Source: Accumulibacter sp. (GTDB lineage: Bacteria; Pseudomonadota; Gammaproteobacteria; Burkholderiales; Rhodocyclaceae). From it: DNA of 38,717 nucleotides. The notes beneath the pieces are model-generated. The model saw nothing but the letters and a program-made list of their open reading frames with translations, did no database searches and was not told the origin of the DNA. Where the stretch lies: positions 1 through 38,717 of the forward strand of contig NZ_JAMTDV010000026.1 of the NCBI RefSeq assembly GCF_023806565.1. The letters run 5' to 3'. Positions 1 through 38,717 of this stretch are shown here, piece after piece. How positions within the stretch are numbered: the stretch's first letter is position 1; every line of letters begins with the position of its first letter. The position numbers and the translations under genes were made by a program.

Positions 1-7
1 CGTCGGC

Positions 8-640
8 ATGCTGACCCTCGTCATCGGCGACCGTAATTTTTCTTCCTGGTCGCTGCGGCCCTGGCTGGCGGCCAAGCAGGCGGATCTGCCGTTCGCCGAG
101 GTGTCGATTCGTCTCGACCGCGCCGATACGCGGGAACAGATTCGCCGCCATTCGCCTTCGGGCAAGGTGCCTTGCCTGATCGACGACGACGGCGCTGAGC
201 GCCTGCTGATCTGGGATTCGCTGGCGATCTGCGAATATCTCGCCGAGCTGGCACCTGCCTTGTGGCCTGCCGAGCGCGCGCTGCGCGCCGAGGCACGATC
301 GCTGAGCGCCGAAATGCACTCGGGATTCGTGTCGCTGCGTCAGAATCTGCCGATGGACATTCGCGCGCGCAAACCGCGCCAGGCGATCAGTCCGGAAACT
401 GCGGCCGACATCCGCCGCATCGTCGACATCTGGGAATCGGCACGCAACCGCTTTGCCACCCGCGGGCCCTTCCTGTTCGGCACGTTCTCGATTGCCGACG
501 CGATGTACGCGCCGGTGGCCTGGCGTTTCGTCAGCTACGCAGTCGATCTGCCCGCCGCTTCGCAGGCCTGGGTCGAAAGCATGCTGGCCCTGCCGGCGAT
601 GCGCGAGTGGCAGGCCGGGGCATTGGCCGAGGCGCAATAG
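8..640 (+). CDS. Glutathione S-transferase family protein
   Basis: A 210-residue protein with the two-domain GST layout. The N-terminal thioredoxin-like half opens with RNFSSWSLRPWL, a motif of bacterial GST-like proteins in which a Ser of the SSWS run is the likely glutathione-activating residue. It also holds the cis-Pro segment GKVPCL and the glutathione-contacting WDSLAICEYL at about residues 69-78. The C-terminal half is all-helical. Cytosolic glutathione conjugation or a peroxidase role is the family expectation; the substrate cannot be read from the sequence. The start lies only 7 bases from the window edge, so its ribosome site is mostly outside view. It is followed 18 bases later by cca on the same strand and may be cotranscribed with it. 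Confidence 0.9.
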   Translation: MLTLVIGDRNFSSWSLRPWLAAKQADLPFAEVSIRLDRADTREQIRRHSPSGKVPCLIDDDGAERLLIWDSLAICEYLAELAPALWPAERALRAEARSLSAEMHSGFVSLRQNLPMDIRARKPRQAISPETAADIRRIVDIWESARNRFATRGPFLFGTFSIADAMYAPVAWRFVSYAVDLPAASQAWVESMLALPAMREWQAGALAEAQ

Positions 641-658
641 GCGCTGGTCGCGACCAGC

Positions 659-1882
659 ATGCGTATTTTCACGGTCGGCGGAGCGATTCGCGACGAACTG
701 CTCGGTTTGCCGGTGAAGGATCGCGATCATGTGGTCGTCGGCGCTACGCCCGAGGAAATGCTGGCACGCGGATTCAAGCCGGTAGGCAAGGATTTCCCGG
801 TGTTCCTGCATCCGCGATCGCACGAGGAATACGCGTTGGCGCGCACCGAGCGCAAGACCGGTCGCGGCTACCAGGGTTTCGCCTTCCATGCCACGCCCGA
901 GGTCACGCTGAGCGAAGACCTCGCGCGCCGCGATCTGACGATCAACGCCATCGCACGCGCCGACGACGGTTCGCTGATCGATCCCCATGGCGGGATCGGC
1001 GATCTCGCCGCGCGCGTCCTGCGGCATGTCGGCCCGGCATTCGCCGAAGACCCGGTACGCGTCCTGCGGCTGGCCCGTTTCGCCGCGCGCTTTCCCGATT
1101 TTACGGTGGCGCCCGAAACCGTGGCGCTGATCCGCAACATGGTCGCCGCCGGCGAAGTCGACCATCTGGTAGCCGAACGTGTCTGGCAGGAACTGGCCCG
1201 GGGTCTGCTGGAAGACCGGCCGTCGCGGATGTTCGAAGCCCTGCGCGAAGGTGGCGCGCTGGCCCGGCTGCTGCCCGAGGTGGACCGCCTGTTCGGCGTC
1301 CCGCAGCGCGCCGACTGTCACCCGGAAGTGGACACGGGAATACACGTGATGATGGTCGTCGATCAGTCGGCCCGGCGCGCCTGCCCGCTGCCCGTGCGCT
1401 GGGCAGCCCTTTTGCACGATCTCGGCAAGGGCAGCACGCCCGCCGCCGACCTGCCGCGTCATCCCGGGCATGAAGCGCGCAGTGTCGAACTGGCCGGCGC
1501 AGTCTGCGCCCGCCTCAAGGTACCGGTCGAATGCCGCGATCTGGCTCTGCTGGTGGCGCGTTACCATGGCGACGTGCATCGCGGCCCGGAGCTGACGGCG
1601 GCGACGATCGTCAGGCTGCTGGCAGGCACCGACGCCCTGCGTCGCCCACACCGCTTCGAACAGTTGCTGGACGCTTGTGCCTGCGACTTCCACGGTCGCC
1701 AGGGCTGGCAGGAAGTCCCCTATCCGGCGCCGCAGCTCTTCCGCCAGGCACTGGCAGCGCTGCGCGCGGTCGATGCGGCGGCGATCGCGCGCTCCTGTGG
1801 CGATCGCGGCCAGATCGCCGCGCGCCTGCACGAGGCGAGAGTTGCGGCGGTCAAGAACGCGCTCTCGACGCCCACGGACTGA
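659..1882 (+). CDS. cca: Multifunctional CCA protein (tRNA nucleotidyltransferase with HD domain)
   Basis: A 407-residue class II tRNA nucleotidyltransferase that adds or repairs the 3-prime CCA end of tRNA. Seen directly: the nucleotide-binding GGAIRD motif at residues 8-13, the KDRDHVVVG strand carrying the metal-binding acidic pair, the RRDLTINAIA motif near residue 90, the EDPVRVLRLARFAARF segment, and a C-terminal HD phosphohydrolase domain with LLHDLGKG. The HD domain and the length, close to the E. coli enzyme (412), mark the long multifunctional form that also has phosphatase and 2-prime,3-prime-cyclic phosphodiesterase activity. The ATG start is the first residue of the conserved N-terminus. 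It is convergent with the methyltransferase downstream; no clear hairpin lies in the 96 bases between them. Confidence 0.97.
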   Translation: MRIFTVGGAIRDELLGLPVKDRDHVVVGATPEEMLARGFKPVGKDFPVFLHPRSHEEYALARTERKTGRGYQGFAFHATPEVTLSEDLARRDLTINAIARADDGSLIDPHGGIGDLAARVLRHVGPAFAEDPVRVLRLARFAARFPDFTVAPETVALIRNMVAAGEVDHLVAERVWQELARGLLEDRPSRMFEALREGGALARLLPEVDRLFGVPQRADCHPEVDTGIHVMMVVDQSARRACPLPVRWAALLHDLGKGSTPAADLPRHPGHEARSVELAGAVCARLKVPVECRDLALLVARYHGDVHRGPELTAATIVRLLAGTDALRRPHRFEQLLDACACDFHGRQGWQEVPYPAPQLFRQALAALRAVDAAAIARSCGDRGQIAARLHEARVAAVKNALSTPTD

Positions 1883-1978
1883 GTACGGTCCGCTTGTTTG
1901 GTGGTGACAGTCGCCAAGCGACGCTGCCGGGTCTTCGGCCCCTGCTGCGGCTCGCTCGACGAGGACACGTAGTCCGTG

Positions 1979-3163
1979 CTACAGCGTCACGCTGCGGTCG
2001 CCGCGGACGAAGCCGATCAGCGGCTCGTCGATTCCCTTGCCGAGGGCCATCACCTTGAAAAGCTCGCCCATCTCCGCGGGTGAAACCAGCTTCTGCGCCG
2101 CGCTGGCCAGCGGCAGGTAGCGCCGGGGATCGCTCGCCGGCGTTCTCGCCAGAACCTCGGTCAACCCGCAATTGAACAGAAAGCTCGCCTGCGTGGTGTA
2201 GCCCAGGAGGTCCAGACCGGCAGCGCAACCGGCCTCGGCTAGCGCCGTGAAGTCGACGTGCGCCGTGATGTCCTGCAGGCCCGGCAAGTAGAAGGGCTCG
2301 CCGTGCGCATGCTGGCGATAGTGGCACATCAGCGTACCGGTGTCGCGCTGCGCGTGGTAGTACTCGCGGCGGGGAAAGCCATAGTCGATCAGCAGCAGTG
2401 CGCCACGCCCGAGAATCGATGCCCATTGCGCCACCCAGGCCGGCGCCAGCAACGAGACTTCGCTCAAATAGCCGGGGGGCAGCGCATGGTCGCTGGCCAG
2501 CGCCAGCGCGCGCTCGCGCAGGCAGCCGTCGGCGACGCGATCGCACCAGACGAACCGGCCATCTTCGACGCCAACCCCGCGCTCGCAGATCGCATCCGCG
2601 TTCCAGACCACCAGATGCACGGGCATCGCATCGAGCACTTCGTTGGCCAGCACCAGTCCGTCGAAACGCTCGGGCAAGTGTTCCAGCCAGTGCACTCGCG
2701 GCAGCAGACGCGGTGCCTGCAGGCCGATCGTCGCCCGCTGTCGCGCCCGCAATTCGCCGGAGAGTTCAAGGATGCCATAGCGGTCGGGAAGTTGGCCGCG
2801 TGCTTCGAGTTCGAGCAGCAGATCGGCGGCAAGCCTTCCGCTCCCGGCGCCTGCCTCGATCACATTTGGCGCGCTGACGGCGAGCAACTGTGCAACCTGC
2901 GCAACCACAGTCCGGGCGAAAACCGGGCCCAGTTCCGGCGCGGTGACGAAGTCTCCCGCGCTACCGAACTTGTCCGCGCCGCCAGCATAATAGCCCATCC
3001 CCGGCGCGTACAGCGCGAGCTCCATGAAGCGGTCGAAGCCGATCCAGCCGCCAGCAGCCGCGATACAGGCGGCAATGTGGCTGCTCAGTGCCGAACTGCT
3101 GGCGAGCGCGTCGGCACTCGCTGCAGGCAGTGGCGCTGCCGCTCGGCGGCCATCGGTCAGCAT
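1979..3163 (-). CDS. MidA/NDUFAF7-type class I SAM-dependent methyltransferase
   Basis: A 394-residue member of the family (DUF185) that in mitochondria (NDUFAF7/MidA) methylates an arginine of a complex I subunit. Its bacterial role is not settled. Seen: the N-terminal family signature GWIGFDRFMELALYAPGMGY at about residues 39-58, then GDFVTAPELGPVF, the SAM-binding VIEAGAGSGRLAADLL at about 100-115, and the acidic strand FDGLVLANEVLDAMPVH. The length is typical. It starts 15 bases after the stop of the upstream 280-residue gene, so the two probably form a minus-strand operon. The ATG has only a weak Shine-Dalgarno. Target protein inferred from the family only. Confidence 0.9.
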   Translation of the reverse strand: MLTDGRRAAAPLPAASADALASSSALSSHIAACIAAAGGWIGFDRFMELALYAPGMGYYAGGADKFGSAGDFVTAPELGPVFARTVVAQVAQLLAVSAPNVIEAGAGSGRLAADLLLELEARGQLPDRYGILELSGELRARQRATIGLQAPRLLPRVHWLEHLPERFDGLVLANEVLDAMPVHLVVWNADAICERGVGVEDGRFVWCDRVADGCLRERALALASDHALPPGYLSEVSLLAPAWVAQWASILGRGALLLIDYGFPRREYYHAQRDTGTLMCHYRQHAHGEPFYLPGLQDITAHVDFTALAEAGCAAGLDLLGYTTQASFLFNCGLTEVLARTPASDPRRYLPLASAAQKLVSPAEMGELFKVMALGKGIDEPLIGFVRGDRSVTL

Positions 3164-3178
3164 GACGGCCGCTCGCGC

Positions 3179-4021
3179 TTACTCGTCCCGCAGTTCGAAG
3201 CGGACCCGCCCGTACATTTCCGGGTGCCTCTTCGCCAACCAGTGCTCGGCCTCGGATTCGGCGCGCTCCCAGGTCGCTGCGCGCAAGGGTACCAACTGCG
3301 TGCGACCGTCGTCGGCGCGCCATTCCAGAGTGTATCCGTGAAAGCCTTCACGCCCGTGCAAGGCGATGGTACTGGTCAACGCGGGTGGCTCGCGACGCAG
3401 TTCGCCAGCACCGCTACCGTCCAGACAAAGTCGATAGACCGGGCCCTTGCCCTGATGCTGGACCAGGTATTGCCGATCCGGAATTCGTTCGGCGACGACT
3501 TGCCACTCGGCACATGCTTCGATGATCGCCGCTAGCGGCACGCCGGTTTCGTCGTGAAGGATCTCCGCCTCGACCGCATGCGTCTCACCGTCGAGCAACT
3601 CGTGCCAGGGCAAACCGTGCCGGGTCGGCGGAGCGAAGGGGAGGGCGCACTTGCCCTGGCGAATACGGGCAAAAAGCGATGATTTGCGTACGTCTTCGAG
3701 GTCGATTGTCGGAAAGTCCGAACGTGGTGACGAGCGGAAGTTGCCAGCTCCCATGTAGCCGTCGTTCCACAGCGCTTTCAGCCATGCCGCCGTGTCGAGA
3801 ATGAGTTGCGCCGATTCATCGTCGAGTTCGCCATCGAGCTGAGCGCGCCCCTGACCACCGCTCAGCCGACCAGCGAGCAATGCCGCTTCGTGAGCGCGCG
3901 CGCGCAGCACTTCTTCCAGCAGGATTCCCACCCACTCGGCGTCGGCAGCCGGAAGCCGAGCGACGCGCTCGGCAAGCTTCGCCAGATGTTCGGCATCGAG
4001 TGGGGTGTCCAGCTTGCTCAT
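3179..4021 (-). CDS. Hypothetical protein, 280 residues
   Basis: I do not recognise a family. The start is set at 4021, where ATG is preceded by a GGGAAGAG ribosome site, giving MSKLDTPLDAEH. The same frame stays open for more than 1.7 kb further upstream, but that extension is antisense to the pteridine reductase and ttcA and is rejected. The N-terminal third is helical and charged (LAKLAERVARL, EEVLRARAHEAALLAG). The C-terminal half is rich in beta-type segments (TSTIALHGREGFHGYTLEW) and ends WLAKRHPEMYGRVRFELRDE. There is no signal peptide or membrane span, so it is probably cytosolic. It precedes the MidA-type methyltransferase by 15 bases, so a shared operon is likely. It is divergent from the pteridine reductase. 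Confidence 0.75.
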   Translation of the reverse strand: MSKLDTPLDAEHLAKLAERVARLPAADAEWVGILLEEVLRARAHEAALLAGRLSGGQGRAQLDGELDDESAQLILDTAAWLKALWNDGYMGAGNFRSSPRSDFPTIDLEDVRKSSLFARIRQGKCALPFAPPTRHGLPWHELLDGETHAVEAEILHDETGVPLAAIIEACAEWQVVAERIPDRQYLVQHQGKGPVYRLCLDGSGAGELRREPPALTSTIALHGREGFHGYTLEWRADDGRTQLVPLRAATWERAESEAEHWLAKRHPEMYGRVRFELRDE

Positions 4022-4147
4022 GCATCTCTTCCCGACCGTCGAGTTGCGCAGTTTACCGCCGCCACGGCGAAATGCGCGGATTTTCCGGAAGCAGAGGCAG
4101 GAATCCGCTAAAATCAGACCGTTGAGGATGTTTGCCGAAAACCCGGG

Positions 4148-4885
4148 ATGAGCCGAAAAACGATCTTGGTCACCGGCGCTGCGCGGCGGCTGGGCAGCGC
4201 GATCGTGCGCGAAATGCACGCCACGGGAGCCAGCATCATGGTGCACTATCATCGGGCGTCGGCGTCTGCGGAGGCCCTGGTAGCCGAACTGAACGCCCGC
4301 AGATCTGCTTCGGCAGCATGCCTGCAGGCCGACTTGCGGGATGTGGACACTCTGCCCCGGCTGGTAGCCGGGACGGTCGATCGTTTCGGTCGCCTCGACG
4401 CCCTGGTAAACAACGCATCGAGCTTCTTCGCCACGCCGCTGGGCAGCATCGGCCAGGCGGCGTGGGACGATCTCATCGGCAGCAACCTCAAGGCACCGCT
4501 GTTCCTGACCCAGGCGGCTGCGCCGCATTTGCTGGCGGCACGTGGCGCCGTGGTTAATGTCACCGACATCCATGCGGAACGTCCGCTCGCCGGCTATCCG
4601 CTGTACTGTGCGGCGAAAGCCGGCCTGCTGGGCCTGACGCGGGCGCTGGCGATCGAACTGGGACCACGGGTGCGCGTGAACGCGGTTGCCCCCGGGCCGA
4701 TCCTGTGGCCGGAAGGAGAGATATTCGACGACGCCGAGCGAGCGGCGATCGTCGAACACACCCTGCTCAAGCGCGCGGGCTGCCCGCACGACGTCGCGCG
4801 AGCGGTACACTACCTGCTCGAGGAAGCGACCTACGTGACCGGGCAAGTGATCAACGTCGATGGCGGTCGTAGCGCGCACCTGTAA
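4148..4885 (+). CDS. Pteridine reductase, short-chain dehydrogenase/reductase family
   Basis: A 245-residue classical SDR. The NADPH-binding TGAARRLGSAI near residues 9-19 has the arginine-containing form seen in pteridine reductases (PTR1/FolM type), instead of TGxxxGxG. Also seen: NNAS, the NVTDIHAERP segment where PTR1-type enzymes carry Asp in place of the usual catalytic Ser, and the YCAAK catalytic Tyr-Lys pair. The C-terminus GQVINVDGGRS is standard for SDRs. It likely reduces dihydrobiopterin, dihydrofolate or dihydromonapterin in the cytosol. ttcA begins 27 bases downstream on the same strand, so the two, and the cyclase-like gene after them, probably form an operon. A TAAAAT -10-like hexamer lies at 4109-4114, without a convincing -35. 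Confidence 0.9.
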   Translation: MSRKTILVTGAARRLGSAIVREMHATGASIMVHYHRASASAEALVAELNARRSASAACLQADLRDVDTLPRLVAGTVDRFGRLDALVNNASSFFATPLGSIGQAAWDDLIGSNLKAPLFLTQAAAPHLLAARGAVVNVTDIHAERPLAGYPLYCAAKAGLLGLTRALAIELGPRVRVNAVAPGPILWPEGEIFDDAERAAIVEHTLLKRAGCPHDVARAVHYLLEEATYVTGQVINVDGGRSAHL

Positions 4886-4912
4886 TCGGTCCGGCCACTG
4901 GAGAGACCCCCC

Positions 4913-5800
4913 TTGAAACTGTCGAACACCCTGCTGCGCCTGCAGAAACGCCTGGAAAGCAAGGCCGGCAAGGCGATCGCCGACTACCGCATGATCGAGG
5001 ACGGCGACACCATTCTCGTCTGCATTTCCGGCGGCAAGGACTCCTACACGCTGCTGTCGCTGCTGATGGCCCTGCGCGAACGCTCGCCGGTCGACTTTCG
5101 CCTGATCGCGATGAACCTCGACCAGAAGCAGCCGGGTTTCCCGGCGGAAGTGCTGCCGACCTACCTGACAGCAATCGGCGTCGACTACCGGATCGTCGAA
5201 CAGGACACCTACGCCGTGGTCAGGAGCAAGGTTCCGGAGGGCAAGACCACTTGCTCCCTGTGCTCCCGCCTGCGCCGTGGCGTCATCTATCGTACCGCGA
5301 AAGAACTCGGGGCAAACAAGATCGCGCTCGGCCACCATCTCGACGACATTGTCCACACCTTCTTTCTCAATCTCCTGTTTGGTGGGCGGCTCAAGGCGAT
5401 GCCGCCGAAACTGGTGACCGACGACGGCGCGCATGTCGTGATCAGACCGCTGGCGTACTGCAGCGAAGCGGACATCGCGCGCTTTGCACGCGGCATGGCT
5501 TACCCGATCATTCCCTGCAATCTCTGCGGCTCGCAGCAGAATCTGCAGCGCCAGAAGATCCGGGAAATGATGGCCGACTGGGACCAGCGTTACCCGGGAC
5601 GCAGCGAGTCGGTTTTCTCGGCGTTGCAGAAGGTTGTCCCCTCGCACCTCGCCGACCACGCCTTGTTCGATTTCAAGGGGCTGCGTCCGCGTAGCGGCCC
5701 GAGCGCAATGGGTGGTGGCGACGAACTGTTCGATGAGCCATCGCTGCCTGCGCTGCAACGACCGTCGGCAGTGATGCCGCTGGAGGTGGTGACGCCATGA
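4913..5800 (+). CDS. ttcA: tRNA 2-thiocytidine(32) synthetase TtcA
   Basis: A 295-residue ATP-dependent tRNA thiolase that makes 2-thiocytidine at position 32 using an Fe-S cluster. Seen: the PP-loop SGGKDS at about residues 39-44, the paired cysteines of [12 protein letters not shown] that with a third Cys (in NLCGSQ) hold the cluster, and [16 protein letters not shown], all diagnostic of TtcA. The C-terminal [10 protein letters not shown] is also family-typical. The start is TTG at 4913, preceded by GGAGAG; no ATG upstream in frame gives a better N-terminus. The last four bases (ATGA) overlap the start of the cyclase-like/FHA gene, so translation of the two is probably coupled. Confidence 0.96.
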
Positions 5801-6693
5801 GCGGCAGAGAAGAAATGCAGTCGGTAGTGCTGGCGGCAGTTGCCGGGAGTTCGCGACTGTTCGAGAAGCTTGGGGGAACCGAGGCGCTGCACGCGGTGGA
5901 GCGCTGCCTGAAGCGCATGAGCCGGGGCATCGACGGTTTTCACGGGCGAATCGTCCGCAGCGGCCGGCATGACGTCATGGCGATTTTCGACAACGTCAAC
6001 GATGCGTGCCAGGCGGCGATCGCCATGCAGCGGCGGATAGCCGACCTGCCGCCGATTTCCGGCGTTCAGCTGGCGATCCGGATCGGTTTCCATCACGGCC
6101 CTGTGGTCGAGGCGGGCGGCGAGTTCATCGGCGACTGTGTGAACACCGCCGAGTGCCTGGCGGGACTGGCTGGCGCCGGACAGATTCTGACCAACCACGA
6201 AACGCGGACACTGCTCTCGCCGAGTCTGCGGGAATCGACGCGGCCACTGGCGAACGGACCAGCTGCCAACCGTGCTGGCGAACAACAGATTTTTGAAGTA
6301 CTTTGGCATGAGCACCGGCCCGAGCCCGCACGGCCGGTCGTCGAGGTGCCCACCGCGGTCAAGGAGCGCGAGCTGCGACTGTGCGTGCGCTACGGACGCT
6401 CGGTGAAGCTGCTCGACAAGCACCGGCAAAGTCTGCACATGGGACGGGACGGGGACTGCGAGATCATCGTCCGCGACCGTCGCGCATCGCGACAGCATGC
6501 GCTGATCGAGCGGCGGGGCGACCAGTTCGTGCTCAAGGACGTCAGCACCAATGGCACCTTCGTCACCGTTCACGGCGAATCCGAGCTTTTTGTCCGGCAC
6601 GAGGAATTCGTCCTGCGGGGCAGCGGGGTGATTTCCTTCGCCGCCTCTGCCGGTAGCCCGAGCGCAGACATCGCCGAATTCGAACACGTCTGA
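5797..6693 (+). CDS. Class III cyclase-like domain with degenerate active site, fused to FHA domain
   Basis: A 298-residue protein with a class III adenylate/guanylate cyclase homology domain (about 8-172) and a C-terminal FHA phosphothreonine-binding domain (about 192-283). The FHA ligand residues are intact: G216/R217, S231-R-Q-H234, N252/G253. The cyclase fold is clear ([23 protein letters not shown]), but the first metal Asp is Ala14 (AAVAGSS for ADxxGST), the second is His58 (GRHDVM for AGDEVM), and the transition-state Arg is Cys120 (NTAEC for NxAAR). I infer a catalytically dead pseudo-cyclase acting as a regulator or scaffold that reads Ser/Thr phosphorylation. It overlaps ttcA by four bases. 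No kinase is visible nearby. Confidence 0.88.
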
Positions 6694-6709
6694 GCAGTTG
6701 TGTTCGCCG

Positions 6710-7429
6710 TCAGTTGGGCAGGGCGCGCGCTACGACGAGCAGCATGACCTCTGCGGCACCGTGCAGTTTCACCGTCCTCGCCAGTTCGTCGAGAGAGGAG
6801 CCGGTCGTCATCACGTCGTCGATCAGCAGCAGGCGCTTGCCGGTGAAATCGGACGCGCAGTCGAACGCTCCGCGCACGTTGCGCGCTCTTTCCCGCCACG
6901 GCAGGTCCGCCTGCGCCGCAGTGTGGCGGATGCGGCGGCAACTGCGCGCATCGATCGGGATTCGCCATGCCCTGGAGAGTGGACGGGCCAACTCGAGCGC
7001 CTGATTGAAGCCGCGTTCACGCAAGCGCACGGGGTGCAGCGGCAGGGGCACGATCAGATCCGCCCCGAGGCCGCCATCAGCGATGGCGGCAAGCTGGCGA
7101 CCGAAGTAGCCGCCGAGTGCCAGGCGATGACCGTACTTGAACGACTGCACGAGCTTGTCGATCGGGAACGAGTAGCGAAACGCGGCGACGGTGGAATCGT
7201 AGTGCGGTGGCCGCGCGAGGCACTGGCCGCAGACTTCGCCGCGCGGCGTCGGCAGCGCACAGCAAGGACAACGGGTGTCGGGAAGGCGCGGCAAGTCCTC
7301 CTGACAGGCCGCACAGAGGAGGCTCGCTGCGCTCTCCGCGCCGCACAGCAGACAGTCCTGCGCCAACAGGGCGGCGAACGATCTGCGGACCAATCCGGCG
7401 GTTTGCGTTAAGATGGAGACTCTTGCCAT
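6710..7429 (-). CDS. comF: ComF family phosphoribosyltransferase-like protein
   Basis: About 239 residues. The N-terminal zinc-finger-like part has CLLCG, CAAC, CPCC and CGQC pairs. The C-terminal phosphoribosyltransferase fold ends with the PRPP-loop motif [12 protein letters not shown]. The central [19 protein letters not shown] is highly characteristic of ComF/GntX proteins. In competent bacteria ComF works with the helicase-like ComFA or PriA in handling incoming single-stranded DNA; in others its role is unclear. I chose the ATG at 7429 (MARVSIL); an in-frame start at 7465 would add 12 low-quality residues that run into the bioB upstream region. It is divergent from bioB, as often seen in betaproteobacteria, and convergent with the cyclase-like gene. 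Confidence 0.93.
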
Positions 7430-7483
7430 GCTCGTTGCCGATATCCGCCGGCGGGCCCACCCCAACCCTTAGGTTCACATCCC

Positions 7484-8473
7484 ATGAATGCAATTCCTCA
7501 AGCCGCCACGCTCACTCCCGATGACGCGGCGCCAGCCAGCCGCGGCCGGTGGATCGTCGCCGAAGTCGAGGCGCTTTACCAGCTGCCCTTGATGGACCTG
7601 ATTTTCCGTGCGCAACAGGTACACCGCCAGCATTTCGACGCCAACGAAATTCAACGCTCGACGCTGCTCTCCGTCAAGACCGGCGGCTGCTCGGAGGACT
7701 GCGGCTACTGTTCGCAGGCTGCACGCTACCACACCGAGACGGAACGCGAATCCTTGCTGCCGCTCGATGAAGTGGTCGCCGCGGCGCAGGCGGCCAAGGA
7801 TCGGGGCGCCTCGCGCTTCTGCATGGGTGCTGCCTGGCGAGGCCCGAAAGACAGGGATCTCGAGAAAGTCACCGAAATGATTCGCGCCGTCAAGGGGCTG
7901 GGCCTGCAGACCTGTGTCACCCTGGGCATGCTCAAGGATGGTCAGGCGGACCAGCTCAAGGAAGCGGGACTCGACTACTACAACCACAATCTGGACACCG
8001 ACGCGTCGTTCTACGGACAGGTGATCACCACGCACAAGCACGCCGACCGCATCGATACCCTAGGCCAGGTGCGCGAAGCGGGCATCATGGTCTGCTCGGG
8101 CGGAATCATCGGCATGGGCGAATCGCGCAGGAACCGCGCGGCCCTGATCACCCAGCTCGCCAACCTCGATCCGCCGCCGGAATCGGTACCGATCAACAAT
8201 CTCGTCCCGATTCCCGGAACGCCTCTGGCCAATGTCGCGCCGATCGACCACTTCGAGTTCGTGCGCACCATCGCTGCGGCGCGCATCACCATGCCGCGAA
8301 GTTTCGTGCGGCTCTCTGCCGGCCGGCAGGAGATGAGTGAAGAACTGCAGGCGCTGTGTTTCCTGGCGGGAGCCAATTCGATCTTCTACGGCGACAAGCT
8401 GCTGACCACCGGCAATCCGGAAGCCGATCGTGACGAAACGCTGTTCGCGAAGCTGGGGTTGCGGCCGATCTAA
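7484..8473 (+). CDS. bioB: Biotin synthase
   Basis: A 329-residue radical SAM enzyme that inserts sulfur into dethiobiotin, the last step of biotin synthesis. The Cx3Cx2C cluster motif is seen as C69, C73, C76 ([10 protein letters not shown]). Other landmarks are [38 protein letters not shown] and the RLSAGR segment whose Arg helps bind the auxiliary 2Fe-2S cluster. Length and motifs are normal. In this window the biotin product is used by the methylcrotonyl-CoA carboxylase biotin subunit at 22004-24034. An inverted repeat directly follows its stop codon. No BirA or BioR operator that I recognise is present in the short comF-bioB gap. Confidence 0.97.
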
Positions 8474-8519
8474 CGGTCATGGCTGTTTCAGACACCCACA
8501 ATCAGGAAAGCCATGACCG
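8474..8519 (+). terminator. Perfect 11-bp inverted repeat directly after bioB
   Basis: The arms 8474-8484 (CGGTCATGGCT) and 8509-8519 are exact reverse complements, separated by 24 bases, and further partial pairing is possible inside the loop. The repeat begins on the base after the bioB stop codon. No T-run follows, so it is not a classic intrinsic terminator. It may protect the mRNA 3-prime end, attenuate readthrough to bioC, or bind a protein. Confidence 0.45.
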
Positions 8520-8521
8520 CT

Positions 8522-8564
8522 TCCCTCTCCCCCGACCCCTCTCCCACAACGGGGAGAGGGGAGA
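8522..8564. repeat. REP-like palindrome, CCCCTCTCCC/GGGAGAGGGG
   Basis: Perfect 10-base arms at 8536-8545 and 8552-8561 flank a 6-base loop. A second C-rich tract (TCCCTCTCCCCC at 8522-8533) could pair alternatively with the right arm. This composition is the hallmark of a family of short dispersed palindromes found between genes in many proteobacteria. Only one copy lies in the window, so its dispersed nature is inferred from general knowledge. Confidence 0.6.
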
Positions 8565-8611
8565 TTCGTGAGTCGCTGACGCGACTTTCACATTGAATCT
8601 TGCCGTCGCCG

Positions 8612-9499
8612 ATGAAGGCCGCGGCACAGTCCGTCGAGCAGCGCCAGGTCCGCCGCAATTTCGCCCGTGCGGCGGCGACCTACGACGAGGCTGCTGCGGT
8701 GCAGCGGGAAATCGGCAAGCGCATGCTCGAGCGGCTCGATTACGTGCGGATCGAGCCGCAGCGCGTGCTCGATCTCGGATGCGGCACCGGCGCCAGTTTC
8801 GCTGCGCTGCACCAGCGTTATCCCGCGGCATCGCTGATCGGAGTCGATCTGAGCGAGCCGATGCTGCGCGCCGGCCAGGTGCAACGCTCGCGCCTGCGCT
8901 GGCTGCTGCCGTTTCTGCGCGGCAACCGGCCGGCGCTGCTGGCGGCCGACGCAGCTTCGCTGCCGCTCGCGTCCCAGTCGATCGGCCTGCTCTGGTCGAA
9001 CCTGATGCTGCACTGGCTCGACGATCCGCTGCTTGCGTTCCGAGAAATGCATCGGCTGCTCGCAGTCGACGGGCTGCTGATGTTCTCGACCCTGGGGCCC
9101 GATACCCTCAAGGAACTGCGCGCCAGCTTCGACGACGGCCATGCCCACACCCAGCGCTTCACCGACATGCACGACTACGGCGACATGCTCCTCCATTGCG
9201 GCTTCGCCGACCCGGTGATGGATGCCGAGGTGCTCACGCTGACCTACGCCAGGCTGGACGACCTGTTCGCCGATCTCCGCCGCAGCGGCTCGAGCTGTGC
9301 GATGCGCTGCCGCAGGCATGGCCTGACGGGCCGTGCCGCATGGAGCGAAGCGCGGGCGGCGTACGACCGGCTGATCCGTGATGGCCGCCTGCCGGCGACG
9401 ATCGAAGTCGTCTACGGACACGCCTGGAAGGCACAGCCGAAAAAAGCCGCCGACGGGCGGGAGATCGTGCGCTTCGATCCCAAGCAGCGCGCGCGCTGA
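8612..9499 (+). CDS. bioC: Malonyl-ACP O-methyltransferase BioC
   Basis: About 295 residues. A SAM-dependent methyltransferase that methylates malonyl-ACP or malonyl-CoA so that fatty acid synthase can build the pimelate moiety of biotin. Seen: the N-terminal RQVRRNFARAAATYDEAAAVQ typical of BioC, SAM motif VLDLGCGTGASFAAL, GVDLSEPML, and NLMLHWLDDP, where BioC has W-x-D/N; the C-terminus fits the betaproteobacterial long form. I prefer ATG at 8612; a TTG at 8600 would add four residues (MPSP) and neither has a strong ribosome site. It lies 138 bases after bioB across the two palindromes; bioA, bioD, bioF and bioH are not in the window. Confidence 0.9.
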   Translation: MKAAAQSVEQRQVRRNFARAAATYDEAAAVQREIGKRMLERLDYVRIEPQRVLDLGCGTGASFAALHQRYPAASLIGVDLSEPMLRAGQVQRSRLRWLLPFLRGNRPALLAADAASLPLASQSIGLLWSNLMLHWLDDPLLAFREMHRLLAVDGLLMFSTLGPDTLKELRASFDDGHAHTQRFTDMHDYGDMLLHCGFADPVMDAEVLTLTYARLDDLFADLRRSGSSCAMRCRRHGLTGRAAWSEARAAYDRLIRDGRLPATIEVVYGHAWKAQPKKAADGREIVRFDPKQRAR

Positions 9500-9568
9500 T
9501 CCGACAGCAAGCCCTGCAGAAGCGGCCGACGTGAGTCGTCACGCACGCCTCGCTTGTCGATACGCCCC

Positions 9569-10069
9569 TCAGCGCCACCAGCGTGCCTGCAACCAGTGGT
9601 CGAGCGACAGCCGACCGGGTCCGTGGAATACCGTGACCAGCAGCAGGCAACCCCAGAGTAGGTGATCGGCGTAAGCGAGTTCGGAGAGATCCGGGTAGGA
9701 AACTACGGCGACGGCATTGACCACGAACAGCCCGGCGGCACCGAAGCGACCGGCTAGGCCGAGGCAGAGCAGTACCGGCAGCAGCAGTTCGCCTGCGCTG
9801 CCCATGACCGCCGCCAGTTGCGGCGAGAGCAGTGGGACATGGTACTCGTTTTCGAACAGCGCTATCGTCGACTCCCAGTCGCTGACTTTCAACCAACCCG
9901 ACTTGACGAACTGCCAGCCGACGTAAAGGCGGATGGCGAGGTCGAAAAGCGGAGTGAGCCAACGCTCGATGCGGTCGATGACCTCCCGGGCAAGGCTGGT
10001 CAGGCGTTTCACGATGCTTTCCCCGCCCTGTACACGGTCGGCAGAATCGGCTTGCAGGATCGGATTCAT
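9569..10069 (-). CDS. DoxX family membrane protein, last gene of the bufferin-type operon
   Basis: A 166-residue protein with four predicted hydrophobic spans: LTPLFDLAIRLYVGWQFVKSG; AVMGSAGELLLPVLLCLGLA; AAGLFVVNAVAVVSY; HLLWGCLLLVTVFHG. The pattern GWQFVKSGWLK then E-LLLPVLL matches DoxX/DoxD-type inner membrane proteins. I chose the ATG at 10069, preceded by AGGAGA; longer open frame upstream runs antisense to nothing conserved and overlaps bufC. Its start overlaps the stop of the DUF2063 gene by four bases (ATGA). DoxX proteins are regular members of DUF2282/DUF692/DUF2063 operons; a role in membrane redox or quinone interaction or in export is only inferred. Confidence 0.88.
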   Translation of the reverse strand: MNPILQADSADRVQGGESIVKRLTSLAREVIDRIERWLTPLFDLAIRLYVGWQFVKSGWLKVSDWESTIALFENEYHVPLLSPQLAAVMGSAGELLLPVLLCLGLAGRFGAAGLFVVNAVAVVSYPDLSELAYADHLLWGCLLLVTVFHGPGRLSLDHWLQARWWR

Positions 10070-10863
10070 GGGGATTCTCCTGATAGATGAAATCCCGCGA
10101 GCAGGCCGAGTCCAGCGGCGCGGACCAGGGCATGGCCAACGTCGAAGTTTTCGTGCCTGCGCACAGTGGTTGCGATGGCTTCGGCCAGGGTCGCCTGATT
10201 GGCCAGTTCGGCGATGAAGGCGAAGTCCGCCGCGCTGACGGCTACGACGTGAACGAGGTCGCCGGGGCGAACGATCCACAGCCATTGCTGCTGCGGCACG
10301 ATGGCCAACGCGCTCCCGGACCAAAGCTCGGCGAGCGGCCACGCCGACGAGCGCGCGTGGAACGCGGGGGCCAGCCGGAAGCGCAGGCGCCGGTGCAGTT
10401 CGGCGGGAACCGCGGCCAGGGCAGCGAAGTCCAGCGGCGGACAATCGGCCGCGTACCAGGCAGTCTGCGCGTCCCATTCGAGCTGCGCCAGGTCGGGCAG
10501 CCAGGGCAGCGTGTCGGCGGCGGCCGTACCCGAAAGCCAGTCGGCGAAATCCTCGCCATATTCGTTGAGGTCACCCGACGTGGCGTCGTGGGACAGCGCG
10601 AAATCGCGCGCGAGACCTGCGAACGCCTCTTCGCCACCATTTGCCGTGAGTTGCTCGACGACTTTCGGATACGTCGAACGCAAAGCGGCGATACGGTTGC
10701 CGACGACGTTGCGATGGTAAGCGGCAAGCCGGTTCAGGTTCTGCCGATGCGTGCCGTGCAGACGATCGAGCAGCGGCGTCGCCGCCTCCGGACCGCCGAG
10801 AATGGCGGCAGCGAACTCGCGCGCCGTCGCCAGCAGGTCGATCGCCTCAGGCCGCGCGGACAT
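10066..10863 (-). CDS. bufC: DUF2063 protein, BufC/HvfC-type partner of the MNIO enzyme
   Basis: A 265-residue protein of the DUF2063 family. The N-terminal domain shows the signature segment NLNRLAAYHRNVVGNRIAAL followed by TYPKVVEQL at about residues 43-70, where the DUF2063 domain lies. The C-terminal two thirds contain a PqqD/RRE-like or wing-type fold by analogy only. In MNIO systems this partner binds the precursor leader and presents it to the DUF692 enzyme; that role is established for related HvfC/BufC and MbnC proteins and is inferred here. It overlaps the DUF692 gene by 17 bases and the DoxX gene by four, so it is clearly in the same operon. Confidence 0.88.
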   Translation of the reverse strand: MSARPEAIDLLATAREFAAAILGGPEAATPLLDRLHGTHRQNLNRLAAYHRNVVGNRIAALRSTYPKVVEQLTANGGEEAFAGLARDFALSHDATSGDLNEYGEDFADWLSGTAAADTLPWLPDLAQLEWDAQTAWYAADCPPLDFAALAAVPAELHRRLRFRLAPAFHARSSAWPLAELWSGSALAIVPQQQWLWIVRPGDLVHVVAVSAADFAFIAELANQATLAEAIATTVRRHENFDVGHALVRAAGLGLLAGFHLSGESP

Positions 10864-11689
10864 GCGCCCCCCGCAGACGGCTTTCGGCTCGCGCCGCCTC
10901 GGCCAGCAGGACTGCCAGCGGCGGCACGTCGGTATCCCACTCGATCAGCGTCGGACGCGGGCCGAAGCGCGCCAGTGCAGCCTCGTACAGTTGCCAGACC
11001 GGCGGCTGTACCGGCCGCCCGTGCGTATCGATGAGGAAGTCGTCGCAGTCGTCGTAGCCGGCCAGGTGGATTTCTCCGACCGCGGCGCGCGGCATGGCAT
11101 CGAGGTAGCGACGCGCGTCGAAACCATGGTTGGACGCCGACACATGGACATTGTTGACGTCGAGCAGGATGCCGCAACCGGTACGCCGGGCCACCTCGGC
11201 GACGAATTCCCATTCGGGAATCGTCGAATCGGCAAAGGCGACGTAGCTCGCGATGTTCTCGACCAGGATGGTCCGCCGCAGCACATTCTGGAGCGCGTCC
11301 ACGCGCTCGCAGACGACGTCCAGCGACTCCTCGACGTAGGGCAGCGGCAGCAGGTCGTTGAAGTGCCGGCCATCCACCGACGACCAGCACAGGTGTTCGG
11401 ATACCGCCGCCGGATCGATCCGGTCGACCAGCGCTTTGAGCTTTGCGAGGTGCCGGTCGGCAGCGTCGCCCGATCCGAGCGACGAACCGACTCCGTGCAG
11501 GCTCAATGGATAATCGCGGCGGAGATTCTCCAGCAGGTGCAGGGCGGGGCCGCCGCCGGCGAAGAAATTCTCCGAGTGGACTTCGAGCCAGCCGACCGCG
11601 GGCCGCCGTGCAAGCACTTCGGCGTGGTGCGGGGCGCGCAGGCCGATACCGGCCTGCAGCGGCAGTGTCGTGTGGACGGGGGGCGACAT
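10847..11689 (-). CDS. bufB: DUF692 multinuclear non-heme iron oxidase (MNIO), BufB-type
   Basis: A 280-residue TIM-barrel DUF692 enzyme of the MbnB/HvfB/BufB group. The expected iron ligands are visible in order: WLEVHSENFF, SLHGVGSSLGS, VSEHLCW, VENIASY, LLDVNNVHVSASNHG, EIHLAGY, DTHG and LIEWD. Family members oxidise cysteine residues of a ribosomal precursor peptide, forming sulfur-containing heterocycles or related groups that bind copper. The start at 11689 (MSPPVHTTLPLQ) is preceded by GGAG; a longer open frame continues upstream across the bufA region and is rejected. It begins 26 bases downstream of bufA and overlaps bufC. Confidence 0.93.
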   Translation of the reverse strand: MSPPVHTTLPLQAGIGLRAPHHAEVLARRPAVGWLEVHSENFFAGGGPALHLLENLRRDYPLSLHGVGSSLGSGDAADRHLAKLKALVDRIDPAAVSEHLCWSSVDGRHFNDLLPLPYVEESLDVVCERVDALQNVLRRTILVENIASYVAFADSTIPEWEFVAEVARRTGCGILLDVNNVHVSASNHGFDARRYLDAMPRAAVGEIHLAGYDDCDDFLIDTHGRPVQPPVWQLYEAALARFGPRPTLIEWDTDVPPLAVLLAEAARAESRLRGAHVRAA

Positions 11690-11715
11690 GGCTGGCTCCG
11701 GTTGGTTCGCGGGTC

Positions 11716-12000
11716 TCAGCCCTTCTTGTCCTTCATGGCTTCGCCGGCGGCCTGGAGCTTGCCGCCCATTTTCTCGCAACTGCCCTTCTCGACGTACTTC
11801 CAGGAATTCGGGTCGTTGTCGACTTTCGACTGTCCGGCACAGGCATGCTTGGCATACTTGCCGCCGCAGTCGTTCTGGCCGGCCTTGGCGATGCCGTAAC
11901 ACTTCTCCTTGTCTGCGGCGACGGCGGTGCCGGTGGCGCCCAGGGCGAGCAGCGAGGCGATCGCGGCGGTGGCAACGGTATGGTTGAGGGTCTTGGTCAT
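11716..12000 (-). CDS. bufA: BufA1-like DUF2282 precursor peptide (bufferin type)
   Basis: A 94-residue exported peptide precursor. Residues 1-28 are a clear Sec signal (basic start, hydrophobic [13 protein letters not shown] cleavage site). The mature part has four cysteines, C34, C45, C54 and C75, in the DUF2282 arrangement [19 protein letters not shown] and KGSCEKMGG. Known family members (bufferins) are induced by copper and are modified at cysteines by the MNIO enzyme encoded next door. The ATG at 12000 has a strong AAGGAGA ribosome site. It is the first gene of the operon and lies downstream of two promoter-like motifs. Copper sequestration here is inferred from the family. Confidence 0.92.
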
Positions 12001-12067
12001 GGGTATTCTCCTTACGGTGTGACGTTGATCTGAGGATGGACTGGCGGGAAAGACCTCCCGCTGCTTG

Positions 12068-12093
12068 GTCGGAACGAGACAGCGATCCTTACA
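12068..12093 (-). promoter_or_regulatory. Candidate ECF sigma promoter P1 of bufA operon
   Basis: On the minus strand TGTAAGGAT (12093-12085) is followed after exactly 13 bases by CGAC (12071-12068). The motif starts 85 bases before the bufA ATG region. The same pair with the same spacer recurs at 12146-12171. The spacing and the CG-rich -10 resemble promoters of extracytoplasmic-function sigma factors, which control DUF2282 operons in other bacteria. No sigma factor gene is in the window. Confidence 0.55.
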
Positions 12094-12145
12094 CTTGTTG
12101 TCCGCTGCCTGGTGACGAGGAATTCCGTTCCTTCCTGCAGCGTTT

Positions 12146-12171
12146 GTCGCCTGCTCGACGAAATCCTTACA
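12146..12171 (-). promoter_or_regulatory. Candidate ECF sigma promoter P2 of bufA operon
   Basis: Second copy of the motif on the minus strand: TGTAAGGAT (12171-12163), 13 bases, CGAC (12149-12146). The downstream bases are also similar (CGACAAAC here, CGACCAAG in P1), while the spacers differ in sequence, which argues against a simple recent duplication and for selection on the two boxes. It is 78 bases upstream of P1. Confidence 0.5.
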
Positions 12172-12288
12172 GGCAGAGCAGGTCGACTGCGAGACAAGGT
12201 CAATTCGCTTCCGGTTCCCTGTCGCGCTGCCGGCGCCGAAATCCTGCCGGCCTGGCCACCGGATCAGCCGCGACGCTGCGGCGTCGAG

Positions 12289-12615
12289 CTAGTCGCGCGG
12301 GTCACCACCCTCGCTGTCGCGCCGGCTGTACTGCGCGTTGATCATCCGCTGCAGCAGCGCCTGCTCGCACAGCTTGAAGACGAGATAGGCGCCGAGGGCG
12401 AGCAATGCCTCCAGCCAGAGCTCGGCGAATTGCAGGAGGCCACCGTCGAACAAGGCGACCACGCCGTACTCGAGCAGAAAACTGGCGTTGGCAGCGACGT
12501 ACTTGACCAGGTCCAGCGTCAGCATGCCGAAGACGACGAAAGCCATGGTCATCAGGGCAAAGGTCACGAGGGCATGACGGATGAGCCAGGCAAAGTAGCG
12601 GCTATGTGTCGGCAT
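12289..12615 (-). CDS. Small membrane protein, two spans, unknown function
   Basis: A 108-residue protein that I do not assign to a named family. The ATG at 12615 is preceded by GGAGGG, giving MPTHSRYFAWLIRHAL. Two hydrophobic segments are seen: FALMTMAFVVFGMLTLDLV and LWLEALLALGAYLVFKLCEQA, with a charged tail (RRDSEGGDPRD), so both ends probably face the cytoplasm. It lies alone between the bufA promoter region and the divergent lipoprotein gene. Its end is 118 bases from promoter motif P2, so cotranscription with bufA is possible but not evident. A role in the copper response would be a guess. Confidence 0.7.
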   Translation of the reverse strand: MPTHSRYFAWLIRHALVTFALMTMAFVVFGMLTLDLVKYVAANASFLLEYGVVALFDGGLLQFAELWLEALLALGAYLVFKLCEQALLQRMINAQYSRRDSEGGDPRD

Positions 12616-12866
12616 CTTCGTCGCCCTCCGTTTCGCTGCGCAAAAGCCGGTTCCCCTCAATCCGCGCGAGTCGGCACACCAGCACGTGGGCCGCACTGCG
12701 CGCGCCTCGCGGAAGCGCCGCCGCCACCTGGCAAAGTATGTCCGAGCATGCCAGCCGCCGTCAATCCACCGTTGCACGGCAAGGAGTATGGCCCGTCGCC
12801 CGGACTTCGCCTATGATCCTCCGCTGGTGCGGCGTCCCTGTCGTCCCTTCTGCCGGAAGCGCTTGC

Positions 12867-14270
12867 ATGGATTTTCCCTTCGTTCGCGTCTGCGTGCTCG
12901 CCCTGCTGCTCACTGCCTGCAGCATGCCGTCGCGACCCGATCTTGCGCGCATGTATCGCGTTGCCTCGGTCTCACCCGACGAAACTCCGGTGATCCTGAT
13001 TCCCGGTCTGTTCGGCTCGAAACTCCGTCGTCGTTCGACCGGCGTCGAAGTCTGGCCGGGGACGTGGGATCGCATTCTGTTCGACGACTACAGCGATCTC
13101 GCGCTCGATTTCGATCCTGCAACCCTGCAGGCAAGAGCGGACGACCTCGAGGCATTCGACATCGCCGAGGCAGTCCTCGGCAAGGATTTCTATCGCCCGA
13201 TCGTCGACATGCTGGTCCGCTTCGGTGGCTACGAGCGGGCGACCCCGGGAATGCGACCGAAGAAGGGACAGCGCCTCTATTACCTGTTCCCGTACGACTG
13301 GCGACAGGACAACGTGGAACAGGCCAAGGGACTCGAACGGCTGATCGACAATATCCGCGAGGACTACGGCGACCCCGAACTGCGCGTCGATATCGTCGCG
13401 CACAGCATGGGCGGACTGGTCGCCCGCTACTACCTGCGCTTTGGCCCGGTCGACGTGCTCGATGGCAATCCCTCGCTGATCACGCTGTACGGCGCCCAGC
13501 GTGTGCGCAAGCTGATCCTCCTCGGCACGCCGAACTTCGGAGCAGTGTCGGCCTTGCACGCGTACATCGAGGGCGAGCCGATCGGATTCCGGCGCATGCT
13601 CCCCGAACTGCTGGCAACCATGCCGAGTGGCTATCAGCTCTTTCCACATCCACTCGCCGACTGGCTGATCAACGCGAAAGGGGAAGCGCTGGCCGACGAC
13701 CTGTTCGATGCCGACACCTGGCAACGTTACGGCTGGAGCGTATTCGATCCTGCCGCGGCAGCGCGCATCGACGCGCGCTACGGCGCCGATGGCGAGGCGC
13801 GTCGCTTTGCCTTGCAGCGGTATTTCGCCTTCCGCCTCGAGCGCGCGCGGCGATTCCTGTGGATGCTGTCGACCCCCGAGCCGGCAACGCCGATCCGCTA
13901 CGTCCTCTTCGGTGGTGACTGCGCCCTCACGCCGGCGCGCATCGCGCTCGAGGACGAAAGCGGCGTGCTGCGCACTCGCCTGCACGCGGCCGACGTCGCC
14001 GACCGCACTGCGGCGGCGGCGCTGGAACAGGTCATGCTCGAACCCGGTGACGGCCGCGTCACCAAGCCCTCGCTGCTGGCGCGCGGGACGCTCGATCCGA
14101 CCGCGCCGCAGCATGAGGAAAGCGTCATGCCGATCGCCTACTTCTTCTTCCTCTGCGAGGAGCACGACCAACTCACCGGCAACATCAACTTTCAGGACAA
14201 TCTGCTGAACGTTCTGCTGACCCGGAATCTGCCCTGGGAAGAGACCGGCGTCCCGGCAGACGGGCGATGA
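12867..14270 (+). CDS. LCAT-like alpha/beta-hydrolase lipoprotein
   Basis: A 467-residue protein. The N-terminal signal ends in the lipobox LTAC, so Cys18 is probably lipidated. The mature part has IPGLFGSKL (oxyanion region) near residue 45, then PYDWRQ, and the nucleophile elbow AHSMGGL with Ser180, as in the lecithin:cholesterol acyltransferase family. LCAT-type folds cleave or transfer acyl chains from phospholipids or glycerides. A C-terminal region near EEHDQLTG may supply the His of the triad; I cannot fix the Asp. I chose the ATG at 12867 because it starts the signal sequence; the frame is open further upstream without conserved features. It is convergent with ilvN. Confidence 0.87.
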   Translation: MDFPFVRVCVLALLLTACSMPSRPDLARMYRVASVSPDETPVILIPGLFGSKLRRRSTGVEVWPGTWDRILFDDYSDLALDFDPATLQARADDLEAFDIAEAVLGKDFYRPIVDMLVRFGGYERATPGMRPKKGQRLYYLFPYDWRQDNVEQAKGLERLIDNIREDYGDPELRVDIVAHSMGGLVARYYLRFGPVDVLDGNPSLITLYGAQRVRKLILLGTPNFGAVSALHAYIEGEPIGFRRMLPELLATMPSGYQLFPHPLADWLINAKGEALADDLFDADTWQRYGWSVFDPAAAARIDARYGADGEARRFALQRYFAFRLERARRFLWMLSTPEPATPIRYVLFGGDCALTPARIALEDESGVLRTRLHAADVADRTAAAALEQVMLEPGDGRVTKPSLLARGTLDPTAPQHEESVMPIAYFFFLCEEHDQLTGNINFQDNLLNVLLTRNLPWEETGVPADGR

Positions 14271-14334
14271 ATCCGTCGAGGGGAGAGGCGCCCGGAGAAT
14301 CGCCGCCTGCCGAACCGGCGCACGAAAACCGGGT

Positions 14335-14643
14335 TCAGCGGAAGAATTCCTCCAGCCGCACGAACACCTCGTGCTCGGCACCGTGCCGGTGCACGGTGAG
14401 CACGTCCTCGAGTTTCTCGACCTGCCTGACCATCTGCTCCAGACGCTCGTCCTCGTTGACCAGCAGCCAGATACGGCTGGTCTCGCCGTTGCCGACCGGC
14501 ATCACGAGAATTCCTTCGACGTTGTACGCGCGTCGGGAGAACAGGCCGACGACGTGCGACATGACTCCCGGGTGGTTATTGACGTCCAGTTCGAGCACGG
14601 TGCGCGACACTGCCTGATTCTCCGTTCCTGAAATCGAGTTCAT
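14335..14643 (-). CDS. ilvN: Acetolactate synthase small subunit, short IlvN type
   Basis: A 102-residue ACT-domain regulatory subunit. ELDVNNHPGVMSHVVGLFSRRAYNVEGILV is the canonical valine-binding ACT start, broken here as NNHPGVMSHV then FSRRAYNVEGI. The protein ends soon after the single ACT domain, as in E. coli IlvN (about 96 residues), and lacks the C-terminal domain of IlvH-type subunits (about 160). It activates the catalytic subunit and gives feedback inhibition by valine. It starts three bases after the ilvB stop, so it is second in the ilvBN operon, which is controlled by the attenuator at 16378-16604. Confidence 0.94.
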   Translation of the reverse strand: MNSISGTENQAVSRTVLELDVNNHPGVMSHVVGLFSRRAYNVEGILVMPVGNGETSRIWLLVNEDERLEQMVRQVEKLEDVLTVHRHGAEHEVFVRLEEFFR

Positions 14644-14646
14644 CGC

Positions 14647-16329
14647 TCAGCCTCCGATCATTTCCTTGTTGGCCGCGCCCGGCGGCACCATCGGCAATAC
14701 CTGTTCGTGCAGCGCAATGCTGGCGTGGATCAACTGCGGGCCTCGCGTCGCCAGGGCGCTGGCCAGCGCTGCCAACGGATCGCTCTGGCGGTCGAGATCG
14801 ACGGCGGCAACGCCGAAGCCCTCGGCGACCCGGATGAAATCGGGCATGCCCTTGAACTGCGAGGCATAGATGCGCTCGCCATAGAACAGCGTCTGCTGCT
14901 GGAAAACCAGGCCCAGCGAGGCGTTGTTCATCAACACGATCTTGACATTGACGCCCTCTTCGGCCGCGGTCACGAGTTCCTGCACGTTCATCAGGATGCT
15001 CCCGTCGCCGGTGAAACAGACCACCGTCCGCTGTGGCTCGGCGAGGGCCGCGCCAATCGCTGCGGGCACGCCGAAGCCCATCGTGCCGAGGCCGCCCGAG
15101 GTCAGCCACTGCCGCGGCCGGCGCAGCGGATACGCCTGCGCGACCCACATCTGGTGCTGGCCGACGTCGGTGGTGATCGTCGCCTCGTCGTCGAGGCAAT
15201 CGGCCACCGCACGGATCAGGCCATACGGTGTGCGCGGGTCGTCGATTCCCGGCATGCGCAGCGGATGCCGCGCCTTCAGGCTGGCGACGCGCGCCAGCCA
15301 GTCGCTGCGCTTGCTCGTCGCGATCGCCGGCAGCAGCATCTGCAGTGTCGCGCCGACGTCACCGGCGATGCCGACGTGCGCAGTCTTGATCTTGTCGAGC
15401 TCGGAGGGATCGATGTCGATGTGGATGATCTTCGCCTGCGGGCAGAAGCCGGCCACCTTGCCGGTCGCGCGGTCGTCGAAGCGGGCGCCGACAGCGATCA
15501 GCAGGTCGCACTCGTCGAGAGCCAGGTTGGTGCAGCGCGCTCCGTGCATGCCGAGCATGCCCAGCGACAAGGCGTGGTCGACCGGCATCGCGCCGAGCGC
15601 CATCAAGGTCATCACGGTCGGCAGACCAGCCTTTTCGGCGAGCGCCACGGCGGCGGCAGCAGCTCCGGAATGCACGACGCCGCCGCCCAGGTAGAGAATC
15701 GGCCGCGCTGCCTGGTCGATCATCGCCGCCGCCTGCGCGATCCGATCAGCGGCCGGCGCCGGAACGGGATCCGCGCCACCGGGATCGGGCCATTCGTCGA
15801 TCTCGACGAGCTGATTCTGCACGTCCTTCGGAATGTCGACCAGCACCGGCCCGGGACGCCCGGAAGCGGCGATGCGAAAGGCGCGCGGGATGACGCTCGT
15901 CAGTTCGTCGGCCGAACCGACCAGGAAATTGTGCTTGGTGATTGGAATGCTCAGGCCGTAGGTATCGACTTCCTGAAAGGCATCGGTCCCGATCATCGCC
16001 TTGGGCACCTGCCCGGTGATCGCCACCAGGGGAATCGAGTCGAGCTTGGCGTCGGCAATCGCGGTCAGCAGATTGGTCGCTCCGGGACCCGAAGACGCCA
16101 TGCAGACCGCCGGCACGCCGGTCGCGCGCGCCATTCCCTGGGCAATGAAACCACCGCCCTGTTCGTGCCGCGCCAGCACGTGATGGATCTGCGACGACTT
16201 CGACAGGGCATCGTAAATCGGCAGGATGGCGCCGCCGGGGATGCCGGCCAGCGTACGAACGCCCTGCCGTTCGAGCAGGCGAACGACGATCTGGGCTCCG
16301 GTCAGGGTTTCAGGGGGTTGTCTGGACAA
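14647..16329 (-). CDS. ilvB: Acetolactate synthase large subunit (ThDP-dependent)
   Basis: A 560-residue catalytic subunit that joins pyruvate with pyruvate or 2-ketobutyrate in the first common step of branched-chain amino acid synthesis. Seen: GAQIVVRLLERQGV, the catalytic Glu in LARHEQGGGFIAQG, FAD/quinone-domain FDDRATGK, and the ThDP-Mg motif GDGSILMNVQEL ending VLMNN. The length equals E. coli IlvB. The start is TTG at 16329 with an excellent GAGGAGA ribosome site; the N-terminus MSRQPPETLTG is normal. Together with the 102-residue IlvN-type partner and the Val/Leu leader peptide, this looks like the ilvBN type (AHAS I), and not ilvIH. Confidence 0.95.
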   Translation of the reverse strand: MSRQPPETLTGAQIVVRLLERQGVRTLAGIPGGAILPIYDALSKSSQIHHVLARHEQGGGFIAQGMARATGVPAVCMASSGPGATNLLTAIADAKLDSIPLVAITGQVPKAMIGTDAFQEVDTYGLSIPITKHNFLVGSADELTSVIPRAFRIAASGRPGPVLVDIPKDVQNQLVEIDEWPDPGGADPVPAPAADRIAQAAAMIDQAARPILYLGGGVVHSGAAAAAVALAEKAGLPTVMTLMALGAMPVDHALSLGMLGMHGARCTNLALDECDLLIAVGARFDDRATGKVAGFCPQAKIIHIDIDPSELDKIKTAHVGIAGDVGATLQMLLPAIATSKRSDWLARVASLKARHPLRMPGIDDPRTPYGLIRAVADCLDDEATITTDVGQHQMWVAQAYPLRRPRQWLTSGGLGTMGFGVPAAIGAALAEPQRTVVCFTGDGSILMNVQELVTAAEEGVNVKIVLMNNASLGLVFQQQTLFYGERIYASQFKGMPDFIRVAEGFGVAAVDLDRQSDPLAALASALATRGPQLIHASIALHEQVLPMVPPGAANKEMIGG

Positions 16330-16377
16330 GATATTCTCCTCAGGAAGAGCTGCCGCCTGTCACCAGGCCTTGGTCGG

Positions 16378-16419
16378 AAAAAGCGAAACCCCCGCTCGGC
16401 TCACACCGGCGGGGGTTTC
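16378..16419 (-). terminator. Attenuator hairpin before ilvB
   Basis: On the minus strand perfect 11-base arms (GAAACCCCCGC, 16419-16409, and its complement, 16395-16385) enclose a 13-base loop and are followed by GCTTTTTCC, with the T-run at 16382-16378. This is an intrinsic terminator placed 49 bases before the ilvB start and 27 bases after the leader-peptide stop, as expected for transcription attenuation. Confidence 0.85.
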
Positions 16420-16445
16420 TGGAATCTGCTGTCGGCTGTTGCGAC

Positions 16446-16604
16446 TTATCGGTTTCCGGCCCTCGACGGTGTGTCGGGTCCTACGCCTACCAGGCGTACG
16501 ACGAGCGCCAATTCACCATGCGCGACGGCACTTGCGGCTCTGGCCGGAATCAGCTCGGCAGAGACGCGGGAATGGGCATCAACGGAACGGGCGGAATGGA
16601 GCAT
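16446..16604 (-). CDS. ivbL: ilvBN leader peptide (attenuation), Leu/Val rich
   Basis: A 52-residue open frame, ATG at 16604 to TAA at 16446. Its C-terminal part reads GELALVVRLVGVGPDTP, with three Leu and four Val codons among 11 residues. This resembles the run of E. coli IvbL (AAVVVVRVVVVVGNAP) in position and in the R-between-V pattern. It sits between a promoter and the attenuator hairpin. Ribosome stalling at its Val/Leu codons when those tRNAs are uncharged should prevent the terminator from folding. The first 30 residues show nothing notable, and the ATG lacks a strong ribosome site, so a later start is possible. Confidence 0.72.
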   Translation of the reverse strand: MLHSARSVDAHSRVSAELIPARAASAVAHGELALVVRLVGVGPDTPSRAGNR

Positions 16605-16639
16605 CGTCGTCGGCAGAAAGTCATCACAGCGAAGGCCTG

Positions 16640-16668
16640 ATTAGAATCGAGTCCGGCGAGAATTGCAA
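16640..16668 (-). promoter_or_regulatory. Sigma-70 promoter of ilvBN leader
   Basis: On the minus strand TTGCAA (16668-16663) and TCTAAT (16645-16640) are separated by 17 bases, matching four and five of six consensus positions. Transcription would begin near 16633, about 30 bases before the leader-peptide ATG and about 300 before ilvB. Confidence 0.6.
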
Positions 16669-16728
16669 GCAAGCATTTGCGGGCAGCGTTTGCGGACAGG
16701 CGCTGCGGGGATCGAGGTCCCACCTTCC

Positions 16729-16756
16729 TTGAATACCGATGAGCATCTGCTAGACT
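16729..16756 (+). promoter_or_regulatory. Possible promoter of the PatA/PatG-like locus
   Basis: TTGAAT (16729-16734), a 16-base spacer, and TAGACT (16751-16756) fit a weak sigma-70 promoter. The remaining 280 bases before the subtilisin gene hold only one doubtful short frame. Given the chance frequency of such matches, this is tentative. Confidence 0.3.
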
Positions 16757-17035
16757 GAACCACGTTGTTGAGACGTCAGATACTGATGCGCTTGCCTGCG
16801 CAACCTGCCACAAAGCGGCGGAGCCAGTGGTCGAGTCACGGCACGCTCGCGGGCAGGGTGGCGTACTGTTGGAGGCCGGCGGCTGCAGCCTTGCAGGATG
16901 CATCAGCAGATCCCGGGGACCGGAGAGAGCCGGATATGGTCTCGCCGGCTATGATCCGAGGGCCTGTTGCCGAGCTGCGGACACTGGAAGCTCGGCCGTG
17001 CCGGAAGAGCACGGATTGCCAAGGAGTAGCGCCTG

Positions 17036-17917
17036 ATGCCTGTAACTCCTTTGGAACTGGTGGGACTCAGCAGCCTGATGGAGCGGACCGCCGGTAGGTC
17101 CAGCGTAAGGATCGGACTGATTGATGGTCCGGTCCTCGCCCGCCATCCCGACCTGGTGAGCGAGAACGTCAGCGAGCTTTCTGGAAGCTTCGCCGGCGCA
17201 TGCTCGCGGCCGAGCAGTGTCGCCTGCCTGCATGGGACTTTCATCGCCGGAATCTTGGCCGGCAAGCGGGGTTCGCCGGCCCCCGCCATTTGTCCGGGCT
17301 GCATCCTGCTGGTCCGCCCGATCTTTGCCGAGACGCCTCGCGGAACGGAATTGATGCCGCGAGCAGCGGCCTGGGAGCTCGCGGCAGCCATCATCGAGTG
17401 CATCGACGCAGGTGCGAGAGTGGTGAACCTGAGCCTCGCGGTTGCTTCTGCGTCCGTACGGGACGAGCAGGTGCTCGATAACGCGCTTGATCAGGCACTG
17501 CGGCGAGGCGTACTGGTGGTCGCGGCCGCGGGGAATCAGGGCACCCTCGGAAGCTCCCCGATCACCCGTCACGCATGGGTGCTGCCGGTAGCAGCCTGCG
17601 ACCGGCGCGGACACCCGACCAACGATTCCAATCTCGGCAGTTCGATCGGCAGGCGCGGCCTCGCTGCCCCGGGGCAAGCAATCACGAGTCTTGGTGCGCA
17701 AGGGCAGCCGCTGGAGTTGGGCGGAACGAGTGTGGCCACGCCTTTCGTGACCGGTGCGATTGCGCTCCTTTGTTCCGAGTTCCCCGCCGCGACGGCAGCG
17801 GAGATCAAGTTGGCGCTGGCCAATGCGCATGGCGCACGCAGGCCTGCGGTCGTCCCACCGCTACTGGACGCCGCTGCGGCCCACCGAATCTTGCAGACAG
17901 CAACAGGGAGGAGGTGA
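17036..17917 (+). CDS. PatA-type subtilisin-like serine protease (S8)
   Basis: A 293-residue subtilase with a complete catalytic set: Asp30 in GLIDGPV, His66 in CLHGTFIAGI, oxyanion Asn167 in AAAGNQG, and Ser232 in GGTSVATPF. It has no signal peptide and no propeptide, so it should act in the cytoplasm, which fits the cyanobactin maturation proteases (PatA/PatG family) better than secreted subtilisins. C56 and C64 flank the His region and C86/C89 form a CPGC pair. The ATG has AAGGAG 10 bases upstream. It is the first of four closely spaced genes, with the gene for the 72-residue protein starting 5 bases after its stop. Confidence 0.9.
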   Translation: MPVTPLELVGLSSLMERTAGRSSVRIGLIDGPVLARHPDLVSENVSELSGSFAGACSRPSSVACLHGTFIAGILAGKRGSPAPAICPGCILLVRPIFAETPRGTELMPRAAAWELAAAIIECIDAGARVVNLSLAVASASVRDEQVLDNALDQALRRGVLVVAAAGNQGTLGSSPITRHAWVLPVAACDRRGHPTNDSNLGSSIGRRGLAAPGQAITSLGAQGQPLELGGTSVATPFVTGAIALLCSEFPAATAAEIKLALANAHGARRPAVVPPLLDAAAAHRILQTATGRR

Positions 17918-17922
17918 ATTGA

Positions 17923-18141
17923 ATGTCATCGGCGAGTGGCGGCGAAGCCGCCGACAAGGAGGAGTTTTCGCGCCACCAGATACGTCTGCCGGGGTTCATG
18001 GGCGAGGAGCCGGTCGGCCTCGGCGAGGTGATCAAAAGGGCGACCTCGTACCTTGGCGTGACCGCTTGCGACAGCTGCGAACACCGTGCAACTGTACTCA
18101 ACCGCTGGCTCGCTTTCACCGGCTCGCGGAAAGGCAGGTAG
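17923..18141 (+). CDS. Small CxxC protein of the PatA/PatG-like locus
   Basis: A 72-residue protein. The ribosome site GGGAGGAGG overlaps the stop codon of the subtilisin gene, so it is almost certainly cotranslated. The core reads VGLGEVIKRATSYLGV, then CDSCEHRATVLNRWLAF, with a CxxC pair followed by a helical R-x-LNRW segment. I recall this LGxVIKRxT-C-x-x-C-xxRAxxLNRW pattern in many uncharacterised small proteins, but know no function for it. The first 25 residues (SSASGGEAADKEEFSRHQIR) are polar, and LPGFM echoes the IPGF motif of the 153-residue protein. It may be a substrate, a leader-binding partner, or a metal-binding helper. Confidence 0.8.
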   Translation: MSSASGGEAADKEEFSRHQIRLPGFMGEEPVGLGEVIKRATSYLGVTACDSCEHRATVLNRWLAFTGSRKGR

Positions 18142-18209
18142 GAACGGCTTTGGTTGCGAGCCGGCATTTTCAGCGTACGCAACCGTCTGTCAACCGAAGG
18201 AGGGTAGGC

Positions 18210-19151
18210 ATGGATGAACAACGGGAGACTCCGTCATCAGGTTGGCCGGACAGCGCAAGCGACGCACGTTCCGGCGAACTTTCACGAGGGGCAGGCGCAG
18301 AGAGGTCGATCGCACCACAGGCAGCAGACGGACCCGCCTGCTGTGGGCAGCTTGCCGACATCAGTCCAAATGGTCGATTGGTAGCCTCTTACGTATATGC
18401 GGTCGGGCGCGTCGAGGCCCGTTTCCCGACGTTGTCCTCGGAAAAGGAATTCGCGCAGGCGGCCGGACGGGCGGATACCGCCGGCAAGACGGATCAGCAG
18501 ACCTTCTACACCGTTCTCTCGAAGCACGAGAATCGCTACCTGGTTCGTCAGTTGTGCTGGGTCCTTCGCATCCAGGGGCTGGAGACCTATCTGCTGCAAC
18601 CGCGCGCACTCGCCGATATCGATCTGCTGGTCGACGCGATCCATCCGGATCGCAGCGCCAACGACATCGACGTCGTGATCGGCGTTCGCGGTCCGATTGC
18701 ACCACCGGAAATGTGCAACGGGCTGATGGTCCCGCTGGTGGCCTTCGACCAGATCTATTCGTTCGACTGCGACGCCCTGGTCAAGGCCATTCCGCGCCCA
18801 GAGGCCGCGCTCGCCGAGCGCTTCGAACCGGCGGCCAGGGAGCTGTTCCACCGCATCATGCAACTGACCGACAACGCCGGGGCGAGCGACGAGCACCGTG
18901 CCTTGAACTATCTCGCGATGCGCTATCCGGCGATCTACTGGAAAGCCGCCGAACAATTCGGCCGCGACTTTTCGCTGACCAGGGTCGAAGTGCGTCCATC
19001 GGCGCTGAGCGGTACGCGCAGGATCGTCGATGCCATCTTTTCGTATACCAATCGCAACACCGATTTCACGGAGAAGTTTTCGGTTCGCGTCGACATTGGC
19101 GAGGAGTTTCCGTTCCTCGTGACCAAGCTTTCGCCGTGCTTCGACTTCTAG
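18210..19151 (+). CDS. Protein resembling the C-terminal region of cyanobactin protease PatG
   Basis: A 313-residue protein with ATG at 18210 after GAAGGAGGG. From about residue 56 it reads VASYVYAVGRVEARFPTLSSEKEF, ENRYLVRQLCWVLRIQGLETY, VVIGVRGPIAPPEMCNG and FDQIYSFD, which I recognise as the conserved region that follows the subtilisin domain in PatG-type cyanobactin macrocyclases. Here it is a separate protein from the protease, which suggests a split PatG. Residues 1-50 are low-complexity and polar, with a CCG motif at 44-46. There is no signal peptide or membrane span. The function of this domain is not known; recognition or delivery of the substrate is plausible. Confidence 0.82.
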   Translation: MDEQRETPSSGWPDSASDARSGELSRGAGAERSIAPQAADGPACCGQLADISPNGRLVASYVYAVGRVEARFPTLSSEKEFAQAAGRADTAGKTDQQTFYTVLSKHENRYLVRQLCWVLRIQGLETYLLQPRALADIDLLVDAIHPDRSANDIDVVIGVRGPIAPPEMCNGLMVPLVAFDQIYSFDCDALVKAIPRPEAALAERFEPAARELFHRIMQLTDNAGASDEHRALNYLAMRYPAIYWKAAEQFGRDFSLTRVEVRPSALSGTRRIVDAIFSYTNRNTDFTEKFSVRVDIGEEFPFLVTKLSPCFDF

Positions 19152-19178
19152 CCGTGATCGGGAACCGGGAGATCTGAA

Positions 19179-19640
19179 ATGACCGAGATGCGTATACCCG
19201 GGTTCACCGCGAGTGCATCGCTCCACCCGACGACCAGGCATCACTGCGCTTCACCACTCGCAGCCGCTGCGGGCGAGCCGATCGCACCACAGATGGAAAT
19301 GCCCGACCCGAGCGACACTCACGATCAACCGCCCATCCACTTTCACCCTCCACCGCGAGATGACCGACCGCCGTGGTTCCTGGGCGACAACCGGCCGCCT
19401 TGGGCCGGGAGCGATGGCGGAAGCGGGGGTGGGGGCAGTGGCGCGGGATCGGGCGCGAGCGCTTTCGACGAGTGTGTCGAAGACTGCAGGTTCTGGTATC
19501 GAGCAGACAACCGTTTGTGTAACCTGCTCTTAGATGACGACGCCAAGAGCAAATGTGCCGGCACCGCTGGCGACAATTTTGCGAAGTGCTGGTTGAGATG
19601 TAAAGAAGAGAAAAAGCCGTGGTGGTGGCCTTTTGGTTAA
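19179..19640 (+). CDS. Cys-rich protein with IPGFTA N-terminus, candidate substrate of the PatA/PatG-like locus
   Basis: A 153-residue protein with three zones. Residues 4-15 read MRIPGFTASASL, a motif I recall at the start of many small proteins next to PatA-like proteases. Residues 36-95 are rich in Pro (PPIHFHPPPRDDRPPW) and then Gly/Ser. Residues 96-141 contain six Cys: C99-x3-C103, C114, C126 and C137-x3-C141. The twin Cx3C spacing is typical of disulfide-linked helical hairpins (alpha-hairpinin or CHCH-like). The tail is KKPWWWPFG. It starts 27 bases after the PatG-like gene with GGGAGA. A leader-linker-core layout would fit a processed precursor, which is inference. Confidence 0.78.
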   Translation: MTEMRIPGFTASASLHPTTRHHCASPLAAAAGEPIAPQMEMPDPSDTHDQPPIHFHPPPRDDRPPWFLGDNRPPWAGSDGGSGGGGSGAGSGASAFDECVEDCRFWYRADNRLCNLLLDDDAKSKCAGTAGDNFAKCWLRCKEEKKPWWWPFG

Positions 19641-19696
19641 GAACGTTCAGTGAATGGGCGCGAGGTTTCCTGTAAGTGCAGCGTTTCCCATGCGGT

Positions 19697-19722
19697 GTGT
19701 CGGGATACGAACTCCCGGACAC
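19697..19722. terminator. Hairpin between convergent genes
   Basis: GTGTCGGGA (19697-19705) pairs with TCCCGGACAC (19713-19722) with one bulged G and a 7-base loop. It lies between the ends of the Cys-rich gene and the MBL gene. Neither strand has a T-run, so its terminator role is uncertain. Confidence 0.35.
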
Positions 19723-19727
19723 TGCCG

Positions 19728-20642
19728 CTAGGCGGCCAGCAGCACGCCATCGACCTCGCGCAGCGTTCCCACCCGGATCAGGTCCCGCGCCAGCCATCGC
19801 GCCAGTTCCTCGTTGCTGTGGTTCAGATAGCGCGCATTGACGCTCCGGCAGAAGCTTAGCCCGGCAAGGAAATCGGGCAGATCGGCGCGCCGGAGTTGCC
19901 TCCGTTCGAGCAGGGCGAATGCGAGAATCACCTTGAGCGCATGCCTCGCCAGCAACTCGACATCCTGTTCGAAAGCGGCAAGTTTCCGATAGGCGCGCTC
20001 GAACGCATCATCGACGTCGACGAACGGTGCGCCATGACCCGGGATCACCACGTCGACCGGCAGGCGGGCGAGCGTATCCAGCGTGTCGCGGGCAGCTTTC
20101 AGCCCGCCGCCGTCCTCGGGGTGCCCGAGCAGTTCCGAAAAGATCACGCCGAAGCCGTTGCGCCACAAGGCATCGCCCGAGATCAGCAGGCGACGCTCCG
20201 GGTTGTGGAAGGCGAGCGCGTCCATGTCGTGCCCGGGCACCGCGATGGCGCGCCAGTTGAGGCCACCGAGTTCGATTTCCTCGCCGGCGGCGAGTGTCGC
20301 ATCGTGGCGGAAGCGCGCCGCCGACTGGCCCAGCGGCGAGAGCAGCAGCGCTTCCTGATCCCACTCGGCAATCGTCGCGTCGATGCCTTGGGGAACGATC
20401 ACCTGGCAAGCGAAGGCATCGGCCAGCGCGGCATTGCCGCCTATGTGATCGGAATGCGAGTGGGTGTTCAGCAGCCGGGTCAGGCGCCGGCCGGCCAGCG
20501 CGCTTGCGAGCAGGGCGACCGTCTGGGCGGCGTGCGTCACGTAGCCGCTGTCGATCAGCGCCGCCTGCCCGCCCTCGAGGAAGAGCACGTTGTTCGACGA
20601 CAGCCAGCCGCGCTCGAGGACCAGCAGGCTCGCGGGAAGCAT
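19728..20642 (-). CDS. Metallo-beta-lactamase-fold hydrolase
   Basis: A 304-residue MBL-fold protein with the dinuclear metal motif NTHSHSDHIGG (HxHxDH), later ligands in AVPGHDMDAL, ISGDALW and IPGHGAP. The order and spacing fit the glyoxalase II-like/thioesterase branch, so a hydrolysed thioester or lactone is plausible, though the substrate is unknown. The C-terminal third is helical. The ATG shares its A with the stop of the preceding small gene (TGATG), so translation is coupled. It is the last gene of the leucine catabolic operon, where it may hydrolyse an acyl-CoA or acyl-glutathione intermediate (inference). Confidence 0.88.
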   Translation of the reverse strand: MLPASLLVLERGWLSSNNVLFLEGGQAALIDSGYVTHAAQTVALLASALAGRRLTRLLNTHSHSDHIGGNAALADAFACQVIVPQGIDATIAEWDQEALLLSPLGQSAARFRHDATLAAGEEIELGGLNWRAIAVPGHDMDALAFHNPERRLLISGDALWRNGFGVIFSELLGHPEDGGGLKAARDTLDTLARLPVDVVIPGHGAPFVDVDDAFERAYRKLAAFEQDVELLARHALKVILAFALLERRQLRRADLPDFLAGLSFCRSVNARYLNHSNEELARWLARDLIRVGTLREVDGVLLAA

Positions 20643-20833
20643 CAGTTCCGGTGCGGCGGATCGCCGTCTGGCGGTTCGTCGCAAATTCTCTGCGGCCGCA
20701 TTTCCTCGACGACGATCCCCTGGCGAGCCGGCGAAACCGGCAGCGGCGGACGGCCGCAGCCGAGGCAGTAGCCGGAATCGGGGTCTGGCATGCAGATGCC
20801 GACGCAAAGGTATTCGTCCTCGGTTTCGCTCAT
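20642..20833 (-). CDS. Small four-Cys protein, DUF1289-like
   Basis: A 63-residue protein beginning MSETEDEYLCVGIC. Its four Cys, C10, C14, C23 and C26, have the spacing C-x3-C-x8-C-x2-C, the same as in the DUF1289 protein encoded immediately upstream. The pattern suggests a zinc or iron-sulfur site. The ATG at 20833 lies two bases after the upstream stop; an in-frame ATG at 20848 would overlap that gene. No function is known. Confidence 0.75.
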   Translation of the reverse strand: MSETEDEYLCVGICMPDPDSGYCLGCGRPPLPVSPARQGIVVEEMRPQRICDEPPDGDPPHRN

Positions 20834-20835
20834 GG

Positions 20836-21090
20836 TCAACGCTCGCACTCACCACGCAACTCGCCCCCCCAGGCGCCGCCGAGCGGATCGTGCTCGACGC
20901 GGCGGCGCTCGATCGCCAGCAGGATCTGCAGGCGCTGATCGGCTGTCGCCCGACTCCACATCGCGATCTCCCCGATCGTCCGCAGGCAGCCCAGGCACAG
21001 TCCCGTCTGTTCGTCCATCCGGCAGATATTGATGCAGGGCGATGCCACCGGCTGCGGCACCTGTAGCCCTCCCGGACTGGTGGTACTCAT
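20836..21090 (-). CDS. DUF1289 family protein
   Basis: An 84-residue protein with the DUF1289 signature [29 protein letters not shown], seen as SPCINIC, GLCLGC and RTIGEIAMW. The Cys are C19, C23, C32 and C35. The domain is widespread in proteobacteria and is often proposed to bind metal, but its role is unknown. The rest ([18 protein letters not shown]) is helical. The start at 21090 overlaps the mvaB stop by four bases (ATGA), so it is in the leucine operon. The longer in-frame start at 21204 lies inside mvaB and is rejected. Confidence 0.87.
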
Positions 21091-22003
21091 CCGGCACTCT
21101 GCCTGGCGAGCAGCGCGCGCGCCACCTTCGACGCCGGTTCGCGCCCGAGGTGAGCGGAAATGAACTCGCCGGCGGCAAGCAGCTTTCCCATCTCGACGCC
21201 GCATTCGATCCCCAGGCCCTGCAGCAGATAGAGCACGTCCTCGCTGGCCACGTTGCCGCTGGCGCCGACGGCGTAGGGGCAGCCGCCGAGTCCGGCGACC
21301 GAACTGTCGAACACCGCCATGCCGAGTTCGAGCGATGCGTAGATGTTGGCGATCGCCATCCCGTAGGTGTCATGATAGTGGCCCGCCAGCCGGTCGATCG
21401 GCACGACCGCTCCGCACGCCTCGATCATCCGCCGGATCGATGCCGGTGTGCCGGCGCCGATGGTATCGCCGAGCGAAATCTCGTGGCAGCCCATGGCGAA
21501 CAGCCGTTCCGCCACCCAGGCCGTTTTCTCCGGATCGACAGCGCCCTCGTAGGGACAGGCGACGACGCACGAGACGTAGCCGCGCAACCGGATTTCGAGG
21601 GCGCTGGCGGCGTCGGCCACGGCGGCGAAGCGCTTCAGGCTCTCGGCGATACTGCAGTTGATGTTCTTCTGCGAGAAGGTTTCCGAAGCCGCTGCGAAGA
21701 TCGCCACCTCCTCTGCGCCTGCCTCGACGGCAGCGTCGAAACCTCTGAGGTTCGGCGTCAGTACAGGATACGACACTTCCGGCCGCCGCGGGTTTGCCAG
21801 CAGCGTACGCAGGACCTCGGAGTTGTCGGCCATCTGCGGCACCCATTGCGGCGACACGAAGGAAGTCGCCTCGATCACCGACAGTCCGGAATCGGCCAGT
21901 CGCTCGATCAGTTCGATCTTGACCGCCGTCGGAACGATCCGCTTCTCGTTCTGCAAACCATCGCGCGGCCCCACCTCGACCAGCTTCACCCGTTGCGGCA
22001 AGC

Positions 22004-22007
<4 letters not shown>
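21087..22007 (-). CDS. mvaB: Hydroxymethylglutaryl-CoA lyase
   Basis: A 306-residue HMG-CoA lyase that splits HMG-CoA into acetoacetate and acetyl-CoA, the final leucine-specific step. Seen: [15 protein letters not shown] near the N-terminus with the catalytic Arg-Asp, the metal-binding [13 protein letters not shown], and the signature [19 protein letters not shown], whose Cys is the catalytic residue. Its start overlaps the end of the biotin carboxylase subunit gene by four bases, as expected for a liu-type operon. Also called liuE in Pseudomonas. Confidence 0.96.
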
Positions 22008-24034
<2,027 letters not shown>

Positions 24035-24088
24035 CGAGCAACCTTTCGCCGGTTGATTAGCTGGCCCCCGTCCCCGGTGATCAGCATC

Positions 24089-24883
24089 TCAGTCGCTGGC
24101 CCAGTCGGGCTGCCGTTTTTCGAGAAAGGCCGCCAGTCCCTCCCTCCCCTCGGCACTGGCGCGCACGCGGGTAATGCGTTGCGCCGTCTCGTCGATCGTC
24201 TCGGCGTCGATCGGCTGACCGGCAACGACGCGGATCAACGCCTTGCACTCGGCCTGCGCGCGCGGACCGTTGGCCAGCAGGCTGTCGACGATTTCGAAGA
24301 TCGCCTCGTCGAGCTGTTCCTCGCCGGGAACGAGCTCGTGCAGCAAGCCGATCCGGTAGGCCTCGGCAGCCGAGAAACGCTCGGCGGTCAGCATGTAGCG
24401 GCGGCTGTAGCGCTCGCCGATCGCCGCCAACACGTACGGGCTGATCACCGCCGGAATGATCCCCAGCTTGACTTCGCTCAGCGCAAACACGGCGTCGTAG
24501 GTTCCGATGGCGATGTCGCAGGCCGCGATCAGCCCGACCCCGCCACCGTAGGCCGGACCCTGGACGCGGGCGAGCGTCGGTTTCGACAGCTCGTTGAGCG
24601 TCGACAGCAACTCGGCGAGCCTCCTGGCGTCGCGCAGATTCTCCTCGGGACTGCAAGCGGCGACGCGCCTCATCCAGTCGAGGTCGGCGCCGGCACAGAA
24701 ACTCTTGCCGGTAGAGGAGAGGACGACCGCACGAACACGCGCGTCGGCCTCGAGTTCGCGCAGGCCATCGGTGATCTCGGCAATCAGTCGCTCGTCGAAG
24801 GCATTGTGCCGCTGCGCCTTGTTCAGCGTCAGTATGCCGACGTTGCCGTCGATTTCGGTCAGTATGGATTGATACTCGCTCAT
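24089..24883 (-). CDS. liuC: Methylglutaconyl-CoA hydratase
   Basis: A 264-residue crotonase-fold enzyme that hydrates 3-methylglutaconyl-CoA to HMG-CoA. Seen: the oxyanion-hole CAGADLDWMRRVAACSPEEN, a form typical of methylglutaconyl hydratases, GPAYGGGVGLIAACDIAI, and LSEVKLGIIPAVISPYVL with its catalytic Glu. Length and placement between the two carboxylase subunits support the call over a general enoyl-CoA hydratase. It starts nine bases after the beta-subunit stop and is translated from ATG at 24883. Confidence 0.94.
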   Translation of the reverse strand: MSEYQSILTEIDGNVGILTLNKAQRHNAFDERLIAEITDGLRELEADARVRAVVLSSTGKSFCAGADLDWMRRVAACSPEENLRDARRLAELLSTLNELSKPTLARVQGPAYGGGVGLIAACDIAIGTYDAVFALSEVKLGIIPAVISPYVLAAIGERYSRRYMLTAERFSAAEAYRIGLLHELVPGEEQLDEAIFEIVDSLLANGPRAQAECKALIRVVAGQPIDAETIDETAQRITRVRASAEGREGLAAFLEKRQPDWASD

Positions 24884-24892
24884 CAGGCTCCC

Positions 24893-26511
<1,619 letters not shown>

Positions 26512-26512
<1 letters not shown>

Positions 26513-27114
26513 CAGAAACCTCCACTGGCCAGCCAGTGCTCGACCTGCGGCAAGCGGTCGACGCCGAAGAAAGGCTCGCCATCGACGATGATGTACGGCG
26601 AGCCGAAGACACCCCTGGCAATCGCCGCTTCGCACTCGGCTTTGAGGCGATCCTTGAGCGCCTGCGACTGCAGCGCGGCGGACAATTCATCGCGGTCCGC
26701 ACCCAGCCGCTCCGCCAGTTCGAGCAACACGCCGAGGTCGGAAACGTCGCTCCCTTCGACGAAGTAGGCACGAAAGACGCTGTGCGCGAAAGTGCGAGCG
26801 GCCTGGCAATCGCGGTCATGCCACCAGTAGTAGGCGCGGGCAGCAGCTTGCGTTGCCAGCGGGAACCTGGCGGGATGCGCGTAGGGCACCTGCAGGAAGC
26901 GCGCCGAGCGGGCAAAATCGCGCAGCGCGTAGTCGCCCTTGAGCGGCACCTTGGTGAGAACCGGCGCGCCGGTCGCCTGCAGCGCCACGCCCATCAGGAA
27001 CGGCCGCCACTTGACTTGGCGCTGAAAGCGCGCCGCCAGTTCGTCGATTTTTTCGGAAGCCAGGTAGCCATAGGGGGACGTGAAATCGAAATAGAACTCG
27101 ATCGGCTGCGGCAT
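26512..27114 (-). CDS. 2-hydroxychromene-2-carboxylate isomerase / DsbA-fold protein
   Basis: A 200-residue DsbA-superfamily protein. [18 protein letters not shown] is the start of HCCA isomerase-like (kappa-class GST) proteins, with the Ser of TSPY replacing the DsbA CxxC. Also seen are [13 protein letters not shown], and [21 protein letters not shown] with the cis-Pro region. Glutathione-dependent isomerisation is the family activity. It is the first gene of the leucine operon and is coupled to liuB by TGATG; such isomerases are not a known leucine-pathway step, so its job there is unclear. The ATG at 27114 has GGAGAA upstream. Confidence 0.9.
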
Positions 27115-27236
27115 GTTGCGTTCTCCTGCTCTGGGTTAAATTTCCTGATCGCTCTCCGGCCGTGGTCTTTCGGCCGGGAACTGCGATCATACCGCTTGCA
27201 GGTGACTTCGATGATGGCGACGTGCCGCTTGCACGG

Positions 27237-28769
27237 TCAGCGGAAGCCGAAAAAATCTCGCATCTTTTCCAGGATGCTCTGGGTGCGCTGCGAAATCTCG
27301 GTGGTCGTGCGCATTTCCGGGCTCTCGTGAAAGCGGGTCAACTGCCGCTCGCGGGTCGCCAGGATGCGCGCGACATCCTCGGCGATTTCGGGTCGCGAAT
27401 GGACCACCTGCTCGAAGACGCCCTTGTCCAGGCGATAGCACTGCGCGTAGCCGCGGGCGACCAGGGTGGCGCGACGCGGCTCGCCGGTCATCATCCCCAC
27501 CTCGCCGAACACCTCACCCGGCCCCAGTGTGGCGAGGTGACGACGGAGTTCCCCGGGCGCTTCGCTCCACACGTCGACTTCGCCCTCGGCCACGAGGTAC
27601 AGCGAATCACCCGCCACACCCTGACGGAGAATCACGTCGCCACTGGCAAACGGCGCGTAGGTGAGACCGGCGGCCATGCGCGAGATTTCGTCGTCCCCCA
27701 GGCCGGCGAACAGTTCGGCGGATCTGAGGATGGCCTGACGGCGCTGGCCCTCGCGAGCCTGCACCCGAGCGCGGCGCTGCTCGCTATCGACGTCCATGTG
27801 CACCGCGTGCTCGGCGATCGCGAATTCGATGCCGGCGCGCTGCAAAGCGGCGAACAGACACATCCTGACGAGCGAATCGGTCGGCGAATCAGGTCCTGCA
27901 TCGAGCAGCCAATAACGCAGCGCGTAGCGAGCGTAACCGGGACCGAAATCCATCAGTACGCAGCCCGGTTCCGGCTCTCTGGCGACGTTCGGGAGGTCGG
28001 CCGCCGTCACTGCCTGCACCGCAAGGTCGACCACCCTTCCGGGCGGGACCGAGCAGTGGACATTGAACCACAGCCAGCGGCGCCATTCGGGACGCTTCTG
28101 CGTCGGGCTCGAAATTACGGTGAACGGGTTTTTCATCAGGACACTATTCGGAAACACCACCGTTTCGCCGTCGCGCGTCTCCACTGCCGTGTAGCGCCAG
28201 CGGATCTCGGAAATGCGCCCCGACACGCTGCCAATGCTGATCCAGTCGCCGATCTTCAGGGAATTTTCGAGTTGCAGCAGCAGCCCGCCCATCGTGTTGC
28301 CCAGCGTGTCCTGCATCGAGAAAGCGACGACCGCGGTCATCAGCGCCGAAGTCGTGACCAGGCTCGCCAAGTCCATGCCGGCAAGGCGCAGGCGCACCAG
28401 CACCCAGGCGATGTAGCCGACGAAGATCAGCAGATCTTCGACAATCCGCGGCGTACGCAGGCGAATCAGCGGGAACGCCATGCGGAAAAGGAAAAGTCCG
28501 GTCAGATGGATCATGATCAGACCCGAGCCAACGACGAAGATCTCGTGCACAATTTCCGCCCCGGTGGGCAGGTCGAAGGCTGCGAGGAGCGCCGAGACGA
28601 ACTTGCCAAGCAGGCAGAAGGCGTAGAGTTCCAGCGAGTTGATGATCATCCGACGATCGGCACGCAGGAAACGGAGGAGAACGATCCCCAGCCCGTAGGT
28701 GAAACCGAGCGCCCAAGGCAATTCGGGACGCCAGAAATAACGGATGGCAGTTTCCCAGAATCCAGGCAT
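27237..28769 (-). CDS. MscS-type channel with C-terminal cyclic nucleotide-binding domain
   Basis: A 510-residue protein. The N-terminal part has about five membrane spans, ending in the pore-lining helix (SALMTAVVAFSMQDTLGNTM). The MscS beta domain follows (LKIGDWISIGSVSGRISEIRWRY, FPNSVLMKNPF). The C-terminal domain (about 360-490) is a CNB fold with FASGDVILRQG, GEVFGEVGMMTGEPRRATLVA, where the FGE and RRAT residues of the phosphate-binding cassette are intact. These are known as bCNG or MscS-CNMP channels and may be gated or regulated by cAMP or cGMP. The start ATG has GGAGGC upstream. It stands alone. Confidence 0.92.
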   Translation of the reverse strand: MPGFWETAIRYFWRPELPWALGFTYGLGIVLLRFLRADRRMIINSLELYAFCLLGKFVSALLAAFDLPTGAEIVHEIFVVGSGLIMIHLTGLFLFRMAFPLIRLRTPRIVEDLLIFVGYIAWVLVRLRLAGMDLASLVTTSALMTAVVAFSMQDTLGNTMGGLLLQLENSLKIGDWISIGSVSGRISEIRWRYTAVETRDGETVVFPNSVLMKNPFTVISSPTQKRPEWRRWLWFNVHCSVPPGRVVDLAVQAVTAADLPNVAREPEPGCVLMDFGPGYARYALRYWLLDAGPDSPTDSLVRMCLFAALQRAGIEFAIAEHAVHMDVDSEQRRARVQAREGQRRQAILRSAELFAGLGDDEISRMAAGLTYAPFASGDVILRQGVAGDSLYLVAEGEVDVWSEAPGELRRHLATLGPGEVFGEVGMMTGEPRRATLVARGYAQCYRLDKGVFEQVVHSRPEIAEDVARILATRERQLTRFHESPEMRTTTEISQRTQSILEKMRDFFGFR

Positions 28770-29011
28770 CAGATTGCCTCCACCACAGGCACAGCGGTAG
28801 CCGAACGCTGCACCGAAGCAAACGCGGTCAGCCGCGCGGTCGAATCACAGCCGATCGCAGCGTTTTCCGCCATCGGGCGGACTTTCCTCCGGTTCGGCAG
28901 GTGCCCTGCCGATCCTCGCATCGCGCTACCTTTCCACACGCAAGGAAAGCGATCCTGCATTTGCTTTCGCCGTGGCCCCCCTGCGCAATCGGTGCGAGTT
29001 CCCACCTGAAT

Positions 29012-29311
29012 TCAATTGCACCATTGTCGTTCGCACGGGATGCCATTGTTGTCCCCGTCCAACTTCGTTCCGGGACAATTCCTGAGGAAGAAAGTCGCTT
29101 CGGCGCAGGAGGTCATTTGCGAGCAGTGCGTGCGTCCGTCGCACTTGAATTCGGCGGCTTCGGCCTCACGCTTCGGAATGGTCGCCGGTGCCGGCCTCGC
29201 ATGCGCGGCCTCGACCTCGACCACGCGCTGTCTCTTGTGGAGGCCCTGAAACTTGCTGTAGGCAAACCACACCATCGAGCCAATGACCAACAGGATGATG
29301 AGCGCTTTCAT
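29012..29311 (-). CDS. Excalibur domain protein with N-terminal membrane anchor
   Basis: A 99-residue protein starting MKALIILLVIGSMVWFAYSKF, a single uncleaved anchor, followed by a short linker and a C-terminal Cys-rich domain: FKCDGRTHCSQMTSC, FFLRNCPGTKLDGDNNGIPCERQWC. The DGDNNGIPCE motif is the excalibur calcium-binding signature, and six Cys probably form disulfides outside the cytoplasm. Its role is unknown; such domains are common in proteins of the envelope. The start codon has no strong ribosome site. The 242 bases to the MscS gene and 253 bases to the PEP-CTERM-like gene hold nothing I can support. Confidence 0.83.
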   Translation of the reverse strand: MKALIILLVIGSMVWFAYSKFQGLHKRQRVVEVEAAHARPAPATIPKREAEAAEFKCDGRTHCSQMTSCAEATFFLRNCPGTKLDGDNNGIPCERQWCN

Positions 29312-29564
29312 GTCGCCGCAGACGCCGGAACGAAGGTATCGCCTGAATGTTCGGCAAGGACGAGAATCGCACCTGAATTCTGGCCGGAAATCCATTTTTC
29401 CCGGCGCCGTCGGAGCGGGCCGACGATTCGCGGTGGCAAGCGAGCCGCACCGCACTCTTCTTCGGACGAACCTGCGATCCGCCGGATCAGGGCCACCGCC
29501 GCTCAGCTCGGCTTGCGGAAAAGACGGGACGAGGATCTCCGTCGGCCTCGCCTGATCATGCGCC

Positions 29565-30332
29565 TTACCGCACGCGGCGGTGCAGCAGTCTGCCCCGCAT
29601 GCGCCGCCCGACTCCTGACAACAGCGCCAGCAGACCGGCAGCGAGCAGGAGCGGGGTATCTGGTTCGGCGATTGCTACCGAATCCGCAAAGGTGAAATCA
29701 TCGGCCACCCAGTTGCCATTGTATGGATTGCTGTCGAAGCGGTTGATCCGATAACCGGTAATGCCGACCAGTCCGAGGAAGCTGCTGGTATCCATGCGCA
29801 CCATCGGATCCGGAAGTCCATTGCCAATGTTGTCGTCCGGTGGCGGAAGGTTGCCCGTGTAGGGGAAGGTATCCGGCAAGTTCAGCGTGATCCAGGCGAG
29901 ATCGCCGGCTCCGCCAAAGGCCGTCACCGTCACGGAACTGGCGCCGCCACCGTAACCGTAGTACTCGTTGCGGCCAAACCATGCCTCCGTCAACACGCTG
30001 ACAGTGCTGAAAATGAGGTCATTGTTGGGAGTATTGCCGTTGTTGAGGAAATAGTGACCCGAGTGCGGGACGCCAAACGGCGGATTGGGGGAAGGTCCGC
30101 CGATACGATACTGATCGCCGGCAATGCGAAAATTGGTAGCGAAGGTGACGCCCTGGAAGGTGTTGCTGCCGCCATTGGCATCGGCGAACGACTGATTGCC
30201 ATTGGTCGGCCCCAGCGTGGGCAGGTGGTCGAAATCAATGGTGAAGCCCGCTCCCCACGCGGCGTCGAAGAGACAGGAAGCGATTCCGGCGAATAGGGCA
30301 ATCGCCCTGAAAAACCTGCCAGAGATGTCCAT
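29565..30332 (-). CDS. PEP-CTERM-like exported protein
   Basis: A 255-residue secreted protein: signal peptide (RFFRAIALFAGIASCLFDAAWGA), an aromatic, Asn/Gly-rich mature region (FTIDFDHLPTLGPTNGNQSF; a possible DUF4465/PEP-CTERM beta domain), and a C-terminal sorting tail EPDTPLLLAAGLLALLSGVGRRMRGR. The tail has the short motif, hydrophobic span and Arg cluster of PEP-CTERM proteins, which exosortase/archaeosortase EpsH cleaves. The first Pro of PEP is replaced (IAEPDTP instead of VPEPxT). The ATG at 30332 has AAGGAGAAGG. Related proteins are exported surface or matrix components; the function here is unknown. Confidence 0.85.
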   Translation of the reverse strand: MDISGRFFRAIALFAGIASCLFDAAWGAGFTIDFDHLPTLGPTNGNQSFADANGGSNTFQGVTFATNFRIAGDQYRIGGPSPNPPFGVPHSGHYFLNNGNTPNNDLIFSTVSVLTEAWFGRNEYYGYGGGASSVTVTAFGGAGDLAWITLNLPDTFPYTGNLPPPDDNIGNGLPDPMVRMDTSSFLGLVGITGYRINRFDSNPYNGNWVADDFTFADSVAIAEPDTPLLLAAGLLALLSGVGRRMRGRLLHRRVR

Positions 30333-30494
30333 GGCCTTCTCCTTTTCTGCTTGCATGCCGAACGAACTTCCGGCATTCGGAGCGCGAGACGCGCCCGCAG
30401 GCTGGCCAACGACTGTGGCCGGCAGTTTCAGACTATAGCACGCGCAGCGGAAATGCGATTTCCCGGGCAGGCGACCAGTCGATACGGCACTCGT

Positions 30495-30929
30495 TCAGCC
30501 GCGCGGCCAGAGCACCATCTGCGTACAACGAAACAGTGCCAGGCGAGGTCCATCTTCGCCGCGCACTTCCGCATCCCATACCTGGGTCGTGCGGCCGCCA
30601 TGCACCGCGTGCGCTTCACAAAGCAATACTCCTTCGGTCAGTGTGGCGAAAAAATTCGTCTTCAGTTCGACAGTCGTGAACCCATCTGCGCCAGGCGGCA
30701 GGTGCGCGATCGTCGCATAGCCGGCACTGGTATCCGCCAAGGCAACGATCGTCGCCGCGTGCAGGAAGCCGTTTGGTGCGCGCATTTCGGGACGGATCAC
30801 CAGGCGGCTGCGCAAGCGGCCAGGCTCGACGGACAGCACCTCGACGCCGAACCAGCCCGGCAGATGGCCAACGCCGCGGGCATTGAGCGACGCCGCGCCT
30901 ACTTCCGGGCGGAGCACCCAGCGGCTCAT
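30495..30929 (-). CDS. PaaI-type hotdog thioesterase
   Basis: A 144-residue hotdog-fold protein: LPGWFGVEVLSVEPGRLRSRL, then PNGFLHAATIVALADTSAG with the helix that carries the catalytic Asp/His-type residues, and TVELKTNFFATLTEG. The order is that of PaaI/YbgC-like acyl-CoA thioesterases. The ATG at 30929 lies one base after the stop of the acyl-CoA dehydrogenase gene, so it is in the operon with it and the transporter. It may hydrolyse an acyl-CoA made by the dehydrogenase (inference). Confidence 0.88.
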   Translation of the reverse strand: MSRWVLRPEVGAASLNARGVGHLPGWFGVEVLSVEPGRLRSRLVIRPEMRAPNGFLHAATIVALADTSAGYATIAHLPPGADGFTTVELKTNFFATLTEGVLLCEAHAVHGGRTTQVWDAEVRGEDGPRLALFRCTQMVLWPRG

Positions 30930-30930
30930 G

Positions 30931-32067
30931 CTACTCGCCAGCGACAGCGCGACCGATGACCAGGCGCTGGATGTCGTTGGCCCCTTCGTAGATCTGGCAG
31001 ACGCGGACGTCGCGATAGATCCGCTCCACCGGGAAATCGCTGACGTAACCATAACCGCCTAGGATCTGGATGGCATCCGAACACACTTTCTCGGCCATTT
31101 CCGAAGCGAACATCTTGGCCATCGAAGCCTCTTGGAGGCAGGGCTTGCCGGCATCCTTGAAGGTCGCGGCACGCCAGACGAGCAGGCGCGCGGCATCGAT
31201 CTGGGTGGCCATGTCGGCGAGGCGGAAGCTTACCGCCTGATGTTCGATGATCGGTTTGCCGAAAGTCTGCCGTTCCTTGGCATACTGCACCGCGGCTTCG
31301 AACGCGGCACGCGCCATTCCGACCGACTGGGCGGCGATGCCGATGCGCCCCGCCTCGAGATTCGAGAGGGCGATCCGGTAGCCGTCGCCTTCCCTGCCGA
31401 GCATGCAGGAAGCGGGAATGCGGCAGTTCTCGAAGAGGATCTGGGCGGTATCCGACGCGCGCTGGCCCATTTTCTCCTCGATGCGGGCGACGATGTAACC
31501 GGGCGTTTCGGTCGGCACCAGAAAGCACGAGATGCCCTTCTTGCCGGCGGTCCTGTCGGTGACGGCGAAGACGATCGCCACCTGCGCGTACTTGCCCGTG
31601 GTGATGAACTGCTTGACGCCGTTGAGCACGAAACCATCGCCGTCGCGCTCGGCGCGGGTAGTGATCGCCGCCGCGTCGGAGCCGGTGTGCGGCTCGGTAA
31701 GGCAGAAGCAGCCGAGCATCTCGCCGCGTGCCATCGGCTTGAGCCAGGTCTCCTTCTGTTCGTCGCTTCCGTATTTCATGGTGATGCCGCAGGCCAGCGA
31801 GTTCTGTACGCTGACGATCGTCGACGTCGCGCCATCACCCGCAGCGATTTCTTCGATCACCAGCACCAGCGACATGTAGTCCATGCCGGCGCCGCCCCAT
31901 CGCTCGGGGACGACCATGCCGAGAGCACCGAGTTCGCCGAGTTCGCGCAGCGCTTCTGCAGGGAAGGTGTGATGGCGATCCCACTCGGCAGAGAAGGGTG
32001 CCAGGCGCTCACGCGCAAAATCGCGCAGCGAGTCGCGGATCATTTCCTGTTCCTGTGTCAAGATCAT
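30931..32067 (-). CDS. Acyl-CoA dehydrogenase
   Basis: A 378-residue FAD-dependent acyl-CoA dehydrogenase. Seen: [56 protein letters not shown] (FAD contact), [28 protein letters not shown], and [15 protein letters not shown] with the catalytic Glu. The length and Glu position are those of short-chain or branched-chain enzymes. Its start codon overlaps the stop of the DMT transporter by four bases and has AAGGAGA upstream. The specific chain length cannot be read. Together with the thioesterase it may treat a branched acyl-CoA. Confidence 0.93.
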
Positions 32068-33017
32068 GCCGTCTTCTCCTTGCTGTTGATGCCGGCCGCC
32101 AGTCGCGCTCCGGCTCGATTGGTGATGATTACCCCGACGATGACCAGCGCACCACCGGCGAGGACGGCAACCCCCAGCCGCTCGTCGAGCAACAGCGCGC
32201 CGAGGAGGACAGCGCTGACCGGGACGAGATTGATGAATACCGCCGAACGCGTCGCGCCGATCCGCTGCACTGCTTCCGCGTACCAGGTGAAGGCGAGCGC
32301 GGTGCCAAACATACCGAGAAAAACGACCGCACCCCAGCCGCGCCAGGTGGTCTCCGCCAGCGCGAACAGCGAGCCCTGCAGCAAAGCGGCCGCGGTGAGC
32401 ATCAGCCAACCGGTGAGGCTGGCACCGAAAGTCATCGCCAGCGGCGACAACGAGCGCGTGCCGCGCCGACCGATGAAAGTATAAACCGCCCAGAGGACGC
32501 TGCAGCCGACGATCAGCCATTCGCCAACACCGATCTGACCGGTGAACAGCAAGCGTGGATCGCCGTTGGTCACCACCAGCAGGCAGCCGAACATCGCGAG
32601 AACGATCCCGAAGGCCTTGGCCGGCGACATTGCGACGCCAAACAGCAACCAGTCGCCGACTGCCACGACCGCCGGCGTCAATGCCACGACCAGCGCACCG
32701 CGGCCCGCTTCGATCATCTTCAGACCGTAGAGAAAACAGAGGTTATAAAGGAAGATGCCACTGGCACCGAGTGCAGCCAGCGTCAGCCACTCCCCCAACG
32801 ACCAGCGCGGCCAACCCTCGTGGATCACCACCAGGGTGCCGAGAACCAGAGCAGCGAGCAGGAAGCGCCAACTGGCGACCGCCAGCGGCGGCGCTTCGCT
32901 GACCGCGACGCGACCGGCGATCCAGGTCGCTCCCCAGACCAGCGCGGTCCCGATCAACTTGAGGTAGGTCGCCGGCGACGCAATCGTCGGCACCCCCGCC
33001 ACGCTCATCGCAGGCAC
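32064..33017 (-). CDS. EamA/DMT family transporter
   Basis: A 317-residue inner membrane protein with about ten hydrophobic spans and two EamA repeats: [37 protein letters not shown] begins the first (with the WGATW-type signature), and [26 protein letters not shown] begins the second. DMT transporters export amino acids, metabolites or drugs. A start at 33005 (second ATG, four residues later) is equally possible. It is the first gene of an operon with the acyl-CoA dehydrogenase and thioesterase genes. Substrate unknown. Confidence 0.9.
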
Positions 33018-33065
33018 GCCGTCGACCTTGCCAGGGCCGTATTGCCAGCAGGTAAGGGCAACTTG

Positions 33066-34241
33066 TCAGGCACGCGCGGTTCCTTCAGGCAACGGTTGGC
33101 GAACGCCCAGCGCTTCGAGAGCCTCGATGTACTTCGGCAACAGATCGTCGGAGCAATGCACGGTGAACCCTAGGTCCCGCATCAGACCGTCCTTCAGTCC
33201 GTAAATCCAGCCATGAACGGTGACCGGCTGACCGCGCTGCCAGGCGTCCTGAACGACGAAAGTCTGGCAGACGTTGGCCACCTGCTCCAGGACGTTGAGT
33301 TCGCACAGCCGATCATGGCGGCGTTCGGGCGGCAACAGGTCGACCGCTGCGACATGTTTGTCGTGCACGTCGCGTACGTGCCGCAGCCAGATGTCGACCA
33401 GGCCTACCCGGTCCTTGTCGAGCGCTGCCTTGACACCGCCACAGCCGTAGTGGCCGACGACCATGATGTGTCTGACGCGCAGGACATCCACCGCGAACTG
33501 GACCACCGACAGGCAATTGAGGTCGGTATGCACAACGACATTGGCCACATTGCGGTGGACGAACAGCTCGCCCGGCAACAGCCCGACGATCTCGTTGGCC
33601 GGCACACGCGAATCCGAACAGCCGATCCACAGGTATTGCGGCGCCTGCAGGCGTGACAGCTTGAGGAAATAATCGGAGTCCATTTCCTGCATGCGACTCG
33701 ACCACGCGCGGTTGAAGTCGAAGAGGTGAAAAAGGTTTTCGTTGACGACTTCCTCTTCCGACCAGTTTTCCAGATCGAGGGCGAGAAACATCGTGCCTTC
33801 GATCGGAGTTTGATAGTAGGCCGGCGTTTCCTTGAAACCCATTTCGCGGTAGAGCTTGACCGCGACGCGCATCGCCGGCAACGTGTCAAGCAGCAGTTTG
33901 CGATAGCCGATCTCCTTGGCGGCCTTGATCGCTGCCAGCGTCAGGTCGCGGCCGATTTCGTAGCCACGGTGCCGAGGCTCGACATACAGCCGCTTCAATT
34001 CGCAAAGTCCGGAAGAAAACGGACGAACGCCGACACAGCCGGCAGGTTGGCCGTCACGTTCGGCGTAGATCAGGCGCCCACCCGGCGGCGAGTAGGCGCC
34101 CGGCAACGAAGCCATCTCTTCGTCGAAATGCTGGAACGAGAGGTCGACGCCGAGCCATGCCGCGTAGTTGCGGAAGAACTGGCGGACGTGCCCGATGGCA
34201 AGCGTATCCTCGGCGGTGATCGCGCGTAATGTCTTGGTCAT
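33066..34241 (-). CDS. GNAT acetyltransferase / beta-carbonic anhydrase fusion protein
   Basis: A 391-residue two-domain protein. Residues 1-158 form a GNAT N-acetyltransferase: LYVEPRHRGYEIGRDLTLAAI (acetyl-CoA loop, with Glu95 at the usual G/A position) and KLYREMGFKETPAYY. From about 165 a beta-carbonic anhydrase of Can/CynT type follows: FDFNRAWSSRMQ, IGCSDSRVPANEIV with Cys208 and Asp210, VHRNVANVV, and VGHYGCGGV with His264 and Cys267, so the zinc set is complete. The anhydrase supplies bicarbonate, which the carboxylase in this window consumes (inference). It follows the isovaleryl-CoA dehydrogenase after 109 bases. Confidence 0.9.
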   Translation of the reverse strand: MTKTLRAITAEDTLAIGHVRQFFRNYAAWLGVDLSFQHFDEEMASLPGAYSPPGGRLIYAERDGQPAGCVGVRPFSSGLCELKRLYVEPRHRGYEIGRDLTLAAIKAAKEIGYRKLLLDTLPAMRVAVKLYREMGFKETPAYYQTPIEGTMFLALDLENWSEEEVVNENLFHLFDFNRAWSSRMQEMDSDYFLKLSRLQAPQYLWIGCSDSRVPANEIVGLLPGELFVHRNVANVVVHTDLNCLSVVQFAVDVLRVRHIMVVGHYGCGGVKAALDKDRVGLVDIWLRHVRDVHDKHVAAVDLLPPERRHDRLCELNVLEQVANVCQTFVVQDAWQRGQPVTVHGWIYGLKDGLMRDLGFTVHCSDDLLPKYIEALEALGVRQPLPEGTARA

Positions 34242-34350
34242 GGTCTTTCAGGGGCGATGAAGAAGCGGGAGAGTGGTGCGACTGCCGGATCATCGATGGC
34301 GCACGGAAATCGCCAGGTCGGTCAACGCTGCCGGGAGTCGCATGGTTTCC

Positions 34351-35514
34351 TTACCGTGTCTCGGCAAACAGTTCCCGCCCGATCAGCATGCGGCGAATTT
34401 CGGAGGTGCCGGCACCAATTTCGTAGAGTTTGGCATCGCGCCACAGGCGACCGGCCGGATACTCGTTGACGTAGCCGTTGCCGCCGAGCGTCTGAATCGC
34501 CTCACCGGCCATCCAGGTCGCCTTTTCCGCGGCGTAGAGAATGGCCCCGGCAGCGTCCTTGCGCGTCGTCTCGCCGCGATCGCAGGCTTCCGCGACGGCA
34601 TAGACGTAGGCGCGACAGACGTTGAAGGTCGTATACATGTCGGCGATCTTGCCCTGCATCAACTGGAATTCACCGATCGGCCGGTCGAACTGCTGGCGCT
34701 CGTGCACATAGGGCAGCACCAGATCCATCGCCGCGGCCATGATTCCCAGCGGCCCGCCAGCGAGCACCACGCGTTCGTAGTCGAGGCCGCTCATCAGCAC
34801 ACGCACGCCACCGTCAAGCTGGCCGAGGATGTTTTCTGCGGGCACCTCGCAGTCGTCGAAGAACAGGGGATAGGTGTTCGACCCGCGCATGCCGAGCTTG
34901 TCGAGCTTGCCGCCGCAGGAGAAGCCCGGCATTCCCTTTTCGACGATGAAGGCGGTAATGCCGCGCGGACCTGCGTTGACATCGGTCTTCGCGTAGACCA
35001 CCAGCGTGTCGGCGTCGCCGCCGTTGGTGATCCACATCTTGCCGCCGTTGAGGACGAAGCGGTCTCCCCTGCGCTCGGCGCGCAGGCTCATGCCGACCAC
35101 GTCCGAGCCGGCGCCGGCTTCCGACATGGCGAGCGCACCCACGTGTTCGCCGGAAATCAGCCGGGGCAGGTAGCGCTTCTTCTGCGCCGCGCTGCCGTTG
35201 CGCCGGATCTGATTGACGCAGAGATTGGAGTGCGCGCCGTAGGAGAGGGCGACACTCGCCGAAGCGCGCGAGACTTCTTCCATGGCCACGACATGCGCGA
35301 GATAGCCGAGTCCGCTGCCGCCGTACTCCTCCTCGGCAGTAACCCCGAGCAAACCGACGTTACCGAGCTTTCGCCAGAGGTCCGCAGGAAATTCGTTGTC
35401 GCGATCGATGGCTTCGGCGCGCGGCGCGATCTCGTCTGCGGCAAAAGCGCGAACGCTCGCGCGCAGCATGTCGATGGTTTCACCGTGGGCAAAATTGAGA
35501 CTCGGGTATTCCAT
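34351..35514 (-). CDS. liuA: Isovaleryl-CoA dehydrogenase
   Basis: A 387-residue acyl-CoA dehydrogenase, ATG at 35514 with AAGGAG upstream. Its sequence follows mammalian IVD closely: [32 protein letters not shown], whose Glu is the catalytic base in the non-standard position of [23 protein letters not shown]-type [19 protein letters not shown], and [15 protein letters not shown]. It oxidises isovaleryl-CoA to 3-methylcrotonyl-CoA, the substrate of LiuBD. It sits 8 kb from the rest of the leucine operon, behind a thioesterase. Confidence 0.95.
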
Positions 35515-35530
35515 TTTTCTCCTTCCTTGA

Positions 35531-35980
35531 TCAGGCCCTGCCGGAGTGTCTGCCATGCACCACCATGATCGTTTGCTGCATCAACGCGCACAGCGCCTTC
35601 CTCCCGTGGTGTACGGCGAATACTTCGGCGCGGGTGACGATCAGCGTTCGCCCATAACGGACCACCGAGCCCTCGGCGATGAGCAACTGTCCCTCTGCCG
35701 GCGCCAGCAGGTTGAGCTTGTATTCGACGGTCAGTACGCCTGCTTCGGCCGCTGTCAGCGTACTGGCAGCGTAGCCAGCCGCCGAATCGGCAATCATGCC
35801 GACCACGCCGCCGTGCACGTAGCCATTCTGCTGAGTGATTTCCGGCTTGTGCGGCAGGTGAATCTCGGTGTACCCCGCCTCGACCACCGGCATGCTGGCA
35901 CCGATCAGGGTCATTGCCTTCTGGCTCGCGAAGCTGGCGCGAACGCGTTCGGCAAAATGAGGATCCTGGGTCTTGTGCAT
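35531..35980 (-). CDS. PaaI family thioesterase (hotdog fold)
   Basis: A 149-residue hotdog-fold protein, distinct from the one at 30495. Seen: [25 protein letters not shown] with the catalytic region, and [17 protein letters not shown]. The start at 35980 (MHKTQDPHF) is my choice; a frame extends upstream without support. It lies 16 bases before the isovaleryl-CoA dehydrogenase and is probably cotranscribed with it, so a role in releasing CoA from blocked branched-chain acyl-CoA is plausible. Confidence 0.88.
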
Positions 35981-36142
35981 CAGCGCGAGTAGAAATCCAC
36001 GAGGTTGGCCTGGACTGTTCGAGCAGCGGACTGCGCCGGTTCGGAACACGTGTAGAATGGTGCGCGCTCGCAGGGCGGCAGATGCCCGCCGTCGAGCGCA
36101 GCCAGTTTATAGAATTCGGCGTTTTTTACAATCGGCCATCGC

Positions 36143-37192
36143 ATGCTGCCAGATTACCCTTTTGCCACGCCACCGGCTGCCGGCGAAATGTTCGAAGTTG
36201 CTCCGGGCGTCCGCTGGTTGCGGATGCCGCTTCCTTTCGCGCTGAACCACATCAATCTCTGGCTGCTCGAAGACGACGGCGGCTGGACGATCGTCGATAC
36301 CGGCTTTGCCCTCGACGCCGTGAAGGAATGCTGGCAAACCGTTCTCTCGCAGCTGGCCGCAACGACGCACGGCGGGCGGATCGTGCGCATCATCGTCACC
36401 CATTTCCACCCCGATCATCTCGGGCTCGCCGCCTGGCTGCAGGAATTGAGCGGCGCGCCAGTGTGCATGACGCTTGGAGAATATCTGACCGGGCACGCGG
36501 TCTGGCACGAGATCGGGGGCCATGGCAACCAGCCGATGTTGCGCCAGTTCCGCGCGCACGGTCTCGACGCCGAGCGCTGCGCCGCGCTCGAACGCCGTAG
36601 CGGCGGCTACAACCGGGGCGTACCGAGCCTGCCGACCCGTTACCAGCGGCTGTTCGCCGGCGACCACCTGGTGATCGGTCGACATCGCTGGCAGGTGCGC
36701 GTCGGCTACGGACACTCGCCGGAGCATGCGGCGCTCTACAGCTCCGAGCTGGGAGTGCTCATTTCCGGCGACATGCTGCTGCCCAAGATCTCGACCAACA
36801 TCAGCGTCTTCGCCGTCACCCCGATGGCCGACTCGCTTGCCGACTACCTGCACTCGATCGACGCCTATCGAGAACTTCCCCCCGAAACGCTGGTGCTGCC
36901 GTCACACGGCTTGCCCTTCTACGGTATCGAGGGCCGCGTCGACGCACTGCACGCCCACCACGAAGAACGCCTGCTGGCACTCGAGGAGCGCTGCGGCAAT
37001 CCACGCACCGCAGCCGATCTGTTGATGGCACTGTTCTCCCGGGATCTCGACACCCATCAAACGATGTTCGCGATGGGGGAAGCGATCGCTCATCTCAACC
37101 GGCTAGAACACGCCGGCCGGCTGACACGCAGCGAAGGCGCGGACGGGCTGATCCGTTTCGTGAGAACGCAAAGACCAGCTCCCGAACCGTAA
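36143..37192 (+). CDS. Metallo-beta-lactamase-fold hydrolase
   Basis: A 349-residue MBL-fold protein, separate from the one at 19728. Metal ligands: VTHFHPDHLG (HxHxDH), GYGHSPEHAALY, ISGDMLLP and LPSHGLPF. The C-terminal part (about 255-345) looks like a helical or winged-helix extension (DTHQTMFAMGEAIAHLNRLEHAGRL), as in MBL-fold hydrolases of the glyoxalase II-like group. Substrate unknown. The divergent thioesterase gene lies 162 bases upstream; promoter-like hexamers there are weak. Confidence 0.88.
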   Translation: MLPDYPFATPPAAGEMFEVAPGVRWLRMPLPFALNHINLWLLEDDGGWTIVDTGFALDAVKECWQTVLSQLAATTHGGRIVRIIVTHFHPDHLGLAAWLQELSGAPVCMTLGEYLTGHAVWHEIGGHGNQPMLRQFRAHGLDAERCAALERRSGGYNRGVPSLPTRYQRLFAGDHLVIGRHRWQVRVGYGHSPEHAALYSSELGVLISGDMLLPKISTNISVFAVTPMADSLADYLHSIDAYRELPPETLVLPSHGLPFYGIEGRVDALHAHHEERLLALEERCGNPRTAADLLMALFSRDLDTHQTMFAMGEAIAHLNRLEHAGRLTRSEGADGLIRFVRTQRPAPEP

Positions 37193-37274
37193 GCGAGCGG
37201 ATACGCCGCTGCCGCCAGCATGTCGAATGAGCGCCGGCCATCTCCTCCACCGCTTGGCGTAGAATCGTCGCATC

Positions 37275-38441
37275 ATGAGCGCGGTCCATCTTCCCGACTA
37301 CACCGGCGGCAGCATCGTCAATCTGATGCAGAGCATCGCCACGGCGTGCGGCAGCAGCAAGCGGCAATACGCACCGCTCGCTGCCCTTTCCGCAACCCAG
37401 CTCGCCAGGGCGCGTCATATCGTCCTGCTGGTGATCGACGGCCTCGGTCAGCGAACGCTCGCCAGACACACCGCCAGCCCGCATCTGCGACGTCACCTGC
37501 TCGGCAGCATGACCTCGGTGTTTCCATCGACCACTGCCAGCGCCATCACCGCCTTCCTCACCGGACTCGCTCCGGCGCAGCACGGCCTCACCGGCTGGCA
37601 CATGCACATGGAAGAAATCGACCAGACCCTGTCGATCCTGCCCCTGACGCCGCGCATGGGTCCGCCGAAGTTCCTGCCGGGCGACCTGCCGCCACGTCTG
37701 TTCGACCACGGATCCCTCTTCCAGAATCTGGATCGCGAATCCTGGGTGGTCGCGCCGCGGAGCATCGTCGATAGCGCCTTCAACGCCTGGCACTCCCGTG
37801 CCGCACAGACTCGCGCGTACCGCACGCTGCCCGAGATGTTCGCCTGCCTCAACGAGCTGCTGCAGGATCAGACGACGTCGCGCTACGTCTATGCCTATTA
37901 TCCGGATCTCGACAGCCTGTCGCACCGCTACGGCACCGACAGCCAGCAGGCGCGGCAGACGCTGACCGCCATCGATACCTTGGTCGGCGGCTTGCTGCGC
38001 GACCTGCGGGGCAGCAACACCTGGATCCTGCTCACCGCCGACCACGGTTTCATCGATTCGCCAAACCGGCGGGTGATTCAGCTCGATGACCACCCGCAAC
38101 TTGCCGCGCTGCTCATGCGCCCGCTCTGCGGCGAACGCCGCCTGGCCTATTGCTATGTCGCAGCGGAAGCGCGGCCGGCGTTCGAGAACTACGTGCGCCG
38201 CCACCTGGCGCGCGCCGCCCACCTCTATGCGAGCCACAAGCTGATTGCTGCCGGGTGGTTCGGGCCGCCGCCGTACCATCCGCGTCTGGCGTCCCGGATT
38301 GGCGACTACACTCTGGTGATGAAGGACAACTGGACGATCAAGGACTGGTTGCCTGGAGAGAAGCAGTTTGCCATGCTTGGGGTGCACGGTGGCGTCAGCG
38401 CCAGCGAAATGCGTGTGCCGCTGGTCGGCATGCTGGTCTAG
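37275..38441 (+). CDS. Type I phosphodiesterase / nucleotide pyrophosphatase family protein
   Basis: A 388-residue member of the alkaline-phosphatase superfamily, PF01663 type. Metal-binding residues are seen in VLLVIDGLGQR (first Asp), SVFPSTTASAITAFLTG with the Thr nucleophile, YPDLDSLSHRYG, and TADHGFID. The protein has no signal peptide, so it is probably cytosolic, unlike many secreted NPPs. It may cleave phosphodiesters or pyrophosphates; the substrate is unknown. It follows the MBL gene by 82 bases. Confidence 0.88.
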   Translation: MSAVHLPDYTGGSIVNLMQSIATACGSSKRQYAPLAALSATQLARARHIVLLVIDGLGQRTLARHTASPHLRRHLLGSMTSVFPSTTASAITAFLTGLAPAQHGLTGWHMHMEEIDQTLSILPLTPRMGPPKFLPGDLPPRLFDHGSLFQNLDRESWVVAPRSIVDSAFNAWHSRAAQTRAYRTLPEMFACLNELLQDQTTSRYVYAYYPDLDSLSHRYGTDSQQARQTLTAIDTLVGGLLRDLRGSNTWILLTADHGFIDSPNRRVIQLDDHPQLAALLMRPLCGERRLAYCYVAAEARPAFENYVRRHLARAAHLYASHKLIAAGWFGPPPYHPRLASRIGDYTLVMKDNWTIKDWLPGEKQFAMLGVHGGVSASEMRVPLVGMLV

Positions 38442-38490
38442 CGACCGCCGCCGCTTCGAGGACTGGATCCCATTCGTCAGGAGCAGAGCA

Positions 38491-38717
38491 ATGACCAACG
38501 ACAAGACCGCCCACACCGACCGCGTGATCGCCGACGCCACGCGCGACCGCCTTGCCCGCGAAGCCGGCTATCGCGAACGGGCACTCAAGATCTACCCGTG
38601 GATTTGCGGACGGTGTGGCCGCGAATTCACCCACCGGAATCTGCGCGAACTCACGGTTCATCACCGCAACCACAATCACGAAGACAACCCGAGCGACGGC
38701 AGCAACTGGGAGCTGCT
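38491..38717 (+). CDS. yajD: YajD-type HNH nuclease, truncated by window end
   Basis: The first 75 codons are visible, starting at ATG 38491 with AGGAG upstream. The sequence has YPWICGRCGREF (zinc-type CxxC), LTVHHRNHNHEDNP with the HNH active-site His pair, and SDGSNWELL, as in E. coli YajD. The gene runs off the right edge, so its C-terminus is not seen. It probably encodes a small nuclease or DNA-binding HNH protein. It lies 49 bases after the phosphodiesterase gene. Confidence 0.9.
   Translation, partial: MTNDKTAHTDRVIADATRDRLAREAGYRERALKIYPWICGRCGREFTHRNLRELTVHHRNHNHEDNPSDGSNWEL

Follow-up and report, generated by a model that had tools for sequence, protein, structure and literature searches.

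In the contig of Accumulibacter sp. studied here (the window, that is, the whole stretch of 38,717 nucleotides analysed), four genes follow each other on the plus strand. They encode an S8 protease of 293 amino acids (17036..17917), a CxxC protein of 72 amino acids named p72 (17923..18141), a free-standing PatG-DUF protein of 313 amino acids carrying PatG_D and PatG_C (18210..19151; this start is the choice of the first-pass annotation and the open frame itself is longer), and a precursor of 153 amino acids with a leader, a Pro/Gly-rich linker and a six-Cys core (19179..19640). ORF calls confirmed the four-gene layout proposed before, including its coordinates and the gaps of 5, 68 and 27 bases. 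The motifs AAGGAG, GGAGG, AAGGAGG and GGGAG can be read in the sequence 5' of the S8, p72, DUF and precursor starts, respectively. The adjoining genes are minus-strand housekeeping genes (acetolactate synthase subunits, and metallo-beta-lactamase-fold, HMGL-like and biotin carboxylase proteins), and therefore the four genes form a plus-strand unit of their own. Among the 8 flanking ORFs scanned there was one lipase-like gene, on the plus strand further upstream.

The protease matched PF00082 in Pfam (3.9e-24). Asp30, His66 and Ser232, earlier read as an intact triad, aligned with the triads of PatA-type proteases and were present in 74, 75 and 75 rows of the 75-row family alignment, so that reading was right. 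The best PDB match was 4h6w, an N-terminal cyanobactin protease (3.7e-29 with the single sequence and 4.9e-50 with a 24-row profile), and the same profile placed PatA-type proteases (4.9e-50 to 8.3e-47) ahead of PatG macrocyclase chains (about 2e-24). The spacing between Asp and His was 36 in the Accumulibacter protein and 32-36 in 13 family rows, compared with 34-35 in 8 complete PatA-type domains and 71-85 in 6 PatG-type domains; by this comparison the macrocyclase insert is absent between the two residues. The protein is best classed, from its sequence, as a putative PatA-type subtilase without the PatG macrocyclase insert, which narrows the former "PatA/PatG-like" description as far as the protease is concerned.

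In NCBIfam, the T7SS mycosin model (TIGR03921) gave the best score for the protease (2.1e-35), ahead of the PatA/PatG model TIGR03895 (1.6e-29), and both were far below cut-off: 122.5 against 278.75 bits for the first and 103.2 against 421 bits for the second, to which the DUF protein scored 19.2 bits. TIGR03895 is a 606-position model spanning protease and DUF, and its cut-off was missed because the two parts sit on separate chains. The catalytic domain, as read from the sequence, starts near the N-terminus, so neither a propeptide nor a signal peptide is apparent. The family alignment also showed four conserved cysteines (Cys56, 64, 86 and 89; 17201-17302), one of which is beside the catalytic His (Cys64-Leu-His66). 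These could give the protease redox sensitivity.

The second protein, p72, has the pattern RLPGFxx[DE]E..GLGD..K..T...G..PC.GC..RA..LNRW. Its LPGF motif (17986..17997, plus strand) resembles the [IML]PGF of the precursor leader: P23 and F25 were found in 62 of 62 rows, and residue 28 was acidic in 60 of 62, at the position where the leader has Glu. Both cysteines of the CxxC (18067..18078, plus strand) were present in all 62 rows, and in the AlphaFold model (pLDDT 76) this motif opens the second of two predicted helices. No PDB match to p72 was found by sequence or by fold, and neither p72 nor the 153-residue protein matched anything in Pfam or NCBIfam at E 1. Residues 31-67 of p72 (18013-18123) resemble phrog_32048, a phage protein family without assigned function (1.3e-5; a Nonlabens phage, 7e-4), and p72 may therefore belong to a more general type of small helical CxxC module.

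The third protein matched PatG_D and PatG_C in Pfam (1.6e-33 and 6e-31; PF18047 and PF18065, 115.9 against a gathering score of 27 bits and 107.3 against 25.9 bits). This strong profile match verified the PatG C-terminal region that had been recognized in it by eye, and the separate ORFs likewise verified that protease and PatG-type region are on different chains. The protein agreed with the PatG-DUF structure 4uvq (PMC4259220) in the fold test; identity to 4uvq was 18-19%. The free-standing DUFs occupy their own, deeply split side of the tree, parted from 16 fused DUFs of PatA/PatG type by a long branch with 100/100 support, and unlike 4uvq many carry xxPQ together with CxC or CC in a tail at the N-terminus. 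In Accumulibacter this tail reads IAPQ...CC (18309..18344, plus strand), like the second motif and the first Cys of the precursors described below. The motif [VILMFA]xPQ..C..C was found in 35 of the 68 DUF tails examined (shuffles: mean 0.16, maximum 2), and the tail is poorly modelled, with pLDDT below 50 for residues 16-49. The LPGF of p72 and the xxPQ of the DUF tail, short motifs as they are, hint that the partners and the substrate may share recognition or processing elements.

The fourth protein starts with the leader IPGFTASASLH... (19194..19295, plus strand), followed in its last part by a second motif, IAPQ ([VILMF]xP[QASMT]), which is the proposed cleavage region (19281..19292, plus strand). 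With a profile of 46 leaders, of which the Accumulibacter leader is row 1, only this leader was significant in its own genome (6.5e-12; runner-up 0.96). The genome also has a single PatG_C place, inside the DUF protein, so DUF and leader are each single and adjacent.

For the wider family, a leader profile was made from 66 strict motif peptides, and at E < 0.01 it gave 152 matches, representing 148 unique precursors with the consensus [IML]PGFTAEASLYxTxxxY. The IPGFTA start noticed in the first-pass annotation is a conserved leader, common to a large precursor family. The second motif, at about residue 30, was found in 110 of the 148 precursors (shuffles: mean 22, maximum 39) and is missing in 38. 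Leader matches in the 80 DUF loci collected below were located mainly downstream of the DUF start on the DUF strand (133), with 8 upstream and 1 on the opposite strand, and up to twelve occurred in one locus (L074). Variant leaders of the PQFNAESSL type in L014, L016, L022, L024 and L028 were below the profile cut, and therefore the precursor family is larger than counted. A Sec-like hydrophobic stretch (mean hydropathy of at least 1.9 over 12 residues within the first 32) was found in 0 of 146 leaders. Having an encoded precursor, a conserved leader, a variable core and an adjacent processing enzyme, the system is by its sequences a candidate RiPP system. Extra truncated PatG_C copies are located among the precursor genes in L074 (6454-6915 in L139), L041 (6092-6508 in L138) and L012 (87-179 and 1378-1455), as if precursor cassettes moved together with DUF fragments.

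Few genomes carried PatG_C: it was found in 6 of 369 within the class, in 2 of 398 within the phylum and in 1 of 100 within the order, each figure including the own genome. Three of the class carriers (L009-L011) repeat the Accumulibacter gene order, followed by 73-residue Cys peptides starting with MNIPGFTAQ; their identity to Accumulibacter was 59-60% for S8, 45-58% for p72 and 58-64% for the DUF. To collect relatives, an alignment of four DUFs was scanned against a GTDB-based genome collection and the best 80 of 91 loci were fetched. Since the query was itself of the free-standing type, this sample favours DUFs of that kind. These 80 loci carried 13 phylum labels and included isolates of Nitrosospira, Nitrosomonas, Methylobacter, Edaphobacter, Streptomyces and Calothrix; many of the rest came from MAGs, two of them archaeal, and the archaeal MAG locus L063 had the DUF alone. 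Five of the 80 were cyanobacterial, so the former description of the locus as lying outside cyanobacteria was too narrow.

Within these best 80 loci, S8 was found at 76, p72 at 63 and the leader at 65. All three accompanied the DUF at 49, which extends the four-gene association to other genomes. The numbers of loci in which p72 (17), S8 (4) or leader (15) was missing are upper bounds, because contig ends cut some loci and variant leaders escaped the profile. Searches independent of gene neighbourhood agreed with this. With the 46-row profile, in which the Accumulibacter leader is one row, 4 of 274 class genomes had a leader at E <= 1e-3 (G000, G021, G028 and G169), and all four are PatG_C carriers. 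This count is silent on the carriers G032 and G277, which are perhaps outside the 274; two further matches (0.008 and 0.009) are no more than chance would give in a search of that many genomes. For p72 (E <= 1e-4) there were also 4 of 274, three of them PatG_C carriers at 3.3e-26 or better; the fourth was a weak match (3e-5) in a 259-residue frame, and the 4 kb fetched for it contained neither a leader nor S8 or DUF. The four families occur together in dozens of genomes, and their co-occurrence is beyond chance.

The DUF also matched in 5 of 72,556 plasmid records, in four of which it was annotated as hypothetical protein. On a Streptomyces plasmid (L155, 1497-2387 and 5446-8469), the module lies between recombinase and Tn3-family transposase genes, a possible route of spread. 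Two proteobacterial genomes, G032 (one of the class PatG_C carriers; L008 2662-4611) and G680 (the second phylum carrier; L013), had a PatA-like S8 fused with a DUF and lacked a significant IPGFTA leader within the stretch searched; these are either true cyanobactin-like loci or contaminating contigs. A tyrosinase-like gene, named by reading its sequence, was within 8 kb of the DUF in 6 of the 80 loci, all from Nitrosospira or Nitrosovibrio (L021, 4281-5183; L019, L020, L023, L024 and L027).

The Accumulibacter precursor has six Cys in its core, C-x3-C-x10-C-x11-C-x10-C-x3-C (19473..19601, plus strand), and a seventh in the leader region. This frame with twin CX3C, which we take to be like disulfide-bonded helical hairpins, was found in 26 of the 148 precursors, from 23 sources including Accumulibacter (shuffles: mean 2.2, maximum 7). 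In 105 strict-motif precursors, Cys was scarce among the first 28 residues (0.4%) and frequent after them (10.7%). The number of Cys after residue 28 was even (at least 2) in 138 of the 148 unique precursors, odd in 5 and zero in 5, with a binomial p of 8.6e-35 in which related sequences are not independent. When each core family (single linkage, precursors longer than 45 residues) was represented once, 50 of 54 were even, 3 odd and 1 without Cys (p 5.5e-12). The odd counts were nine Cys in L035 and L081, three in L016, and one in L012 and L021.

Control ORFs from the same loci (60-260 amino acids with at least 3 Cys, real and spurious) were 152 even and 160 odd, 33 of these 312 overlapping leader frames; once all ORFs that overlapped module genes or leader frames had been taken out, 106 were even and 138 odd. 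Four of the five matched plasmid loci were fetched and kept outside all profile building, and three had leaders, with six peptides, five even and one odd. Even Cys counts are a signature of disulfide-paired proteins, and from these counts we infer that the cores are disulfide-paired. They strongly back the first-pass proposal of larger, folded Cys-rich proteins as the substrates of the locus.

In a scan of 142 precursors, each model matched no more than one: phospholipase A2 (2e-9; PF08398, 7.7e-4), CBM14 (9e-8), Stig1 (2e-6), DUF6970 (0.004), a Myxococcus Cys-rich family (5.7e-18) and the LDCC putative metal-binding family (0.0073). The phospholipase A2, CBM14 and Stig1 matches point to cores resembling extracellular disulfide-rich folds. 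By reading the sequences, we assigned the phospholipase A2-like core to L081 (10865-11452; best E among members 2e-9) and the core resembling chitin-binding CBM14 to L066 of Actinokineospora (10901-11212; best E 9.1e-8).

The analysis shows a recurring gene set, a leader, even Cys counts and an intact PatA-type protease, and the system is real, widespread and built from two cyanobactin-type domains. We consider the locus to be, with a probability of roughly 60%, a module in which a leader directs the maturation of small disulfide-rich proteins. In such a module the hydrophilic leader would be recognised first; the likeliest partner for this step is the free-standing PatG-DUF, perhaps assisted by p72 through its own LPGF. 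The PatA-like S8 protease would then cut off the leader, most likely at or near [VI]xP[QA] about 30 residues in; the freed Cys-rich core would fold with all Cys paired, and it may be exported to act in an oxidising environment, extracellular or other, although no exporter was found. The order of these events is likewise presumptive. In the 2014 structure report (PMC4259220), the role of the PatG-DUF was left open and the crystallised cyanobactin DUF showed no binding of the precursor PatE by NMR, which makes a plain leader-receptor role less likely, though this counter-evidence carries over imperfectly, since leader and DUF here differ from the cyanobactin ones.

The hypervariable cores, often several per locus and spread over phyla and plasmids, might be bacteriocins or toxins that attack competitors. 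This we hold to be possible and rather doubtful, as neither an immunity gene nor an exporter recurred among the module neighbours examined; it concerns the use of the products and not their chemistry, and could be compatible with a maturation module. It is unlikely that the leader serves as a tag for sorting or export which S8 leaves uncut, with S8 and DUF working in quality control or regulation. The LPGF of p72 and the xxPQ..C..C of about half of the DUF tails would suit it, as S8 might act on these partners, and so would the lack of a recurring transporter nearby. Against it, the triad is kept across nearly all family rows and precursor cutting is known for PatA-type proteases; PatA removes the leader side of its precursor according to PMC4259220 and PMC10885120.

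Nitrifiers and methanotrophs are rich in copper enzymes, many carriers are of these kinds (Nitrosospira, Nitrosomonas, Nitrospira and Methylobacter), and the Cys clusters, some of them CxC or CxxC, include the one precursor matching the LDCC family; the paired Cys might then bind copper or zinc in metal-handling proteins. We find this distinctly unlikely, because strict evenness across very different frames is a better fit to disulfides, some cores match disulfide-rich secreted folds, and Streptomyces and Acidobacteria are also carriers.

A cyanobactin-type pathway to short, heterocyclised head-to-tail macrocycles, for which the homology of the S8 and DUF domains to PatA/PatG speaks, is very improbable in view of the missing macrocyclase insert, the long branch of the DUF tree, Cys-paired cores of tens to hundreds of residues, the absence of the leader profile from ten loci with fused PatA/PatG-type proteins (best E 0.2), and the absence of YcaO, noted before for the locus and now found to hold for the genome (0, against 5 of 14 control genomes that were positive). 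A YcaO heterocyclase is not in all cyanobactin clusters. The module shares with cyanobactin pathways such as that of patellamide (PatA/PatG) the PatA-type S8, the PatG/PatA C-terminal DUF and a precursor of leader plus core, and its gene order, S8 then DUF, is the domain order of PatA. It differs in having S8 and DUF as separate proteins, p72, an unrelated leader and large Cys-paired cores, without PatG macrocyclase or YcaO. A cyanobactin leader with short cores was not found at the locus, where the precursor is a 153-residue protein with an IPGFTA leader. By the tests of macrocyclase insert, leader and cores, and YcaO, the module is not a cyanobactin cluster.

Other known systems are similar in part. 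QhpE, the subtilisin-like protease of the quinohemoprotein amine dehydrogenase operon, is also a small S8 protease maturing a small Cys-rich leader-bearing protein; it differs by the thioether crosslinks in its substrate, by having a single dedicated substrate and by the lack of a DUF, and its NCBIfam model matched our S8 far below cut-off (1e-13; 51 against 165 bits). The double-glycine, Nif11 and NHLP families also have a common leader ahead of hypervariable cores, with another leader, another protease and no PatG-DUF. A leader-directed system for disulfide-rich proteins of the present kind is apparently undescribed so far.

More tentatively, DUF, p72 and the Cys-bearing S8 might jointly recognise, cut and oxidatively fold Sec-less disulfide-rich proteins as a widespread unnamed class. 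The DUF tail (xxPQ..CxC) and p72 (LPGF) would copy the two substrate halves and so couple docking, cutting and thiol exchange, and the same ancestral role might explain why cyanobactin proteins retained the DUF. How disulfide proteins are made and released with a cytosolic protease is a puzzle, because there is neither a recurring exporter nor a Sec-like leader. For the PatG-DUF, the locus offers a free-standing form whose function can be studied apart from a fused protease. If the maturation module is true, the 148 unique precursors in the scanned loci, with hypervariable cores behind a common leader, would belong to a large natural family of disulfide-rich mini-proteins that can be mined with a single leader profile.
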